Source: Clostridiaceae bacterium HFYG-1003 (GTDB taxonomy: Bacteria > Bacillota > Clostridia > Clostridiales > Clostridiaceae). Taken from it: a DNA stretch of 64,000 bases. Position numbers and translations under genes: made by a program. Below, one piece after another: positions 1 through 64,000 of the stretch. Under the pieces are notes generated by a model. The model had not been told where the DNA came from, searched no databases, and saw only the letters and a list, made by a program, of their open reading frames with translations. The DNA is taken from positions 3,261,558-3,325,557 of the forward strand of contig CP102060.1 in the NCBI GenBank assembly GCA_024579835.1. The letters are read 5' to 3'. Within the stretch, counting starts at the first letter, position 1; the number at the start of each line of letters is the position of its first letter.

Positions 1-132
1 TACATCAGCGAGGATTCGCAGGAGTTGGACAGCCTCATCAATGATCTGACTGCGACCGGCGCGAAAATCAAGCCAATGGCTTACGAGGACGATTCCCGGC
101 CGGAGCCGTACCTGGCGATCCTGCGCTATTGA
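1..132 (+). CDS. C-terminal end of an unidentified protein (5' end outside window)
   Basis: Frame 1 is open from the window edge to a TGA, giving 43 residues that end in a run rich in acidic residues and proline (DDSRPEPYLAILRY). A perfect 13-bp hairpin follows about 80 bp downstream and looks like the end of this transcription unit. The fragment is too short to assign a family. The coding call rests on the open frame and the terminator-like structure behind it. Confidence 0.5.
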   Translation, partial: YISEDSQELDSLINDLTATGAKIKPMAYEDDSRPEPYLAILRY

Positions 133-213
133 TCAGAATCCCGGAAAGAACCGGCATGACGACACTTCAATAATTTCTCCTGTTCACCCCCTTGTATGAA
201 CCACCCTCCGATC

Positions 214-256
214 ACTCCCCGGCGGACGCATTGCGATGCTTCCGCCGGGGAGTTTC
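214..256 (+). terminator. Hairpin terminator after the partial first gene
   Basis: A 13-bp perfect stem (ACTCCCCGGCGGA at 214-226 with its complement at 241-253), a 14-nt loop and a short TTT tail. It lies between the first gene and the transporter gene on the same strand. Confidence 0.6.
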
Positions 257-348
257 ATGTCAGAGGTGAACAGTCCGGATGGTTGGAGTATCGGAGCACT
301 TCACCTCACCGGCCGGATTCCTGAAGAGCGACAGACAGGGAGTCCCTG

Positions 349-357
349 TGGTAAAAT
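349..357 (+). promoter_or_regulatory. Extended -10 promoter element for the Na/Pi transporter
   Basis: TGG-TAAAAT fits the TGN extended -10 form, 30 bp before the start codon. No good -35 box is visible. Confidence 0.35.
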
Positions 358-386
358 CAGGCTAGCCAGTCTATGGGAGGATTGTC

Positions 387-1877
387 ATGAAATTGAGTTT
401 GGAGCTGCTGAACCTGTTTGGCAGCGTCGCCTTATTTTTATTTGGAGTAAAACTTTTAGGGGAGGGACTGGAAAGCGTCGCTCGGGGAAAACTGCGGGAA
501 CTGATCGGACGCCTGACGCAGAACCCGATGGGAGCTTTTGCTGTGGGTCTGTTTCTGACCCTGGTGCTGCAGTTTTCTTCCGCCACCGTGATTCTGGCCA
601 TGGGACTGGTCAATTCGGGGATCATTACCCTGGCACAGGCCGCCGGGATCGTTCTGGGGGCGAACTTAGCCACCCCGCTGAAAAATCATATACTGGTCTT
701 TGATACCAGCTTTTTCATGCCGGTCTTTTTTCTGATCGGGGCGTATCTGTACATATTTGCCAAAGAAAAGAAGAAGCGGGATCTGGCACTGATCTTTCTT
801 GGACTGGGCATCGTGCTTGCCGGCCTGAGATTTCTGGAGCTTTCCATATCCGTTCCGGAATTTGCCCACGATCTGGAAGGCATTACAGCCTCTTTGGGAG
901 ATAACTGGTTTTTTGCGCTGCTCCTGGGGATCGGCCTCACAGTGCTGCTCCAGTCTTCCTCTGCTACGCTGGCGATTCTGATCATGCTGGCAGCCAATGG
1001 TTCGATCAGTCTGTCCGCCTCTTTCCCTATTATTCTCGGGGCGAATCTGGGAACGACTTCCACCGCGCTGCTCTCTTCCATTGGCGCTCAGCGCGACGGA
1101 AAGCGCGTAGCCCTGCTCCATTTTCTGTTCAATCTCACCGGTGTGCTGGTGCTGCTTCCGCTGAGCGGAGTTCTCATTGAGCTTTCTGGCCGCTTTTCCA
1201 ATGGCAGCCAGCCCCTGCAGATCGCCAATCTGCATCTGCTCTTTAATTTAGCCATGGTTTTGGTGGTATCCCCCCTGATCCGTCCGCTGATCCGGCTGAC
1301 GGATATCCTGCCGGGACGCCGGCAGGATGTGGAGGTAACGACTTCGCCGCTGCTGGACAGCCGGATGATTACCTCACCGACCATTGCGGAGGAGCAGGTG
1401 ATTCAGCAAACGCTGCGCATGGCCGACTATGCCCGGAAAAATATCCGGATGGCGGTGGATGCGTTCCTGCAGAAGGATGATCGGGACTTTGAGGAAATTC
1501 AGGGCAACGAAGATTACATCAACTACCTGGAGATTCAGATCACCAGCTTTCTGGTCAAGCTATCCGCGGCCGAACCCACCGAATCCGGCCAGGAAATCGT
1601 CAATCTGTATCAGTATGTGATTGAAGCGATCAATGTGGCGATTGACTCCTTCCGCTACGGCGACAAAAACCTGGCTTCAACCATCTATGATCTGGAACGT
1701 CAGATCGGCCGGCTCGAAGGGACCTATCGCGATCAGCACATCATTCGGCTCAATCGGGGCATATGCACGACCACTTCCGGCATCCTGTTCCTTGACGTGA
1801 TTTCTCATCTGAAGCGGGTGGGGAACCACTGCGTCAATATATGCGAAGTCACCTTGAAAAGCCGGCACCTGCCTTAG
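387..1877 (+). CDS. Na/Pi cotransporter family protein with PhoU-like C-terminal domain
   Basis: This 496-residue protein probably carries phosphate or a similar anion across the membrane with sodium. The N-terminal ~310 residues are hydrophobic and contain two inverted-repeat signature motifs, LQFSSATV (about residue 52) and LQSSSATL (about residue 190), each followed by a GANL segment (IVLGANLAT and IILGANLGT). This is typical of the NptA/YjbB (PF02690) family. Residues ~330-490 are charged and helical like PhoU domains, as in many bacterial members of this family. A GGAGG site precedes the ATG. It appears monocistronic. The transported substrate is inferred from the family only. Confidence 0.9.
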   Translation: MKLSLELLNLFGSVALFLFGVKLLGEGLESVARGKLRELIGRLTQNPMGAFAVGLFLTLVLQFSSATVILAMGLVNSGIITLAQAAGIVLGANLATPLKNHILVFDTSFFMPVFFLIGAYLYIFAKEKKKRDLALIFLGLGIVLAGLRFLELSISVPEFAHDLEGITASLGDNWFFALLLGIGLTVLLQSSSATLAILIMLAANGSISLSASFPIILGANLGTTSTALLSSIGAQRDGKRVALLHFLFNLTGVLVLLPLSGVLIELSGRFSNGSQPLQIANLHLLFNLAMVLVVSPLIRPLIRLTDILPGRRQDVEVTTSPLLDSRMITSPTIAEEQVIQQTLRMADYARKNIRMAVDAFLQKDDRDFEEIQGNEDYINYLEIQITSFLVKLSAAEPTESGQEIVNLYQYVIEAINVAIDSFRYGDKNLASTIYDLERQIGRLEGTYRDQHIIRLNRGICTTTSGILFLDVISHLKRVGNHCVNICEVTLKSRHLP

Positions 1878-1951
1878 AGTGGAACCGTCCCGACGGCTGC
1901 CGGTTTTGAAACTCAAAGGAATCATCAAACTAATATCAGTACCAAGAAAAC

Positions 1952-1993
1952 CAGCCCCCCGTTCTTCCAGGTATCCGGAAGTACGGGGGGCTG
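1952..1993 (-). terminator. Terminator-like hairpin between convergent genes
   Basis: CAGCCCCCCGT at 1952-1962 pairs with ACGGGGGGCTG at 1983-1993. Read on the minus strand the stem is followed by GGTTTTCTT, so it best serves the SDR gene whose stop is at 2142. It may also stop the plus-strand transporter transcript. Confidence 0.55.
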
Positions 1994-1998
1994 ACTGT

Positions 1999-2106
1999 CA
2001 GGCTGACTGATCTGACATCGAAGGGGCTGAGTGATTGAGTTGATATCGAAGGGATTGAGTGATTGAGTTGATATCGAATGGATTGACTGATTGAGTTGAT
2101 ATCGAA
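1999..2106. repeat. 28-bp direct repeat, three copies plus a partial
   Basis: Units at 2023-2050, 2051-2078 and 2079-2106 share the core GTGATTGAGTTGATATCGAA or a one-base variant. A degenerate fourth unit lies at 1999-2022. The block sits just beyond the stop codon of the minus-strand SDR gene. Confidence 0.8.
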
Positions 2107-2141
2107 AGATCGGGCTGATTCAGAGGCCATGAAACGGAATG

Positions 2142-3056
2142 CTAACCGTTGATGATCTCACCGCCGTTGATGTGGATGGTCTGACCTGTGATAAAGCTTG
2201 AGGCATAGTCCCAGGCCAGGAAGACATAAGCCTCTGCCAGTTCCACCGGCTGTCCGGGACGATCCAGCAGGCCGCCGCGGCCGAAGTTATCCAGGCCTTC
2301 CCCGGAGAAGGTCGAGGGAATCAAAGGCGTCCAGATGGGTCCCGGCGCTACCTGATTCACCCGAATCTTCTGGGCGCCAAGGTTTGCGGCCAGAGCTCGG
2401 GTAAAACCGGCGATGGCTCCCTTGGTGGAAGAGTAGTCGATGAGCTGGTCATTGCCGCGGAAGGCAGTGATGGATGTGGTATTGATGATGCTGGCACCTT
2501 CCTTCAGATGGGGCAGGGCCTCCCGGGTCAGGCAGAACATGCCGAATATATTGGTGCGGAACGTATTTTCCAGCTGTTCATCGGTGATGTCCAGCAGGCT
2601 GGGCTGAGGGTGCTGTTCTGCAGCGTTGTTGACCAGGATATCCAGTTGACCGAATTCCTCCATGGTTCGGGCGATGATCTGCCTGGAAAACTCCGGAGTG
2701 CCGATGTCTCCGGCCAGTGTCACCACCCGGACGCCATGCTTCTCGCATTCCGCTTTCGTCAGGTCAGCGTCGGCATGCTCGTCCTTATAGGCTAACAGCA
2801 GGTGAGCGCCTTCCTTGGCGTAGGCGATGGCAACCGCCCGGCCGATGCCTGAATCACCGCCCGTAATAATGGCCACTTTATCTTTCAGCCGGCCATAACC
2901 CTTCACGCTGACATCTTCATAAATCGGTTCCGTCGCCATCCGGTTCTCTTTTCCAGGCTGCTCTGCCAGTTCTTCCTTAATAATTTCTTCCCCTTTCGGG
3001 AACAGCTCTGTCTTATTGTCTGCGGGATGCATCCCGCGTCCGGTTTTTCCTTCCAT
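2142..3056 (-). CDS. SDR family oxidoreductase (general-stress YghA/YdaD type)
   Basis: A 304-residue NAD(P)-dependent short-chain dehydrogenase. The nucleotide-binding motif is TGGDSGIGRA, NNAAEQ is the structural NNAG-like motif, and the catalytic Ser plus Tyr-x-x-x-Lys are in TTSIT and YSSTKGA. The long polar N-terminus ending in KGYGRLKDKVAIITGG is typical of the E. coli YghA / B. subtilis GsP39 group. I start it at the ATG (3056) because TAAGGAGG lies just upstream on the minus strand. A longer open frame reaches 3200 without a ribosome site. Its substrate is unknown. Relatives are stress-induced in bacilli. Confidence 0.88.
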   Translation of the reverse strand: MEGKTGRGMHPADNKTELFPKGEEIIKEELAEQPGKENRMATEPIYEDVSVKGYGRLKDKVAIITGGDSGIGRAVAIAYAKEGAHLLLAYKDEHADADLTKAECEKHGVRVVTLAGDIGTPEFSRQIIARTMEEFGQLDILVNNAAEQHPQPSLLDITDEQLENTFRTNIFGMFCLTREALPHLKEGASIINTTSITAFRGNDQLIDYSSTKGAIAGFTRALAANLGAQKIRVNQVAPGPIWTPLIPSTFSGEGLDNFGRGGLLDRPGQPVELAEAYVFLAWDYASSFITGQTIHINGGEIING

Positions 3057-3147
3057 TGTTTCCTCCTTAGTTGATGTGTTGAATAGGTGTTGAATCGATC
3101 GTAGATCCGCCGCTGGCAGAGTGGGTGATCGCTGGTTGAATGGGGCT

Positions 3148-3190
3148 TGACAGGTTTTTGACAGGTACCTGACAGGCATTTGACAGCTCT
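3148..3190. repeat. TGACAG motif repeated four times at exact 11-bp spacing
   Basis: TGACAG begins at 3148, 3159, 3170 and 3181, each followed by five variable bases. It lies 90-135 bp upstream of the SDR start (minus strand), so it could be a helically phased operator. No binder is known. Confidence 0.6.
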
Positions 3191-3710
3191 TTGGCTGCAT
3201 CCGCTGAGTATCGGCTGCGCCAGCAATATCGGGGCATGCGGGAGCATCCGCTGATCGGATGACAGACCAGGATTTGTTCCTGCCTGTTCTGCTATTATCC
3301 CATCAGTTTTTCAATGGGGAGTGAACTGACGTTTAACAATGATTGACGGAGCGGGAGGGTTTTGTTAACAACTGCCTTTCTTCCTAATTTTTGCTGTCAT
3401 TCCCATCATTTGTTAAGTCAGAGGGGATGAGGCAGGGAAGAATCCCTGGGTAATTGTTAACAATTTGTAAACGAAGCGAAACCTGGGGGAATTTGGGTCC
3501 GAAAAAATGACGGGTTTTTTGAATGGAGGACCGTCCGATCTTGCAGAATTGGCCTGATATCCATTACACGACGTCATAAATCCCTTCATTTTGAAAAAAC
3601 GAGTGACAACTTATGCACAAACTTATGCAATGGCACTTAATGGATTGATATAACTGAAAAAAGTAAAGGTTTTCAGTCTCCAATGGCCTGTAATGGTACT
3701 GAAATTTTGA

Positions 3711-3738
3711 TTGAAATAATCAGGGTTCATACTATAAT
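3711..3738 (+). promoter_or_regulatory. Sigma-A-type promoter of the GntR gene
   Basis: TTGAAA at 3711-3716, a 16-bp spacer, TATAAT at 3733-3738. The start codon follows 22 bp later, so the leader is very short. Confidence 0.7.
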
Positions 3739-3759
3739 GGATTTGAATGGAGTGGGATT

Positions 3760-4722
3760 ATGGAACTTGTTCTTAACAAAGGTTCAGGCATACCCCTGTA
3801 TAAGCAGGTCAAGCATGCCATAACCGATAAAATCAGATCAAAAGAACTTTCTGCCGGCTTCAAGATGCCGACGGAACGAGAATTGTCCGAACATCTGAAA
3901 ATCAGCCGCAATACCGTATCCGCTGCCTATAAGGACCTGGAAAAAGAAGGGCTTCTGATTTCAAGGCAGGGAAAGGGAACGTTTGTCGCCGAAGAATCGG
4001 ACCGGATCATCCATGGCGAAGTTCATGAGCGGATTCTGCATCTGGTGGATGCCGGAATGAAGGAAGCTTTGGACTACGGCATGGAAGCGAAGGATTTCCT
4101 GCATCTGGTGGAACAGCGCGTCGAAGAGAAACTGGATCTGATCCGGACAGCCAGCGCGGTGTACATTGAGTGCAATACCGAACAGGCCAGGTACTTTGCC
4201 CAGCAGATCGAAGCAGGGACGAACATGAAATGCGATCCTCTGACCATCGCCGACCTCATTGAGATGACGGATGAGACCAGACTGCTGCTGTATAAGGCCA
4301 AAGTTATTGTTTCAACCTTCAACCATGTCCCCGAAGTGCTCGAGTATGTTGAGAGCTTCGGCAAAACCGTCCTTGGGGTCGCGATCAATCCCGACCTGAA
4401 GACCATCGTTCGGATCGCCCGCCTGCCGCGGGAGACCAGGCTGGCTTTTGTCTGCATCTCCGATGAATTCAAAAGCAAGGTGCAGCAGGCATTCGACAAT
4501 GCCGGTCTGACCGATCTGGATCTGGTGTATACCAATACCCAGGACCCAGACCAGCTGGAACGGATTCTGGCAGACAGGGATCAGATCATCGTATCACCCG
4601 GTCGTTTCCGGGACGTCAGGACCTATGTCGAACAGGAGCGGATCATTCCCTTCCTGTACAACCTGGATGAAGGCACACTCAAGACCCTCAAGCAGAATCT
4701 CCTGGAGCTGAACATCGTCTGA
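3760..4722 (+). CDS. GntR-family transcriptional regulator, probable regulator of the glutamate-fermentation cluster
   Basis: A 320-residue protein. Residues ~1-75 are a GntR winged helix (PLYKQVKHAITDKI, then MPTERELSEHLKISRNTVS, then the wing EKEGLLISRQGKGTFV). The C-terminal ~240 residues are not a recognisable UTRA, FCD or aminotransferase domain. They look like an alpha/beta sensor domain with alternating strands and helices. The gene directly precedes glmS on the same strand, so control of the methylaspartate operon is a reasonable inference. Its effector is not visible. Confidence 0.82.
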   Translation: MELVLNKGSGIPLYKQVKHAITDKIRSKELSAGFKMPTERELSEHLKISRNTVSAAYKDLEKEGLLISRQGKGTFVAEESDRIIHGEVHERILHLVDAGMKEALDYGMEAKDFLHLVEQRVEEKLDLIRTASAVYIECNTEQARYFAQQIEAGTNMKCDPLTIADLIEMTDETRLLLYKAKVIVSTFNHVPEVLEYVESFGKTVLGVAINPDLKTIVRIARLPRETRLAFVCISDEFKSKVQQAFDNAGLTDLDLVYTNTQDPDQLERILADRDQIIVSPGRFRDVRTYVEQERIIPFLYNLDEGTLKTLKQNLLELNIV

Positions 4723-4813
4723 TGCGATCCGGCCCAGACGAGGGAAGGGGTTCACAGTCACCGTTCTCATTCATTGAAATCACAAGACCATGAAGACAGA
4801 AGAAGAAACAGAA

Positions 4814-4870
4814 GAAAATAACAAACGAAAATAACGAACGAAAATAACGAACGAAATAACAGAAGAAAAT
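4814..4870. repeat. A-rich 13-bp direct repeats before glmS
   Basis: GAAAATAACRAAC occurs at 4814-4826, 4827-4839 and 4840-4852 and then decays. It lies within a purine-rich, almost T-free leader running from about 4790 to the glmS ribosome site. The resulting mRNA would be nearly unstructured. Confidence 0.7.
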
Positions 4871-5018
4871 AAGAGACATTAACACAGCCGAAAGAACCAG
4901 ACCGAGAGGTCAGGCAAAAGAAACTGAATAAAAGAAGAAACAGACCGAACAATCCACAGAAGAAGAAATAGACGAAGCAGTAAAAAAAGATAAAAAAGGG
5001 AAATCAGGAAGGATCAAC

Positions 5019-5459
5019 ATGGAAAAGAAGAAACTGGTCATAGGTGTCATTGGTGCAGACTGCCATGCAGTCGGAAATAAGATTCTGGATTACACGTTCT
5101 CAGAAGCAGGCTTTGAAGTCGTCAACGTGGGCGTTTTGTCCTCCCAGGAAGATTTCATCAATGCCGCCATCGAAACCGATGCGGATGCCATCATTGTCTC
5201 CTCTTTGTACGGTCATGGGGAAATCGACTGCCGCGGCATGCGCGACAAGTGCAATGAAGCCGGACTCAAGGACATCCTCCTTTATGTCGGGGGCAACATC
5301 GTAGTCGGCAAGCAGAACTGGGATGAAGTGCATGCCCGGTTCAAGGATATGGGATTTGACCGGGTTTACAAGCCCGGAACACCGGTGGAACAGGATATCG
5401 CGGATCTGAGGGTGGATCTTAAAATGGATGTGCCGGCTCGGGAAGGAGCAGGTGCATAG
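5019..5459 (+). CDS. glmS: Methylaspartate mutase, S (cobalamin-binding) subunit
   Basis: Small component of the B12-dependent glutamate mutase (EC 5.4.99.1), which turns L-glutamate into (2S,3S)-3-methylaspartate, the first step of the methylaspartate fermentation pathway. The 146-residue Rossmann-like domain has the base-off cobalamin motif D14-x-H16-x-x-G19 near the N-terminus, then SLYGHGE and YVGGN, as in clostridial GlmS/MutS. AAGGAT precedes the ATG. It is followed four bases after its stop by glmL and then glmE, the standard order. Confidence 0.95.
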
Positions 5460-5463
5460 GCGA

Positions 5464-6849
5464 ATGGAATATTATCTTCTCATCGACTTCGGGTCAACTT
5501 ACACCAAGCTGACAGCCGTAGATACCGAGAAAGAAGAAATTGCCGCCACCGCCAAAGCCATCACCACGGTAGAGACCAACATCATGGATGGGTTCAATAC
5601 CGCCATGGAGGAGATCCATGCAAAGTTAGGCAGGCAGGCTCACTATATTAAGAAGCTTGCCTGTTCTTCTGCAGCCGGAGGCTTGAAAATGGTGGCCATC
5701 GGTCTGGTGCCGGATCTCACCGCGGAAGCAGCCAAGCGCGCTGCCCTGGGTGCCGGAGCGCGGGTCATCAAAACCTACAGTTTCAATCTTTCATCGGACG
5801 AAATCAGTGAAATCAGCCAGCTCAAGCCGGATATTATCCTGCTGGCCGGCGGAACCGACGGGGGGAACAAGGAAACCATCATTTTCAACGCGGGAATGCT
5901 GGCCGGTTCCTACATCCGAAAACCCATCATAGTGGCCGGCAACAAAAGTGCCCGGGACGAAATCCGGAAAATCTTTGACCAGTCCAATATGGAATACTAC
6001 ATCACCGACAATGTCATGCCCCGCCTCAATGTGCTGGATGTGGATCCGGCCCGGGAAGCGATCCGCAAGGTCTTCATGTCCCGGATCATCCAGGCCAAGG
6101 GCATGGGCGAAGCGCAGAACTTCATCTCGGGCATCCTGATGCCCACACCGCAGGCGGTGCTCAAGGCAGCGGAAGCCCTGTCCCAGGGGTCCGACGAGGA
6201 AGAAGGCATCGGGGATCTGATCGTTGTCGACATCGGCGGCGCGACCACCGACATTCATTCCATCTGCACCGGCATGCCGACCAAACCGGGCGTCACCTTC
6301 CGGGGGTTGGAAGAGCCCTTCGCCAAGCGAACGGTGGAAGGGGACCTGGGCATGCGGTATTCCGCTCTGTCCCTGTTTGAAGCGTCATCCACCAGGGAAA
6401 TGAAGAAATACCTCAGCAACAAGGACCAGGATGTGGAAGCCGAATGCCGGCGCCGGTCCCAGAACATCCGGCTCGTCCCGACGACGGAGGATGAAAAGGA
6501 CTTTGATCAGGCCATGGCCAAGATTGCCACCGATCACTCCATGTCCCGTCATGCCGGCACGGTGGAAGCCGTTTACTCGCCCATGGGCATCATGTACTCC
6601 CAGGAGGGCAAGGATCTCTTGGAAGTGCGCTATATGATCGGAACCGGCGGAGTCCTGATCCATTCGGAACATCCGCATGAGATACTCGAAGCCGGCACCT
6701 ATCGCCAGGATGAGATCAACGCCCTAAAGCCGGTGAAGCCGAACTTTCTGGTGGACAAAGAGTATATTCTGTCTGCCATGGGACTTCTGGCCGAAGAGGA
6801 TAAGGATCTGGCCGTGCGCATCATGAAGAAATATATCGTCAACGGGTAA
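5464..6849 (+). CDS. glmL: Methylaspartate mutase accessory protein GlmL
   Basis: A 461-residue ASKHA-fold ATPase. The N-terminal phosphate-binding motif is LIDFGSTYTKLTAVD (about residues 5-20), a second signature is VVDIGGATTDIHS, and LLAGGTDGG lies between. In this family (MutL/GlmL) the protein is thought to reactivate the mutase by exchanging damaged cobalamin. I start at the ATG four bases after the glmS stop. An ATG 36 bp upstream lies inside glmS and has no ribosome site. Confidence 0.92.
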   Translation: MEYYLLIDFGSTYTKLTAVDTEKEEIAATAKAITTVETNIMDGFNTAMEEIHAKLGRQAHYIKKLACSSAAGGLKMVAIGLVPDLTAEAAKRAALGAGARVIKTYSFNLSSDEISEISQLKPDIILLAGGTDGGNKETIIFNAGMLAGSYIRKPIIVAGNKSARDEIRKIFDQSNMEYYITDNVMPRLNVLDVDPAREAIRKVFMSRIIQAKGMGEAQNFISGILMPTPQAVLKAAEALSQGSDEEEGIGDLIVVDIGGATTDIHSICTGMPTKPGVTFRGLEEPFAKRTVEGDLGMRYSALSLFEASSTREMKKYLSNKDQDVEAECRRRSQNIRLVPTTEDEKDFDQAMAKIATDHSMSRHAGTVEAVYSPMGIMYSQEGKDLLEVRYMIGTGGVLIHSEHPHEILEAGTYRQDEINALKPVKPNFLVDKEYILSAMGLLAEEDKDLAVRIMKKYIVNG

Positions 6850-6925
6850 CAGGCTATGGAGGGGAAGTCCATTCCAAATGCCGCAGGAAATAGAAAAATA
6901 GAGAAACAACGGGAGTGAACAATTC

Positions 6926-8410
6926 ATGAGAAAACTGGAAAATAAAAAGCTGACCGAAGCCGAATTTTTCGAGGAACGCCAGGAAGTCCTCGCTCAGTGG
7001 CCGACGGGCAAGGATGTCAACCTGCAGGAAGCGGTGGACTTTCTGAAAGCTCTGCCGGATCACAAGAACTTTGCCAAGAAGCTGCGCTGGGCCAAGGAGA
7101 ACCGGCTGACGCTGGCTCAGCCCAGAGCGGGTGTCGCCCTGATCGATGAGCACATCGAGCTGCTGCGCTACCTGCAGGATGAAGGCGGAGCGGACCTGCT
7201 GCCCTCCACCATTGACTCCTATACCCGCCAGAACCGGTATCACGAATGCCAGATCGGCATCGACGAATCCATCAAAGCCGGCCGAAGCCTGCTCAACGGA
7301 TTCCCGGTCGTCAACCACGGCGTTCATGCCTGCCGCAAGGTGCTGGAATCCGTCAACCTGCCGCTGCAGGCCCGTCACGGCACACCGGACGGACGTCTGC
7401 TGGCAGAAATCATTCACGCCGGCGGCTGGACCTCCAATGAAGGCGGCGGAATTTCCTACAATATCCCTTACGCCAAATCCGTGCCCATGGAAAAGACTGT
7501 CCTCGACTGGCAGTACTGCGACCGTCTGGTCGGCTTCTACGAGGAGCAGGGCATTCAGATCAACCGCGAACCATTCGGTCCCCTGACCGGAACCCTGGTT
7601 CCGCCTTCTACCAGCAACGCGGTTGCCATTGTGGAAGCTCTCCTCGCAGCGGAGCAGGGAGTCAAGAACATCACCGTCGGTTACGGCCAGTGCGGCAACG
7701 TCATTCAGGACGTGGCAGCCATTCGTGCCCTGGAAGAGCAGACCAAGGAATACCTTGAAATGGCAGGACACAAGGACGTGTTTGTCACCACCGTGTTCCA
7801 TCAGTGGATGGGCGGTTTCCCCGAGGATGAATCCCGGGCGTTCGGCCTGATTTCCCTCGGAGCTATGACAGCGGCATTGTCCGGAGCCACCAAGGTTATC
7901 GTCAAGACCCCGCATGAAGCGGTCGGTATTCCTACCAAGGAAGCTAACGCGCAGGGCATCAAGGACACCAAAATGGTTCTGTCACTGCTTCAGGGACAGC
8001 GCCTGCCGTCCTCCCTGGAACTGAAGAACGAAATCGAACTGATCAAAGCCGAAGTTCAGTGCATCGTTGACGCCGTCTACAAGGTCGGTCACGGCGATCT
8101 GGCCATCGGAACGGTCAAGGCCTTTGAAATGGGCATCATGGATATCCCGTTCGCTCCCAGCAAATACAACCAGGGCAAGATGATGCCGGCCCGCGACAAT
8201 TCCGGCGCCATCCGCTACCTGCTGTTCGGCAACATCCCCTTCAGCGATGAAGTTAAGGACATCAACCGGACCAAGCTGAACGAGCGCGCTGCCTTTGAAA
8301 AGCGCAACATCGGCTTCCAGATGACCGTTGACGACATCTATGCCGTCGGCCGCGGCCGCCTGATCGGACGCCCGGAAACCAAGAAGGATAATATCTACAA
8401 GCCGGAATAA
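6926..8410 (+). CDS. glmE: Methylaspartate mutase, E (catalytic) subunit
   Basis: Catalytic TIM-barrel subunit of glutamate mutase, which binds glutamate and adenosylcobalamin together with GlmS. It has 494 residues against about 483 in Clostridium. Conserved stretches such as [40 protein letters not shown] and [18 protein letters not shown] are typical GlmE sequence. GGGAGTG precedes the ATG. It completes the S-L-E gene set. Confidence 0.96.
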
Positions 8411-8437
8411 CCTCCAGGATTATTTACTGATACCCGG

Positions 8438-8463
8438 ATCACGGGATCGCCTGATCCCGTGAT
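8438..8463. other. Perfect hairpin between glmE and mal
   Basis: An 11-bp perfect stem (ATCACGGGATC and complement) around a GCCT loop, with no T tract. It lies inside the presumed operon, so an mRNA-stability or processing element is more likely than a terminator. Confidence 0.55.
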
Positions 8464-8514
8464 TCGATTCAAATAAAAAACAACCCAACCACTTGAGGAA
8501 AGAAGGAGTTTCAA

Positions 8515-9762
8515 ATGAAGATCATCGACGTTGTTTTATCAGAAGGGACTACAGGCTTTTACTTTGACGATCAGAAAGCCATTAAGAAGGGCGCAGGCCA
8601 CGACGGATTCTTTTACACCGGCGAAGCCGTTACCCCAGGCTTCTCCAAGATCCGCCAGAAGGGCGAAGCCATCTCCGTGATGCTCGTACTCGAAGACGGA
8701 CAGGTAGCCCTGGGCGAATGTGCTGCCGTGCAGTACTCCGGAGCCGGCGGCCGGGATCCGCTGTTCCTGGCACAGGATTTCATTCCGGTCATCGAATCTG
8801 AGATCGCGCCCAAGCTGATCGGACGGGAACTGACTTCCTTCCGGGAACTGGCTGAAGAAGTCGATGCGATGGAGCATAACGGCAAGAAGTTCCATACCGC
8901 AATCCGTTACGGCGTCACCCAGGCGATTCTGGATGCCGTGGCCAAGAGCCAGCACCGCACCATGGCCGAAGTCGTGGTGGATGAATACCAGACCGGCGTC
9001 GAACTGAAGCGGATTCCGATCTTTACTCAGTCCGGCGATGACCGCTACAACAACGTAGACAAAATGATCATCAAGGGAGCCGATGTCCTCCCCCACGCCC
9101 TGATCAACAATGTGGAAGAAAAACTCGGCCGCAACGGCGAGATCCTGAAGGACTATGTGCTCTGGCTCAGACAGCGTATTTCCGAGCAAAAGCAGAGCGA
9201 AGGCTATGAGCCGATCCTGCACATCGACGTATACGGCACCATCGGACAGGCCTTTGCCAACGACTTCAAGCGCGTGGCTGAATATGTTGCCGAGCTCGGC
9301 GAAATCGCCAAGCCCTACCACCTCCGGATCGAAGGACCGGTCGATGTGGATGAGCGCGAAGCTCAGATCAAGGCCCTGGCTGAAATCACCCGTTACCTGG
9401 CCGAAGCCGGATCGGACGTGGAGATCGTAGCGGACGAGTGGTGCAACACCTACGAAGACGTCGTGGATTTTGCCGATGCCAACGCCGGCCACATGCTCCA
9501 GGTCAAGACACCTGACCTGGGTGGCGTCAACAACACCATCGAAGCCCTGCTCTACTGCCGCAAGACCGGCAAGGGAGCATACAGCGGCGGAACCTGCAAC
9601 GAAACCAACCGTTCCGCTGAAATCCTGACCAACATCGCCATGGCCTGCGGAGCCACTCAGTGTCTGGCCAAACCGGGCATGGGCGTCGATGAAGGTTACA
9701 TGATCGTCAACAATGAAATGAATCGGGTCCTGGCCCTGAGCCGTCGCAGAAAGAACAGCTAA
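8515..9762 (+). CDS. mal: Methylaspartate ammonia-lyase
   Basis: Second pathway enzyme (EC 4.3.1.2), which removes ammonia from 3-methylaspartate to give mesaconate. The 415-residue protein belongs to the enolase superfamily. His194 (in VLPHALINN) and Lys331 (in QVKTPDLGG) fall at the positions described as catalytic in the Clostridium tetanomorphum enzyme. Asp/Glu metal ligands are expected in HIDVYG, RIEGPVD and IVADEWC. AGAAGGAG precedes the start. It sits between the mutase and mesaconase genes. Confidence 0.96.
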   Translation: MKIIDVVLSEGTTGFYFDDQKAIKKGAGHDGFFYTGEAVTPGFSKIRQKGEAISVMLVLEDGQVALGECAAVQYSGAGGRDPLFLAQDFIPVIESEIAPKLIGRELTSFRELAEEVDAMEHNGKKFHTAIRYGVTQAILDAVAKSQHRTMAEVVVDEYQTGVELKRIPIFTQSGDDRYNNVDKMIIKGADVLPHALINNVEEKLGRNGEILKDYVLWLRQRISEQKQSEGYEPILHIDVYGTIGQAFANDFKRVAEYVAELGEIAKPYHLRIEGPVDVDEREAQIKALAEITRYLAEAGSDVEIVADEWCNTYEDVVDFADANAGHMLQVKTPDLGGVNNTIEALLYCRKTGKGAYSGGTCNETNRSAEILTNIAMACGATQCLAKPGMGVDEGYMIVNNEMNRVLALSRRRKNS

Positions 9763-9794
9763 GCACAGGCGATCCCCGGCTGGACCGGAACCAG

Positions 9795-9824
9795 CAAAGG
9801 CCTGCCAGCAATGGCAGGCCTTTG
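9795..9824. other. Perfect hairpin between mal and mesaconase genes
   Basis: CAAAGGCCTGCCA, a GCAA loop, then the exact complement (13 bp). There is no T run behind it on the plus strand. Located 32 bp after mal, it may be a partial terminator or a 3'-end stabiliser that splits the operon. Confidence 0.55.
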
Positions 9825-10019
9825 ACGAAACCAGACATATGGCGTAAGCTTGATTTTGGCAAGACCGAATCAGGAGAAAAGCCGGGTGATCCGAAGGCCG
9901 GCTGCGATTCATCCCGATTACCGGCTGCCGGGCTGACTGTCCGGCCGAAGGCGCCAAACTGAGAACCGATATCGTGCCGCGAGGCGCAAGAACGAGAAGA
10001 TCCCGGAGAGGAGAACGAC

Positions 10020-10871
10020 ATGAGTACAATCAGAGAAATCAATGTGGGCGAAGTGACCAAAGCTGTCCGTCAGCTGGCCATGGACGCCAATTATTATCTG
10101 CCGGAGGACGTCAAGGGCCGTCTGGTAGAGTCCCAGAAGAAGGAAAAATGGATCCTGGCCTCGGATACCCTGGGCCGGATCATCAACAATGCGGACCTGG
10201 CCGCTCAGGAACAGCTGCCGATGTGCCAGGATACCGGCATGGCTGTAGTATTTGTTGAACTGGGTCAGGATGTCCATCTGGTGGGCGGCACGCTGGAAGA
10301 CGCCATCAATGAAGGCGTTCGCCAGGGCTATGCCGACGGTTTCCTGCGCAAGTCCGTGGTGGAGGATCCCCTCAACCGGATCAATACCAAAGACAATACC
10401 CCGGCCGTCATCAATCTGTCCCTGGTTCCGGGCGACCGCCTGAAAATCCAGGTCGCGCCCAAGGGTTTCGGTTCAGAAAACATGAGCCAGATGAAGATGC
10501 TCAAACCTTCGGACGGTCTGGCCGGCGTCAAGGAATTCATCCTGAAAGTCTGCCGGGAAGCCGGACCCAATGCCTGCCCGCCCATCGTGGTCGGTGTCGG
10601 CCTGGGCGGAACCTTTGACAAGGCGGCTGCCCTGGCCAAGAAGGCGCTGATGCGCCCGCTGGATCAGCCCAATGCCAAACCCTTCTACCAGGACCTTGAA
10701 GCGGAGCTGCTGGATGAGATCAACCGCCTGGGCATCGGCCCTCAGGGCTATGGCGGACAGACGACAGCCATTGCCGTAGCCATCGAATACTACCCGACCC
10801 ATATCGCCGGCCTGCCGGTTGCTGTGAACATCAACTGCCACGCGACGCGGCACAAGGAAATCATTTTATAG
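10020..10871 (+). CDS. Mesaconase (class I fumarase family), alpha subunit
   Basis: A 283-residue N-terminal-half subunit of a two-subunit class I fumarate hydratase. Family motifs include LPMCQDTGMAVVF (Fe-S ligand Cys), PLNRINTKDNTPAVI, and GPNACPPIVVGVGLGG with a second Cys. A further Cys lies in VNINCHATRH. By context between methylaspartate ammonia-lyase and citramalate lyase, its substrate is most likely mesaconate, hydrated to (S)-citramalate (EC 4.2.1.34), though such enzymes often also act on fumarate. GAGGAGA precedes the ATG. Confidence 0.88.
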   Translation: MSTIREINVGEVTKAVRQLAMDANYYLPEDVKGRLVESQKKEKWILASDTLGRIINNADLAAQEQLPMCQDTGMAVVFVELGQDVHLVGGTLEDAINEGVRQGYADGFLRKSVVEDPLNRINTKDNTPAVINLSLVPGDRLKIQVAPKGFGSENMSQMKMLKPSDGLAGVKEFILKVCREAGPNACPPIVVGVGLGGTFDKAAALAKKALMRPLDQPNAKPFYQDLEAELLDEINRLGIGPQGYGGQTTAIAVAIEYYPTHIAGLPVAVNINCHATRHKEIIL

Positions 10872-10881
10872 GAGGGGCACC

Positions 10882-11484
10882 ATGGAACAACATGTACATC
10901 AGAAAGAGGATCAAGTGAAGCGCATCCTGGCCCCGCTGACCCGTGAAGCCATCGCTTCGCTGCGGGCCGGGGACATCGTGCTTTTGTCCGGCGTCATCTA
11001 TACCGGACGCGACGCCGCCCATAAGCGGCTGGTGGAAGCCCTGGACCGGGGCGAGACCCTGCCCTTTGAACTGAAGGACCAGGTCATCTATTATGTCGGA
11101 CCCACCCCGGAAAAGCCGGGCCAGATCTTCGGCTCTGCCGGGCCCACCACCAGCTATCGCATGGACGCCTATGCGCCGCGGCTGCTGGATTTAGGCCTGA
11201 AGGGCATGATCGGCAAGGGCTATCGCAGTGACGAAGTCACCGAATCCATTAAAAAGAACGGGGCGGTCTACTTCGGCGCCATCGGTGGTCTGGGGGCCAT
11301 CATCGGCAAGAGCGTTCGCGAAGCGGTCATCATCGCGTATGAAGACCTGGGAGCGGAAGCCATCCGCCGACTGGTCGTGGAAGATCTTCCCCTGACGGTT
11401 CTGACTGACAGCCAGGGCAATGACCTCTATAAGATCGGACAGGCTCAGTACCTGGAATGGAGGGAATCCCATGACGCTGAATAA
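10882..11484 (+). CDS. Mesaconase (class I fumarase family), beta subunit
   Basis: The 200-residue C-terminal-half subunit, pairing with the gene just upstream. SGVIYTGRDAAHKRL, YYVGPTPEKPGQIFGSAGPTTS and the MIGKGYRS segment are standard for the fumarase beta domain. GAVYFGAIGGLGA follows. TAGGAGGGG precedes the ATG, 10 bases after the alpha stop. Its last 14 bases overlap citD, which suggests translational coupling to the lyase genes. Confidence 0.88.
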   Translation: MEQHVHQKEDQVKRILAPLTREAIASLRAGDIVLLSGVIYTGRDAAHKRLVEALDRGETLPFELKDQVIYYVGPTPEKPGQIFGSAGPTTSYRMDAYAPRLLDLGLKGMIGKGYRSDEVTESIKKNGAVYFGAIGGLGAIIGKSVREAVIIAYEDLGAEAIRRLVVEDLPLTVLTDSQGNDLYKIGQAQYLEWRESHDAE

Positions 11485-11728
11485 ACCGGCCAAAGCCGGA
11501 TCCCTGGAATCCAATGACATTCTGATCCAGGTCTATCCGGCCGCCGATCGGACCATTGAACTGGAATCACCGGTCAAGCAGCAGTTTGGTGACGCCATCC
11601 TGGCCGTCATCAATGAAGTGCTGGATGAAATGCAGGTGGAAGCGGTCCGGGTTATCGCCAAGGATCGCGGGGCACTGGATTTTGCCATCCGGGCCAGAGT
11701 GCGCACCGCGCTGGAAAGGGGGGCATAA
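11471..11728 (+). CDS. citD: Citramalate/citrate lyase acyl carrier protein (gamma subunit)
   Basis: An 85-residue carrier that holds the phosphoribosyl-dephospho-CoA group, which is acetylated and exchanged during cleavage. The attachment motif AGSLESNDILI gives the conserved serine near residue 14. The ATG at 11471 has GGAGGG just upstream, inside the mesaconase beta gene. Upstream in-frame starts lack a ribosome site. Given the pathway, the complex is probably citramalate lyase (EC 4.1.3.22). Confidence 0.9.
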   Translation: MTLNKPAKAGSLESNDILIQVYPAADRTIELESPVKQQFGDAILAVINEVLDEMQVEAVRVIAKDRGALDFAIRARVRTALERGA

Positions 11729-11731
11729 GGC

Positions 11732-12607
11732 ATGAAAGGACTCAGACGGAGTTTCCAGTTCGTTCCGGCCAATAACCCCGGAATGCTGATGAGCGCGGAT
11801 ATCCTGGGCGCCGATTCCATTATTTTTGACCTCGAGGATGCGGTAGCTCTGACGGAGAAGGATGCCGCCAGAGGTCTGCTGCGCGAAGCGCTTCAGGTAT
11901 TTGACTACTCAGCCATTGAAGTGGTGGTGCGGATCAACCCCCCGGATTCGGGCTTCTGCCGGGCAGACATCCAGGCTTTGGCCGGAACGAAAGTCGATGC
12001 CATCCTGGTGCCTAAGGCAACGGTGGAGACCATGAGCCAGGTTCTGCCCTGGCTGGACGAGATCGGCTATGCCGGATCCATCCTGGCCCTGATTGAGTCG
12101 GCACTGGGTGTGGAACAGGCCTATGAGCTCACCCGCCTCGATTCCAGAATCGACGGCGTCCTGCTGGGCGGCGAAGACCTGACCAGCGACCTGGGCGTGA
12201 TCCGGACCAAGGCGGGCAATGAGATCAACTATGCCCGGACCAGAGTCGTATCAGCCTGCAAGGCGGCCAAAATCACCTGCATCGATACCCCCTGGACCGA
12301 TGCCGAAGATCTGGAGGGGCTTGCCCGGGATACAGAATATGCCCGTTCCATCGGCTTTAATGCCAAATCCTCCATCAATCCCCGACACCTGCCGGTCATC
12401 CATCAGGTCTTTGCCCCCAAGGGAAAAGAGATTCAGTACGCGCTGCGCGTAATGGAGGCGATGGAACTGGCCGCTCAGGAAGGCAAAGGGGTCTTTTCCC
12501 TGGACGGAAAAATGGTGGATGCCCCCATCATCGCCCGGGCCCGTCAGACCCTGGAGCTGGCCGAAGCACTGAACCTGGTCAAGGAGGGAGAATACTGTGG
12601 AAACTAA
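11732..12607 (+). CDS. citE: Citramalyl-CoA/citryl lyase beta subunit
   Basis: A 291-residue TIM-barrel lyase of the CitE/HpcH family that cleaves the acyl thioester of citramalate to pyruvate plus acetyl carrier. SFQFVPANNPGML, DSIIFDLEDAVA (acidic metal ligands), VVRINPPDSG and LGGEDLTSDLG are diagnostic. It begins three bases after citD stops and overlaps citF by 11 bases. Confidence 0.92.
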   Translation: MKGLRRSFQFVPANNPGMLMSADILGADSIIFDLEDAVALTEKDAARGLLREALQVFDYSAIEVVVRINPPDSGFCRADIQALAGTKVDAILVPKATVETMSQVLPWLDEIGYAGSILALIESALGVEQAYELTRLDSRIDGVLLGGEDLTSDLGVIRTKAGNEINYARTRVVSACKAAKITCIDTPWTDAEDLEGLARDTEYARSIGFNAKSSINPRHLPVIHQVFAPKGKEIQYALRVMEAMELAAQEGKGVFSLDGKMVDAPIIARARQTLELAEALNLVKEGEYCGN

Positions 12608-14132
12608 ACATACATTGCCAGCTGAAATCGAAGGCTATGGCATAGTCACGCCATACCGCCAGGTGTTTGATCCCGAGCGGGTAAAGCCTTGCATTCCCCG
12701 TCCCGGCAAGATGTCCCGGCCGGGTCAGCCGAAGCTGCAGAAAGACCTGAGAAGCCTGATGGAAAGCCTGGAGCTGAAAGACGGCATGACCTTCTCCTTC
12801 CATCATCATCTGCGCAACGGCGACTATGTCCTGAATCTAGTCATGGAAGAAGTGCGCCGGCTGGGCCTCAAAAACATCCGGGTAGCAGCCTCGTCGCTGT
12901 TTCCCACTCATGCGCCGCTGGTTCAGCTGATGGAAGACGGCACCGTGACGGATATTCACACCGACTATATGTCCGGGCCCGTGGCTCAGGCTGTTTCCCG
13001 CGGCCAGCTGAAGCACCCGGCGGTCATGACGACCCACGGCGGCCGGCCCCGCGCCATTGCTGAGGGTGATGTCCACATTGATGTGGCCTTCATTGCCGCT
13101 CCGGCAGCGGATCCCAGCGGCAATCTCAACGGCGTGACCGGGCCTTCGGCCTGCGGCACCCTGGGCTATGCCATTGCCGATGCCGAATATGCCGATGTCG
13201 TGGTGGCGGTAACCGACCACCTGGAGCCGTATCCGCTGTGCCCCGCCGAAATTCGCCAGAACCTGGTTGATTATGTGGTGGTGGTGGATTCCATCGGGAA
13301 TCCCAAGGGCATTGTTTCCGGGACCACGCAGATTACCAAGGATCCGGTGGGCCTGAAAATCGCCTCCGATACCCTGAAGGTACTGGCTGCTTCCGGACTG
13401 CTGAAAGAAGGACTGTCTTTCCAGACCGGTGCCGGCGGCATCTCCCTGGCTGTCGCCAAGGAACTCGAGATCTACATGAAGGAGCACGGCATCACCGGCA
13501 GCTTTGCCTCCGGCGGCATCACCGGCTACATTGTCCGCATGATGGAAGCCGGCCTGTTCAAGGCGCTGTGGGATGTCCAGTGCTTTGACCTGGACGCGGT
13601 GCGCAGCTTCCGGGAAAATCCGAATCACATGGCCATGTCCGGCGATCTGTACGGCAATCCCCACAACAAGGGAGCCGTGGTCAATGACCTGGATATCGTC
13701 ATCCTGGGTGCCACTGAAATGGATCCTGAGTTCAATGTCAATGTCACCACCGGTTCCACCGGAATCATCATGGGCGGTTCCGGCGGCCATGCCGACACCG
13801 CGGCCGGTTCCAAGCTGACCGTCATTGTCTCCAAGCTGGTATCCGCCCGGATTCCGCTGATTAAGGAACGGGTCACCACCATTACCACCCCGGGTGAGAC
13901 AGTGGATGTACTGGTAACCGACCGCGGCATCGCGGTCAACTCCAAGCGCCCGGAACTGGCAGAAGCCCTGCGCCAGGCAGGAGTAGCCGTCCACTCGATT
14001 GAAGAACTGCAGGCTTTGGCGGAACGCCTGACCGGCAAGCCCCAGCCGATTCAGACCGGGGAGCGCATCGTCGCCGTCGTGGAATACCGGGACGGTTCGG
14101 TTCTTGACGTCGTGCGTCAGGTGCTGGAGTAG
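12597..14132 (+). CDS. citF: Citramalate/citrate lyase alpha subunit (acyl carrier transferase)
   Basis: A 511-residue CoA-transferase-fold subunit that swaps the acetyl group on CitD for the substrate. FSFHHHLRNGDYV, the THGGRPRAI segment, the APAADPSGNLNG segment and GSTGIIMGGSGGHADTAAGS are CitF hallmarks. The start is GTG with AAGGAGGG eight bases upstream, inside citE. This closes the glutamate to acetate plus pyruvate pathway. citX and citG, needed to build the prosthetic group, are not in this window. Confidence 0.93.
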   Translation: METKHTLPAEIEGYGIVTPYRQVFDPERVKPCIPRPGKMSRPGQPKLQKDLRSLMESLELKDGMTFSFHHHLRNGDYVLNLVMEEVRRLGLKNIRVAASSLFPTHAPLVQLMEDGTVTDIHTDYMSGPVAQAVSRGQLKHPAVMTTHGGRPRAIAEGDVHIDVAFIAAPAADPSGNLNGVTGPSACGTLGYAIADAEYADVVVAVTDHLEPYPLCPAEIRQNLVDYVVVVDSIGNPKGIVSGTTQITKDPVGLKIASDTLKVLAASGLLKEGLSFQTGAGGISLAVAKELEIYMKEHGITGSFASGGITGYIVRMMEAGLFKALWDVQCFDLDAVRSFRENPNHMAMSGDLYGNPHNKGAVVNDLDIVILGATEMDPEFNVNVTTGSTGIIMGGSGGHADTAAGSKLTVIVSKLVSARIPLIKERVTTITTPGETVDVLVTDRGIAVNSKRPELAEALRQAGVAVHSIEELQALAERLTGKPQPIQTGERIVAVVEYRDGSVLDVVRQVLE

Positions 14133-14160
14133 ACTTTCCATAACTTCGACCGGTCGATCC

Positions 14161-14222
14161 GCTCCGGTCAGCGGACTGGATCAGCCGACTGGATCAGCCG
14201 ACCTGACCAGCCGACCGGATCA
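14161..14222. repeat. 13-bp direct repeats downstream of citF
   Basis: GACTGGATCAGCC at 14174-14186 and 14187-14199, then GACCTGACCAGCC at 14200-14212, with decayed units on both sides. Confidence 0.75.
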
Positions 14223-14245
14223 AAGGCAGAATGATTGTCTTCATC

Positions 14246-14290
14246 AAAGAAGGATCTCATGGAATGTTTTCGATGGGATTCTTCTTTTTT
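14246..14290 (+). terminator. Rho-independent terminator of the methylaspartate/citramalate operon
   Basis: AAAGAAGGATCTCAT pairs with ATGGGATTCTTCTTT (a few mismatches) around a 12-nt loop and runs into TTTTTT. Confidence 0.75.
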
Positions 14291-14387
14291 GGTCGGATCA
14301 CCGGCTTTGGAGTGTTCGTGGCCAGGATTTAGACCAAGGCAGTCCGGGGTGGAAAGTGATTGACAATCCAAAGACTGATTGTTAAAA

Positions 14388-14400
14388 TGAACATTGTTCA
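14388..14400. promoter_or_regulatory. Operator-like palindrome TGAACATTGTTCA before the TetR gene
   Basis: A TGAAC/GTTCA palindrome with the context AAAA-TGAACATTGTTCA-GTTT, 15 bp before the start codon. An almost identical palindrome lies before the HsmA-like gene (15019-15031). Confidence 0.75.
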
Positions 14401-14415
14401 GTTTGGGGGTGGAGT

Positions 14416-14973
14416 ATGAATACCATTGTTACTTCCAGAGAAGCAATTCTCGCGGCGGGAAAAGAAATTATGATTGAGTCCGGGGTGGAACGCCTGAGCA
14501 TCCGCGATGTCGCGCAAAAATGCGGAATTTCAGTTGGTTCCGTCTACAATTATTTTCCGTCCAAGAGTGATCTGGTGGTGTCCACGATTGAATCCGTCTG
14601 GATTGAGATCATCATGGAACCAGGGGATGACAGCGCCGGGGTGAGTTTTACCGACCATTTACGGGCTTTATTCAACCGCATTCAAAAAGGCTGCCTGAAG
14701 TACCCTTCCTTTTTCAGTGTGCATTCATTAAACGCGGCTCAGTTTGACAAGACGAAGGGTCGGGAAGTCATGCAGCGGTATTTCAGCCATATGAAAAAGG
14801 GGCTGTTTGATTCGCTCGAGCAGGATCCGCTGGTAAAAAAGGGGGTTTTTACCAGTCAGTTTACCGAAAATGATTTTATCGAATTTGTTTTCACCAATCT
14901 CATGACATTGTTCATGAAACGCGTGAGTTCGTGTGACACGCTGTGTGAAATCGTGAAGCGCATTATTTATTAA
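14416..14973 (+). CDS. TetR-family repressor, HsmR-like
   Basis: A 185-residue TetR regulator. The N-terminal HTH is visible in REAILAAGKEIMIESGVERLS and then IRDVAQKCGISVGSVYNYFPSKSDL. The C-terminal ligand domain is not informative. It precedes an HsmA-family membrane protein. In Clostridioides difficile, as I recall, the hsmRA pair senses heme and protects against redox stress. A matching palindrome in front of each gene suggests the protein represses both itself and its neighbour. The ligand here is inferred from that parallel only. Confidence 0.8.
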   Translation: MNTIVTSREAILAAGKEIMIESGVERLSIRDVAQKCGISVGSVYNYFPSKSDLVVSTIESVWIEIIMEPGDDSAGVSFTDHLRALFNRIQKGCLKYPSFFSVHSLNAAQFDKTKGREVMQRYFSHMKKGLFDSLEQDPLVKKGVFTSQFTENDFIEFVFTNLMTLFMKRVSSCDTLCEIVKRIIY

Positions 14974-14984
14974 GAAATCATTTA

Positions 14985-15006
14985 CCCACCGTCCGGTGGG
15001 TTTTAT
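14985..15006 (+). terminator. Terminator after the TetR gene
   Basis: CCCACC-GTCC-GGTGGG followed by TTTTATT. A separate operator follows, so the HsmA-like gene probably also has its own promoter. Confidence 0.7.
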
Positions 15007-15018
15007 TCAGGGTCAAAC

Positions 15019-15031
15019 TGAACGATGTTCA
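15019..15031. promoter_or_regulatory. Operator-like palindrome TGAACGATGTTCA before the HsmA-like gene
   Basis: Matches the palindrome at 14388-14400 in both half-sites (TGAAC/GTTCA) and in the AAA flank on the left. It lies about 105 bp before the HsmA-like start. Confidence 0.75.
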
Positions 15032-15135
15032 CTTAGGATTCAAGTGCTTCGTGTCCGGGGTATTTCATAAAACGAACGGAGCTGGGCCGGTTCAACCGGC
15101 TAAAGAGATTCACAATATTTCAGGAGGTTAGGATT

Positions 15136-15516
15136 ATGTTAACATTAGCAATTATTCTTATCACCAGTGCACTCATTTTCTATACGGTCGGGGTTTGGGC
15201 TGAAAAGCTGCAGGGGAAACTCAAGCTGTGGCATACGGTTCTCTTCTTCATTGGGCTGGTGTTCGATACCACGGGTACCCTGACCATGGAATCCATCGCC
15301 AGGAGTAATCAGATTTCTGCTGCCGCAGTCGGGTTCAATCTGCACAGTCTCACCGGACTGGCTGCGATCCTGCTGATGCTGGTTCATGCGGTGTGGGCGA
15401 GCTGGGTACTGTATAAAAAAGATGAAGGGCAGGCCAAAACCTTTCATCGCTTCAGTCTGGTTGTATGGGTAATCTGGCTGATTCCATTCCTGTCAGGAAT
15501 GATCTCCAAGATGTAG
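15136..15516 (+). CDS. HsmA-family (TIGR03987-type) small membrane protein
   Basis: A 126-residue protein with four hydrophobic segments (about residues 2-22, 31-50, 66-90 and 104-122). Conserved histidines in LKLWHTVLFF, NLHSLTG, LVHAVW and TFHRFS could ligate heme. The pattern fits the HsmA family, which is linked to heme binding in C. difficile. CAGGAGG precedes the ATG. The paired TetR gene and shared palindromes support a two-gene regulon. Confidence 0.75.
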   Translation: MLTLAIILITSALIFYTVGVWAEKLQGKLKLWHTVLFFIGLVFDTTGTLTMESIARSNQISAAAVGFNLHSLTGLAAILLMLVHAVWASWVLYKKDEGQAKTFHRFSLVVWVIWLIPFLSGMISKM

Positions 15517-15650
15517 CCGCGAAGCATCCGTCGAATATGATTCACCCTTTGAACGGGCGGCCTGGAAGAACCGGCTTCAGACGGCAGCCTCAATCCGACA
15601 CCGGCCTGTTCCCAGAGTCAAAAGAATATGAAAATGGAAAAGGATATGTG

Positions 15651-16001
15651 ATGAAATCAAATCAGACAAACAGGATAACACAGCAGAAAAACACGATCGA
15701 AATCATGGTGAAATTATATTGCGCAAAGAACCACAGCGGTGACAATGAAGTTTGTCCCGACTGCAGGGAAGTGCTGGATTATGCCCTCACCCGCGTGAGC
15801 AATTGCCGGTATGGGGAGAACAAGCCGAACTGCGGGGACTGCAAAACCTGCTGCTACAAAAAAGACATGAAGTCAAAGATCACCCACATCATGAAATATT
15901 CCGGCCCGAGGTTACTGGTCCATCACCCCAGGGTGGCATTGGTGCACATTTTGGATAAATTCAGGTACCGCCCGCAAGAAAACAGCTCATCCAACTTGTA
16001 A
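15651..16001 (+). CDS. Nitrous-oxide-stimulated-promoter (YgbA-like) family protein
   Basis: A 116-residue soluble protein with a cysteine-rich pattern: MVKLYCAKNH, CPDC, SNCRYGENKPNCGDCKTCCY, then YSGPRLLVHHP. This matches the YgbA_NO family, associated with nitrosative stress in enterobacteria. The cysteines probably bind metal or an Fe-S cluster. The ATG at 15651 follows AAAGGAT. An open frame upstream to 15465 overlaps the HsmA-like gene and is not used. Confidence 0.8.
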   Translation: MKSNQTNRITQQKNTIEIMVKLYCAKNHSGDNEVCPDCREVLDYALTRVSNCRYGENKPNCGDCKTCCYKKDMKSKITHIMKYSGPRLLVHHPRVALVHILDKFRYRPQENSSSNL

Positions 16002-16200
16002 CCATGACAGCATACACTGCCGCCCCTGTCTCCATAACAACCGCCCGGGTTCCAGCGATCCTGGAGCGGATCACCCCCCTGACCTCAGTGCATTCCGTCA
16101 GATTCCGGACTAGTATCTCATTTGCCGCTGAATCTAATCTCTGTTCCACTTGAATGACCATTTCCCGATCATTCCCCGATATCCTCGTCATGTTACCCCA

Positions 16201-16280
16201 ATCCCAATCGGGTCACTCATATCCCCATCGGGGCACTCATATTCCCATCAGGGCACCCCTTTTCCCATCAGGGCAGCCAA
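16201..16280. repeat. 20-bp direct repeat, four copies in exact phase
   Basis: Units of 20 bp at 16201, 16221, 16241 and 16261, consensus ATCCCCATCRGGGCACYCAT. The first two differ at two positions, the last two are more diverged. Confidence 0.8.
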
Positions 16281-16310
16281 TCACGAATCAGAGGATCTTA
16301 ATCCGGATCC

Positions 16311-16352
16311 CAGTCCCCAGTCCCCAGTCCCCAATCCTCAATCCCCAATCCG
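16311..16352. repeat. 7-bp direct repeat, six copies
   Basis: CAGTCCC three times followed by CAATCCN three times without interruption. Confidence 0.8.
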
Positions 16353-16386
16353 GATCCCCCAATCATGGTGGGCAGTCCATTTCGGG

Positions 16387-16442
16387 AAAAAACTCCAGAA
16401 GCAGGTACATGTCTTGTGCATAACTGCTTCTGGAGTTTTTTT
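16387..16442. terminator. Bidirectional terminator
   Basis: AAAAAACTCCAGAAGCAG and its exact complement CTGCTTCTGGAGTTTTTT around a 19-nt loop. A-tract and T-tract flank both sides, so it can act on either strand. Confidence 0.75.
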
Positions 16443-16477
16443 GATCATCCGTTCAGGAAAAGTCATTCGATCGATTC

Positions 16478-16519
16478 TCGGCATAGCCTCGATCATGGTT
16501 CCGGCTATGCCGATTTTTT
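16478..16519 (+). terminator. Second terminator hairpin before the LysR gene end
   Basis: TCGGCATAGCC pairs with GGCTATGCCGA and is followed by six T residues on the plus strand. Confidence 0.7.
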
Positions 16520-16578
16520 GTACTGCGCTGACTTTTTTCGTTTGAGGAAGTCAGCGGATGAACCCCTGTTTTCAGGGT

Positions 16579-17478
16579 TCAGTCCTGGATCTCAAGGAAG
16601 GTCTGTTTCAGGAGTTCATAGATCGTCAGGTAGCGTGAGCGGAAGTAGCTGTCCTTCAGCAGGACGAAATTAAATTCACGCTGTTCCGAAAAACCGGGGA
16701 TATGGATCACCGCGAGACGACCTTCCTCAATTTCCTTTCGCCCGGCCACCTCAAACAGAAACGTAATGCCCAGATCATCGGCTACCATTTTCTTGATGGC
16801 CGCCATATTGCCTATTTCGATCACTTTCTGAAAGGCGTGGAGCGAATAGTTATTTTTCTGCAGGATGTTTTCAAATATCTCCCGTGTGCCCGAACCCTGC
16901 TCCCGCAGTATGAGGCGGCTTTCGGTCAGCTTCTTGAAACTTGCCGCTCCTTGCGCCAGTTCTGATTTCGGGGAACAGACGGGAACAAACCGTTCGAGAC
17001 TGAACAGGGTGGAGTCGTACTGTGACTGATCGAACAGGCCTTCCACCACAATGAAATCCAGTTCACCGCTGTTCAGTCGCTCCAGCAGAACCTGGGTATT
17101 TGCGACGGACATATGGATTTTCAGGTCCGGGTATCTGTTCAGCAGGCGGGAGAGGATTCCAGGCATCACATACTCCCCGATCGACAGGGTGGCCCCGAAG
17201 GAAAACTGCATCGGAGCTGTCTGCGGGGACTGAATGTTCTCCTTGAAGTGTTTGGCATCCGAAAATACCGTCATGGCAAATTCTCTTAACTGTTCACCTT
17301 GCTGGGTCAGTCGGATTTTCCGGTTGGAGGTATCAATCAGCCGGCAGCCGTAGAGCTCTTCCAGATGTTTCATGTGCTGTGATACGGCAGGCTGCGTCAG
17401 ATGCAGAATCTCTGCTGCTTTCGTATAGCTTCGGCAGGAGCATAACGTTAAAAATGTTTCGTGTCTGAAATCAAGCAT
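16579..17478 (-). CDS. LysR-family regulator (CysB/CbbR/YeiE type)
   Basis: A 299-residue LysR protein. The HTH is in FLTLCSCRSYTKAAEILHLT and QPAVSQHMKHLEELYGCRL. The effector domain follows from about residue 90. I start it at 17478, where GGAG lies nine bases upstream. A longer open frame reaches 17610 but would run into the divergent promoter. It is divergent from a YeiH-family transporter, the usual yeiE-yeiH arrangement, so it probably controls that gene in response to a sulfur compound. Confidence 0.86.
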   Translation of the reverse strand: MLDFRHETFLTLCSCRSYTKAAEILHLTQPAVSQHMKHLEELYGCRLIDTSNRKIRLTQQGEQLREFAMTVFSDAKHFKENIQSPQTAPMQFSFGATLSIGEYVMPGILSRLLNRYPDLKIHMSVANTQVLLERLNSGELDFIVVEGLFDQSQYDSTLFSLERFVPVCSPKSELAQGAASFKKLTESRLILREQGSGTREIFENILQKNNYSLHAFQKVIEIGNMAAIKKMVADDLGITFLFEVAGRKEIEEGRLAVIHIPGFSEQREFNFVLLKDSYFRSRYLTIYELLKQTFLEIQD

Positions 17479-17601
17479 TATTTGGCACTCCATAATTTTA
17501 AGTAATAGATGAATAAGGATATATAATTTTAATTTATCAAATAGGAGTGATAAAATCAAACACAGGTCAACATCATCGAGAAGGAAAGGAATTTTATTCG
17601 T

Positions 17602-18612
17602 ATGAGTCATGTGAAAAAGTACATCCCGGGGATCACGCTCTCGGGCGCAATTGCCGCGGCGGCGTTTCTGATCAGCGATCTTCTCCCGGCCGGCATCCTG
17701 GGAGGAACACTCCTGGCACTGATTATAGGCATGCTGCTGAATCCGCTGATCGGATCCAATGAGGCGGTTGAAGCGGGGATCAACTGGTCCTCAAAGAGAA
17801 TTCTCCGGACGGGGATCATCCTGGCGGGGATCACGCTCAGCTTTTCTCAGGTTATTCAGGCTGGAAAGTATGCGTTGATCCTCATGGTGTTTACGCTGGC
17901 GACCTCTTTCGGAGTGGGGTATCTGTGCAAGAAAGTCTTCAAGATCAACTGGAAGCTGGCCAGCCTTCTGTCGGTCAGCACCGCGATTTGCGGAGGCACT
18001 GCAGTGGCAACCCTGGGACCGGCCATTCGGGCCAAGAACCGGGATATTGCCTACGCGATATCCGCAACCTTTATTTTTGACATCATTACTGTGATTGCCT
18101 TTCCCTGGATCGGACGACTGCTCGGTCTTGGCGATACCGGATACGGCCTGTGGATCGGTACCGCGGTGAATGACACTTCATCGGTCGTCGCGGCGGGATA
18201 TGCCTTTTCCGATGCGGCCGGGGTGCTGGCAACCATCGTGAAGCTGACGCGAACGCTGTTCATTGTTCCGGTCGTTCTGATCTTTTCCTGGATCTACGCA
18301 AAAAAAGAAGCGGATTCCCAGGCAGCGGAGAAGGTTGAGCTGGCAAAGATTTTTCCCTGGTTCATTCTGGGCTTTCTCGCTGTGGTCGCCATCCGAAGCG
18401 TCGGGTTGGTACCGGAGAGCCTGGTCCCAGGCATCGTGTTTTTTTCCAAATTTTTCCTGTCCATGGCACTGGCAGCGATCGGGCTGAAAACCAGCCTCAG
18501 GGAAGTCGCAGGGGTCGGCATCAAGCCGATGATCGCCGGAGTAATCATCGATACGTCAGTAGTATTCGTATCGCTGTTTGCTCAGGCAGGCATCCTGCAC
18601 TATCTGAAATAA
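17602..18612 (+). CDS. YeiH-family putative sulfate exporter
   Basis: A 336-residue membrane protein with about ten hydrophobic segments, of the Cons_hypoth698 (PF03601) family. Typical stretches are ILRTGIILAGITLSFSQV, LSVSTAICGGTAVATLGP, GTAVNDTSSVVAAGYAF and LAAIGLKTSLREV. Members are annotated as sulfate or sulfite exporters on thin evidence. AAGGAAAGGA precedes the ATG, and the divergent LysR gene is 123 bp away. Confidence 0.82.
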   Translation: MSHVKKYIPGITLSGAIAAAAFLISDLLPAGILGGTLLALIIGMLLNPLIGSNEAVEAGINWSSKRILRTGIILAGITLSFSQVIQAGKYALILMVFTLATSFGVGYLCKKVFKINWKLASLLSVSTAICGGTAVATLGPAIRAKNRDIAYAISATFIFDIITVIAFPWIGRLLGLGDTGYGLWIGTAVNDTSSVVAAGYAFSDAAGVLATIVKLTRTLFIVPVVLIFSWIYAKKEADSQAAEKVELAKIFPWFILGFLAVVAIRSVGLVPESLVPGIVFFSKFFLSMALAAIGLKTSLREVAGVGIKPMIAGVIIDTSVVFVSLFAQAGILHYLK

Positions 18613-18642
18613 CGTTCGGCGGTCAGCCAGCGGTTGAAAGAG

Positions 18643-18687
18643 AAAAGACTACATCAAAGGACATACCCTTCGATGCAGTCTTTTTTT
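18643..18687 (+). terminator. Terminator after the YeiH gene
   Basis: AAAAGACTACATC...AAGG pairs imperfectly with CCTTCGATGCAGTCTTTT and ends in a run of seven T. Confidence 0.65.
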
Positions 18688-18733
18688 GAACCTCGCTGCC
18701 GACGGCTCGGGCGGATGAAACCCGGAGTCCGGA

Positions 18734-19216
18734 TTAAGGCCTGGTCTGTTCCTCGATGCTTTCCGAATCCGTCTGATTGGACAGGGGATCGGGCTCTGAT
18801 ACGATCTGACGGATCAGATTCACCATGCCGTGGTCGTCAATCAGAACATAATGGTAGGGCAGGGCCAGTCCTTCGGTTTTCATGACAGAGTTCTTCATAA
18901 AAATATACTTGTTTTCATACTTGCCGCGGGAATACCAGATGGCCATGGTGGCCACTTCCTGTCCCGGTACGATGGGCGCCAGTCCCGGCTTAAGTTCCAT
19001 GGCAGCCAGGGTTTCGGTCAGGGCTTCGATTTCGTTGACGTGGACCGTTCGCAGAACCCGGGTCTGGTCACCGTAAGTCAGGATGATATGGCGGACATCG
19101 CGGTAGTCGATGGCTTCGGGAATAGCCCGGCCTCGCCCCAGAATCAGGGAGTAGGAGAGGATCAGGAGCGCCGCCAGACAGAGGCCGCTGATGATTCGAT
19201 TGGTGCGTTGTTTCAT
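18734..19216 (-). CDS. Membrane-anchored protein of unknown function
   Basis: 160 residues. A basic N-terminus and one hydrophobic segment (about residues 8-26, ISGLCLAALLILSYSLIL) suggest an anchored extracytoplasmic protein. The rest is a small alpha/beta domain (DVRHIILTYGDQTRVLRTV, then a strand-rich middle) and an acidic tail. I recognise no family. AAGGAG precedes the ATG and the Nudix gene ends three bases before it, so the two genes are probably cotranscribed. Confidence 0.65.
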   Translation of the reverse strand: MKQRTNRIISGLCLAALLILSYSLILGRGRAIPEAIDYRDVRHIILTYGDQTRVLRTVHVNEIEALTETLAAMELKPGLAPIVPGQEVATMAIWYSRGKYENKYIFMKNSVMKTEGLALPYHYVLIDDHGMVNLIRQIVSEPDPLSNQTDSESIEEQTRP

Positions 19217-19219
19217 GGA

Positions 19220-19690
19220 TTAAGCTCCTTCGTCAAATGTCAGAGGCGAATCGCCGGTTGAACCGTAGGTTCCGAACGCTTCCTGCACGCCGCCCTCGAA
19301 AAACAAGGGGAGCTGCTGGAGAAAGCCGGGGCACAGCCGGACCGTCGGAAGCTCGGCCAGGGGCAGCCAGGCCACAGGGCCTTCGGCTGAGTCGTGCAGC
19401 GAGCCGCCCAGGGCTTTGGACCGCACGCAATGAACCAGATACCGTTCGCCGTTCTCCCGGTTCAGCCAGTGAATGAGTCCGGTCAGGCGCAGCTGATGAA
19501 TCCGGATGCCGGTTTCCTCCAGCACTTCCCGGCGGGCGCAGTCCAGCACGGACTCATCCGCTTCCAGATGACCTCCGGGAAAGGTAATGCCGGGCCAGGA
19601 TTTGATCCGCTCCAGGGTCAGTACTTCATCCTGGTCGTTGGTCACCATCACCATCACGGTGAGATGACAGGCTGTGGTTTCCTGAAACAT
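19220..19690 (-). CDS. Nudix hydrolase (MutT-like)
   Basis: 156 residues with a complete Nudix box from Gly40 to Ile62 (GGHLEADES, then REVLEETGI), matching G-x5-E-x7-REU-x-EE-x-G-U. The family hydrolyses nucleoside diphosphates linked to another group, often oxidised dGTP. The exact substrate cannot be read. AAAGGAGG precedes the ATG. Transcription probably continues into the small membrane-anchored gene. Confidence 0.88.
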   Translation of the reverse strand: MFQETTACHLTVMVMVTNDQDEVLTLERIKSWPGITFPGGHLEADESVLDCARREVLEETGIRIHQLRLTGLIHWLNRENGERYLVHCVRSKALGGSLHDSAEGPVAWLPLAELPTVRLCPGFLQQLPLFFEGGVQEAFGTYGSTGDSPLTFDEGA

Positions 19691-19870
19691 GACAAATCCT
19701 CCTTTTATGGTCGATTTTGCTCTGAGATTTTAACACATGATTCCATTATACGGAGTGGAAAGCCATTCCGTAAAGGGACGATTCATGTTCTCCCGCTTTC
19801 TCCGGGACCGCACTTTCCTGGGGGGCCTTCTCCGGGGATCGGTAACGCCCGGTCAGGAGCAGGTGGTTTT

Positions 19871-19898
19871 CACCAACCGGGGTTAGCATCGGTTGGTG
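19871..19898. promoter_or_regulatory. Inverted repeat at the citC promoter
   Basis: CACCAACCG and CGGTTGGTG form a perfect 9-bp inverted repeat with a 10-bp spacer. It ends two bases before the -10 box of citC, so a bound protein would block or recruit polymerase. Confidence 0.65.
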
Positions 19899-19905
19899 AT
19901 ATAAT
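19897..19905 (+). promoter_or_regulatory. Extended -10 promoter of citC-ptsI
   Basis: TGA-TATAAT, 28 bp before the citC start. The -35 region lies within the inverted repeat. Confidence 0.6.
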
Positions 19906-19932
19906 GGAATCAGAAACAAAGCGAGGGATTCT

Positions 19933-20973
19933 ATGTATTATCCGGAAAAAATCAATCTGAACAATCCGCGGGCCATCCGTGAAGTGCGCGATTGGCTGGC
20001 CCGGCACTTTCATTTGAACTATGGCCCAGACGCCCAGGCGACCTATGTGGTGCGCGGGGAGGAGGAGCTGATTGCCACGGCTTCGCGCAGCGGCAATGTC
20101 TTTAAGTATTTCGGCATTCACCCCGATCACCAGGGGGAGAATCTGACCTCGATCCTTTTGGGCGCCCTCCTGGATGATGCCTTCGCCCAGGGCATCTATC
20201 ATTACTTTATTTTTACGTCGCCGGCCAGCCGGCCGCTTTTTCAGGCAGCCGGCTTTCAGCTCGTCATGGAAAATGAGTATGCCGCGCTGCTGGAGTCCGG
20301 CAATCGCGATATCAACTCCTACCTGGGTGAGCTCCGGCAGGAGCTGGGGGAGCCCGCCGGCACCCGCGGGGCAATTGTGATGAATCTGAACCCCATGACG
20401 CTGGGACACCTCTATCTGATTGAAACAGCCCGCCGTCAGGTGGATGAGCTGATCATCTTCCTGGTGGAGGAGGATCTGTCGCTGGTGCCGTTCCGCGACC
20501 GTCTGGCCATCGCCCGGGAAGCCGCCAGGGACTTGCCTGGCGTCAAAGTTCTTCCCGGGGGACCCTACATCATTTCTCAGGCGACTTTTCCCACCTATTT
20601 TCTGAAGCGGATGGATGACGAACTGGCAGCCTACACAACCACCGACGCAGGAATTTTTGCGAATTACTATGCCCGGCAGCTGGGGATCACCCACCGGTTT
20701 GTGGGAGAGGAACCCCTTGATCCAGTGACCGGAGCCTACAATGAGGCTCTGGCCAGGGAACTGGGGAAAACCGGCATTGCGTTCAGCATCATTCCGCGGG
20801 TGGAAGCCGAAGGCGGCGTAATCAGCGCCTCCAGAGTGCGGCGACATCTGGCCCGGGATGAATATGAGCAGGCTTTCCGCCTGGTTCCGCCGGCCACCCG
20901 GCGCTATCTGGAATCGACCGCGGGAGCTGACCTCATCACGAAAATCAAGGCAGAGGAGGCGAACATAAAGTGA
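19933..20973 (+). CDS. citC: [Citrate (pro-3S)-lyase] ligase, here likely acting on citramalate lyase
   Basis: A 346-residue protein with an N-terminal GNAT-like domain (FKYFGIHPDHQGENLTSILL) and a nucleotidyltransferase domain with NLNPMTLGHLYLIE (the HxGH-type ATP site in modified form) and ISASRVRRHL. CitC acetylates the thiol of the carrier protein prosthetic group using ATP and acetate. The only lyase in this window is the citDEF set of the methylaspartate pathway 6 kb upstream, so that is the probable client. It overlaps ptsI by four bases (GTGA). Confidence 0.92.
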   Translation: MYYPEKINLNNPRAIREVRDWLARHFHLNYGPDAQATYVVRGEEELIATASRSGNVFKYFGIHPDHQGENLTSILLGALLDDAFAQGIYHYFIFTSPASRPLFQAAGFQLVMENEYAALLESGNRDINSYLGELRQELGEPAGTRGAIVMNLNPMTLGHLYLIETARRQVDELIIFLVEEDLSLVPFRDRLAIAREAARDLPGVKVLPGGPYIISQATFPTYFLKRMDDELAAYTTTDAGIFANYYARQLGITHRFVGEEPLDPVTGAYNEALARELGKTGIAFSIIPRVEAEGGVISASRVRRHLARDEYEQAFRLVPPATRRYLESTAGADLITKIKAEEANIK

Positions 20974-22613
20974 TATACCAGGGAATTGCGGCGGCCGAGG
21001 GGTACGCCAGCGGCATAGTGCATCTGAAGCGGGACTGGGAACTGCTGATTGAGACCGGAAACCATTATGATCCACGTCAGGAACTGGCTCGCCTGGAGCA
21101 GGCCCGTCAGGAAGCCAGGCTTCAGCTGGAGGAAATTCGCCGTCAGGCAGCCATTGATCTGGGCGAAGATCACGCGGCAGTCTTTGATGCGCATCTGATG
21201 TTTCTGGAGGATCCGGAGTACATGGGAGCGGTGGAGTCAAAAATCCGGCAGGAGCGCCTGTCTTCCATGGCAGCCCTGGCCGAGGTGTCCGATCAGTTCG
21301 GTCAGATGTTTGCCTCGCTGGAGGATGAATACATGAGGGAACGGGCAGCCGATCTGGAAGACGTCAGCCGGCGACTGCTGCGCATCCTGTCCGGTGAACA
21401 GCCCGAGGAAGAGTCTCATGCCGAACAAACCGTGCTGGTGGCCAGGGATCTGACGCCTTCGGATACAGCAGCACTGGATCGTTCGAAAGTCATCGCCTTT
21501 GTCACCGATGCCGGCGGGCGGACCTCACACACCGCCATCATGGCCCGTTCCATGCAAATTCCGGCAGTGGTCGGCCTGAAGAACATCACCGCCCGGGTGA
21601 AGAGCGGAGACCATATGCTGGTGGACGGAAACCGGGGGGAAGTCCTGGTTAATCCGACTCCGGAACAGATTCGGATGTTTCACGAACAGGAACAGGAATA
21701 CCGGGAGGAGCAGGAAGCGCTGCGCCGCCTGATTCATGTCCGGACCCGGACGCTGGACGGCAAGGACATTGAAGTAGCCGCCAATATCAGCCGGCCTCAG
21801 GATGTCGACCAGGCCATTGCCAACGGGGCCGACGGAATCGGACTCTACCGGACGGAATTCCTGTACATGAACCGCCTGGACCTGCCCAGCGAAGAGGAAC
21901 AGGTGGAAGCCTTCCGCTATGTTCTGGAACGGATGGAGGGCAAGCCGGTCATCATCCGAACCCTGGACATCGGCGGCGACAAGGCGGCCCACTCCCTGGA
22001 TCTGCCCCGGGAGGAGAACCCCTTCCTCGGGTATCGGGCCATCCGGCTTTGCCTGGATCGCCCCGACCTGTTCAAGGTTCAGCTGCGGGCTCTGCTGCGG
22101 GCCTCGGTGTATGGCAATCTGAAGGTGATGTTTCCCATGATTTCCGGCATCGAGGAGTACCGGGCAGCCATGGCCCTGGTTGAAGACTGCCAGGCCGAAC
22201 TGGACCGGGAGAATATTCCCTGGAGCAAAACCATAGCCTGGGGCATTACGGTGGAGATTCCCTCCACCGCCATTATGGGAAAAGAGATTGCCTCTGAAGT
22301 TGACTTTCTCTCCATTGGAACCAATGACCTGACCCAGTACACCCTGGCCTGCGACCGGATGTCCGAAAAAGTTTCAGGACTGTACGACCCCATGCATCCT
22401 GCCGTCCTGCGCCTGATACAGATGACCATCGAAGGCGGCCATGCCTGGGGAAAAAGCGTCGGAATGTGCGGCGAAATGGCAGGAGATCCGGAAGCCATCG
22501 CGTTCCTGGTCCGGCTCGGACTGGATCAGTTCAGCATGGCCCCCGGCGGAATTCTGTCAGCCCGGGAGATCATTCTGCAGAGCGAAGCAGGGGATCCGGT
22601 CGATAAATATTAA
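20970..22613 (+). CDS. ptsI: Phosphoenolpyruvate-protein phosphotransferase (PTS enzyme I)
   Basis: 547 residues with the full enzyme I layout: an N-terminal HPr-binding/phosphohistidine domain with active-site His187 in GGRTSHTAIMARS, then a C-terminal PEP-binding barrel with DGIGLYRTEFLYMNR, KVMFPMISG and the GMCGEMAGD motif containing the catalytic Cys. The start is GTG, preceded by GAGGAGG and overlapping the citC stop, so the two are translationally coupled. HPr and sugar permease genes are absent nearby, which makes the coupling to citC unusual. Confidence 0.93.
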   Translation: MIYQGIAAAEGYASGIVHLKRDWELLIETGNHYDPRQELARLEQARQEARLQLEEIRRQAAIDLGEDHAAVFDAHLMFLEDPEYMGAVESKIRQERLSSMAALAEVSDQFGQMFASLEDEYMRERAADLEDVSRRLLRILSGEQPEEESHAEQTVLVARDLTPSDTAALDRSKVIAFVTDAGGRTSHTAIMARSMQIPAVVGLKNITARVKSGDHMLVDGNRGEVLVNPTPEQIRMFHEQEQEYREEQEALRRLIHVRTRTLDGKDIEVAANISRPQDVDQAIANGADGIGLYRTEFLYMNRLDLPSEEEQVEAFRYVLERMEGKPVIIRTLDIGGDKAAHSLDLPREENPFLGYRAIRLCLDRPDLFKVQLRALLRASVYGNLKVMFPMISGIEEYRAAMALVEDCQAELDRENIPWSKTIAWGITVEIPSTAIMGKEIASEVDFLSIGTNDLTQYTLACDRMSEKVSGLYDPMHPAVLRLIQMTIEGGHAWGKSVGMCGEMAGDPEAIAFLVRLGLDQFSMAPGGILSAREIILQSEAGDPVDKY

Positions 22614-22664
22614 AAAACTCTTCATACTTCCCGCCCTTTATTTAAAATATTTGACGGGTTTGTC

Positions 22665-22673
22665 TGATATAAT
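22665..22673 (+). promoter_or_regulatory. Extended -10 promoter of trxA
   Basis: TGA-TATAAT, 34 bp before the trxA start. The TTGACG at 22651 is too close to serve as a -35 box. Confidence 0.55.
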
Positions 22674-22706
22674 CAATTTACATTGAAGTCGAGGAGGACA
22701 AGTAGA

Positions 22707-23021
22707 ATGATCGAACATGTTACAGACTCCAATTTCGCTGACGTAGTGGAAAAAAGCAGCGAATTGGTATTAGTTGATTTTTGGGCCAGCTGGTGCGGTC
22801 CCTGCAAAATGCTGGGTCCCATCTTTGAAGAAGTGTCCGGTGAAGTTGCCGGCGTGACTTTTGCCAAGCTGAATGTAGATGAAAACCCCTCCACCGCTGC
22901 CCGTTATCGCGTTGGATCCATCCCAACCGTACTCGCCATTAAGAACGGCCGGGTCGTGGATACCATGGTCGGTTTCAAACCGAAGGCTGAAATCAAGAAA
23001 TTTGTTGAAAGAAACCGTTAA
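22707..23021 (+). CDS. trxA: Thioredoxin
   Basis: A 104-residue thioredoxin with the classical WCGPC active site (Cys30 and Cys33), the cis-proline loop GSIPTVLAI and the C-terminal GFKPKAEIKKFV. It reduces disulfides in cytoplasmic proteins. GAGGAGG lies nine bases before the ATG. It is a single-gene unit with its own promoter and a strong terminator. Confidence 0.96.
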   Translation: MIEHVTDSNFADVVEKSSELVLVDFWASWCGPCKMLGPIFEEVSGEVAGVTFAKLNVDENPSTAARYRVGSIPTVLAIKNGRVVDTMVGFKPKAEIKKFVERNR

Positions 23022-23061
23022 TCCGGTATTCCAGTAAGCAAAGCCAAACTTCAATAAACTC

Positions 23062-23090
23062 AAAAAACCAGGCCTCGCCTGGTTTTTTGC
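23062..23090 (+). terminator. Terminator of trxA
   Basis: AAAAAACCAGGC-CTC-GCCTGGTTTTTT, a perfect stem with a T tract. Confidence 0.85.
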
Positions 23091-23149
23091 ATCGAAGCAT
23101 TTCATTGAAAACGGCCAACTGTCCGCTTGAATCCCAGAAGACCCGGTTT

Positions 23150-23290
23150 GCGGAACAGTCGATTTACGGAACAGCTGGAGCAAAGAACAATGGGTCACGG
23201 TACAGTCGGAGCAAAGAACAGCGGATTCTGGAACAGTCGGATCGAGAAACAGTCGGATCGAGAAACAGTCGGACCATATACTGTCGGATC
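23150..23290. repeat. AACAGTCGGA-type direct repeats
   Basis: AACAGTCGGATCGAGA occurs at 23232-23247 and 23248-23263, and AACAGTCGGA again at 23264. More degenerate GGAACAG and GGAGCAAAGAACA units lie from 23150 to 23231. They fill most of the spacer between trxA and the acetyltransferase gene. Confidence 0.7.
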
Positions 23291-23323
23291 CAAACGTTGG
23301 ATCATAAAAGAGGAGAGAAACCA

Positions 23324-23842
23324 ATGACCTATCAATTGCATTCCATTGAGGGCGAGGAGGACCGGCAAAAGATCCTTGAGATATTCCAGTCCAATCCCGG
23401 ATATTTTCTGATGTTTCAGGGAAGGACCGCGCAGATGAGTGATGTCCTTTCGATCCTGGAGGAACGTCCGCCCGGCGACCCTTTGGTCGACAAGCAGTTC
23501 TGCCTGATTGAGGGGCAGACCGGGCAAGGCTCTCGGCCGGCCGCTGTGGCCGACTGGCTCAGGGATTACCCGGAAGCCGGCATCTGGTACGTTGGACTCT
23601 TCATGACGGCGGCTTCCCTTCATGGGACTGGCCAGTCCAGGGCAATCTACCGGTGGCTGGAAGAGCAGCTTCGGTCGGAAGGAGCGGTCAGAATCCGGCT
23701 GGCTGTGCTGAGGGACAATCACCGCGCCCTGCGTTTCTGGCATAACGCCGGCTTCCGCGAAACTGACCGCAGAACCCACGCCGGGGAGGGCGTCACGCAT
23801 CAGGTCATCGTCCTGGAGAAGCATCTGATGACCAGGGACTGA
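23324..23842 (+). CDS. GNAT-family N-acetyltransferase
   Basis: 172 residues. The acetyl-CoA site resembles the GNAT R/Q-x-x-G-x-G/A motif in MTAASLHGTGQSRAIYRWLEEQL. The C-terminal RLAVLRDNHRALRFWHNAGFRET is the usual beta5/alpha4 region. Substrate unknown. The chosen ATG has AAAGAGGAGAG upstream. A longer open frame begins at 23087 but runs through the repeats and lacks a ribosome site. Confidence 0.82.
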   Translation: MTYQLHSIEGEEDRQKILEIFQSNPGYFLMFQGRTAQMSDVLSILEERPPGDPLVDKQFCLIEGQTGQGSRPAAVADWLRDYPEAGIWYVGLFMTAASLHGTGQSRAIYRWLEEQLRSEGAVRIRLAVLRDNHRALRFWHNAGFRETDRRTHAGEGVTHQVIVLEKHLMTRD

Positions 23843-23906
23843 ACTGGGCGTCAATGCTGAGGAATAAGAGAAGAAAAAATAATTTTGTGAAAAATCTGGG
23901 AGCCCG

Positions 23907-23935
23907 TTGCCTTTTTTGATTGGAAGCAATATAAT
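23907..23935 (+). promoter_or_regulatory. Promoter of the cysK-cysE unit
   Basis: TTGCCT, a 17-bp spacer, then TATAAT at 23930-23935. Transcription would begin near 23942, giving a T-box leader of normal length. Confidence 0.75.
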
Positions 23936-23941
23936 TAGGAA

Positions 23942-24210
23942 CATAATCCCAACTGAATTACTAGGAAATACAGCGAAAAAGGAAAGTAGTCTGTCACGAA
24001 TTTTTAGAGAGAGCGTCTCATCGGCTGAAAGGATGCTTATTGGAAGGACAGGGGAAGTGCCCTTTGGAGTACAGCACCGAATCAAGTAGGCTGCTGCGGA
24101 ACCACCCGTTAACGTGGAGTAGCATGATCGTGCTATGGAAAAGTGGGCAAAAGCAATTAGAGTGGAACCGCGGAATTCATCCGTCTCTTGGATAAGAGAT
24201 GGATTTTTTG
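23942..24210 (+). promoter_or_regulatory. T-box riboswitch leader of cysK-cysE
   Basis: All landmarks are visible. A GGAAAGTA segment (around 23981) and AGAGAG (around 24007) belong to Stem I, with helices CTGTC/GACAG and GCGTC/GATGC. AAGTAGG and CCGTTAACG come next, then the T-box AGAGTGGAACCGCGG at 24159-24173, and a terminator stem CCGTCTCTT/AAGAGATGG followed by TTTTTT (24179-24209). The specifier region reads GAAGTGCCC. TGC (Cys, 24058-24060) suits the downstream genes, but strict alignment after GAA would give GTG. Uncharged tRNA should allow read-through into cysK. Confidence 0.9.
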
Positions 24211-24281
24211 TTTTTTCGCAGACCTTCACGCTCGAATTTGCTAGTTATTTCAGAGGAAATCAAAGAAAGAAGGTTATACAG

Positions 24282-25172
24282 ATGGACATCAGAACTACAT
24301 TGGATCTTGTAGGGAATACACCGGTGGTCAAGCTGCCGGGAGAGAATATTTATCTTAAAATGGAGAAATTCAATCCGGGCGGCAGTGTTAAGGATCGGGC
24401 AGCCCTGGGCATGATCCGGGAAGCGGAAAGCCAGGGCCTGCTCAAAAAGAACGGGACCATCGTGGAACCGACCAGCGGAAATACCGGCATTGCCCTGGCT
24501 CTGATCGGGCGCATGTCGGGCTATCGCGTCATCATCACCATGCCTGAAACCATGAGCGTAGAGCGGCGCAGCATCCTGGCGGCACACGGAGCGACCCTGA
24601 TCCTGACCGAAGGAACCAAAGGAATGAGCGGTGCCATCGAACGGGCCAGGGAACTGGTCGCGGCGGATCCCTCCATGTTCATGCCCGATCAGTTCAATAA
24701 TCCGGCCAATGCGAGGATTCACTATATGACCACGGGACCGGAAATCCTGCGTCAGCTGCCTGAGGTGGATATCTTCACGGCGGGGGTGGGAACCGGCGGT
24801 ACCATCACCGGCGTATCCCGGCGGCTGAAGGAGCATAGTGCCGCCATCCGCACCGTTGCGGTGGAACCGGCCAAATCAGCCGTTCTGTCCGGCAGCGGCC
24901 CGGCTCCCCACAAGATTCAGGGCATCGGCGCCGGATTCATTCCCGGAAACTATCAGTCAGAGTATGTGGACGAGATTTTGACGATCACCGATGAGGAAGC
25001 GATTGATACGGCGGTGGAAGTTTCGGCTGCCATCGGCATGCTGGTGGGGATCTCCACCGGAGCCAATGTGGCGGCAGCCCGCCAGCTGGCCAAACGCTAT
25101 GGTCAGGACAAGAACATCATGACCATCTCACCGGACGGCGGAGAAAAGTACCTGTCCATGGTGAAATATTAG
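24282..25172 (+). CDS. cysK: Cysteine synthase (O-acetylserine sulfhydrylase)
   Basis: A 296-residue PLP enzyme making cysteine from O-acetylserine and sulfide. PLP Lys37 is in NPGGSVKDRAA, the substrate loop is EPTSGNTGIALA, the phosphate loop is GVGTGGTITG, and TISPDGGEKY closes the protein. I start at the ATG (24282) after AGAAGG. An upstream in-frame start would lie inside the T-box. cysE follows 15 bases later, so both are controlled by the leader. Confidence 0.95.
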   Translation: MDIRTTLDLVGNTPVVKLPGENIYLKMEKFNPGGSVKDRAALGMIREAESQGLLKKNGTIVEPTSGNTGIALALIGRMSGYRVIITMPETMSVERRSILAAHGATLILTEGTKGMSGAIERARELVAADPSMFMPDQFNNPANARIHYMTTGPEILRQLPEVDIFTAGVGTGGTITGVSRRLKEHSAAIRTVAVEPAKSAVLSGSGPAPHKIQGIGAGFIPGNYQSEYVDEILTITDEEAIDTAVEVSAAIGMLVGISTGANVAAARQLAKRYGQDKNIMTISPDGGEKYLSMVKY

Positions 25173-25187
25173 AAGGAGGAAACCCTG

Positions 25188-25745
25188 ATGATTCGATTAA
25201 TACGATCCCTGCTGGAGGATGTTGATTCCGTCCTGGAACGTGACCCGGCTGCTCAAAACCGCTGGGAGGTCCTCCTGCTTTATCCCCATATCAAGGCGAT
25301 CCTGGCTCACCGCATCGCCCATTCGCTCTACCTGAAAAATCATCGTTTTCTGGCCCGCTGGATCGCCAATATTGCCCGCCGGCGGACCGGCATTGAAATT
25401 CATCCGGGAGCTCTGATCGGCAAAGGATTGTTCATTGATCACGGCATGGGGGTGGTCATTGGTGAAACCGCCATCATCGGCAATGACGTGACCATGTTCC
25501 ATGGCGCGACGCTGGGCGGCACCGGCCGGGACAAGGGGAAACGGCATCCGACAGTGGGCGACCATGTCGTGATCGGCGCCTCCGCGAAAGTGCTGGGTGA
25601 CATCTACATTGCTACCGGTACCAAAATCGGCGCTAACGCAGTAGTTCTGAAGGACACCGCTCCTTACACCACCGTGGTCGGCGTTCCGGCTTCAGAAGTT
25701 CAGCCCCGCGGCCGCATCCTGTCCCTGCTGGATTACGCGATTTAA
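25188..25745 (+). CDS. cysE: Serine O-acetyltransferase
   Basis: 185 residues, the short bacillar/clostridial form. It makes O-acetylserine from serine and acetyl-CoA for CysK. An N-terminal helical part (to about residue 65) is followed by a left-handed beta-helix of hexapeptide repeats with [15 protein letters not shown] (catalytic Asp/His), HGATLGGTG and NAVVLKD. GAAGGAGG precedes the ATG. Confidence 0.95.
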
Positions 25746-25772
25746 TCCAACCCGAAGCGCATCGAACCCGAA

Positions 25773-25820
25773 AGCCCCCCGTTTGTCAGAAATCCAGTGG
25801 ATTCGGACCAACGAGGGGCT
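25773..25820. terminator. Terminator-like hairpin between convergent cysE and DUF2079 gene
   Basis: AGCCCCCCGTTTGTC pairs with GACCAACGAGGGGCT (two mismatches). It lacks a long T tract on either strand. Confidence 0.45.
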
Positions 25821-25868
25821 GATTGCTTCTTCGGAGCCCATGACCTCTCCATACAGAGCGGCGCTGGC

Positions 25869-27914
25869 TCAATCGCCGGCTGTTGGCGATTTCAGGATCA
25901 GCAGCTGCTGATCCAGCTGGGTTTTGATCACATAGCCATCTGTCAGGAAGCGCGGGACGAGCTTTTCGTGGTCTCCCTTATACACCGGCCGCAGATCCAC
26001 CACTATGTAATCGGCGGGGAAATAGCCGGTCGGCGTGACATTGTAGCTCAGATCATACAGCTCTTTTCGCTGGGACAGCGCACCGGTCAGAAAATCCGAA
26101 GCCAGGACGCTGGCTGAGTCAGGGATTTCGGCCAGGGCTTCCTTCATGACTGACAGGGAAGCGGCTTCGGTGCGGAGCAGCGCGGGATACTGTTCGTAGT
26201 CCAAAAGGTGCAAGCCGGAGAATAAATATCCGCTGGCCAGGGCCCCTGCCAGGAGAAGGCCAGTCAGCCGGGATGGCTTCAAGGATGCCGGTTCGGGGGT
26301 GGTCAGACTGTCCTGATCGGACAGAAATAGAATGGCCAGGTAGAACAGCAGGATATAGGATCCGTAATTATACTGGAAGCGAATATCAAACTGATACTGG
26401 TAGTCTACCATCAGGTTCATCAGCAGGAAGGGGACGAGCAGCACCCAGCGGCTGAGACGGCGGGTTAACAGCGGCAGGAATCCAAGCGGAGCCAGCATCT
26501 GAATCAGATAGGGCAGCTTGTCTTCCCGGTAGATCTGGGAGAGAATGAATCCCGGGTTGCGCCAGACCGCAAAGGGGACGGACAGCAGGGACCACTGGGG
26601 CACGCTGATCAGACTGTGGAAGCGGTCGGTCATGGCTCCGTCCCCGAACTCATTGAGAAAACGGACAGCACCCATGAAATAGAGTCCGGATACGCCCAGC
26701 ATAGCCAGGCCCTGGCGGACCATCCGCCGATCCAGGATCATGAAGGCGGCCAGAGCCCAGAGATAGATCACCGCGTCCTCCTTGACCGACAGGGTCAGGA
26801 GCGTCATGACGGCAAGGCCGAGGTTGGACCGCTTTTCAATGAACCAGATCAGCCATAACAGGATGGGCACCAGGAAGCAGTTCTCGTGCAGGTCGTAAAA
26901 GTTGGACGTGATCAGGGGCGTCGAAACCAGGAAAACACCGCACAGGATTCCCTGAATCATCCGATTCAGCTGGCGCTGGCGCAGGATCAGGACCAGAGGG
27001 AATACACCCGATGCCACCACCATTGCCTGAAACACATTCAGGGCAGCTGGCGAGCGGAAAACCAGATAAAAAGGCAGAAGCAGGTAATAGATGGGCGAGA
27101 GGTGAACCTTGAAGTGAGACAGGGGCATGTTCCGTTCCAGGGTCGTGACCGGCTGCAGCGTTTCGGCCAGGTTATGGAACATCTGGGCAAACAGGTTGAA
27201 GTCATAGGTGGGGGTGGAGAGGCTTTCCACCCGGGCATACAGAATCCGGCCGAGCAGAATGGCCTGGATCAGGAAGACAGCGGCCGCCACTCCCCAAACG
27301 GCACCCGCGGTTCGCGGCAGAATTCTTCGCCGCGCAAGCAGTACGCCGAAGATTACGGCCAACCCCAACCAGGCCAGCAGCAGAGGGAACAGAATGCCTG
27401 TTTCGACCCCAAGGTAGTTAGCCAGTGATTCTCCCAGTCCGGACCAGGGAACCACCCACACATTCCGGATGAGCAGAAGTCCGCCGGCCAGAGTCAGGAT
27501 GCGGTCACCCAGCGGGCCGCCGTTCCAGGAGGATCGATGGATCTCCCTGGCCAGGATAAAGGCGGTCAGATTCACCATCAGGTGAGTGACCGACGGAATC
27601 TCATAGTCCAGCCGCCACAGAACGCCTGTGGAGAAGATCAGCCAGCTCAGATACAGAATTCTGCTGTAGGGATCGGCTCCGACATACTCATCCAGTGCTG
27701 GAGCGGTCCATAAGAGCAGACCCGTCAGCCCCAGAAAGAGCAGAAGCAACGGCAGCGTTCCGCTTAATCCAGCATAACTCAGGGAGAAATAATCCGCGGT
27801 TCGGCGGTGAACCAGATTCATCACCGCACTGGACATCAGCCAGGCAGAGAGCACGGTCACTGCGATTTGTTCCAAGGTTTGGATTGGTGCCCGCAGGCGG
27901 TTGGTTCGTTTCAT
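25869..27914 (-). CDS. DUF2079 family polytopic membrane protein
   Basis: 681 residues with a dozen or more hydrophobic segments and a soluble C-terminal end. YDFNLFAQMFHNLAET, LSHFKVHLSPIYYLLLPFYL, NFYDLHENCFLVPILLWLI and LTLSVKEDAVIYL match the DUF2079 (PF09852) family, which resembles GT-C glycosyltransferases. The role is unknown, probably in cell-surface glycosylation. I start at the ATG with GTGAGG upstream. An in-frame TTG lies 21 bases before. Confidence 0.82.
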   Translation of the reverse strand: MKRTNRLRAPIQTLEQIAVTVLSAWLMSSAVMNLVHRRTADYFSLSYAGLSGTLPLLLLFLGLTGLLLWTAPALDEYVGADPYSRILYLSWLIFSTGVLWRLDYEIPSVTHLMVNLTAFILAREIHRSSWNGGPLGDRILTLAGGLLLIRNVWVVPWSGLGESLANYLGVETGILFPLLLAWLGLAVIFGVLLARRRILPRTAGAVWGVAAAVFLIQAILLGRILYARVESLSTPTYDFNLFAQMFHNLAETLQPVTTLERNMPLSHFKVHLSPIYYLLLPFYLVFRSPAALNVFQAMVVASGVFPLVLILRQRQLNRMIQGILCGVFLVSTPLITSNFYDLHENCFLVPILLWLIWFIEKRSNLGLAVMTLLTLSVKEDAVIYLWALAAFMILDRRMVRQGLAMLGVSGLYFMGAVRFLNEFGDGAMTDRFHSLISVPQWSLLSVPFAVWRNPGFILSQIYREDKLPYLIQMLAPLGFLPLLTRRLSRWVLLVPFLLMNLMVDYQYQFDIRFQYNYGSYILLFYLAILFLSDQDSLTTPEPASLKPSRLTGLLLAGALASGYLFSGLHLLDYEQYPALLRTEAASLSVMKEALAEIPDSASVLASDFLTGALSQRKELYDLSYNVTPTGYFPADYIVVDLRPVYKGDHEKLVPRFLTDGYVIKTQLDQQLLILKSPTAGD

Positions 27915-28449
27915 ACTAAACCTCACAAAATACAATTAGGCAAGATCCAGGGGGCAGCCCCCGGGAGAAAAGTCAGTTCAGCCTGAAAGAAGGAGCAGTT
28001 TCTATGGTTATTATACTGTAAATTTGCTGTTTTCAAGAAATATGTCCGAAACACTCTCATTTCAAGCTTTCTTCATAATGAAGCGATCTCTGGCTGTCGA
28101 AATCATACTTCCGATCCGGGAAGCATAAGGTGATCATTGTCAAATTAAATGGAGGGGAATTTGTAAAAAAGATGATTGTAATATTCTCGGATTCCATCAA
28201 GTGAATGTAAGGTTCACTCATTCTTGCCAGGAATGAATATTGGATTAGACAGGGGTGTTATGGATCGGAACATTTATAGTATCATTCTGGCAGTGGTTAA
28301 TATAAATATTGCAGCTGATGCGGAAATCCATCCGAGTTTGTCTGGAACCGTGAGCTTTTCAAGGTTCTTTTACTTTTCTTTTGGTTTTCATCCGGTTGGT
28401 TGTTATAATGGAAATAGATTATTTACGACTGGGAGGAAGAGGTTTTACT
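27915..28449. other. Divergent spacer between DUF2079 gene and cdaA
   Basis: AT-rich, without a convincing gene. An open frame at 28224-28511 overlaps the cdaA start in another frame and looks fortuitous. The cdaA promoter is at 28381-28409. Confidence 0.5.
28381..28409 (+). promoter_or_regulatory. Promoter of cdaA-cdaR
   Basis: TTGGTT, a 17-bp spacer, then TATAAT at 28404-28409 with a TGT extension, 40 bp before the cdaA start. Confidence 0.7.
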
Positions 28450-29304
28450 ATGGAAAAATTCGATATGATCAAAAACACTCTGCTGAACCTCAGATTTGCC
28501 TCCATCATTGAGATCCTGATCGTTGCCTGGCTGCTGTACAAGCTGTACTGGCTGATCCGGGAGACCCGGGCGGAGCAGCTTCTGAAAGGAATACTCATTA
28601 TTCTCGCCCTGATTCCCATTTCCTACATTTCCAACATGACCATGCTCTATTTCCTGCTCTCCCGGGCGATAACGCTGGGCGTGCTTTCCTTCGTCATCAT
28701 CTTCCAGCCGGAAATCCGGCGGGCACTGGAACATCTGGGGCGGTCAGCCTTCAACGATCGTCACATTACCCCGGAGGAGCGGGCCTGGGAGGAAATGATT
28801 ACTGAAATTGCCACGGCGGTGGAGAGCATGAGTCAGTCGAAGACCGGCGCGCTGATTGCCATTGAGCAGCAGACCATGCTGCGGGAAATCATCTCGACCG
28901 GAACCATGATTGACGCTAAAGTTTCCGCGCCCCTGATGGAGAACATTTTTGTTCCCAATACACCGCTGCATGACGGAGCCATGATCATCCGGAATGACCG
29001 GATCGCCGCCGCCGGCTGCATGCTGCCGCTGACGACTTCCAGCGAGATCTCCAAGAAACTGGGCACCCGTCATCGCGCGGCCATCGGACTGACGGAAGTA
29101 TCGGATGCCGCGGTGATCGTGGTATCGGAGGAAACCGGGGTAATCTCCCTGGCGCTGAACGGAAAACTGGTCCGAAACTATGACAAGGACCGCTTGAAAG
29201 CCATATTGTTGAAGATCTTGTTTAAAAAGCAGCTGAAGGACGAAGAATCGATGAGAGAGAAGGTGAAAAAATGGCTAAAAGACAAGTCAACGACCTCCTC
29301 ATAA
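28450..29304 (+). CDS. cdaA: Diadenylate cyclase CdaA
   Basis: A 284-residue membrane enzyme making the second messenger c-di-AMP from two ATP. Three N-terminal hydrophobic helices (to about residue 86) are followed by a DAC domain with the catalytic DGA (175-177, in PLHDGAMII) and RHR (207-209, in GTRHRAAIG). GGGAGGAAGAGG lies upstream of the ATG. It overlaps cdaR by 34 bases. glmM, which usually follows, is found separately at 46.4 kb. Confidence 0.95.
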   Translation: MEKFDMIKNTLLNLRFASIIEILIVAWLLYKLYWLIRETRAEQLLKGILIILALIPISYISNMTMLYFLLSRAITLGVLSFVIIFQPEIRRALEHLGRSAFNDRHITPEERAWEEMITEIATAVESMSQSKTGALIAIEQQTMLREIISTGTMIDAKVSAPLMENIFVPNTPLHDGAMIIRNDRIAAAGCMLPLTTSSEISKKLGTRHRAAIGLTEVSDAAVIVVSEETGVISLALNGKLVRNYDKDRLKAILLKILFKKQLKDEESMREKVKKWLKDKSTTSS

Positions 29305-30491
29305 AGATTTTATGCATCATCGCTTCCATCGCTCTGTGGGTGTTCATCATCAATACAACCAATCCGCCGCAGCGGATGACGTTCAACAACGTATCCGTCC
29401 AAGTCCAGAATGCGGATACCCTGCTGGCCAAGGGGCTGATCCTGGTGCCAAACCAGCAGCTGACCGTGCGGGTGCCGCTGGAAGGGCCGGCGAATGATCT
29501 ATACTCCATTAATGCCGATGCCATCAATGTCACGCTGGATGTGACGCAGCGAGCCCTTAAGGTCGGGGAACAGGAAGTTCAGGTCACGTATGTTCAGACT
29601 CCCTCCGGTGTCAATCTGACCGGATCCAATCCGGCGGTGAAGCTCCAGGTCGATGAATACCTGAAAAAACCGGTGGAAATCAAGAAGGACCGCCTGATCT
29701 ACGAGGCCGCTCCCGGCTTCTATGTGCCCGAGCCCCAGATCGATACGAATTTTGTCACGGTGTCCGGCCCCAAGGCCAGCGTCGATCGCGTCGCTGCCGT
29801 CAAGCCGATCTCCGAGAAAAAGAACATCAGCCAGCTGGCCCGGGAAGTGCTCAAACTGGAAGCGCTTGACTCCGACGGTCAGATCGTGCCCAACGTCACC
29901 CTGTCCGAAAGCTATGTCGAGGTCACTTATATTCCCCAGCCGGTGAAAGTCGTGCCTGTTACTGCCATCTGGGACGGTGTCAACGCCAGCATCAACCTGG
30001 TCCGGATTACCGCCGAACCAACCACGATCCGCATCACCGCCAAGGAAAACATCCTGAAAAACATTTCCGAAGTGGAAACCGGATCGCTGAACATGGAACT
30101 GATCGAGCCGGGTGAAACCCGCCGGGCCATGCCGCTGATCCTGCCCATCGACGTGATTGTGCTGGATGACGCGAATAAGCCGAAAGAGGCCATCGTTGAT
30201 GTGGTTACGGTTGCCGAACCCATCACCACCAAGACCGTCACCAAGAATGTCACCCTGACCGGCCAGCCCGCCCAGGGAACCGTGACGCAGGTGCCGATTC
30301 CCATAACGGTGACCATTTCGGGCACTCAGACCAAACTCAATGAACTGAGTGATTCCCTGATCATCATTACCGCCGACGTGACGGGTCTGGATTCCGGTAC
30401 GCACAAAGTTCCGATCAAAGTCGACCTACCCAAGGATTACACGTTAATCAAGACCAGTCCTGAAACCGTCGACATCACCATCGAACCGTAA
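29271..30491 (+). CDS. cdaR: YbbR-domain protein CdaR, regulator of CdaA
   Basis: 406 residues. One N-terminal transmembrane helix (about residues 9-26, LIKILCIIASIALWVFII) is followed by an extracytoplasmic region of repeated YbbR beta domains, at least three, visible as recurring strands like VTVSGPKASVDRV and ITVTISGTQTKLNEL. CdaR binds and modulates CdaA in other Firmicutes. AGAAGGTG lies inside the cdaA end, which indicates translational coupling. Confidence 0.9.
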   Translation: MAKRQVNDLLIKILCIIASIALWVFIINTTNPPQRMTFNNVSVQVQNADTLLAKGLILVPNQQLTVRVPLEGPANDLYSINADAINVTLDVTQRALKVGEQEVQVTYVQTPSGVNLTGSNPAVKLQVDEYLKKPVEIKKDRLIYEAAPGFYVPEPQIDTNFVTVSGPKASVDRVAAVKPISEKKNISQLAREVLKLEALDSDGQIVPNVTLSESYVEVTYIPQPVKVVPVTAIWDGVNASINLVRITAEPTTIRITAKENILKNISEVETGSLNMELIEPGETRRAMPLILPIDVIVLDDANKPKEAIVDVVTVAEPITTKTVTKNVTLTGQPAQGTVTQVPIPITVTISGTQTKLNELSDSLIIITADVTGLDSGTHKVPIKVDLPKDYTLIKTSPETVDITIEP

Positions 30492-30501
30492 GGTTGTCGC
30501 T

Positions 30502-30528
30502 CTGAGACCATGCATCGCATGGTCTCAG
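30502..30528. other. Perfect hairpin after cdaR
   Basis: CTGAGACCATGC-ATC-GCATGGTCTCAG, a 12-bp stem without a T tail, 10 bp beyond the cdaR stop. Confidence 0.55.
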
Positions 30529-30574
30529 CCTGTCTAACGGATTCATCCTGCCAATTTCACGAAAGGAACCAACC

Positions 30575-32182
30575 ATGATCTTAGTACGTGATCTGTCACT
30601 ACATATTGAAAAAACCGAGCTGGAACGCGAAGCTTTGCTGGGCGAACTATGCCGCCGCCTGGAGGTATCGGATTCAGCCATCGACTCCTTTCGGATTCTG
30701 AAAGAAAGCGTTGATGCCCGTAAAAAGGAAGATATCTATTTTAACTACCAGGTACTGGTGTCCCTGAAGGAGGAAGCTGCCTATCTCGCGGCCGGATCCC
30801 TGCCGTCCGGTGTCTCGCCCCATTATGAAGAGGTCAGCGAACCGGTGGTACCGGGCGAGGCGCCTCTGATCGGCCGGATCATCGTCGTCGGCTTCGGCCC
30901 GGCCGGCATCTTTGCCGGGTTGACGCTGGCCCGGGCCGGCTATCGGCCTCTGATCTTAGAGCGCGGCCCGGCCATGGCAGAGCGGACCAGCGCCGTGGAA
31001 CGGTTCTGGCAAAACGGAGCGTTCGATCCGGCGGCCAATGTACAGTTCGGCGAGGGCGGCGCCGGAGCCTTCTCCGATGGCAAGCTGACCACCCGGATCC
31101 GTGACCTTCGGGTCGAACAGGTGCTCAGCGCGCTGACCGGGGCCGGTGCTCCCGAGGAAATCCTGTATCGCAACAAACCTCATGTCGGAACCGATCTGCT
31201 CAAGGGCGTGGTCATGAATCTGCGCCGGGAGATTCTTCAGCTGGGCGGAGAGATTTGCTTTTCGACCAGGCTGCTTGACCTGCGGACGGCGAACGGACGG
31301 GTGACTCACGTCAACGCCGGCGGTAACTGGATTCAGGCGGCTGCGCTGATCCTTTGCCCCGGGCACTCCGCCCGCGATACGTATGAAATGCTTCATGCCC
31401 ATGGCGTCGCCATGGAGAGCAAAGCCTTCGCGGTGGGACTGAGGGTGGAACATCTGCAGGCGGAGCTGGACCAGAACCAGTATGGCGTCTGGGCATCCCA
31501 CCCCAAGCTGCGGGCATCCGAATACAGCCTGACGGCCAATCTGCCCCAGGGCCGCGGTGTTTATTCCTTCTGCATGTGCCCCGGCGGCCAGGTCGTCAAC
31601 GCCTCCAGCGAGGACGGACTGCTGTGCGTCAACGGCATGAGCTATCATGCCCGAGACCTGACCAACGCGAATTCGGCGGTGGTGGTGTCCGTATCGCCCG
31701 CCGACTTCGGGACAGCACCCCTCTCAGGGATCGCCTTCCAGCGTGAGCTGGAGCGGACGGCTTTTCGCATGGGGGGTTCCGACTGGAAAGCGCCGGTGCA
31801 GCTGACTTCTGATTTTCTGAAAAATCGCGTCAGCCGGGACTTAAAGCAGGTGTATCCTTCCGTTACGCCGGGCTTTGCCTTCGCGCCGCTCCATCAGGCC
31901 CTGCCTTTGGCAGTGACAACCAGTCTGCAGCAGGCCCTGCCCCTTTTCGGCCGCCGGATCCGAGGCTTTGACAAGCACGGACTGCTGACCGGAGTGGAAG
32001 CCAGAACCTCGGCGCCGCTGCGGATTCTGCGCGGCGCGGATCTGCAAAGTCCTTCGCATCAGGGACTTTATCCCTGCGGCGAGGGAGCCGGATATGCCGG
32101 CGGAATCGTCAGCGCGGCAGTGGACGGAATCAAAGCGGCCGAAGCCGTAATTCGAACCGGGCGTCCGACCGACTCTGAATGA
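30575..32182 (+). CDS. FAD-dependent oxidoreductase of the COG2509 type
   Basis: 535 residues. A short N-terminal domain (about 1-95) precedes a Rossmann FAD site IIVVGFGPAGIFAGLTLARAG, then the family blocks NVQFGEGGAGAFSDGKLTTR, FAVGLRVEH, SFCMCPGGQVVNASSE and the C-terminal LYPCGEGAGYAGGIVSAAVDG. This is the widespread uncharacterised FAD-dependent dehydrogenase family. The substrate is unknown. GAAAGGA precedes the ATG. Confidence 0.85.
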   Translation: MILVRDLSLHIEKTELEREALLGELCRRLEVSDSAIDSFRILKESVDARKKEDIYFNYQVLVSLKEEAAYLAAGSLPSGVSPHYEEVSEPVVPGEAPLIGRIIVVGFGPAGIFAGLTLARAGYRPLILERGPAMAERTSAVERFWQNGAFDPAANVQFGEGGAGAFSDGKLTTRIRDLRVEQVLSALTGAGAPEEILYRNKPHVGTDLLKGVVMNLRREILQLGGEICFSTRLLDLRTANGRVTHVNAGGNWIQAAALILCPGHSARDTYEMLHAHGVAMESKAFAVGLRVEHLQAELDQNQYGVWASHPKLRASEYSLTANLPQGRGVYSFCMCPGGQVVNASSEDGLLCVNGMSYHARDLTNANSAVVVSVSPADFGTAPLSGIAFQRELERTAFRMGGSDWKAPVQLTSDFLKNRVSRDLKQVYPSVTPGFAFAPLHQALPLAVTTSLQQALPLFGRRIRGFDKHGLLTGVEARTSAPLRILRGADLQSPSHQGLYPCGEGAGYAGGIVSAAVDGIKAAEAVIRTGRPTDSE

Positions 32183-32221
32183 CTTTGCATTTATGAGGCG
32201 GCAAGCCCGCTGATTCGTTAA

Positions 32222-32251
32222 AAACACCGGGTGAGACACCGGGGTTTATTA
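32222..32251 (+). terminator. Terminator-like hairpin after the FAD protein gene
   Basis: AAACACCGG pairs with CCGGGGTTT (one mismatch) and is followed by ATTAA. Confidence 0.45.
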
Positions 32252-32282
32252 ACGAAATTATATTGTTATTATCACCCTTTGC

Positions 32283-32310
32283 AACCGGCGAAAGCCGGTT
32301 GGTTTTTTTT
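32283..32310 (+). terminator. Strong terminator before buk
   Basis: AACCGGC-GAAA-GCCGGTT, a GNRA-type loop, then GG and eight T. Confidence 0.85.
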
Positions 32311-32390
32311 GAAGAGCGCCGGTAGATATGACTTTTTGAAATCTGATATGATAGATGGGTGAAATCAATTGCAAGCAAGGGGGAATCTGA

Positions 32391-33485
32391 ATGAGTTTAA
32401 TCCTGACGATCAATCCGGGATCCACTTCCACGAAAGTGGCAGTGTTCCAGGATGAAGTGGTAGCCCATGAAATATCCTTATCCCATTCCATGGAGGAATT
32501 AAAGCAATACGACGATATTTCAGACCAGAAGCCAATGCGTGAAGCAGCGATCCAGGACTGGCTCAAGTCAATCGGCATTGCGCCGCAGGACCTGGATATC
32601 ATCGTTTCCCGGGGCGGTCTGGTTCGACCCATTCCCACCGGCACGTACGAAGTGACCGACTTGATGATCGAGGATCTCAAAGCGGGATATTCCGGAATCC
32701 ATGCCTCCAACCTGGGCGCTCAGATTGCCCGGGATCTGGCCAAAGCCGGCGGCATTCAGGCCTATATCGCAGATCCGGTAGCCAGTGACGAAATGGAGCC
32801 CGTGGCCCGGCTGTCCGGACTGCCGGAAATCACCCGGCGCTCGAACTCGCATTACCTGAACATGAAATCCGTGACGCGCCGCGTCTGCAAGGAGAAGGGC
32901 TTCGATTTTCAGAAGGATAACTTCATCATCTGCCACCTGGGCGGCGGCATCTCGGTAGCTCCTCAGCAAGCGGGACGAGTCATCGACACCAACAATGCCA
33001 ATGAATCCGGTCCCTTCTCCCCGGAACGGGCAGGCAGCCTGCCGGTGGGGGATCTGGTCAAGCTGGCTTTTTCCGGCAAATATACGGAAAAGGAACTGCT
33101 CAAGAAGATCATCGGCGGCGGCGGTCTCATGGGGTATTTAAAGACCAATGACGGACGCAATGTCGAAGCTATGATCGCCGCCGGCGATCACAACGCGGAG
33201 CTGATCTTCCGGGCCATGGGCTATCAGATTGCCAAGGAAATCGGTGCGTCCGCCGCGGTTCTGGCCGGGGATGTCCGGGCGGTCATTCTGACCGGCGGAC
33301 TGGCCTATTCCAAACGGCTCATTGAAACGATCCGGGAGTATGCCGGATTCATCGCGCCGTTTATTGTAGAACCGGGCGAGGATGAGATGAAGTCCCTGGC
33401 GGAAGCCGGACTGCGGATCCTGCGGAAGGAAGAAACCGCGAAAAACTATGACTTGGAGGCAAAAAAACATGATCAGATCCTTTGA
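32391..33485 (+). CDS. buk: Butyrate kinase (first copy)
   Basis: 364 residues of the acetokinase/ASKHA family, making ATP from butyryl-phosphate or branched acyl-phosphates. Motifs are LTINPGSTSTKVAVF at the N-terminus, VSRGGLVRPIPTGTY, FIICHLGGGISVAPQQ and VILTGGLAYSKRL. AAGGGGG precedes the ATG. Its C-terminal end overlaps ptb by 17 bases. The C-terminal extension after about residue 350 is polar and differs from the second copy. Confidence 0.93.
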   Translation: MSLILTINPGSTSTKVAVFQDEVVAHEISLSHSMEELKQYDDISDQKPMREAAIQDWLKSIGIAPQDLDIIVSRGGLVRPIPTGTYEVTDLMIEDLKAGYSGIHASNLGAQIARDLAKAGGIQAYIADPVASDEMEPVARLSGLPEITRRSNSHYLNMKSVTRRVCKEKGFDFQKDNFIICHLGGGISVAPQQAGRVIDTNNANESGPFSPERAGSLPVGDLVKLAFSGKYTEKELLKKIIGGGGLMGYLKTNDGRNVEAMIAAGDHNAELIFRAMGYQIAKEIGASAAVLAGDVRAVILTGGLAYSKRLIETIREYAGFIAPFIVEPGEDEMKSLAEAGLRILRKEETAKNYDLEAKKHDQIL

Positions 33486-34383
33486 TGAAGTATTCCAGCA
33501 GATTAAGGCACTGCCCGACAAAGTAGTGGCCGTGGCAGCAGCGGAGGACGAACCGGTTCTGGAAGCGGTCAGTTTCTGCAAGGCCAACGGACTGGCAGAT
33601 GCCATTCTGGTAGGGGATGAGCCCAAAATCCGGGAAATCGCCAAGCAACTTGACATGGACCTGACCGGCTGGCGCATCATCCATGAAGCCGACCCGGCAG
33701 CGGCGGCCCTGAAAGCAGTGGAACTGGTGTCCAGCGGTCAGGCGGACATGCTGATGAAGGGCCTGATCGATACGAAGAATTTCCTGCGGGCCGTCCTGAA
33801 CAAGGAAGTCGGGCTGCGCACCGGCAACCTGATCACCCATGTCGGCGTGTTTGACCTGCCGCCTTACGACCGCCTGATCTATATCACCGATGCCGCTTTT
33901 TCCATGTATCCGACCCTCCAGCAGAAGGTTGGCATCATCAACAACGCGGTGAAGCTGGCTCATGCCCTGGGCAATGAGAATCCCAAGGTTGCGCCGGTCT
34001 GCGCCGTCGAGGTTGTGAATCCCGATATGCCGGCGACTCTGGATGCAGCGGAGCTGACCAGAATGAATGAAGCCGGAGAGATCACCGGCTGCACCGTATA
34101 CGGGCCACTGGCGTTTGACAATGCCATTGACCAGGAAGCAGCCACCCACAAGAAAATCAGTCACCCGGTGGCTGGCAATGCCGATATCTTCCTGATGGCT
34201 AACATCGAAGCCGGCAACGGAGTATTCAAAGCGCTGACCTATACGTGTCAGGGCGAGCGTCACGGGGGCATCCTGATGGGAGCAGCCGCTCCGGTCATCG
34301 TGACATCCAGAGCGGATTCCTTTGAAGCCAAAGTCAATTCCATCGCTCTGGCATCTTTAGCAGCCATGGGAGGAAAGAAGTAA
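33469..34383 (+). CDS. ptb: Phosphate butyryltransferase
   Basis: A 304-residue phosphotransacylase that swaps CoA for phosphate on butyryl-CoA or branched acyl-CoA. PTA/PTB-family features include KVVAVAAAEDEPVLEAV, ADMLMKGLIDTKNFLRAVL, THVGVFDLPPYDRLIYITDAA and ANIEAGNGVFKALTY. TTGGAGG precedes the ATG. It sits between two butyrate kinase genes, two bases before the second. Confidence 0.94.
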   Translation: MIRSFDEVFQQIKALPDKVVAVAAAEDEPVLEAVSFCKANGLADAILVGDEPKIREIAKQLDMDLTGWRIIHEADPAAAALKAVELVSSGQADMLMKGLIDTKNFLRAVLNKEVGLRTGNLITHVGVFDLPPYDRLIYITDAAFSMYPTLQQKVGIINNAVKLAHALGNENPKVAPVCAVEVVNPDMPATLDAAELTRMNEAGEITGCTVYGPLAFDNAIDQEAATHKKISHPVAGNADIFLMANIEAGNGVFKALTYTCQGERHGGILMGAAAPVIVTSRADSFEAKVNSIALASLAAMGGKK

Positions 34384-34385
34384 AC

Positions 34386-35450
34386 ATGAAAAGAGTATTA
34401 GTAATCAATCCGGGATCAACATCCACCAAGATCGGGGTCTATGACGATGAGCAGCCGGTTCTGATCGAAACGCTGCGCCATTCCGCCGAAGAGATCGCTC
34501 AGTTCGCGAAAGTGGCGGACCAGTTTCATTTCCGAAAGGATGTCATCCTGAAGGTTCTGGAGAAGAACAATATGGATCTCAAGACACTCCATGGAGTGGT
34601 CGGCCGGGGCGGACTGTTCAAGTTCATCCCATCAGGCACCTATGCCGTCAATGATGAGATGGTCAAGGATGTGCTCAATCCCACCAAGGGCGAGCATGCC
34701 TCCAACCTGGGCTGTCTGATTGCCCGCGAAATCGGTGACGAGCTGGGCATTCCTTCCTTTATCGTGGATCCTGTAGTCGTGGATGAACTGGATCCCCTGG
34801 CAAGAATATCGGGAATGCCGGAGATTGAGCGGGTATCGATTTTCCATGCCCTCAATCAGAAGGCGGTAGCCCGGCGCTATGCCCATGCCATCGGCAAGGC
34901 GTATCAGGATCTGAACCTTATCGTGGTTCACCTGGGCGGGGGAGTATCCGTCGGCGCTCACGAACAGGGACGCGTCATCGATGTCAACAACGCACTGAAC
35001 GGGGAAGGACCTTACTCGCCCGAACGGGCCGGCGGACTGCCGGTGGCCGATCTGGTGAAGCTGTGCTACTCCGGCCAGTATACCCAGGAGGAGCTGCTGC
35101 GCCGGATCACCGGCCAGGGCGGCGTGGTCGCCTATCTTGGCACCAACAATATGATGGAAGTAGAAGAACGCATGGCAGCGGGCGACGAAAAGGCCAAACT
35201 GGTCTTTGAGGGAATGGCCTACCAGACCGTCAAGGAGATCGGTGCCTGCGCCTGTGTCCTCAAGGGGAAGGTGGATCAGATCATTCTGACCGGAGGCATC
35301 GCCTACTCCAAGCCAATGACGGACTATATCACCCAGCGGGTAAGCTTCATTGCCCCGGTCACCGTCTATCCGGGCGAAGATGAGCTCCTGGCCCTGGCTC
35401 AGGGCGGCCTGCGCGTCTTGAACGGAGAAGAGGAAGTCGCTGTCTACTAG
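34386..35450 (+). CDS. buk2: Butyrate kinase (second copy)
   Basis: 354 residues with the same family motifs as the first copy: VINPGSTSTKIGVY, VVGRGGLFKFIPSGTY, LIVVHLGGGVSVGAHEQ and IILTGGIAYSKPM. It has clearly diverged from the first kinase along its length, so this is an old duplication rather than a recent tandem copy. The two enzymes may prefer different chain lengths or branching. The symbol only marks it as the second copy. Confidence 0.92.
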   Translation: MKRVLVINPGSTSTKIGVYDDEQPVLIETLRHSAEEIAQFAKVADQFHFRKDVILKVLEKNNMDLKTLHGVVGRGGLFKFIPSGTYAVNDEMVKDVLNPTKGEHASNLGCLIAREIGDELGIPSFIVDPVVVDELDPLARISGMPEIERVSIFHALNQKAVARRYAHAIGKAYQDLNLIVVHLGGGVSVGAHEQGRVIDVNNALNGEGPYSPERAGGLPVADLVKLCYSGQYTQEELLRRITGQGGVVAYLGTNNMMEVEERMAAGDEKAKLVFEGMAYQTVKEIGACACVLKGKVDQIILTGGIAYSKPMTDYITQRVSFIAPVTVYPGEDELLALAQGGLRVLNGEEEVAVY

Positions 35451-35747
35451 ACCCTTTGCGAAAGAATTTCAATAAATACGCCGAACCCTCGGGAAATCCA
35501 AAAAGCCATTGGTATTTTTGTGAAAAATGTATTTATTGATTTTCTTTTTATCATGGATTGACAACCTTTACATTCCAACCTGATAACATTTGACCATCGC
35601 TGATGAACATTTGATTCAGGAAGCATATGGTATAATAAATATTAATAAAGAAATTATCTTTTTGATTTCAATCTCGAAATTAGTGAATTGATAATTTCTA
35701 TTGTAAAATTAGAATAGGTTAATAAACCGTACGGAAATGAGGTAGGA
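35451..35747 (+). promoter_or_regulatory. AT-rich promoter region of the Vor operon
   Basis: No gene. It contains TTGACA at 35558-35563 (with TGATAA 17 bp on) and a better extended -10, TGG-TATAAT, at 35628-35636. Two promoters are possible. It separates the buk-ptb-buk unit from the oxidoreductase unit. Confidence 0.5.
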
Positions 35748-36416
35748 ATGAAACGCATCAATCTGTTTACAGGCCATTTCGGAAGCGGAAAAACCGAAAT
35801 CGCCATCAACTATGCCAGGAAACTGAAGCAGGAAGGAATTGCCAAGGTCACCATTGTAGACCTGGACATTGTCAATCCGTACTTCTGCTCCAGGGATCTG
35901 GAAGATGAACTGAAGGAAGAGGGAATCCGCGTGATCTCCCAGGGCCGACACCTGGCCAATGCCGAACTGATGGTCGTTCCGGCAGAGGTTATGGCTGCCT
36001 TTCAGCAGAAGGACCATACGGTAATTTTTGATGTAGGCGGAGATGACATGGGTGCGACCGCTCTCGGCCAATACAACCGTTTCTTTCGGGAAGAAGACTA
36101 TGACATGTTCTTTGTCGTCAACATCAATCGCCCGCTGACCCGGGATCTGCCCGGCGTCAGGGAATATCTGGACGCCATTGAGCATTCATCGCGTCTGAAG
36201 GTATCCAAGCTGGTCAACAACACCAACCTGGGCACAGCTACTTCATTAAGCGACATACAGGCGGGAGAACAGCTGATTCGTCAGCTGTCGGAACAGACCG
36301 GCCTGCCTCATGCCTTTACGGCTGTGCGGCGGGATCTGGCCGAAGAAGCCCGCAGCGTTGTCGCCGGGGAAATGATTCCCATCGATATTACCATGAAGCC
36401 ACCGTGGGTGGATTAA
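35748..36416 (+). CDS. P-loop ATPase associated with 2-oxoacid:ferredoxin oxidoreductase
   Basis: 222 residues. A Walker A motif is at the N-terminus (TGHFGSGKTE), with DLDIVNPYFCSRDLE as a MinD/CobB-like switch region and VIFDVGGDDMGA as a Walker B-like strand. The protein looks like a SIMIBI-class GTPase or ATPase. It begins the operon with vorD, vorB, vorA and vorC, so a role in cofactor delivery or complex assembly is plausible, but no function is known to me. Confidence 0.78.
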   Translation: MKRINLFTGHFGSGKTEIAINYARKLKQEGIAKVTIVDLDIVNPYFCSRDLEDELKEEGIRVISQGRHLANAELMVVPAEVMAAFQQKDHTVIFDVGGDDMGATALGQYNRFFREEDYDMFFVVNINRPLTRDLPGVREYLDAIEHSSRLKVSKLVNNTNLGTATSLSDIQAGEQLIRQLSEQTGLPHAFTAVRRDLAEEARSVVAGEMIPIDITMKPPWVD

Positions 36417-36434
36417 TAAGGGGGGAAAGTAAAA

Positions 36435-36644
36435 ATGCCAAGAGTGAATTTCAGGGAAGATCGCTGCAAGGGTTGCGGTCACTGTGTGACGGTCTGTCCG
36501 GTGCACATTATATCCTTTGCTGACCGGCTCAACGACAAGGGATACAAGCCAGCCACCATCCGGCCGGAACTGATGGAACAGTGCATCGGCTGCACATCCT
36601 GTGCCCGCATGTGTCCGGATCTTTGTATTTCAGTGTATAAATAG
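36435..36644 (+). CDS. vorD: 2-oxoacid:ferredoxin oxidoreductase, ferredoxin-like delta subunit
   Basis: 69 residues with two [4Fe-4S] motifs, CKGCGHCVTVCP and CIGCTSCARMCPD. It passes electrons from the catalytic subunits to ferredoxin. AGGGGGGAAA precedes the ATG. First of four linked subunit genes. Confidence 0.92.
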   Translation: MPRVNFREDRCKGCGHCVTVCPVHIISFADRLNDKGYKPATIRPELMEQCIGCTSCARMCPDLCISVYK

Positions 36645-36656
36645 GGGGATAGCTAA

Positions 36657-37721
36657 ATGGGAGAAAAAGTACTAATTAAGGGAAATGAAGCCATTGGCGA
36701 GGCGGCGCTTCGTGCCGGCTGTCAGTGTTTCTTCGGATATCCGATCACACCGCAGACGGAAGTTGCGGCCTACATGGCAAAAAAGATGCCGAAAATGGGA
36801 CGGGTGTTCCTCCAGGCTGAATCTGAAGTAGCTGCCATCAACATGGTATACGGAGCCGGCGGCGCCGGAATCCGCGTCATGACGTCCTCCTCTTCCCCAG
36901 GAATCAGTTTGAAATCTGAGGGAATCTCATACATCGCCGGAGCCGAAGTGCCCTGCGTCATCATCAACATCGTCCGCGGCGGCCCGGGCCTTGGCTCGAT
37001 TCAGCCGGCACAGTCCGACTACAATCAGGCAACCCGCGGTCTGGGACACGGTGACTTCTTTGTTCCGGTCCTGGCACCGGCTTCGATTCAGGAAATGGTT
37101 GATTTCATCGGAGAAGCCTTCGATATGGCCGACCGTTACCGCACACCGGTCATGGTCATGGGCGACGGCATGCTGGGACAGATGATGGAACCCGTGGAAT
37201 TTGCGGATGTCGAAGAACGGGAACTGCCCGTGAAGGAATGGGCAGCCAACGGACTGGGCGATCGCAAGAAGCACAATGTCATCAACTCCCTCTTCCTGAA
37301 AGCGGATGAGCTGGAGAACCACAACATTCATCTGTTCAAGAAATTTGACGCCATCAAGGCCAATGAAGTTCGCTACGAACTCTACAACTGTGACGATGCC
37401 GACCTGATCCTGGTTGCCTACGGCACCACCGCCCGGATCTGCAAAAATGCGATCCGTCTGGCCGAAGCCGAAGGTCTCAAGATTGGTCTGGTCCGTCCCA
37501 TCACCTTATGGCCCTTCCCCTTTGAAGCATTCGAAAAGACTGTGAATTCCACAAAGCATGGCTTCCTCTCCGTTGAAATGTCCATGGGACAGATGGTGGA
37601 AGATGTCAAGCTGGCTGTCCTGGGCAGAAAACCGGTTGGCTTCTACGGCCGTGCCGGTGGAATGATCCCGACCCCGGACGCGATCCTTGAAAAAATCAAA
37701 GCAATGGTAGGAGGAAACTAA
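36657..37721 (+). CDS. vorB: 2-oxoacid:ferredoxin oxidoreductase, subunit VorB (alpha)
   Basis: 354 residues, the pyrimidine-binding and C-terminal domains of the complex. KGNEAIGEAALRAGC, FFGYPITPQTEVAAYMA, AESEVAAINMVYGAGGAG and RVMTSSSSPGISL are conserved. This subclass is named 3-methyl-2-oxobutanoate dehydrogenase VorB, although 2-oxoglutarate enzymes are close. The neighbouring acyl-phosphate kinases favour branched-chain 2-oxoacids as substrates. That is an inference. Confidence 0.9.
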   Translation: MGEKVLIKGNEAIGEAALRAGCQCFFGYPITPQTEVAAYMAKKMPKMGRVFLQAESEVAAINMVYGAGGAGIRVMTSSSSPGISLKSEGISYIAGAEVPCVIINIVRGGPGLGSIQPAQSDYNQATRGLGHGDFFVPVLAPASIQEMVDFIGEAFDMADRYRTPVMVMGDGMLGQMMEPVEFADVEERELPVKEWAANGLGDRKKHNVINSLFLKADELENHNIHLFKKFDAIKANEVRYELYNCDDADLILVAYGTTARICKNAIRLAEAEGLKIGLVRPITLWPFPFEAFEKTVNSTKHGFLSVEMSMGQMVEDVKLAVLGRKPVGFYGRAGGMIPTPDAILEKIKAMVGGN

Positions 37722-37722
37722 G

Positions 37723-38502
37723 ATGCAGATGGAAAAACAAGAAGTGAAAGTGCTCTTCCAGCCTACCAAAGCTCTGCTTGACGTACCGACCCACTACTGT
37801 CCGGGCTGTACGCACGGCCTGATCCACCGCCTGGTGGGAGAAGTTCTGGAAGAACTGAACATCATCGAAAAGACCGTCGGAGTCGCTCCGGTCGGCTGCT
37901 CGGTTCTGGCTTACGACTATTTCGCCTGTGACATGTTCGAAGCGGCCCACGGCCGTGCTCCGGCAGTCGCCACCGGCATCAAGCGCTCCCTGCCGGATCG
38001 CGTGGTCTTCACGTATCAGGGAGACGGCGACATTGCGGCCATCGGAACAGCGGAAGCCGTTCACGCGGCAGCCCGCGGCGAGCAGATCGTTACCATCTTT
38101 GTCAACAACTGCATCTACGGCATGACCGGCGGCCAGATGGCTCCGACGACTCTGCCCGGTCAGGTGACGGAGACTTCACCCTATGGCCGCGACACAGCGA
38201 CGCAGGGCTTCCCGATCCGTTTCTCCGAAATGATCGCTCAGCTCGAAGGAGCTCATTACGTTGAACGTGTCTCGGTTGACACGGTGCCCAACGTGGCAAA
38301 AACCAAGCGTGCCATCAAGAAGGCCTTCCAGAATGCCATTGCCGGCAAGGGCTATAACCTTGTTGAGGTTCTGTCGATCTGTCCCACCAACTGGGGATTG
38401 AATCCGCAGGAGTCCATGGACTGGCTGAGAAACAACATGATTCCATTCTACGAACTGGGCGTGAAAAAAGACAAAGATGCCCAGGTGAAGGAGGCGAAAT
38501 AA
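37723..38502 (+). CDS. vorA: 2-oxoacid:ferredoxin oxidoreductase, TPP-binding beta subunit
   Basis: 259 residues. The thiamine diphosphate motif runs from YQGDGDIAAIG to NNCIYGMTGGQ. Cys residues in THYCPGCTHG are typical of this chain. It carries out decarboxylation of the 2-oxoacid. GTAGGAGG precedes the ATG. The stop abuts the vorC start. Confidence 0.9.
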   Translation: MQMEKQEVKVLFQPTKALLDVPTHYCPGCTHGLIHRLVGEVLEELNIIEKTVGVAPVGCSVLAYDYFACDMFEAAHGRAPAVATGIKRSLPDRVVFTYQGDGDIAAIGTAEAVHAAARGEQIVTIFVNNCIYGMTGGQMAPTTLPGQVTETSPYGRDTATQGFPIRFSEMIAQLEGAHYVERVSVDTVPNVAKTKRAIKKAFQNAIAGKGYNLVEVLSICPTNWGLNPQESMDWLRNNMIPFYELGVKKDKDAQVKEAK

Positions 38503-39033
38503 ATGGCACAGCAGGAAATCATATTTGCCGGCTTCGGCGGACAGGGCATCCTGTCCATGGGGAAATTCCTTGCCTACGCGGGAATGGATGAAAATATGAA
38601 GGTCACCTGGTGTCCGTCCTACGGCCCGGAAATGCGCGGGGGAACAGCCAACTGTTCCGTGATCCTGTCCACCGATGAGATCGGCTCCCCGGTTGTTACC
38701 AGCCCGGACACGGTCATTGTCATGAACCGGCCTTCCTTCGACAAGTTTGAGCCCACTGTCAAACCGGGTGGTCTTCTGATCATGGACGCAGACCTGATTC
38801 CGGATGAGTCCCTGCGGACGGATATCCGGGTGATCCGGATCCCATCCCAGACCATCGCTCAGGAAATCGGCTCCAAGACCATTGCCAACATGGTGCTTCT
38901 GGGCGCCCTGGTGAAAAATACAGGAATTGTCCCAACCGAAGCGCTGCTGAAATCTCTGAAGGAACATGGAAAAGAGAAGTTCTATGCCGCCAATGAGAAG
39001 GCAATTCAGAGCGGAATGGGATTCACCGTATAA
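38503..39033 (+). CDS. vorC: 2-oxoacid:ferredoxin oxidoreductase, gamma subunit
   Basis: A 176-residue gamma domain that binds CoA: EIIFAGFGGQGILSMGKFLA at the start, then YGPEMRGGTANCSVILS and NMVLLGALVKNTG. It completes the four-subunit set D-B-A-C. AAGGAGG lies upstream, within the vorA end. Confidence 0.92.
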   Translation: MAQQEIIFAGFGGQGILSMGKFLAYAGMDENMKVTWCPSYGPEMRGGTANCSVILSTDEIGSPVVTSPDTVIVMNRPSFDKFEPTVKPGGLLIMDADLIPDESLRTDIRVIRIPSQTIAQEIGSKTIANMVLLGALVKNTGIVPTEALLKSLKEHGKEKFYAANEKAIQSGMGFTV

Positions 39034-39567
39034 AATAGCCGCCCAGGCTGTTATCCAAAGAATATATATTTATTAGTTATATCAGCACTCAGTCCGATTT
39101 AAGGATCGGATCTGGGTGCTTTCTTTGCATTAATATGCAGAAAATAATGAGATATGCAATAAAATATTCAATGAAGTGGTGGATGATTAACCACTTGGCA
39201 ATGATGAATGGAAGTCTATGAAAATAACGTGGATTTGTGCCGTAATAATTATAAATACCCAAAATAAATGAACTAAATTTTAAAAGAGCTCATTTTTCAA
39301 TTGTGAACTGCGTTCATAAAATTAACTTGACCATTAACAGTTTGTACAAAATTAAACCGATTGAACCCCCCTAATTTTATAGTTTTTCATTTTAGGGCTC
39401 ATTATTTAACGAATTGCCGTTAATTGATTATAGAATTAGAAACATGATTTGAGTAAACGATACGATATTGTGAATACCGCAATGTCATTTTGACTTTTAA
39501 GGGCGCTAATGCAATAATAAGCCTATCGATTCGACAACTCACTGTACTGGCTAAGGGGGAAGATTTA
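39034..39567. other. AT-rich spacer upstream of the peptide transporter
   Basis: No gene found. It holds the Vor-operon terminator (39084-39125), a palindrome TTTGTACAAA at 39341-39350 and a TTGACC box at 39327-39332 without a clear -10. It is long enough for complex control of the opp operon. Confidence 0.5.
39084..39125 (+). terminator. Terminator of the Vor operon
   Basis: AGCACTCAG pairs with CTGGGTGCT, with an inner CCGAT/ATCGG stem, followed by TTCTTTG. Confidence 0.7.
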
Positions 39568-40497
39568 ATGTCCAAGTACATCATCAAGCGACTGATCATG
39601 AGTCTGATCACGATCTGGCTCATCATTACCCTGGTATTTTTCCTGATGCGACTGATGCCGGGCAGTCCGTTCACCAGTGAACGGAATGTACCGCCACAGG
39701 TTCTGGAAAATATGAAAGCGCAGTTCGGCATGGACAAGCCATTGCTCGAACAATACTTCATGTACATGAAAGGCCTGTTGCAGGGCAACCTGGGTCCCAT
39801 GCTCAAGAAACCGGGCCGCATGGTCTCCGACTACATCGCCTATCTGTTCCCGGCTTCCGCCAAACTCGGTGCGGTGGCAGTCATTCTGGCCATGGTCATG
39901 GGCATGCTGCTGGGCATCCTGGCTGCCTTTAATCAGGGCAAGATCATTGACCGTATCGTCATGATCATCGCCACGGTGGGAATCTCGGTTCCGGGATTTG
40001 TACTGGCCTCTCTGCTGCTCCTGTTCATCGGCCTGAAACTGGATCTGCTGCCCGTCACGGGCCTCAGTTCCTGGAAGCATTACATCCTGCCTTCCATTGC
40101 TCTGGCGGGCTATCCCATCGCCTTTATCGCCCGGCTGACGCGATCCCGACTCTTGGACGTCATTAAGGCGGACTACATCCGGACGGCCCGGGCCAAGGGA
40201 ATTCAGGACAGCAAGGTCATCTGGAAACACGCCTTGCGCAATACCCTGATCCCGGTAGTAACCTATGTCGGACCCCTGGTGGCCGGCGTTCTGACCGGAT
40301 CCTTCGCGATTGAGGGAATCTTCTCGATCCCGGGTCTGGGCCGTGAATTCGTTTCGGCGATTCAGCAGCGTGACTACACCATGCTGCAGGGCGTCATCAT
40401 CTTCTACGCGACCTTCCTGATCCTCCTGAATTTCTTCACGGATATTCTGTACGTCGTCATTGATCCGCGGATCAAGCTTGACGGATCGGAGGCCTGA
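39568..40497 (+). CDS. oppB: Peptide ABC transporter permease (OppB/DppB type)
   Basis: 309 residues with six hydrophobic segments, starting MSKYIIKRLIMSLITIWLII as in DppB. The cytoplasmic EAA loop is DYIRTARAKGIQDSKVIWKHALRN. IEGIFSIPGLGREFVSAI and DPRIKLD end the protein. AAGGGGGA precedes the ATG chosen here. The frame extends upstream to 39490 without a ribosome site. Confidence 0.92.
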   Translation: MSKYIIKRLIMSLITIWLIITLVFFLMRLMPGSPFTSERNVPPQVLENMKAQFGMDKPLLEQYFMYMKGLLQGNLGPMLKKPGRMVSDYIAYLFPASAKLGAVAVILAMVMGMLLGILAAFNQGKIIDRIVMIIATVGISVPGFVLASLLLLFIGLKLDLLPVTGLSSWKHYILPSIALAGYPIAFIARLTRSRLLDVIKADYIRTARAKGIQDSKVIWKHALRNTLIPVVTYVGPLVAGVLTGSFAIEGIFSIPGLGREFVSAIQQRDYTMLQGVIIFYATFLILLNFFTDILYVVIDPRIKLDGSEA

Positions 40498-40499
40498 TC

Positions 40500-41453
40500 G
40501 TGAGTAACTTACATGCAGATTATGTGATTGACAATCTCAACGCGGACGCTTTTGACCGCATCCAGGGCAAAAGCCTGGATGCCGAAGAAATCCTTCGTCC
40601 GGCGACGACCTACTGGCAGGATTCCTGGCGGCGGTTCAAGGGCAACAAACTGGCTCTGCTCAGTCTCCTGTTTATCATTATTGCCAGCATCTCGGCGTTT
40701 CTCGTACCGATCCTGTCAAAGTATGACATCGCTACGGTGGATTTCTCCATCATGAACCTGTCGCCCAATGCGGAGCACTGGTTCGGAACGGACTTCTACG
40801 GCCGCGATATCTTCGTCCGGGTTCTCTATGGCATGCGGATCTCTCTGGTCATTGCCTTCGCGGCTACGATCCTGAACCTGGTCATCGGTGTCCTCTACGG
40901 CGCCATCGCCGGTTTTGCCGGTGGTCGAATCGATGCTCTGATGATGCGGTTTGTCGATATCCTGTACTCCGTGCCCATGCAGATCTATGTCATTCTGATC
41001 ATGGTGGCCATGGGGGACAACAAGGCAGGCATCCTGCCCATCGTCATCGCGCTGGGCGTTGCGTCCTGGCTGTCCATGGCGCGGATTGTCCGCGGTGAAA
41101 CCATGCAGCTGAAGGAATCGGAATTTGTTCTGGCGGCCAAGACGCTTGGCGCCACCAACCAGCGAATCCTGTTCAAGCACCTGCTGCCCAACGCCATGTC
41201 ATCCATTATCGTAACGGCGACACTCTTGATCCCGTCCGCCATCTTTACGGAGTCCTTCCTGTCCTACATCGGAATCGGAATTTCTCCCCCAGAGGCCTCC
41301 CTGGGTACCCTGGTATCCGAAGCGATGCAGATCTACCAGCAGCAGCCCTATCAGCTGATTATTCCGGCCTTGGCCATTTCATTGATTATCTTTGCTTTCA
41401 ACTTACTGGGTGACGGATTGCGCGACGCCCTGGATCCGAAAATGTCACGTTAG
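40500..41453 (+). CDS. oppC: Peptide ABC transporter permease (OppC/DppC type)
   Basis: 317 residues, GTG start two bases after the oppB stop, with GGAGGCC upstream. The typical N-terminal WRRFKGNKLALLSLLFI, HWFGTDFYGRDIFVRVLYGMRISL, and the EAA loop ESEFVLAAKTLGATNQRILFKHLLPN are present. It forms the channel together with OppB. Confidence 0.92.
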   Translation: MSNLHADYVIDNLNADAFDRIQGKSLDAEEILRPATTYWQDSWRRFKGNKLALLSLLFIIIASISAFLVPILSKYDIATVDFSIMNLSPNAEHWFGTDFYGRDIFVRVLYGMRISLVIAFAATILNLVIGVLYGAIAGFAGGRIDALMMRFVDILYSVPMQIYVILIMVAMGDNKAGILPIVIALGVASWLSMARIVRGETMQLKESEFVLAAKTLGATNQRILFKHLLPNAMSSIIVTATLLIPSAIFTESFLSYIGIGISPPEASLGTLVSEAMQIYQQQPYQLIIPALAISLIIFAFNLLGDGLRDALDPKMSR

Positions 41454-41462
41454 GAGGGACAG

Positions 41463-42479
41463 ATGATGGGAAATTTACTTGAAATCAGAAACCTCCATAC
41501 GAACTTCTATATCCATGCCGGCACCGTCCAGGCGATCCGCGGAGTGGATATCGACCTGAACCGCGGCGAGGCCATAGGCATCGTAGGCGAGTCGGGTTCC
41601 GGAAAATCGGTGACCATGATGAGCGTCATGCGTCTTCTGGACGCCAACGGCAAAGTGACCGAAGGCAGCATCAAGTTTGACGGCAAGGAGCTGACCAAGC
41701 TCAGCAATGAGGAAATTCGAAAAATCCGGGGTAATGAGATCGGCATGATCTTCCAGGACCCCATGACCAGCCTGAATCCGGTGTACTCCATCGGCTATCA
41801 GCTGACGGAACCGCTCATGGAGCATCGCGGCATGAGCAAAGCCGAGGCCCGCAAAGTGGCCATTGAAATGATGAAGAAAGTCGGGATCCCCAGCCCTGAA
41901 AAGCGGCTGAAGCAGTATCCCCATGAATTCTCCGGCGGAATGCGCCAGCGCGTCATGATCGCCATGGCCCTGATCTGCGAACCGAAGCTGATCATCGCCG
42001 ACGAACCGACGACGGCACTGGATGTAACCATCCAGGCGCAGATCCTGGAGCTGATGAAAAAGCTCAAGGAAGAAACCGGCACCTCGATCATTCTGATTAC
42101 CCATGACCTGGGCGTCGTAGCCGACGTGTGCAGCCGCATCAATGTCATGTACGGCGGCACCCTGGTGGAAAAAGGCTCAGTCGATGATATCTTCTACCGG
42201 CCTCATCACCCCTATACGGTGGGCCTGCTCAATTCAGTGCCTAATCCCAAGGCCGGCTCCAAGGAAAAGCTGATTCCCATCGAGGGAACCCCGCCGGACC
42301 TGATCAAGCCCCCCGCGGGCTGCCCCTTTGCTGCCCGCTGCTCTCACACCATGAACATCTGCCTGACCAAGCGGCCTCCGCTGTTCCCGGTGGGGGATGC
42401 CCATGAAGCAGCCTGCTGGCTCAACCATGCCAATGCACCCAAAGTCGAGCTCAGAGGAGGTGAGGACAATGGAAAATAA
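41463..42479 (+). CDS. oppD: Peptide ABC transporter ATP-binding protein (OppD/DppD type)
   Basis: 338 residues. Walker A GESGSGKS, Q-loop MIFQDPMTSLNP, signature FSGGMRQRVMIAMAL, Walker B LIIADEPTTALDV. The C-terminal oligopeptide extension contains PPAGCPFAARCSHTMNIC, often part of an Fe-S or Cys cluster. AGGAGGGA precedes two adjacent ATG codons, of which the first is used here. Confidence 0.93.
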   Translation: MMGNLLEIRNLHTNFYIHAGTVQAIRGVDIDLNRGEAIGIVGESGSGKSVTMMSVMRLLDANGKVTEGSIKFDGKELTKLSNEEIRKIRGNEIGMIFQDPMTSLNPVYSIGYQLTEPLMEHRGMSKAEARKVAIEMMKKVGIPSPEKRLKQYPHEFSGGMRQRVMIAMALICEPKLIIADEPTTALDVTIQAQILELMKKLKEETGTSIILITHDLGVVADVCSRINVMYGGTLVEKGSVDDIFYRPHHPYTVGLLNSVPNPKAGSKEKLIPIEGTPPDLIKPPAGCPFAARCSHTMNICLTKRPPLFPVGDAHEAACWLNHANAPKVELRGGEDNGK

Positions 42480-43521
42480 ACCGAACGTCCCGACCGCCTC
42501 AGCGACGGATGATGTCATGCTGGAAGTCCAGGAGCTGTGCAAGTACTTCCCTGTGAAAACCGGAATCTTCAATGCCAAGGACACCTTCGTCAAAGCCGTG
42601 GATAAAGTTTCCTTCAAGATCCGCCGCGGCAAGACCCTGGGTCTGGTCGGCGAATCCGGCTGCGGCAAAACCACCGCCGGCCGGACCATCATCAAGCTGT
42701 ACAAGCCGACCTCCGGCCGAATCATCTTCGACGGCAAGGATATCACCGACTACAGCCAGAAGCAGATGGAACCGATCCGCCGGGAAATGCAGATGATCTT
42801 CCAGGATCCTTACGCATCCCTCAATCCCCGGATGACCGTCGGTGACATCATCGGCGAATCCATCGACATCCATAAGATCATGAAGGGCCCTCAGCGCAAG
42901 GAGCGCATTGAATATCTCCTGCGCAAAGTCGGCTTAAACAAGGAACATATCAACCGCTATCCTCATGAATTCTCCGGCGGTCAGCGCCAGCGCATCGGAA
43001 TTGCCCGGGCTCTGGCAGTGGAACCTAAGCTCATCGTCTGCGACGAGCCCATCTCCGCTCTGGATGTATCCATCCAGGCTCAGATCATCAACATGCTGGA
43101 AGAGCTGCAGGAAGAATTAGGTCTGACCTACTTGTTCATCGCCCACGATCTGTCCATGGTCAAGCATATCTCCGATGACATCGGAGTCATGTATCTTGGT
43201 CAGCTGGTGGAAGTAGGTGAAGCAACTAATGTATATGACACCCCAATGCACCCCTACACCAAAGCACTGCTGTCCGCCGTTCCGATTCCGGATCCCGAAA
43301 CGACCCGGAAGCACCAGCGGATCGTGCTGCAGGGCGAACTGCCGTCACCCATCAACCCTCCTTCCGGATGTCATTTCCGGACCAGATGCCCCCATGCCAT
43401 GGAGATCTGCGCCAAGGAACAGCCGCTGCTTCTGGAAGTGAAAGGCACGGGCCGCGATGTGGCCTGCCACCTTTACCGTGACCAACAAGACTACGCAAAG
43501 AACAACAAGGAGGAAGTTTAA
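42469..43521 (+). CDS. oppF: Peptide ABC transporter ATP-binding protein (OppF/DppF type)
   Basis: 350 residues. Walker A GESGCGKT, MIFQDPYASLNPRMTV, signature FSGGQRQRIGIARAL and Walker B LIVCDEPISALDVS. The C-terminal Cys motif is SGCHFRTRCPHAMEIC. AGAGGAGG precedes this ATG inside the end of oppD (11-base overlap). Upstream in-frame ATGs are not used. Confidence 0.93.
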   Translation: MENKPNVPTASATDDVMLEVQELCKYFPVKTGIFNAKDTFVKAVDKVSFKIRRGKTLGLVGESGCGKTTAGRTIIKLYKPTSGRIIFDGKDITDYSQKQMEPIRREMQMIFQDPYASLNPRMTVGDIIGESIDIHKIMKGPQRKERIEYLLRKVGLNKEHINRYPHEFSGGQRQRIGIARALAVEPKLIVCDEPISALDVSIQAQIINMLEELQEELGLTYLFIAHDLSMVKHISDDIGVMYLGQLVEVGEATNVYDTPMHPYTKALLSAVPIPDPETTRKHQRIVLQGELPSPINPPSGCHFRTRCPHAMEICAKEQPLLLEVKGTGRDVACHLYRDQQDYAKNNKEEV

Positions 43522-45230
43522 TGAACAGACAGTTACTCAAGGTAGCTTCTATCGTCTCCACCCTGACCATCACCGCATCCCTTCTGGCAGCCTGTACGCC
43601 GGCGGGCAACAACACCACCGCAGCAAACACCGGAACCACGACTCCGGGAACCACCACAGGTTCCATCGTCAAGTACAACCTCGGGGCTGACCCCAAGACT
43701 CTGGATCCCGCGCTCAATACCGCGGTGGATGGCGGAACCGTCCTGCAGAACCTCTACGAGGGTCTCATGAAGACGGACGAAAACGACCAGCCGATCGCCG
43801 GTATGGCAGCATCCCATGAAGTCTCGGCAGACAAACTTGTTTATACCTTTAAACTCAGAGACGCCAAGTGGTCGGATGGACAGCCGGTCAAAGCCGGAGA
43901 CTTTGCTTACGCATGGTTCCGTGCTCTGGATCCGAATACCAAGCCCGCCGCTTCTGAATATTCCTACCAGCTGTTCTATATTAAGAACGCTGAGAAATTC
44001 AACAAGGGAGAAGCTAAGAAAGAAGATGTCGGCATCGAAGTCGTTGACGACAAGACTCTGAAAGTAACCCTGGAAGCTCCCTGTGCCTATTTCCTGGCGC
44101 TGATGGCATTCCCGACCTACTTCCCGGTACGCCAGGACATGGTCGAAAAAGATGTCAACCTCTGGTGGGACAAGAAGGAAACCCATGTTTCCAACGGACC
44201 ATTCAAGTTTGAATCCCACGCTCAGAAAGCAACCCTCGTGCTGAAGAAGAACGAGAACTACTACAACGCAGCCAATGTAAAGCTTGATACCATTGAAATG
44301 CACCTGACCGATGACGCCCAGACGTATCTGGCTGCCTTCAAAAAGGGTGAAGTTGACATGATCGAGTCCCCCCCACCACAGGACATCCCGGCCATGATCA
44401 AGGATGGCACCGCGAAAGTTCTGCCTTACCTGGGAACTTACTTCTATGTCATCAACATGAGACCGGAACTGAAAGAAAAGAACGCCGCTGTCTATGAAGC
44501 GCTGAACAAGCCGCAGGTTCGCCGGGCTCTGGCACTGGCCATCAACAAACAGCAGATCGTAGACAACGTCTCCATGGGACAGCAGATCCCGGCCTGGGGC
44601 TATGTGCCAATGGGCATCAAGGATGACAAGGGAAATAACTTTGCCGAAGCCAAGAAATACCTCGACAAGGCAGAAGGCGACATCGCCGAAGCCAAGAAAC
44701 TGCTTGGCGAAGCCGGCTATCCGGATGGAAAAGGCTTCCCTACCATCACTCTGAAATACAACAACAGCACCGGACATCAGAACATCGCAGTTGCAGTACA
44801 GGCTATGTGGAAACAGAACCTGGGCATCGATGTACAGCTGGCCAACGAAGAGTGGGCTGTATTCCAGACTTCCCGTATCAACGGCGACTATGAAATCGCA
44901 AGACACGGCTGGATCGCGGACTACAATGACCCCATGACATTCCTTGACATGTGGGTATCCGGACAGGACAACGTTGCCATCTGGGGCAACAACGACGCTC
45001 ATTACGACAATCCGGAGTATGACAAGCTCATCGCTTCAGCCAAGATTGAACTTGACGCGGCAAAACGGACACAGATGCTGCATGACGCCGAGGCTCTTCT
45101 GATGAACGACCTCCCGATCATCCCCATCTACTTCTACACCAACGTCGTAGCCTACAAGGATTACGTCAAGGGTGTCAGAAAGTCCCCGCTGGGCTTCCTG
45201 TTCTTTGAGAATGCATCCATCCAGAAATAA
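43521..45230 (+). CDS. oppA: Peptide ABC transporter substrate-binding lipoprotein (OppA type)
   Basis: 569 residues. A lipoprotein signal ends at the lipobox LLAAC with Cys25. The mature part is an SBP_bac_5 domain starting LGADPKTLDPALNTAVDGGT and containing KWSDGQPVKAGDFAYAWFR. It binds oligopeptides outside the cell. Start and stop of oppF share one base (TAATG) and AAGGAGG precedes the ATG. The transporter would feed the fermentation pathways encoded nearby. Confidence 0.93.
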   Translation: MNRQLLKVASIVSTLTITASLLAACTPAGNNTTAANTGTTTPGTTTGSIVKYNLGADPKTLDPALNTAVDGGTVLQNLYEGLMKTDENDQPIAGMAASHEVSADKLVYTFKLRDAKWSDGQPVKAGDFAYAWFRALDPNTKPAASEYSYQLFYIKNAEKFNKGEAKKEDVGIEVVDDKTLKVTLEAPCAYFLALMAFPTYFPVRQDMVEKDVNLWWDKKETHVSNGPFKFESHAQKATLVLKKNENYYNAANVKLDTIEMHLTDDAQTYLAAFKKGEVDMIESPPPQDIPAMIKDGTAKVLPYLGTYFYVINMRPELKEKNAAVYEALNKPQVRRALALAINKQQIVDNVSMGQQIPAWGYVPMGIKDDKGNNFAEAKKYLDKAEGDIAEAKKLLGEAGYPDGKGFPTITLKYNNSTGHQNIAVAVQAMWKQNLGIDVQLANEEWAVFQTSRINGDYEIARHGWIADYNDPMTFLDMWVSGQDNVAIWGNNDAHYDNPEYDKLIASAKIELDAAKRTQMLHDAEALLMNDLPIIPIYFYTNVVAYKDYVKGVRKSPLGFLFFENASIQK

Positions 45231-45240
45231 TCAAACACTC

Positions 45241-45269
45241 AAAAGGCTCCCGCTTCGGGGGCCTTTTTT
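45241..45269 (+). terminator. Terminator of the opp operon
   Basis: AAAAGGCTCCC-GCTTC-GGGGGCCTTTTTT, a strong stem with a T tract, 10 bp after the stop. Confidence 0.85.
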
Positions 45270-45281
45270 CCATGGACTCCA

Positions 45282-45321
45282 CTCCGTGACCCCCTGATTT
45301 TTTAAACCGGGGGTCACGGAG
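45282..45321. promoter_or_regulatory. Perfect 13-bp inverted repeat upstream of the AIM24 gene
   Basis: CTCCGTGACCCCC (45282-45294 with flank) and GGGGGTCACGGAG (45309-45321) around a T-rich 14-bp loop. A TATAAT box lies 15 bp beyond at 45336-45341, so the right arm overlaps the -35 region. It may be an operator, or a second terminator that lacks its T tail. Confidence 0.55.
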
Positions 45322-45396
45322 CGCCCGGATGGGGATATAATGGAATCAATGGGCTGTCCGATCCGGGCTGCCTGACTAGATCAGAGGAGGAACGGC

Positions 45397-46248
45397 ATGA
45401 AAACCAATATCAATATTTCCAACGCCCTGACCCTGTTGTCTGAAATGGAGAGTTCATCCGCTAAATTCCAAATTCTGGAGTATGATGACCTGCAGGGGTC
45501 TTCGGATTTGTCCAGCGCGTTTATGCTTAGCTATATGCGCAGTGCCAACATAAAATTGCGGCAGGTGAAAATCTCCCTGCATGATTCGTCGGTGTTTGTG
45601 GAGAGCGGCGCGCTGTCCTTTATGCGGGGCAACCTGGATGCCTCCTCCAATGTGGGCGGTCCGGGCGGCCTGGTCAAAAAGTTCATCAGCTCGACGCTGA
45701 CCGGAGAGCATGTCATCAAGCCGCTCTTTTCAGGCACCGGAGAAGTGCTTCTGGAACCTTCCTTCAACCACTATGTGCTGCTTTCCCTGGAGGAAGGCGA
45801 GGAAGTCATTGTAGATGACCGGATGTTCTTTGCGGCGGAGGGAACCGTGACATTGGGTGCCAAAGCCATCCGCAGCATTTCCGGAGCCGTTCTGGGCCGG
45901 GAGACTCTCTTCCAGACCAGCCTGAAGGGCCCGGGCATCGCGGTTTTGGAAGTGCCCGTACCGGAACAGGAGATCTTCAAGTACAAGCTCAATAATGATA
46001 CGCTGAAAGTCGATGGCAATATTGCCTTCCTGCGCAGCGGAACCATTGATTTTACCGTGGAGCGCTCCACCAGCACCCTGGTGGGAACCGCCGTGGCCGG
46101 AGAAGGCTTCCTGCACGTGTATCGGGGTACCGGCGAAGTCTGGCTGATGCAGACCAAGCAGGTCTATGATCAGATCCGGGAGCTGGACAATCCCTTCTTC
46201 CGCCGCCGCGAAACCGAAGGCATGCTGGAAACCCAGGATAAGAACTGA
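45397..46248 (+). CDS. AIM24 family protein
   Basis: 283 residues rich in beta strands, with a long glycine-containing middle (SNVGGPGGLVKKFISSTLTGEHVIKPLFSGTGEVLLEP) that is typical of AIM24 (PF01987, TIGR00266-like) proteins. The fold is a beta-roll and its biochemical role is unknown. CAGAGGAGG precedes the ATG. It is probably monocistronic. Confidence 0.82.
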   Translation: MKTNINISNALTLLSEMESSSAKFQILEYDDLQGSSDLSSAFMLSYMRSANIKLRQVKISLHDSSVFVESGALSFMRGNLDASSNVGGPGGLVKKFISSTLTGEHVIKPLFSGTGEVLLEPSFNHYVLLSLEEGEEVIVDDRMFFAAEGTVTLGAKAIRSISGAVLGRETLFQTSLKGPGIAVLEVPVPEQEIFKYKLNNDTLKVDGNIAFLRSGTIDFTVERSTSTLVGTAVAGEGFLHVYRGTGEVWLMQTKQVYDQIRELDNPFFRRRETEGMLETQDKN

Positions 46249-46450
46249 TCCGCTGATCTGAGACTGGATTAGCCGGCATCATTCAGATTCCCTGCCGTCA
46301 GGACGCTGGATTAGCCGTGAAACAAGTGGCCGGCCACAAAGCGGATCCTTGGAAGAAGCGGAAAAATGACAGGTCAAACTGAAGTATAGGATTCTCGTTG
46401 GCTTTAGGGTAAAATGAGAATATTAGTTTATAAAACACGAGGTAGTGAAA

Positions 46451-47797
46451 ATGACAAGAATATTTGGAACGGACGGTGTCCGCGGCATCGCGAACGAGGA
46501 GCTGACCCCGGAGCTGGCGTTTCAGCTGGGTAAGGCCGGCGCCTTTGTCCTGACGGAGGGCGCGCATAAGCCGACCATCCTGGTGGGCAAGGATACCCGG
46601 ATTTCCGGAGACATGCTGGAAGCTGCCATGATGGCAGGGATCCTGTCGGCGGGTGCCAATGTGATCCCGGTCGGCGTGATTCCGACTCCGGCCATCGCTT
46701 ATCTGACCAGAAAGTATAAGGCGGATGCCGGGGTAATGATCTCTGCGTCCCATAATCCGGTAGAATTCAACGGCATTAAGTTTTTTGACCAGAACGGACT
46801 CAAGCTCAGTGACCGCATTGAGGATCAGATTCAGGCAATCATCGAAAACAAGCTCGAGGGTACGCCTGCCCCGACCGGGGGCGGACTTGGCCGGATCATC
46901 CACGAAACCTCAGCCGAGGCTGAATACGTGGAATTCGCCGCCGGCACGCTGGAGAATGATCTGCGCGGCCTGAGAGTTGCAGTGGACTGCGCCAACGGCG
47001 CGGCTTCCCGGGTAGCGGTCAGCGCGCTGCGCAAGCTGGGTGCCGAAGTCTATGTAATCAACGACAATCCGGACGGTCTGAATATCAACAAGGACTGCGG
47101 CTCGACCCACATGGATGAGCTTAAGCACTACGTCGTGGAGAAAAACTGCGATCTGGGCCTGGCCTTCGACGGCGATGCCGACCGCTGCCTGGCGGTGGAT
47201 GAAGCCGGACGCATCGTCAACGGCGATTTCATCATGCTGATCTGCGCGCTGGATCTGAAACGCCGCGGCAAACTCCATGACGATACCCTGGTGGTCACGG
47301 TCATGAGCAACCTGGGACTGAAGCTGGCCTGTGAAGCCCACGGCGTAAAAATCGAGCAGACCAAGGTCGGTGACCGTTACGTCCTGGAGAACATGATCCG
47401 CAACCAGTATTCCCTGGGCGGCGAGCAATCCGGCCATGTCATTTTCCTGGAACACAACACCACCGGCGACGGTCTTGTCACCGGCCTGGCGCTGGCGTCC
47501 ATCGTCCACGAGACGGGACAGAAGCTGTCCGAACTGGCCGGTGTCATGAAAGAGCTGCCCCAGGTGCTGGTCAATGTCCGGGTCCGGGCGGATAAGAAAA
47601 CCATTCATGAATCGGACCCCCAGGTCATAGAGAAAATCAGGGAAATGGAAGCGGTCCTCCACGGACAGGGCCGGGTTCTGATTCGTCCTTCCGGAACCGA
47701 ACCGCTGCTGCGGATTATGCTGGAAGGGGAGGACCAGTCCGAGATCGACCGCATGGCTCACGAGCTGGCGGACCTGATCAAGGCAAAGTGCAAATAA
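46451..47797 (+). CDS. glmM: Phosphoglucosamine mutase
   Basis: 448 residues converting glucosamine-6-phosphate to glucosamine-1-phosphate for cell-wall synthesis. The N-terminal [10 protein letters not shown], phosphoserine Ser100 in ISASHNP, metal loop DGDADR, sugar loop GGEQSGH and C-terminal [16 protein letters not shown] are all present. GAGGTAG lies seven bases before the ATG. A GTG two codons earlier is an alternative. TTGGCT-17-TATTAG at 46398-46426 is a plausible promoter. It is not adjacent to cdaA-cdaR as usual. Confidence 0.95.
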
Positions 47798-47897
47798 AGC
47801 GGTTCCCATCAGCTGGCAGCCGGTTACAAGAACCGGAGAGCAGCTTTCCGTACGGAGCGAATGAACTCAGTCGAACCAAAAAACTGAAGGAAACTTG

Positions 47898-47942
47898 AAA
47901 ATGCCCTGGTGCCGACAATCCATCGGCACCAGGGCATTTTTT
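47898..47942 (+). terminator. Terminator of glmM
   Basis: AAAATGCCCTGGTGCCGA with its exact complement (18 bp), a 7-nt loop and TTTTTT. The A tract on the other side lets it serve the convergent minus-strand gene too. Confidence 0.85.
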
Positions 47943-47980
47943 AGCGGAATGATCCGGAAGTGGTTTGAGGAGCAGCAGGA

Positions 47981-48928
47981 TCAGCGAAGAATCGAAGCCC
48001 CCATGCGGCGATAGGTATGGCGGCGGCCCCGGATCGCCAGGGACAGAGCCATGATATTCTCCGGTGGGGCCATGCCGCCCGGTCCGGCGTCTCCGATGTG
48101 CTGGAGATCCGCTCCGGCCATTTTGGACATCAGCGCGATCTGTTCGATGACCTGAGGACCGGCTCCCTCCTGGGAGGTTCCGATGCCGGTCATGGCGAGG
48201 CCGCCGCGTTGATGAATCAGTCGGATCAGGTCGGTAACCACGCTGAGCGTGAACCCCGGGACCGTTCCCGGCGCCGGCAGGAGCAGAATGTCAGCCCCGG
48301 CCTCAAGATAGGATTCGACAAAGGTGTCCGTGAGGACGGAATCGGTTCCGGCGCAGTGCATTTTTCCGGCGACGATTACCATTTGCTCCCCGAGGATCGA
48401 GCGGGCCTGACGGATGCCTTCAAGGATCTGTCGTTCAGTCACGCCCGTTCCCGGATTGCCTGTGATCACCAGGCAGTCAAAGCCCTGGTCCCGGATATAC
48501 TCCAGATTGGACTGGTTCAGGGCATGACCCGAAGGAACGTCGGATCCGGGTGGAACCGGTTCCAGATTCAGTCCCAGCGGACGCCCGATCAGCCGGCGCA
48601 GGGAGCGGATATAGTCGGGATTCTGTCGGTTCAACAGCGTCTGGCGGGCAATGTGGCTGGCATAATCTTCCAGACTCGAGAGCGTAGCATTGCCGTCATC
48701 CAGCCCAAACACAAAGGGGCGTTCACAATGAAAGCGGTTGAGCAGGATCAAATCGGCTCCGAATGCCCCCGCCAGTTCGGGATTGGAAACTCCGTCCGTC
48801 AGCGGCTGAGACATAACCAGCGTTTCTGCCACCACGGTACGGCCTTCCGATGTCCGAATCAGCCCAAGCAGCGCTGCCTTATCCAAACTCTCCAGATCAG
48901 ACCCATTAAGATCGAAGATTCGTTTCAT
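47981..48928 (-). CDS. TIM-barrel-like protein of unknown function (DUF7916-like)
   Basis: 315 residues. Alternating strands and helices such as ADILLLPAPGTVPGF, GLAMTGIGTSQEGAGPQVIEQI and ADLQHIGDAGPGGM suggest a TIM barrel. NRFHCERPFVFGLD and IVAGKMHCAGTDSV carry possible active-site Cys/His. Relatives have been labelled haloacid-dehalogenase-like, without the HAD motifs, and I think that label is wrong. AAAGGAGAAATC precedes the ATG chosen. The longer frame to 48994 has no ribosome site. Confidence 0.65.
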   Translation of the reverse strand: MKRIFDLNGSDLESLDKAALLGLIRTSEGRTVVAETLVMSQPLTDGVSNPELAGAFGADLILLNRFHCERPFVFGLDDGNATLSSLEDYASHIARQTLLNRQNPDYIRSLRRLIGRPLGLNLEPVPPGSDVPSGHALNQSNLEYIRDQGFDCLVITGNPGTGVTERQILEGIRQARSILGEQMVIVAGKMHCAGTDSVLTDTFVESYLEAGADILLLPAPGTVPGFTLSVVTDLIRLIHQRGGLAMTGIGTSQEGAGPQVIEQIALMSKMAGADLQHIGDAGPGGMAPPENIMALSLAIRGRRHTYRRMGASILR

Positions 48929-49459
48929 GATTTCTCCTTTTACCCGGCCCTTCCGGTGAGTCGACGGGTATGGCGTAGGGACTGCCCCCATCACCTGTTA
49001 CCTCAATTATAGCTGACGATTGGACCCAAAGGTGCGCAGCTGCCGGAGTTTCCTTCGGGATCTTATCGGGTACAAAACAACACCGGAAGCTGATCCTCCG
49101 ATCTGTCTGGATGAGTCCGGCAGCATTGATGAGTCCCTCCGCGTGGATGAATCTGTCGATCGTAATTCAGGTCAGGATCGATGAGTTCATTCTTTTTGAC
49201 TCCTCGAAATCAAAAGATAATCGGGTCTCCCTGCATTCCCATGCAGCGAGACGGTTTTTCAGCCGAGACTGCAGCTGAATGGGCTGAAAAATCATAATTC
49301 AGAGACGGAATCCATTTCCGACTAATTAAGCCGGAGCTGCATTTTTCCTTGGAAAATATGCAATTCATAATTAAACGTTAACTATCTGTATCTTTTATGT
49401 GAACAAGCTTATAATATAGTCAAAGCAAGCAATATCAAGGGTTGAAAGAAGGTGAGACC
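48929..49459. other. Spacer with repeats and inverted repeats
   Basis: No gene found. It contains three 18-bp repeats starting GATGARTC (49110-49163), an inverted repeat TTTTTCAGCC/GGCTGAAAAA (49254-49289), a smaller one (GCATTTTTCC/GGAAAATATGC, about 49338-49362) and a TATAAT at 49410-49415 that probably serves the next gene. Confidence 0.5.
49110..49163. repeat. 18-bp direct repeat, three copies
   Basis: GATGAGTCC begins at 49110 and 49128 and GATGAATCT at 49146, exactly 18 bp apart. Confidence 0.65.
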
Positions 49460-49936
49460 ATGGCCATTGAATCTGCGATCGGGATACAGCTGGTTCCAGC
49501 GGATGAAAAAATGAAAGACAACTTAATCCAGGAACTGTCACTGCGGCAGGGATCCGATCAGATCACCCGGATCGAGCAAACGCTTCAGGAAGCCGATGCC
49601 CAGATCTTTCTGGTCTATGATCCGCGTTTCACCACTGTTCTGGGATATGCCGCCGTACGAACCTATGAACGAATCGATCGGGCCAAAGAAATCATTCTCT
49701 GGCTGGAGGAAACAGCCTGCGGAGCAGAATACTTTCTGGAAACTTTGCGTGATCTGATCCGGTGGATTGGCCGGGGCGGCAAAACCGAGCAGGTCGTTCT
49801 GCGCATTGAAGACAACAAGTCGGTACTGATTCAGTCAGCCAAGTCCATTGGCTTTGTCGTGGAAGGGATCTATATCAGCAATCAGTTTCTCAAAGGGGAG
49901 TTCAGTTTTTACTCGGTTTATACCTGTCACCTGTGA
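49460..49936 (+). CDS. Possible GNAT-fold acetyltransferase
   Basis: 158 residues. QIFLVYDPRFTTVLGYAAVRTY and the C-terminal VVLRIEDNKSVLIQSAKSIGFVVEGIY resemble GNAT beta4 and beta5 regions (N-x-x-x-x-x-x-x-x-x-GF), but the acetyl-CoA loop is weak. Function unknown. GAAGGTGAG precedes the ATG. The gene is alone between its own promoter and a shared terminator. Confidence 0.55.
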   Translation: MAIESAIGIQLVPADEKMKDNLIQELSLRQGSDQITRIEQTLQEADAQIFLVYDPRFTTVLGYAAVRTYERIDRAKEIILWLEETACGAEYFLETLRDLIRWIGRGGKTEQVVLRIEDNKSVLIQSAKSIGFVVEGIYISNQFLKGEFSFYSVYTCHL

Positions 49937-50015
49937 ATCGCTGCCGGGAATCAACGGCCGACGGATCAAACGCCCATTCAGTACCCGGAATGAACCTATA
50001 CGAAATACATAGCAA

Positions 50016-50053
50016 GAAGAGACCGTAAACCAGGGGTTTACGGTCTCTTCTTT
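50016..50053. terminator. Bidirectional terminator between convergent genes
   Basis: GAAGAGACCGTAAAC-CAGGG-GTTTACGGTCTCTTC followed by TTT. A perfect 15-bp stem that can serve the GNAT-like gene (plus) and the EamA transporter (minus). Confidence 0.75.
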
Positions 50054-50105
50054 GACTGCGGCGAACCAGGGGGCTTCCTTCCGCAAATCGGAGGTTCCAT
50101 GCTCA

Positions 50106-50996
50106 TTACACCAGAAACAGGATGGCGACGCCGAGGACACCGACCAGGGCTCCGATGATTTCGTTAAGTTTGATCTTTTCCTTGAGAATAAAGACCGAGA
50201 TGGGAATGATCAGAATGGGCGTCAGTCCCATCAGAGTGGAGGCAATGGCAGTCGACGTGTGCTTGACGGCCATGAGGGAGAGAGAAACGCCCAGTACCGG
50301 ACCGAAGATCGAGCCGATGGTGATTCGTCCCATGACATGGCGCAGGCGCAGTGTCTGAAAGAAGGCTTCCCATTTCTTGTAGAGGGTCAGAACGATGATG
50401 AACCCGAGGATTCCGGCGAAGATTCGTACCTGGGTGGCAACAAAGGGATTGAGGTCGCGGACACCCATTTTGGAAAAAATCAGGCCCAGCGCCTGGCCGA
50501 CGGCTCCGAGAAACGCGAAGATCAGTCCTTTCCAGGAATGTTTCACCACGAGTTTTTTGCCTTGGTCGCCTCGTCCCAGAATGACGATGGCGATGCCAAG
50601 TACCGTGACCAGCATGCCGATGACCTGCATGAGTCCGAGGGTTTCGCCCAGGAACAAGTAGCTCAGGATGGCGGTCAGAGGGGGTGCCAGCGCCATGATC
50701 AGCATGGAGATGCGGGCGCCGATTTCGATGAAGGCCTGGAACAGGAACACATCCCCCAGAACAAAGCCGATCAGCCCGGAAATAAACAGAATGCCAAAGC
50801 TTTGCGGGGTCATGTTAATGTTTTGGTATCCCCCGGTAATGATCAGGTTGATGACTGAAATGATCACAAAAGACAAAACCAGCCGCATCAGATTCAATAC
50901 CAGGGATCCCACCCGCTTGCCGGCATATTCAAACGAGAGCGAGGACCCTACCCAACAGGCCGCGGTCAGAAGCGCGGCGATTTCACCGATATACAT
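50106..50996 (-). CDS. EamA/DMT-family transporter
   Basis: 296 residues with ten hydrophobic segments in two homologous halves (EamA repeats): GEIAALLTAACWVGSSLSFEY starts the first and KGLIFAFLGAVGQALGLIFSK the second. Each half has a late motif of the type PPLTAILSYLFLGE and TPILIIPISVFILKE. The family exports or imports metabolites such as amino acids. The substrate is not predictable. AAGGATGG lies upstream of the ATG. Confidence 0.88.
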   Translation of the reverse strand: MYIGEIAALLTAACWVGSSLSFEYAGKRVGSLVLNLMRLVLSFVIISVINLIITGGYQNINMTPQSFGILFISGLIGFVLGDVFLFQAFIEIGARISMLIMALAPPLTAILSYLFLGETLGLMQVIGMLVTVLGIAIVILGRGDQGKKLVVKHSWKGLIFAFLGAVGQALGLIFSKMGVRDLNPFVATQVRIFAGILGFIIVLTLYKKWEAFFQTLRLRHVMGRITIGSIFGPVLGVSLSLMAVKHTSTAIASTLMGLTPILIIPISVFILKEKIKLNEIIGALVGVLGVAILFLV

Positions 50997-51146
50997 GTTG
51001 TACCATCCTTGAAGAATCAATATGCTTTATCCTATCATATTTCCTGCGGCTGCATTTCACCGGCCGTACAGTTTTTTCGTCATATCAGACAGTTTTTGCA
51101 CGAAGAACGTCCGGTCAGGTGACACCACAAGGAATTTTTGCTACAG

Positions 51147-51174
51147 TGCAATAAAATGATGAACTCATGCGTTA
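51147..51174 (+). promoter_or_regulatory. Presumed ECF-sigma promoter of the sigma factor gene
   Basis: TGCAATAAAATGA, 11 bases, then GTTATCC. The same 13-mer, the same 11-base gap and GTTAACC precede the PepSY gene (52703-52733). This suggests autoregulation by the encoded sigma factor. Confidence 0.65.
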
Positions 51175-51196
51175 TCCGTTCAGAAGGAGTTATGCC

Positions 51197-51790
51197 ATGC
51201 TTTTGTTTACTTTTGTTCTGGCCCCGGAGCCAGTCCGGATCCAAAGGGATCCTCCCATTGATATCGATGAAGATCTGTTCCGGCGGATCGGGCAGAATGA
51301 CATGGGCGCGCTGGATCAGCTGTATCACCAGACCGAGCGGACCCTGTACGCCTTCAATGTGTCGCTGACCAGAGATCATGATGCTGCGGTGGAACTGCTG
51401 CAGGATACCTATCTGAAGGTTATGTCGGCGGCGCATCTCTACCAGCCTATGGGGAAACCCCTGGCCTGGCTGTTTACGATTGCCAAGAACCTGTATTACA
51501 GTAAATACCGCAAAGAGAGCCGGGTGATTCAGCTCGAGCCCGAGCTGATTGCCAATGATCAGCGCTTCTCCTATGTCACGGATGCCGAAGACAAGCTTGT
51601 CCTGGAAACGGTTCTGAAGCGGCTGACGGAGGAAGAGCGGGAAATCGTGATGCTGCATGCAGTATCCGGCATGAAGCATCAGGAAATTGCCGACAGTCTG
51701 GGACTGAAGCTGTCGACAACACTGTCCAAATATCGCCGGGCACTGGAAAAACTGAGAACTTATCTGGAGGAGAAGGGGGTCAGATCATGA
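51197..51790 (+). CDS. ECF-type RNA polymerase sigma factor
   Basis: 197 residues. Region 2 is visible as LYHQTERTLYAFNVSLTRDHDAAVELLQDTYLKVM and GKPLAWLFTIAKNLYYSKYRKESR. Region 4 is LKRLTEEEREIVMLHAVSGMKHQEIADSLGLKLSTTLSKYRRAL. I use the ATG at 51197, which has AAGGAG seven bases before. An earlier in-frame ATG (51167) lies in the promoter motif. Its stop overlaps the next gene by four bases (ATGA), the usual sigma/anti-sigma coupling. Confidence 0.9.
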   Translation: MLLFTFVLAPEPVRIQRDPPIDIDEDLFRRIGQNDMGALDQLYHQTERTLYAFNVSLTRDHDAAVELLQDTYLKVMSAAHLYQPMGKPLAWLFTIAKNLYYSKYRKESRVIQLEPELIANDQRFSYVTDAEDKLVLETVLKRLTEEEREIVMLHAVSGMKHQEIADSLGLKLSTTLSKYRRALEKLRTYLEEKGVRS

Positions 51791-52656
51791 CGGAAAAAGA
51801 AATACTCAAACGACTTAAAGAGACGGTTGATCAAGCTCCGATCAATGTCCTGGATGAGCTCCGGCAGCGTCCGGTAGAAAAAATGACAGCACATGATGAC
51901 ATCACAAGGCAAGTCCGCAAAGGATCCGCTTTGAAGCGGCTGATTCCGTTCACACTGGCTTCCGCCGCGATGATCGGACTGATCTTTCAGTGGCAGAGCC
52001 AGTATGTCTGGGCAGACAGTCAGGTATACTATGACATCAATCCCAGCATTGTGGTAACTACTAATAAAATGGAACAGGTTATCCGAATGGAAGGCATCAA
52101 TCCGGATGCCGCGCAAATTGTCCAAGGCATTGAATATCGGGGGAAATCCCTGGAGGAAGTGACGGGCGAGCTGATGGATCAGCTGCTGGAAAAAAAATAT
52201 CTGACGCAGACCGAGAAATATATTTTGCTGTCCGTATACAACCGCCGGGAAGGCGTGGCCAGGGAGCAGAAGCAGAAGCTGGATCAGCTCATCCATCAGC
52301 ATCTGCAGGGTAAGCAGATCAAGCCGGTTGTTCTGGTTCAGGAGATCCAATCACTGGATGAGGAGATCCTGGATGAACTCGATGATTCAGAAGGCAAGGC
52401 TACCTTGATCCGCAAGCTGATCGAGCAGGCGCCAAAGCTGCAGCCCGGGGTACTGAAGGACATGTCGGTCCATGATCTGGTCAAGATGGCGAAAGCACTT
52501 AATGTGGATCTTCATCAACTGTTTGAAAGTCAGGATTTTGACGAAATCGATGATGATGACCTGTATGACGACGATGATGACGACAACGACGACAACGACG
52601 ATGACGACGACGACGACAATGACCACAACGACGACGACGATGACAATGAGGATTAG
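51787..52656 (+). CDS. RsgI-like membrane anti-sigma factor with Asp-rich C-terminus
   Basis: 289 residues. The cytoplasmic part (1-49) could bind the sigma factor. One transmembrane helix (about 51-69) is followed by YYDINPSIVVTTNKMEQVI (about 81-99) and then a GIEYRGKSLEEV...ILLSVYN helical part, resembling the periplasmic PRD/RsgI domain. The last ~37 residues are almost only Asp with some Asn, Glu and His. Position and overlap support an anti-sigma role. The acidic tail suggests cation or surface sensing and is unusual. Confidence 0.75.
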   Translation: MTEKEILKRLKETVDQAPINVLDELRQRPVEKMTAHDDITRQVRKGSALKRLIPFTLASAAMIGLIFQWQSQYVWADSQVYYDINPSIVVTTNKMEQVIRMEGINPDAAQIVQGIEYRGKSLEEVTGELMDQLLEKKYLTQTEKYILLSVYNRREGVAREQKQKLDQLIHQHLQGKQIKPVVLVQEIQSLDEEILDELDDSEGKATLIRKLIEQAPKLQPGVLKDMSVHDLVKMAKALNVDLHQLFESQDFDEIDDDDLYDDDDDDNDDNDDDDDDDNDHNDDDDDNED

Positions 52657-52702
52657 AAAAAAGATGGGGACTCAGCGGTAAGAAAAAAAGTTTTGGATCT
52701 GA

Positions 52703-52733
52703 TGCAATAAAATGAGATGCTCCGGAGTTAACC
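52703..52733 (+). promoter_or_regulatory. Presumed ECF-sigma promoter of the PepSY gene
   Basis: TGCAATAAAATGA-N11-GTTAACC, matching the element before the sigma gene. It lies in the 111-bp gap after the anti-sigma gene, so the PepSY gene can be transcribed on its own as a target. Confidence 0.65.
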
Positions 52734-52767
52734 AGGTAACAAATCAAATACCTGGGAGGGATATCTA

Positions 52768-53751
52768 ATGAATAAGATACTTAAGAAGCTAATGATGATG
52801 ACGCCGATCCTGCTGCTGGCAGCTCTGGTTGCAGGTTTCCTGCCGGATGTTCTGACACTGGCAAGTTCCAAGGATAAGCTGTCGGTGATTCCGGAGCTGA
52901 CGATCACTCAGACATCTGATGTTGTACGGAGTGCCGGATCAGAAGCAGCGGTTGCGGCAAAGACCCGTCTGAGCAGAGAGCAGGTCCGCGAAATTGCACT
53001 GGCGAGGTATAGCGGCACCATCACTGAGCTGGAGCTGGACGATTCGAAATGGTATGAGGTTGAAATTCTTTTTGATGGAAAAGAATTCGAATTAAAGATT
53101 GATGCCTATACCGGAGACGTGCTTCGAGTCGAATCCAAAAAAGTGACGGCAACAAAGCCGGCAGTCAGCATTGCTAATGATAAGACTGAAGCGGCAGCAA
53201 AGCAGCGGATCACACGGGAGGAAGCCCGCCAGATCGCTTTGGCAAAAGTGAATGGAACCATTGTGGAAATGGAACTGGACGATCACCGCTATGAAGTCGA
53301 AATTCGCGCCGATGGCAAGGAATATGATCTTGAAATCAACATCTACACGGGACAAATCGAGAAATTCACCGAATCGAAAATGGTCGTTCAGAAAGCTTCC
53401 GCACCAGCAAAGCCTCAGGTGACGGAAACGCGCAGCAGAATAACCAGGGACGAAGCCCGAAAGATTGCTTTGAACCGAATCAGCGGAACAGTAACCGAAC
53501 TGGAGCTGGATGACAATCACTATGAAGTCGAGATTCAGGCCAATGGGAATGAGTATGACATTACGATCAATGCCTATACTGGAAAAATCATCGAAGTGGA
53601 TGTCGATCGGATTACCTATGATGATGACCATGACGACGACCATGACGATGATGATGACCATGACGATGACGATGATGACCATGACGATGATGACCATGAC
53701 GATGACGATGATGACCATGACGATGACGATGATGACCGTCAGGATGACTAA
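52768..53751 (+). CDS. Exported triple-PepSY protein with Asp/His-rich tail
   Basis: 327 residues. A hydrophobic N-terminus (about 8-32) acts as signal or anchor. Three PepSY repeats follow at about 66-126, 146-206 and 224-284, each with R-I/L-T/S-R-E/D-E/Q-A/V-R-x-I-A-L, GTI/V-x-E-x-E-L-D-D and Y-E-V-E-I...Y-x-I-x-I-x-Y-T-G. The final ~43 residues are nearly all Asp with regularly placed His (DDDHDDDHDDDDDH pattern), a likely divalent-metal-binding tail. GGGAGGG precedes the ATG. It is probably the effector of the upstream sigma/anti-sigma pair. Confidence 0.82.
   Translation: MNKILKKLMMMTPILLLAALVAGFLPDVLTLASSKDKLSVIPELTITQTSDVVRSAGSEAAVAAKTRLSREQVREIALARYSGTITELELDDSKWYEVEILFDGKEFELKIDAYTGDVLRVESKKVTATKPAVSIANDKTEAAAKQRITREEARQIALAKVNGTIVEMELDDHRYEVEIRADGKEYDLEINIYTGQIEKFTESKMVVQKASAPAKPQVTETRSRITRDEARKIALNRISGTVTELELDDNHYEVEIQANGNEYDITINAYTGKIIEVDVDRITYDDDHDDDHDDDDDHDDDDDDHDDDDHDDDDDDHDDDDDDRQDD
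53619..53748 (+). repeat. Coding GAY/CAY repeat tract
   Basis: A run of GAT/GAC with CAT/CAC codons encodes the Asp/His tail. A similar GAY tract encodes the tail of the anti-sigma gene (about 52544-52653). Length changes in threes by slippage would keep the frame. Confidence 0.8.
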
Positions 53752-53780
53752 TCAAAAGAGTTGATAATAACCACAGAGTA

Positions 53781-53806
53781 AAAACCGCCGGATTCGGCGG
53801 TTTTTA
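53781..53806 (+). terminator. Terminator of the PepSY gene
   Basis: AAAACCGCCG-GATT-CGGCGGTTTTT. Confidence 0.85.
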
Positions 53807-53834
53807 TTCTGTCTGGAGTATAGTTCGATTGTGC

Positions 53835-53915
53835 GAGCTAAGAGCCATGACCTAAGAGCCATAAGCGTCATGAGCCATAAGCGTCATGAGCCATGAGCGT
53901 CATGAGCCATGAGAA
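53835..53915. repeat. 16-bp direct repeat, three copies plus partials
   Basis: GAGCCATAAGCGTCAT at 53856-53871 and 53872-53887, GAGCCATGAGCGTCAT at 53888-53903, with partial units on both sides. It lies just behind the PepSY terminator. The rest of this 479-bp spacer is AT-rich and leads to the next promoter. Confidence 0.8.
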
Positions 53916-54119
53916 GGAAGAGGCCTGAGACGAAGAACCCCAATGAATAACAGAAGTCAGAGTTCTGAAGGGAAATAGTATCTTTGGCGTTGTAATTACG
54001 CCCGTTTGTGAAATGTTAAAATGGGGAAGTATTAAAAATTAATCAGGATCAGTTATTAAAGAAGAATGGTTAATAATAATTGCGCATATTGAATATATTG
54101 TTAAATATTGTATCATGAT

Positions 54120-54161
54120 AAGTCAATTCAGAAAAGATAGAAAATTTTATATAATTGACTT
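54120..54161. promoter_or_regulatory. Inverted repeat overlapping the promoter of the ABC/dehydratase operon
   Basis: AAGTCAATT (54120-54128) and AATTGACTT (54153-54161) form a perfect 9-bp inverted repeat. The right arm contains the -35 box. Confidence 0.55.
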
Positions 54162-54182
54162 AATTGTGAGGTGCGTGATAAT
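54155..54182 (+). promoter_or_regulatory. Promoter of the ABC/dehydratase operon
   Basis: TTGACT (54155-54160), a 16-bp spacer, GATAAT (54177-54182), about 50 bp before the first start codon. Confidence 0.6.
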
Positions 54183-54230
54183 ATGTGACCGTACTAAACA
54201 TATTTTTAACAAAATGAGAGAGGGATAGAG

Positions 54231-55367
54231 ATGAAAAAGAGAAATCTATTACTGACCATTGGACTTGCGTCAACGCTGCTGCTGAGCGCCTGCGGCACCA
54301 AAGCTGCACCAGCCGGAAATACCGAAGCGGGGCAGACGACTGCAGCTGTGAAGAAAGAGGTTCCGACTCTGAATGTAGGCTGGAGCAATGAACTGCATAC
54401 CGGAAACATGCATTTGAATTTTCTGAAGCCTGAGTTGTTTGCGGATCGCGCAATCCACTTAAAGCCATTGAACGACAAGCAGCTTGAATTAATCAAAGAC
54501 GGTGAAGTGATTGCAAATATTAATTTTATCCACTCCAAAGGCGCTGCCGAAAGTGTCACGATGATGTCACAGGGTCATATGGATCTGGCCTACTGCTCGA
54601 GCACAGCCATCATGACCGCCTATGATTCCGGCGTCGATGTCAGTGTTCTGTGTCCCATTCAAAGCGGCGGAGTTGCCATCGTAGCGGCTGCCAATGCACC
54701 CTACAATACGTTTGAAGAATTGGTTGAATATGCTAAAACAAGCGAGAAGCCGATTCGCGGCGGATATCACTCGGCCATCAGCAGCCCTCGGATTGTATTG
54801 GAATACGCACTTCGGGATGCCGGCTTGAAGGTAACAGAAAATACCGCAGACTATGAAGCAGATGTTGTTCTGACTGACTTGAAGGGCATCAGCAACCTGA
54901 TTCCGTCCATGAGCTCCGGTCAGGTGGAGATCTGGGCAGGTCCGGTACCCAATCCGCAAAATGCCGAGGCTCAGAACATCGGAAAAATCATCGCCCGTCT
55001 GGATCAGCTGCCGGAAGGCAAATGGGTCGATTTCCCATGCTGCACCATGAATGTCATGAATTCGGTCAAGACCAAATATCCTGAGGTCGTAGCCGCTATG
55101 GTACAGGTAACCAAGGATGTGAGTGAGTATGCCCAGACGCATCGGGAAGAAACCGCTGACCTGATGACAGAATTCATCGGCCTGGACAAGGCAGTTCTGA
55201 TGAAGAACGACACGACGTATCAAACGGCCATTACGGAGCATTTCACCAATGGCATGCATACCTACTATGAGGCCATGTCGGAGATCGGCAAGTTTACCGG
55301 CCGGCTGAAGGATCAGCCCATGGATGTCGTCATGAAGAGCGTGTTCGATTTCTCTTTTGTAAAATAA
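54231..55367 (+). CDS. ABC transporter substrate-binding lipoprotein (NMT1/SsuA-like)
   Basis: 378 residues. A lipoprotein signal ends at LLSAC with Cys21. The mature protein has the layout of nitrate/sulfonate/taurine-type binding proteins: TLNVGWSNELHTGNMHLNFLKPELF, MMSQGHMDLAYCSSTAIMTAY, GGVAIVAAANAPYNTFEEL. The ligand is not predictable. It opens an operon with permease, ATPase and a 2-hydroxyacyl-CoA-dehydratase-family protein, so the ligand may be the precursor of that enzyme's substrate. Confidence 0.85.
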   Translation: MKKRNLLLTIGLASTLLLSACGTKAAPAGNTEAGQTTAAVKKEVPTLNVGWSNELHTGNMHLNFLKPELFADRAIHLKPLNDKQLELIKDGEVIANINFIHSKGAAESVTMMSQGHMDLAYCSSTAIMTAYDSGVDVSVLCPIQSGGVAIVAAANAPYNTFEELVEYAKTSEKPIRGGYHSAISSPRIVLEYALRDAGLKVTENTADYEADVVLTDLKGISNLIPSMSSGQVEIWAGPVPNPQNAEAQNIGKIIARLDQLPEGKWVDFPCCTMNVMNSVKTKYPEVVAAMVQVTKDVSEYAQTHREETADLMTEFIGLDKAVLMKNDTTYQTAITEHFTNGMHTYYEAMSEIGKFTGRLKDQPMDVVMKSVFDFSFVK

Positions 55368-55399
55368 ATGGTCCGTCTGGCAATCCGATGAAAGGAGAC

Positions 55400-55429
55400 G
55401 GTGCTTTCCGAGAAATCCGAAAGCACCTT
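55400..55429 (+). other. Hairpin between the binding-protein and permease genes
   Basis: GGTGCTTTC pairs with GAAAGCACC around CGAGAAATCC and is followed by TTTAAT. The only good Shine-Dalgarno (AAAGGAG, about 55391-55397) lies before the hairpin, over 35 bases from the ATG. It may be a weak terminator that lowers permease expression or a structure that brings the ribosome site near the start. Confidence 0.5.
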
Positions 55430-55437
55430 TAATACGC

Positions 55438-56277
55438 ATGAAGATGAAAAAGATCCGCCTGAATGTCCTGTCACTTATTTTTCCGGTGATCTTCCTGGCA
55501 GGATGGGAACTGTCTGCCCGAAGCATCGGGAATCAGGCCATCCTGCCGACGGTCGGCACCGTATTTCATAATTTTGCCAATGCCTTTGATAATTTCATCG
55601 GAATTGGCAGTATCCCCAAAAATATTGCATACAGCATGGTTCGAGTATTCATCGGCTATCTGCTGGGTGCGCTGATCGCGCTGCCCCTGGGGTTGCTCAT
55701 GGGCTATTTCAAACCAGTGCGGGATCTGTTTGAAAACTTTATTACTCTGTTCAAGCCAATTCCGTCCATTGCCTGGATGCCGCTGGTCCTGGGCTGGTTT
55801 GGAATCAGCAGTCTGGCTGGAATTTTCCGGATTCCCTACGGAGCGACCTATGCTTTGCTTGATAACTTTAAGCTCTCCATGATCTTTCTGATCGCCCTGG
55901 GGTCTTTCTTCCCGATCTGGGGGAATGCCATGTTTGGCGTCAGCAATGTCCGGACGGTGCTGGTCGAGAGCGCCCGCGTGCTCGGCGCATCACAGAAGGA
56001 TATTTTCTTTCATGTCCTGATGCCGGCGGCAGGTCCCACCATTTTGAACGGCCTGCGTATGGGGCTGACCTCTGCCTGGGTCTGTCTGGTGGCAGCCGAA
56101 ATGCTTCCGGGAAGCATGAGCGGGGTAGGCTATCTGATCACGCATGCCTATGAACTGGCGCGAATGGACCTGGTAATTACCGGAATCATCTGCATCGGGG
56201 CGATTGGGGCTTTTCTGGATCTGGTGTTTCGAGTCATTATGAAACGGTACTTTTCCTGGGAAAACAGAGTTCGCTAA
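55438..56277 (+). CDS. ABC transporter permease (SsuC/TauC-like)
   Basis: 279 residues with about six hydrophobic segments. The EAA loop reads VESARVLGASQKDIFFHVLMPAAGPTILNGLRMG. Opening KIRLNVLSLIFPVIFLAGWELSAR and closing MDLVITGIICIGAIGAFLDLVFR are typical of nitrate/sulfonate permeases. No ribosome site close to the ATG (see the preceding hairpin). Two further ATG-like options are absent, so this start is accepted. Confidence 0.86.
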   Translation: MKMKKIRLNVLSLIFPVIFLAGWELSARSIGNQAILPTVGTVFHNFANAFDNFIGIGSIPKNIAYSMVRVFIGYLLGALIALPLGLLMGYFKPVRDLFENFITLFKPIPSIAWMPLVLGWFGISSLAGIFRIPYGATYALLDNFKLSMIFLIALGSFFPIWGNAMFGVSNVRTVLVESARVLGASQKDIFFHVLMPAAGPTILNGLRMGLTSAWVCLVAAEMLPGSMSGVGYLITHAYELARMDLVITGIICIGAIGAFLDLVFRVIMKRYFSWENRVR

Positions 56278-56434
56278 GAGCAACCGGCTGCAACACGGCC
56301 AGCCTCAGGGTGAAGAATCCGGATCAGAATATTGATTAATCTTGAAGGGAGACAGGCTGAAGAAGGCGTGCCGCCCCTGGCAGCGGAATTGATTCCGTCC
56401 GGGGGTCAAGGCAGAGCGCTTGAGCCGAACGTAT

Positions 56435-57241
56435 ATGAAAACTGTCATTGCTTTGGATCATATTCATAAAACATACCAGTCCCGGGGGGACGTCAAATCC
56501 CTTGAGGTTTTGAAGGACATTCAGCTGGACATTCGGGAGAATGAATTTGTCTGCCTGGTAGGTCCTTCGGGGTGCGGAAAATCCACCCTGCTGCGCATTA
56601 TGGCCGGTCTGGAACCTGCCACCAGCGGCAGTGTTTATTATCGCGATCAACCCTACCAGAAACCCGGACGGAATATTGGAATGGTATTCCAGAACTACTC
56701 GCTCATGCCCTGGTTGAATGTGGAAGACAACATCGGGCTGGGCCTTGCGTTCCAGCGGACCGATAAAGCCCGAAAGAAAGCCATTGTCGAGGAGTACCTG
56801 GAAATGGTCGGACTGAACAAGTTTCGCGCCGCCTATCCCCATGAACTGTCCGGCGGCATGCAGCAGCGGGTAGCCATCGCCCGGTCACTGGCCAATGATC
56901 CGGATGTTCTGCTGATGGATGAACCCTTCGGCGCGCTGGACGCCTATACCCGGATTCAACTGCAGAAAGAGCTGCTGAACCTTTGGGAAACTCACCGCAA
57001 GACCATTGTGTTTGTGACGCACAGTGTGGATGAAGCAGTCTATCTGGCCGACCGGATCATCCTGATGAGCCGGCGTCAGGGATTCATCGAACGGGATCTG
57101 ACGGTTGATATTCCCAGGCCGCGGAATCGGTCACTGGCGGAGTTTGCCCGGTTAAATCAGCAGCTGCTGTCGGATCTGGAACGATTCAACGAACATTTGG
57201 AACCTGAGGGAAGCGAGATCGAAAGGGGAGCGCAGCTATGA
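56435..57241 (+). CDS. ABC transporter ATP-binding protein (SsuB/TauB-like)
   Basis: 268 residues. Walker [11 protein letters not shown]-loop [10 protein letters not shown], signature [15 protein letters not shown], Walker [15 protein letters not shown]-loop [11 protein letters not shown]. The ATG at 56435 has only a weak ribosome site. An in-frame TTG at 56420 is an alternative start. It overlaps the next gene by four bases (ATGA). Confidence 0.88.
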
Positions 57242-58389
57242 ATGAGAACTTGACCCCCCTCCCGGTCAACTTTGAGGAGTATGATGAGAAAAGAAAACAG
57301 GCCTTTTTAACCGCCAAGGAATTTAAGGAGAGGGGAGGAAGAATCGCCGGGTGTCTTTGCACCTATACGCCACTGGAGATTCTTGATGCCGCTGGTTTCA
57401 GCCCCATCAGCCTGTGCGGAACCAGCAATGAAACCATTCCGGCGGCGGAAACGGTTCTTCCGAAGAATTTGTGCCCCCTGATTAAGTCAACTTATGGGTT
57501 TGCGGTTGCCGACAAGTGCCCCTTTACCTATTTTTCTGACCTGATCATCGGCGAGACCACCTGTGACGGCAAGAAAAAAATGTATGAACTGCTGAACGCC
57601 ATCAAACCCACTTATGTTCTGCATCTCCCTCAGGGGCAGGATCGCCCGTACGCCCGCAAGATCTGGCGCGAGGAGATTGACCGACTGGCCGGATACCTCG
57701 AACAAACCTTTGGGGTGCAGATCACCGACGAGAAGCTGAGGGAAGCATCTCGTGTCAGAAATGAGCTGCGCCGGACAAAATGTGCCCTGTTTGACCTCCA
57801 GCAGTCCCATCCACCCGCTCTGTCCGGGGTGGAAATGATGGTCACCCTGCATTCCGGAGGGTTCAGCTTTCACCCGGCAGAATACACCAGCCGGATGAAG
57901 GCGCTGATTCAGGAACGGCTCGATCAGACGTCATCGGCGGTGCCAAAGGCATCCCGGCGCATTCTGCTGACCGGCTGTCCCACTGGCGGATTAATCCAAA
58001 AGGTTGGGGAACTGGTCGAGAGAAACGGAGGGGTCATCGTGTGTCTGGATGACTGTTCCGGGGAGCGGACGAATCGCCAGCTGATTGATGAATCAGCTCA
58101 GGATATTCGCCAGGCCATCGCCGACCATTATCTGGATGTGCACTGCTCCGTCATGACGCCCAATACCCAGCGGATGGACAATACGCTGGAAATGGTAAAA
58201 AAATACCAGGCTGACGGCGTCATCGATGTCATTCTCCAGGCCTGCCATACCTTCAATATCGAATCCTACTCGATGGAGCAGGCAATGAAGCGGAGCGGAA
58301 TTCCGTTTATGAAGATCGAGACGGACTACTCCACCCAGGATACCGGTCAGCTCGAGACACGAGTCGCGGCGTTCCTTGAAATGCTCTAA
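57238..58389 (+). CDS. 2-hydroxyacyl-CoA dehydratase family protein (double-cubane-cluster type)
   Basis: 383 residues of the HgdB/FldC-like family. Cysteines able to hold Fe-S clusters include Cys39 and Cys41 (AGCLCTYTP), Cys60, Cys79 (KNLCPL), Cys94 (DKCPF) and Cys109 ([10 protein letters not shown]), and later [15 protein letters not shown] and LQACHTF. As a single-subunit form without a partner dehydratase gene, it resembles double-cubane proteins that perform ATP-driven low-potential reductions. It is translationally coupled to an ABC importer ATPase. The matching activator ATPase is not in this window. The substrate is unknown. Confidence 0.82.
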
Positions 58390-58446
58390 CGATCAAACAA
58401 CGACTAAATGCTGGATTTTACGAACAGTTTCAAGCGAGTAAATACA

Positions 58447-58479
58447 GCAAAAAGCCTGCCATCGCGGCAGGCTTTTTGC
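58447..58479. terminator. Terminator of the ABC/dehydratase operon
   Basis: GCAAAAAGCCTGCC-ATCGC-GGCAGGCTTTTTGC, a perfect stem with a T run, active in both directions in principle. Confidence 0.85.
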
Positions 58480-58542
58480 TTCAGGTGGATGAAATAGAGG
58501 AACGGAAGGATCAGACATCGGCCCTTGCCGGGGCGGGGAAGC

Positions 58543-59043
58543 CTATAAGGCAGACTTGATCTGATTGATCTTATGCTGAGACAGCACGGTCTGAACCCAG
58601 AAAACGATGCTGATCAGGCCAAGCAGCAAGCCAGGAATCAGTGGGAACTGAGTGCGTCCGGCAGACATCAGGTTGGAAACGGTGATGGCTGTTTCCGCCA
58701 GTGCCAGAATGAAAAACAGGTTCCGAATTCTGGTGTAGTGGCTGATTTTGCTTTGCGGGTCGGTATAGAGTTCAAAAGAACCCCGTTTGCGGAAGATTGT
58801 CCATACCCCCCAGGTTTGAACGACTTCGCCGCCGGAATCCTGAATCAGTTCAAACAGATCCCGCAGTTCCGCTGCGGATTTGTCGTTGGTCAGATCAATG
58901 CGGTAAGTATATTCGCCTTTTTCACAGGGGCGAAAGCGGTAGAAGCCGAGAATAAACCGCTCCATGCACCACCCCTGATTGGCCATTGAGTTCAGGAAGA
59001 CCTCTTCTTTATCCTTATCATAGTAGAGTCTGAATTTGACCAT
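58543..59043 (-). CDS. DUF2812 domain-containing membrane protein
   Basis: 166 residues. The N-terminal FRLYYDKDKEEVFLNSMANQGWCMERF and YTYRIDLTND are DUF2812 features. Two hydrophobic helices lie near residues 107-123 and 133-150. Function unknown. Such proteins are commonly encoded with PadR regulators, as here, where the genes overlap by 26 bases and are surely cotranscribed. Confidence 0.8.
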   Translation of the reverse strand: MVKFRLYYDKDKEEVFLNSMANQGWCMERFILGFYRFRPCEKGEYTYRIDLTNDKSAAELRDLFELIQDSGGEVVQTWGVWTIFRKRGSFELYTDPQSKISHYTRIRNLFFILALAETAITVSNLMSAGRTQFPLIPGLLLGLISIVFWVQTVLSQHKINQIKSAL

Positions 59044-59344
59044 GTTGCATCAGCACCTTCTTTCCATTTTTAAGCAATTCTTCCAATCGTTCCATTTCCT
59101 GTAGCAGGATGGCTTCTCCCATCAGCGTCAGAACATATTCCTTCTTTTTCCGGGATTCTTCCTCTTCCCGGACCAGACGAATCCATTGCTTTTCCAGCAA
59201 GGTGTTCAATGCGCCGTACAGTGTTCCTGCTCCCAGGATGACCCGCCCGGCAGTCATTTCTTCTACCAGCTGCATGATGCCGTAACCATGATTCGGTCTT
59301 GCCAGTGCCAGCAGAATATAATAGGTGGATTCGGTCAGCGGCAT
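59018..59344 (-). CDS. PadR-family transcriptional regulator
   Basis: 108 residues. Winged helix: LTESTYYILLALARPNHGYGIMQLVEEMT, then LGAGTLYGALNTLLEKQWIRLVREEE and KKKEYVLTLMGEAIL. GAGGAGAG precedes the ATG at 59344. A longer frame to 59386 would run into the operator. It likely represses its own operon through the ATATATCG palindromes directly upstream. Confidence 0.88.
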   Translation of the reverse strand: MPLTESTYYILLALARPNHGYGIMQLVEEMTAGRVILGAGTLYGALNTLLEKQWIRLVREEEESRKKKEYVLTLMGEAILLQEMERLEELLKNGKKVLMQHGQIQTLL

Positions 59345-59361
59345 TCCATCACTCTCCTCTC

Positions 59362-59416
59362 GATATATCGTCAAGCGATGTATCATCTGATTTCAATATA
59401 TCGCATGGCGATATAT
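59362..59416. promoter_or_regulatory. PadR operator: paired ATATATCG palindromes
   Basis: ATATATCGC-ATG-GCGATATAT (59396-59416) is a perfect 9-bp inverted repeat. GATATATCG-TCAAG-CGATGTATC (59362-59384) is a second one with a single mismatch. They lie 18-72 bp upstream of the padR start. Confidence 0.75.
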
Positions 59417-59600
59417 CTGTCAATCTGTTTTTTTTGCATTTCCAGGAGTGGAGTTTCGAGGAACCTGTGATCGAGCCAGGGTGCTTCATTCAGCCTGACG
59501 GCTGGGTCCCGGTCATCAGTTGGAGGTCCGCACGTCCAGGTTTCATGGACGGCGACCGGATAGCTCAGGGCTGAATTTTTTCTCCGAAAGACTTGCGGCG

Positions 59601-59690
59601 GTCCTCCAGTGTCTTCAAGCGATTTCAGTTGTCATCAGTTGTCATCAGTTGTCATAAGGTGTCTTCAAGTGTCTTCAGGTGTCTTCAAGG
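59601..59690. repeat. 10-bp direct repeat, nine copies in exact phase
   Basis: Nine consecutive 10-bp units with consensus GTCWTCARKT (for example GTCATCAGTT twice at 59631-59650, GTCTTCAGGT at 59671). Every unit starts exactly 10 bp after the previous one. Confidence 0.85.
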
Positions 59691-59715
59691 GATAAGGGGT
59701 CAGCAATTGTTCCAA

Positions 59716-59743
59716 TGAAAAAAAGCAGAGAAGCTCTCTGCTC
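59716..59743 (-). terminator. Minus-strand terminator
   Basis: Read on the minus strand: AGCAGAGA-GCT-TCTCTGCT followed by seven T. It would end transcripts coming from the selenoprotein gene. Confidence 0.75.
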
Positions 59744-59817
59744 GTTGATCAGATCCTGATCGTATTATAAGCTTGATTGGTTTGGCATCATCAGGCTCGG
59801 GGTTTGGAATCAGGCGG

Positions 59818-59955
59818 TCAGGGTATTACCTGTTCTTGCGCCAGGATGTTGAGCGGGAATCCTCTTTGCCGTAGGTCGGTAATCACATGGTGTTGATTTT
59901 TTAGTAGACTCGCTATCACATCTTTTTCTGTGATAACAATAGTCACGATTTCCAA
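59818..59955 (-). CDS. Doubtful small reading frame or gene remnant
   Basis: About 45 codons downstream of the peroxiredoxin-like gene in another frame, reading (from TTG or GTG) EIVTIVITEKDVIASLLKNQ and on to a TGA. The amino-acid pattern looks protein-like (amphipathic, helix-forming), but there is no ATG and no clear ribosome site. It could be a remnant of a larger gene. No family recognised. Confidence 0.2.
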   Translation of the reverse strand: MEIVTIVITEKDVIASLLKNQHHVITDLRQRGFPLNILAQEQVIP

Positions 59956-59969
59956 TTCACAGCGCACAC

Positions 59970-60434
59970 TTAAGTCAGCTGATCGATGAGGGCCAGAATT
60001 TCGGCGTTGTCCGGAATATCCTGCATGGAATGACCATAGTGGACAAAGCGCAGCTGGCCCTGTTTGTCGATGATCATCTGAGCTGGCATTCTGCCTAATT
60101 TGAATAAATTGACCTTTTGCCCGTACAGTTTCAGAACCTGCTGAGTGGGGTCGGGCAGGCCGACAAAGCCAAGCTGGTTCTTTTCAAAGTATTCCCGGAA
60201 TTTATCCTGTGATTCCGGCCCAATGGTAACAACAACGGTATCCCGTGAGGTAAACTGACCCAGATCTTGATGCAACTGCATCATATGCCGCTGGCAGAAC
60301 GGTCAGACAAACCCGCGGTTGAGTACGATCAGAACATTGTTTTTTCCCTGAAGCGCTGACAGTCTGAACAAATTTCCCTGATAGTCTGTCAGTTCAAAGT
60401 CCGGGGCGGGGCGGTTGATTTCAACACTCGCCAT
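59970..60434 (-). CDS. Peroxiredoxin-like selenoprotein with in-frame TGA (UxxC)
   Basis: 154 residues if the TGA at 60305-60303 is read as selenocysteine. AGGAGATG precedes the ATG at 60434. The frame runs APDFELTDYQGNLFRLSALQ, then LIVLNRGFV-U44-PF-C47-QRHMMQLHQDL, then a thioredoxin-fold core with MPAQMIIDKQGQLRFVHYG. Relatives in the AhpC/TSA-like (PRX-like) family have CPxC here, so Sec replaces the first redox Cys. A hairpin with an AGUU loop lies 20-35 nt after the TGA (SECIS-like). Ordinary annotation would call only the 104 residues after an internal ATG. Confidence 0.85.
60268..60283 (-). promoter_or_regulatory. Candidate bacterial SECIS hairpin
   Basis: On the minus strand TGATGC-AGTT-GCATCA, a perfect 6-bp stem with a 4-nt loop carrying G at its second position. 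The loop begins 26 nt after the TGA, within the distance expected for SelB-binding elements. Confidence 0.6.
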
Positions 60435-60710
60435 TTATTTCATCTCCTGTCTGGTTGGATTGTGACTGAACCAATCGCTGAAATAGGCAGCCGATTGATG
60501 GACCGATTGTTGGCAGCTCCTCAATTGCCTCTTCGGCCAAATCTTAGCTGTTTCCTCGGGTGCTTGTTCCGCAGATTTCTGGACTGCTCTTCGGTTGGTT
60601 CAGTCGACGGATTCATTAATTAATTGTATCATACAACGAATAAACCGCGAGCGGCAGCAGCCGGATTTCAAAAAATACCACGAAATGTCATGAACGGATC
60701 CAAGACTGGA

Positions 60711-61565
60711 CTAATTAGCCTCATCTCGGTCAGGCCGCCAGCTAAACCGGTAAATCATGGGATCCGGACAGGGAAGGTCGGGTGGTGAGAGCGTGATCGT
60801 TCCAGGCAGGCCGAGCTCAAGAGCCGAGCAATGGAAGTGGGCGGCGGCAATTCCCAGATCAACTTCCTGAATGTCATAAGGGAAAGCGGCGCTGTATCCG
60901 ACAGCTTTTGACTCATAGAAATGGAATGTAGTTTCATGGAGCAATACTCGCCAGGGCTGCTTATTGGAAGCGGATGGTCCCAAGCGAACCATCTCCAGGG
61001 GAACGGAATATGCTCCCGCTGCTTCTTTCGTCAGCGGTGTCTGGAAGTTGTCCTGAAAAAACAGCTGTTCCCAGGGTTTGCGCTGATCTGCCTGGATGAC
61101 TTTCCGCATCGCCCGTTCCTTCAGGTGTTTTTTCGCTGCGGCATACCCATAAGGGGTAATAATGGGAAAGGATTCTCCGGGGGCAATGGCCATGGCCTGA
61201 GCAAAGCCTTTTCGGTCAAACGTTCCGCCCAGCCAGCAGGTTCCAAGACCAAGATGAGTCAGGTAGAGAATCGCCAGTTCCATTTCATAGCCCAGAGCCA
61301 GCATGGCATGGGGCCCCTCGGTCAAAGTCGCTCCGAGATAATGCCGGGCTCCCTGGATCACTCCATAGGTACCCAGTTTTTCTCCCTCGGAGGAGGCGGT
61401 CAGATCCAGAAAGTGAAACTGAATGGGATGGTGGAAGGGATTGTCCAGGGATTGCACAAAGTCCCGGAGGGCATGGTGTTTCTCAGCCTCGACCACTTGG
61501 TCGGAATAGTTGCGGACACTGGTGCGCTGCCGGATCGCATCGATGGCGGGAAATGACGGATTCAT
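60711..61565 (-). CDS. Nitroreductase family protein (TM1586-type)
   Basis: 284 residues, an FMN-dependent nitroreductase-like fold arranged as two half-domains. AIRQRTSVRNYSDQVV near the N-terminus is the FMN-binding RxSxRxY-type motif, LGLGTCWLGGTFDR follows, and the second half has VRLGPSASNKQPWRVLL. This matches the putative TM nitroreductase (PF14512) family. The substrate is unknown. AGGAGAGA precedes the ATG. It is a separate unit from the selenoprotein gene (145-bp or larger gap). Confidence 0.83.
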   Translation of the reverse strand: MNPSFPAIDAIRQRTSVRNYSDQVVEAEKHHALRDFVQSLDNPFHHPIQFHFLDLTASSEGEKLGTYGVIQGARHYLGATLTEGPHAMLALGYEMELAILYLTHLGLGTCWLGGTFDRKGFAQAMAIAPGESFPIITPYGYAAAKKHLKERAMRKVIQADQRKPWEQLFFQDNFQTPLTKEAAGAYSVPLEMVRLGPSASNKQPWRVLLHETTFHFYESKAVGYSAAFPYDIQEVDLGIAAAHFHCSALELGLPGTITLSPPDLPCPDPMIYRFSWRPDRDEAN

Positions 61566-61842
61566 GGGATCTCTCCTTTTTCAGTAGAATGTGGATTTGG
61601 ATGCAGTCGGTCCATGGCTGGAGCCCCGGGCAACCGAAGAAGGGGTGTCCTCAAGTTGGATCAATGACAGGACTTTAAGCCAGATGACAGCTGCGCGGGA
61701 TCCTGATGGGAAGTAGTTTGTCCTCATTATACACGAACCAATCGGGAAATGCCCGAGGATCTGAAAGGGGTAGGAAATCGCCCCATATCAAGGGTTTTTG
61801 CAATTGTAAATGAAATGTTCCGAGAAGTTTACCATTCATTAA

Positions 61843-61871
61843 TTGCTTTAAAAATAGAATCAGTCTAAAAT
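61843..61871 (+). promoter_or_regulatory. Promoter of the Dps gene
   Basis: TTGCTT, a 17-bp spacer, TAAAAT at 61866-61871. The 380-bp spacer from 61566 shows no gene and no clear PerR or Fur box. Confidence 0.6.
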
Positions 61872-61945
61872 AGAGTTGTAGGAAAAAACAGGCGCATAGC
61901 CTGAAAATGGAATCAAACCATTCAATCAACCATCGGAGGTATGAA

Positions 61946-62365
61946 ATGAGAAAAACGTATTTAGCTAATTTAATGGTCGGAAATGTCATGCTGCACAACC
62001 TGCACTGGAATGTAGAAGGAAAGGCGTTCAAGCAGATTCATGAATATCTGGAATTCCTGTACGACGACGCATTCGCGAAATATGACGAAGTGGCAGAGCG
62101 CATGAAGATGGACGGCAAGATGCCAACCGCTTCAATCAAGGAATACATGGCCGATACGGACATGAAGGAACTGGAAGTTCGGGCCTATTCCATTGAAGAA
62201 GCTCTTAAGGAAGCCAAGAACTACCTGGAGCATATGAGAGAGCTGGCTCTGAAGATCCGGTCCGAGGCAGATGAAAAGGATGAATTTGCCTGGGTGAACC
62301 TGATGGAAGATCATGTAGCCGGATATGACAAGCAAATCTGGTTCATGAACCAGTCTCTGGTATAA
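61946..62365 (+). CDS. dps: Dps/ferritin-like DNA-binding iron-storage protein
   Basis: 139 residues forming a four-helix bundle. The inter-subunit ferroxidase residues are in NLHWNVEGKAFKQIHEYLE and LYDDAFAKYDEVAERM (His, Asp, Glu). It stores iron and protects from peroxide. GGAGGT lies five bases before the ATG at 61946. An in-frame ATG at 61907 has no ribosome site. Confidence 0.92.
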   Translation: MRKTYLANLMVGNVMLHNLHWNVEGKAFKQIHEYLEFLYDDAFAKYDEVAERMKMDGKMPTASIKEYMADTDMKELEVRAYSIEEALKEAKNYLEHMRELALKIRSEADEKDEFAWVNLMEDHVAGYDKQIWFMNQSLV

Positions 62366-62390
62366 ATTCCGCAACCTGAATCAATAGAAC

Positions 62391-62431
62391 GCAACGCGCC
62401 TCCGGCAGATTTTCTGCCGGAGGCGCGTTGC
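62391..62431. terminator. Long perfect hairpin after dps
   Basis: GCAACGCGCCTCCGGCAG with its exact complement (18 bp) around ATTTT. There is no T tract. It lies between the convergent dps and ccsA genes. Confidence 0.6.
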
Positions 62432-62461
62432 GTTGCAGGGCGGTTTGAGCGGAACGAAGGA

Positions 62462-63310
62462 TTACAGGATGGTGGACACTGCCCCGGCGTAGCTGTGGAT
62501 GCTGGGCAGCAGGGTGTTGACTCCGATGTAGGTGAACAGCACGCAGAGAAAGCCGATGAGGGCGAACCAGGCGGCTTTTTTGCCGCGCCAGCCTTTGACT
62601 ACGCGCATGTGCAGGTATATGGAGTAGATAATCCAGGTGATGAAGGACCAGGTTTCCTTGGGATCCCAGGCCCAGTAGCGAGCCCAGGCCTTCTGAGCCC
62701 AGATTGCGCCGGTGATCATGACCAGAGTGAGGAACAGATAGCCAAAGGCCACCGCCCGATAACTGATCAAGTCAAGCATCTCCAGATTGGGCACATGCTT
62801 TGCGATGAAGTCATCCTCTTTCATTCGGCCCCGGATCAGGTACATGGCGGAAATGCCGAAGGCAACCCCGAACGCGCCGTAGCTGATGACGGCGGTGGCG
62901 ACATGAAATACGAGCCAGGCGCTTTGCAGCGCCGGCATCAGGGGGCGCACATCCTTGTTCTGCATGGCGGCATAGCCGATCACGATGATGACCACCGGGG
63001 CAACAAAAGCTCCCATGGCCTTAAAGTGGAAGCGACGCTCGAAGATCAGGAATAAGAGGGCGATGCCCCAGGCGAAACTGGTGGCAAACTCATACTGATT
63101 CGACAGGGGAACTCGGCCGGCTCCCAAGCCCCGGGCTGCCAGTGCCAGACTATGGCAGGCGAATGCGGCCCACAGGGCTCGGGTGGCCCAAAGTCCGGCG
63201 CCTTCTCTCTTTCCGACCAGGAACACGAAGAACAGGACCATGCCCAGGACATAGAGTGAAAACGCTCCGTAGAACAGGATATTTTCCATTTCAAGCAGCG
63301 GCAGCATCAT
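62462..63310 (-). CDS. ccsA: Cytochrome c biogenesis protein CcsA/ResC
   Basis: 282 residues with about eight hydrophobic segments. The heme-handling WWD-type motif is WARYWAWDPKETWSFITW. Conserved His residues lie in the HVATAVISYGAF and YSIYLHMRVVKGW segments. Together with ResB it forms the system II cytochrome c synthase outside the membrane. GGGAGGAACC precedes the ATG, and the start overlaps the resB stop by four bases. Confidence 0.9.
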   Translation of the reverse strand: MMLPLLEMENILFYGAFSLYVLGMVLFFVFLVGKREGAGLWATRALWAAFACHSLALAARGLGAGRVPLSNQYEFATSFAWGIALLFLIFERRFHFKAMGAFVAPVVIIVIGYAAMQNKDVRPLMPALQSAWLVFHVATAVISYGAFGVAFGISAMYLIRGRMKEDDFIAKHVPNLEMLDLISYRAVAFGYLFLTLVMITGAIWAQKAWARYWAWDPKETWSFITWIIYSIYLHMRVVKGWRGKKAAWFALIGFLCVLFTYIGVNTLLPSIHSYAGAVSTIL

Positions 63311-64000
63311 ACGTTGGTTCCTCCCGATGGGTTGATCTTGAGCCTGCGGTCAAGCTCTTCATAAAACAGAGCCTGATTGCGGCGGGTGGTCGCGGTGATC
63401 CAGGATGCTCCGGAGTTCTCGGTGACTCCGTAAAATTCCTGGGGGATCCAGTAAAAGCTCAGAAAAATGCCGGCCAGCAGGAGGAGACCGCCTGCCAGGA
63501 CTCCGGGGATCCCGGGATCTGAGACAGCCTGAAGCACGGTGAAGAGCCGGGGGGATTCCAGATGGAAGGTGTAATTCAGAAAGCGCAGGGGAGTTCCCGG
63601 CACGGCGAGATCCATCTGAACCTGCTGTCCCTTGTGATAGATGGCATAGAGGATTCGGGGGTTTTGAGGGAACGGGCTCCTCGTGTACGGGTGACCCTCC
63701 CGCAGGATAAAATCAGGATAAAAGTCCATAAACTGAAGCACAATGTCTTCCCCGTCCTGGGCATACGCCTCGGACTGGAACAGGGTCCGATGGGAGAGTT
63801 CCTGTCCGTCTTTTTCCAGCCGGGCAGCCAGTGCCCAGCCGGTTCCGGACTGGAACAGGTCAAACCCGGGACCGGTCATCGGCTGGTTGACCTGAAGCAC
63901 ACCCTGCCGGACGATCTGGCCGGCTGAGTCGAGAATCGCGGCGTCGGTCAGGTACTGGTGGACGGAATAATCCTCGCGGTAGAGGATGTCAAAGTCATCA
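63307..64000 (-). CDS. resB: Cytochrome c biogenesis protein ResB (N-terminus outside window)
   Basis: The frame is open to the window edge (231 residues seen). It contains a large extracytoplasmic part (FDILYREDYSVHQYLTD...GTPLRFLNYTFHLE), then one transmembrane helix (GIPGVLAGGLLLLAGIFLSFYW) and a short cytoplasmic tail, matching the C-terminal half of ResB/Ccs1. Coupled to ccsA. The presence of a system II pathway implies at least one c-type cytochrome in this otherwise fermentative organism. Confidence 0.85.
   Translation of the reverse strand, partial: DDFDILYREDYSVHQYLTDAAILDSAGQIVRQGVLQVNQPMTGPGFDLFQSGTGWALAARLEKDGQELSHRTLFQSEAYAQDGEDIVLQFMDFYPDFILREGHPYTRSPFPQNPRILYAIYHKGQQVQMDLAVPGTPLRFLNYTFHLESPRLFTVLQAVSDPGIPGVLAGGLLLLAGIFLSFYWIPQEFYGVTENSGASWITATTRRNQALFYEELDRRLKINPSGGTNV

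Follow-up and report, generated by a model that had tools for sequence, protein, structure and literature searches.

Our analysis of the window, by which we mean the whole stretch of 64,000 nucleotides from Clostridiaceae bacterium HFYG-1003, revealed a gene on the minus strand that is read through one in-frame UGA and very probably encodes a selenoprotein. All features of the locus are listed in Table 1. An earlier note on this DNA had proposed that a seemingly truncated protein of 104 residues continues upstream in the same frame, past one TGA, to an ATG with an AGGAG site. We could confirm this: the frame that starts at 60434 comprises 43 codons including the ATG, the TGA, 110 further codons and a terminal TAA (59972-59970), which gives a gene of 154 codons with the AGGAG 9 nt upstream, and another in-frame TAA lies directly 5′ of the ATG. 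A mechanical listing of open reading frames without read-through returned the 104-aa ORF only.

Table 1. Features at the probable selenoprotein locus (positions within the window)
Feature	Position	Strand	Basis and remarks
Selenoprotein gene, AhpC/TSA (thioredoxin) fold	59970..60434	minus	154 residues, Sec at 44; read-through ORF, Pfam, AlphaFold, selection in relatives
UGA codon 44, probable Sec	60303..60305	minus	UGA in 20/20 and 60/62 relatives, the remaining 2 with Cys
TGC codon 47, Cys of the UxxC motif	60294..60296	minus	invariant in alignment A1 (23 rows)
AGGAG ribosome-binding site	60444..60448	minus	9 nt before the ATG; read directly
bSECIS hairpin UGAUGC-AGUU-GCAUCA	60268..60283	minus	loop 25 nt past the UGA; folding and comparative tests
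Terminator-like hairpin with T-run, downstream of the selenoprotein gene	59723..59743	minus	consensus match only; 3 such sites, shuffle mean 1.0
TM1586-type nitroreductase, upstream of the selenoprotein gene, same strand	60711..61565	minus	link to the selenoprotein would be putative

The read-through product matched the Pfam domain AhpC-TSA (PF00578) over residues 6-130 (E 1.3e-21, 77.2 bits, cut-off 26). Since this match spans the UGA, both halves of the frame are parts of one domain. Alignment A1 (23 rows) has 30 invariant columns, located before as well as after the UGA, and the U and the C column of the active-site motif U44-P-F-C47 (RGFVUPFC) do not vary either.

The gene and its RNA signal recur across several phyla of bacteria. 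A scan of genome contigs found 20 relatives with 51-69% identity; its patterns had been back-translated with Cys at the Sec position and hence did not favour UGA. All 20 have TGA at codon 44, and they are labelled as Bacillota (including Fusibacter and Syntrophomonadaceae), Chloroflexi, Actinobacteria/Coriobacteriia and Spirochaetales. Searching the A1 profile against 398 Bacillota genomes gave 11 matches in 11 genomes (E <= 1e-25, own genome included), each with TGA at the site, and against 301 Chloroflexota genomes 50 matches in 38 genomes (E <= 1e-20), with TGA in 43 and Cys in seven. A protein search of plasmids yielded 25 records. Among the distinct relatives at a tblastn E <= 1e-12, 60 out of 62 encode TGA, and the other two have TGC (L096) and TGT (L072, Haloarcula). 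Three duplicates (L024, L026 and L028, of L062, L066 and L073) were removed from this set, and it leaves out the rows with E > 1e-12, namely ResA- or Bcp-like sequences with Cys or another residue at the site, together with one TGA sequence, L055. The frame of one relative (L037) runs off the contig end. The gene is patchily distributed, being found in three of 35 genomes of the window's family and in 11 of 398 of the phylum sample. Of 58 related genomes, 37 gave a match of some kind at E <= 0.001, mostly to Bcp- or ResA-like proteins with ~24-33% identity; a close match was found only in the own genome, G002 and G024, with one TGA in each. The earlier assumption of a family-wide Cys at residue 44 has to be corrected, as the close relatives that we found have UGA and Cys is confined to those further away.

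One alternative is that the gene is a pseudogene, broken by a nonsense mutation at codon 44, or that the UGA is a sequencing error, with translation limited to the downstream 104-aa ORF. This would suit the ORF listing without read-through, and single copies elsewhere do look broken: among the 60 UGA copies, three carry further breaks (L070 with a TAG, L091 with a TAA and L038 with an early end). However, the same UGA is kept in relatives from Bacillota, Chloroflexota, Actinomycetota and Spirochaetota, and nine of 12 chosen pairs, those with unsaturated dS, gave a dN/dS of about 0.1-0.3 for the part before the UGA and of 0.04-0.16 for the part after it. Judged by these ratios, purifying selection acts on both sides of the UGA in the relatives, and the RNA hairpin described below is co-evolving. 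We therefore regard a broken gene as extremely improbable, and the alignment of homologues at residue 44 (20/20 and 60/62 with UGA, 3/60 with further breaks) bears out the reading of a selenoprotein.

The genome, which consists of one 3.43-Mb contig, encodes the machinery for selenocysteine. We looked for selA, selB, selD and tRNA-Sec, and all four are present: selA (619.3 bits), selB (371 bits) and selD (361.9 bits) are clustered in ~6.4 kb (3038288-3044691), and tRNA-Sec lies at 3059377 (68.1 bits; ARAGORN also calls a tRNA-SeC). The selD gene has an in-frame UGA of its own in CGG-U-DSKIGAG, with a hairpin whose loop (AGGU) lies 17 nt past that UGA. Matches to selB were also found in 29 of 32 genomes that carry the gene (E <= 1e-60), or about 27 of 30 when G353/G458 and G343/G460, which have identical selB coordinates, are each taken as the one assembly they look like. 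Two of the three carriers without a selB match have selA, and the third, the 1.8-Mb MAG G467, has neither. This co-occurrence is weak evidence, because selB is common in the background (266 of 398 sampled genomes of the phylum).

Read-through as such would suit any suppressor, and it could be asked whether UGA is reassigned or suppressed here and read as an amino acid other than Sec. UGA looks not reassigned, since mechanical calling gave 44 ORFs with 200 aa or more in the window and 14 of them have it as their stop. Also speaking against a different amino acid are the genes for the Sec machinery just described, a hairpin that matches the geometry of a bacterial SECIS element (bSECIS), and the Cys at the site in relatives without UGA. 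We consider this alternative very improbable, and selenocysteine remains the preferred reading of codon 44.

The hairpin begins 20 nt past the TGA, in agreement with the 20-35 nt given for it in the earlier note. In the published model a bSECIS has a loop of 3-9 nt, a stem of 4-16 bp, a G in the first two loop positions and a spacing of 16-37 nt, with an energy at or below -7.5 kcal/mol, according to the passages concerned in PMC13188914. With a loop of four nucleotides (AGUU), 6 bp and a spacing of 25 nt, the window hairpin suits this geometry; its energy is borderline, with -7.3 kcal/mol for the hairpin alone (centroid), marginally above the published value, and -12.3 for a 48-nt stretch. 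When the 48-nt stretch was compared with shuffled sequences, 102 of 200 shuffles folded at least as well (z 0.06). As folding energy gave no signal against shuffles, comparative tests were used, and the significance of the hairpin rests on comparison. An Rfam search of 59800-60700 gave three chance matches, all far below gathering scores.

In alignment A2, which contains 47 UGA sequences (45 distinct), 98.9% of hairpin cells are paired and both sides have changed in four of the six pairs. Covariation was 0.374, against 0.207 (sd 0.020) in shuffled alignments and at most 0.116 when the hairpin was slid along the alignment. Synonymous codons within the hairpin are fixed. All 45 of the 45 Sec rows that have QL at +9/+10 use TTG for the Leu at +10, compared with 80 of 551 for the remaining Leu codons in the genes of this group; Gln at +9 is CAG in 45 of 45 (elsewhere 130 of 241); and Ala at +8 is GCG in 27 of 28 (elsewhere 57 of 361), the single exception being a GCA that faces TGC. 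The two Cys rows have CAA with CTT or CTC at the hairpin codons. We further counted hairpins with a stem of at least 6 bp, a G in the first two loop bases and a position 16-37 nt past the UGA, and compared the counts with 200 synonymous randomisations; L070 was excluded from this test and from the tree. Such hairpins occur in 62 of 73 Sec genes (randomised mean 6.2, maximum 14) and in one of ten Cys relatives. With stems of at least 5 bp the count rises to 70 of 73 Sec genes (randomised mean 12.8) and four of ten Cys relatives (mean 1.7). By these comparisons the hairpin is clearly a bSECIS: its stem covaries and its loop is AGUU.

The position of the loop motif falls into two registers: 59 genes have it 25 nt past the UGA, and in 14 the distance is 16 nt. 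These 14 genes are exactly one Chloroflexota clade (100/100 in the tree), and all have a 6-bp stem. As the clade aligns around the UGA without indel against the other members, the hairpin appears to have been shifted three codons nearer to the UGA by substitution, which offers a test of how much spacing SelB recognition tolerates. In the main register (60 of 74 UGA sites) each base of codon +8 is paired with one of codon +11, counting G-U as a pair, at 54 of 60 sites, and the remaining six have a stem of 5-7 bp with a five-base loop. The main alternation is between UGAUGC/GCAUCA and UGGCGC/GCGCCA, by which the protein changes from MMQLHQ to MAQLRQ. It thus seems fairly probable to us that base pairing in the SECIS chooses the residues of the helix after UxxC, Met going with His and Ala with Arg. 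If this is true, the family would be a natural experiment on how a SECIS in a coding region constrains a protein and moves within it.

The sequences show the gene, its conserved UGA, the genes of the Sec machinery and a hairpin that is conserved too. From these we infer that Sec is inserted at codon 44, and we are highly confident that this is a functional selenoprotein gene in which the UGA is decoded via the AGUU hairpin. SelB with Sec-tRNA-Sec would bind the AGUU-loop hairpin 25 nt past the UGA, and decoding of codon 44 as Sec would give a small, probably cytosolic protein of about 17 kDa with a thioredoxin fold and U44-P-F-C47. Going by the UxxC motif and the fold, U44 might attack an oxidised substrate (disulfide or peroxide), C47 would resolve the U44 intermediate as a selenenylsulfide, and a thioredoxin-type reductase would regenerate the selenoprotein.

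What the protein does can be approached through its fold. AlphaFold, run on A1 with Cys for Sec, gave a model with a mean pLDDT of 89.4 in which residue 44 lies just before a helix (45-56). The nearest solved folds are the Bcp/PrxQ and AhpE peroxiredoxins, which superpose with a Z of about 21 and an rmsd of 1.5-2.1 A across 140-146 residues. These share the fold with the window protein but only 21-24% identity, and UxxC replaces their TxxC. ResA-type folds follow with Z 19.5-19.6 (4nmu 19.6). The redox pair of ResA sits at the same place in the profile alignment; ResA differs in about 20-23% identity and in having Cys where the window protein has Sec, and the window gene is without the N-terminal anchor extension.

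The top fold matches and the Pfam domain, together with a peroxiredoxin-like protein as the top solved sequence match, would also suit another function: instead of a disulfide oxidoreductase, the protein would be a true peroxiredoxin-type peroxidase whose peroxidatic residue is U44 or C47. On the other side, the canonical peroxiredoxin site PxxxTxxC (or TxxU) is absent from RGFVUPFC. In the profile alignment to a Bcp-type protein, U44 lines up with the conserved Thr, and C47 takes the place of the peroxidatic Cys. Moreover, the thiol-disulfide oxidoreductases of the ResA type match nearly equally well. A counterpart of the catalytic Arg of peroxiredoxins is possible: the Arg of the Bcp-type match falls close to P117, and R115 does not vary in A1. 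The conserved RMPAQ is presumably the cis-Pro loop, by likeness to thioredoxins, and together with UxxC it argues for thioredoxin-like chemistry. Judging from its active-site motif the window protein is not a canonical peroxiredoxin, and we regard a peroxidase of that type as possible but rather unlikely. The term peroxiredoxin-like, which the earlier note had used, thus holds for the AhpC/TSA fold and does not hold for the active site, which is thioredoxin-like (UxxC, not PxxxTxxC). The protein is best read as a selenoprotein with a thioredoxin-like UxxC site, of the already described kind called Prx-like thiol:disulfide oxidoreductase.

Prx-like UxxC/UxxU thiol:disulfide oxidoreductase selenoproteins with PF00578 are a published kind, as described in passages of PMC13188914, PMC1088965, PMC1794560 and PMC2398784. 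The window protein shares with them the AhpC/TSA domain and a single Sec in UxxC, and may be of one subfamily with their published representative, WP_010940744.1. For most of the Prx-like groups in the literature, Cys homologues have been counted (225 Sec and 2,740 Cys for Prx-like 1, PMC2398784), whereas the close relatives of the window protein that we found all have UGA. Methods that rely on Cys/UGA pairs might miss the subfamily, since close Cys relatives were not found here. The relevant listing in PMC1794560 includes a 'distant Prx-like' selenoprotein of Syntrophomonas wolfei, which may belong to the window's subfamily, and Syntrophomonadaceae MAGs are among the relatives we found. Among the papers listed in our literature searches, none describes the subfamily as such. 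When the window protein was compared with the NCBIfam models, none reached its cut-off. The best match, shared by all 23 A1 members, was to NF040769 (SelL-related redox protein); it differs in that the window protein scores 71.1 bits against a cut-off of 120, with profile positions 2-99 of 173 aligned. Our analysis adds a well-supported selenoprotein subfamily for which no dedicated family model was found and which gene calling splits in two. The Prx-like UxxC kind itself is already known; what is most novel about this member is the SECIS, which is shifted in one clade and fairly probably dictates residues.

The effect of gene calling can be seen in Thermomicrobium roseum, where L071 (1471-1599 on NC_011961.1) is annotated as a 42-residue 'hypothetical protein', WP_012643006.1, that stops at the UGA. 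Going by its sequence, this protein is the N-terminal stub of a family member. The annotation stems from the incomplete gene table of PLSDB, and this was the sole annotated record of a UGA copy that we inspected.

The genomic neighbourhood was considered as a clue to the substrate. A nitroreductase is found near the selenoprotein gene at three loci (the window, L041 and L042), and an alpha/beta hydrolase-like gene lies beside it at 14 (L035, L071, L075, L076, L078, L079, L085, L087, L089, L093 and L097-L100), identified by Pfam for L035 and L079 and by annotation for L071. Neither the hydrolase nor the nitroreductase names a substrate. Just past the terminator-like hairpin there is a tandem array of a 10-base unit in 6.3 copies (59624-59687). 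When the window was scanned for other frames that have redox-like motifs and run through a UGA, many were listed.

Several copies in other genomes deserve separate mention. The divergent copy L070 (G295:C62:3461-3862) has the UGA at the site but is interrupted a second time by an in-frame TAG at position +12, and is perhaps decayed. In L091 a TAA follows 60 codons past the UGA, and L038 stops after 82 codons past it; each might be a decayed copy or an assembly error. L055 (G014:C1:5768088-5768393, minus strand), from another genome of the window's family, is a different Prx-like frame with TGA at FYRGAW-U-PYC and is perhaps a SelL-related selenoprotein. Because of long branches among the Cys rows in the tree, we claim no direction for changes between Sec and Cys. 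Finally, a Chloroflexota subfamily with the motif RE-x-x-U/C-x-x-C comprises Cys forms (L103-L106, L108) and Sec forms (L112, L113, L114, L116, L117, L119, L121). The Cys forms are without the hairpin codons, and the Sec forms carry an AGUU-type hairpin past the UGA.
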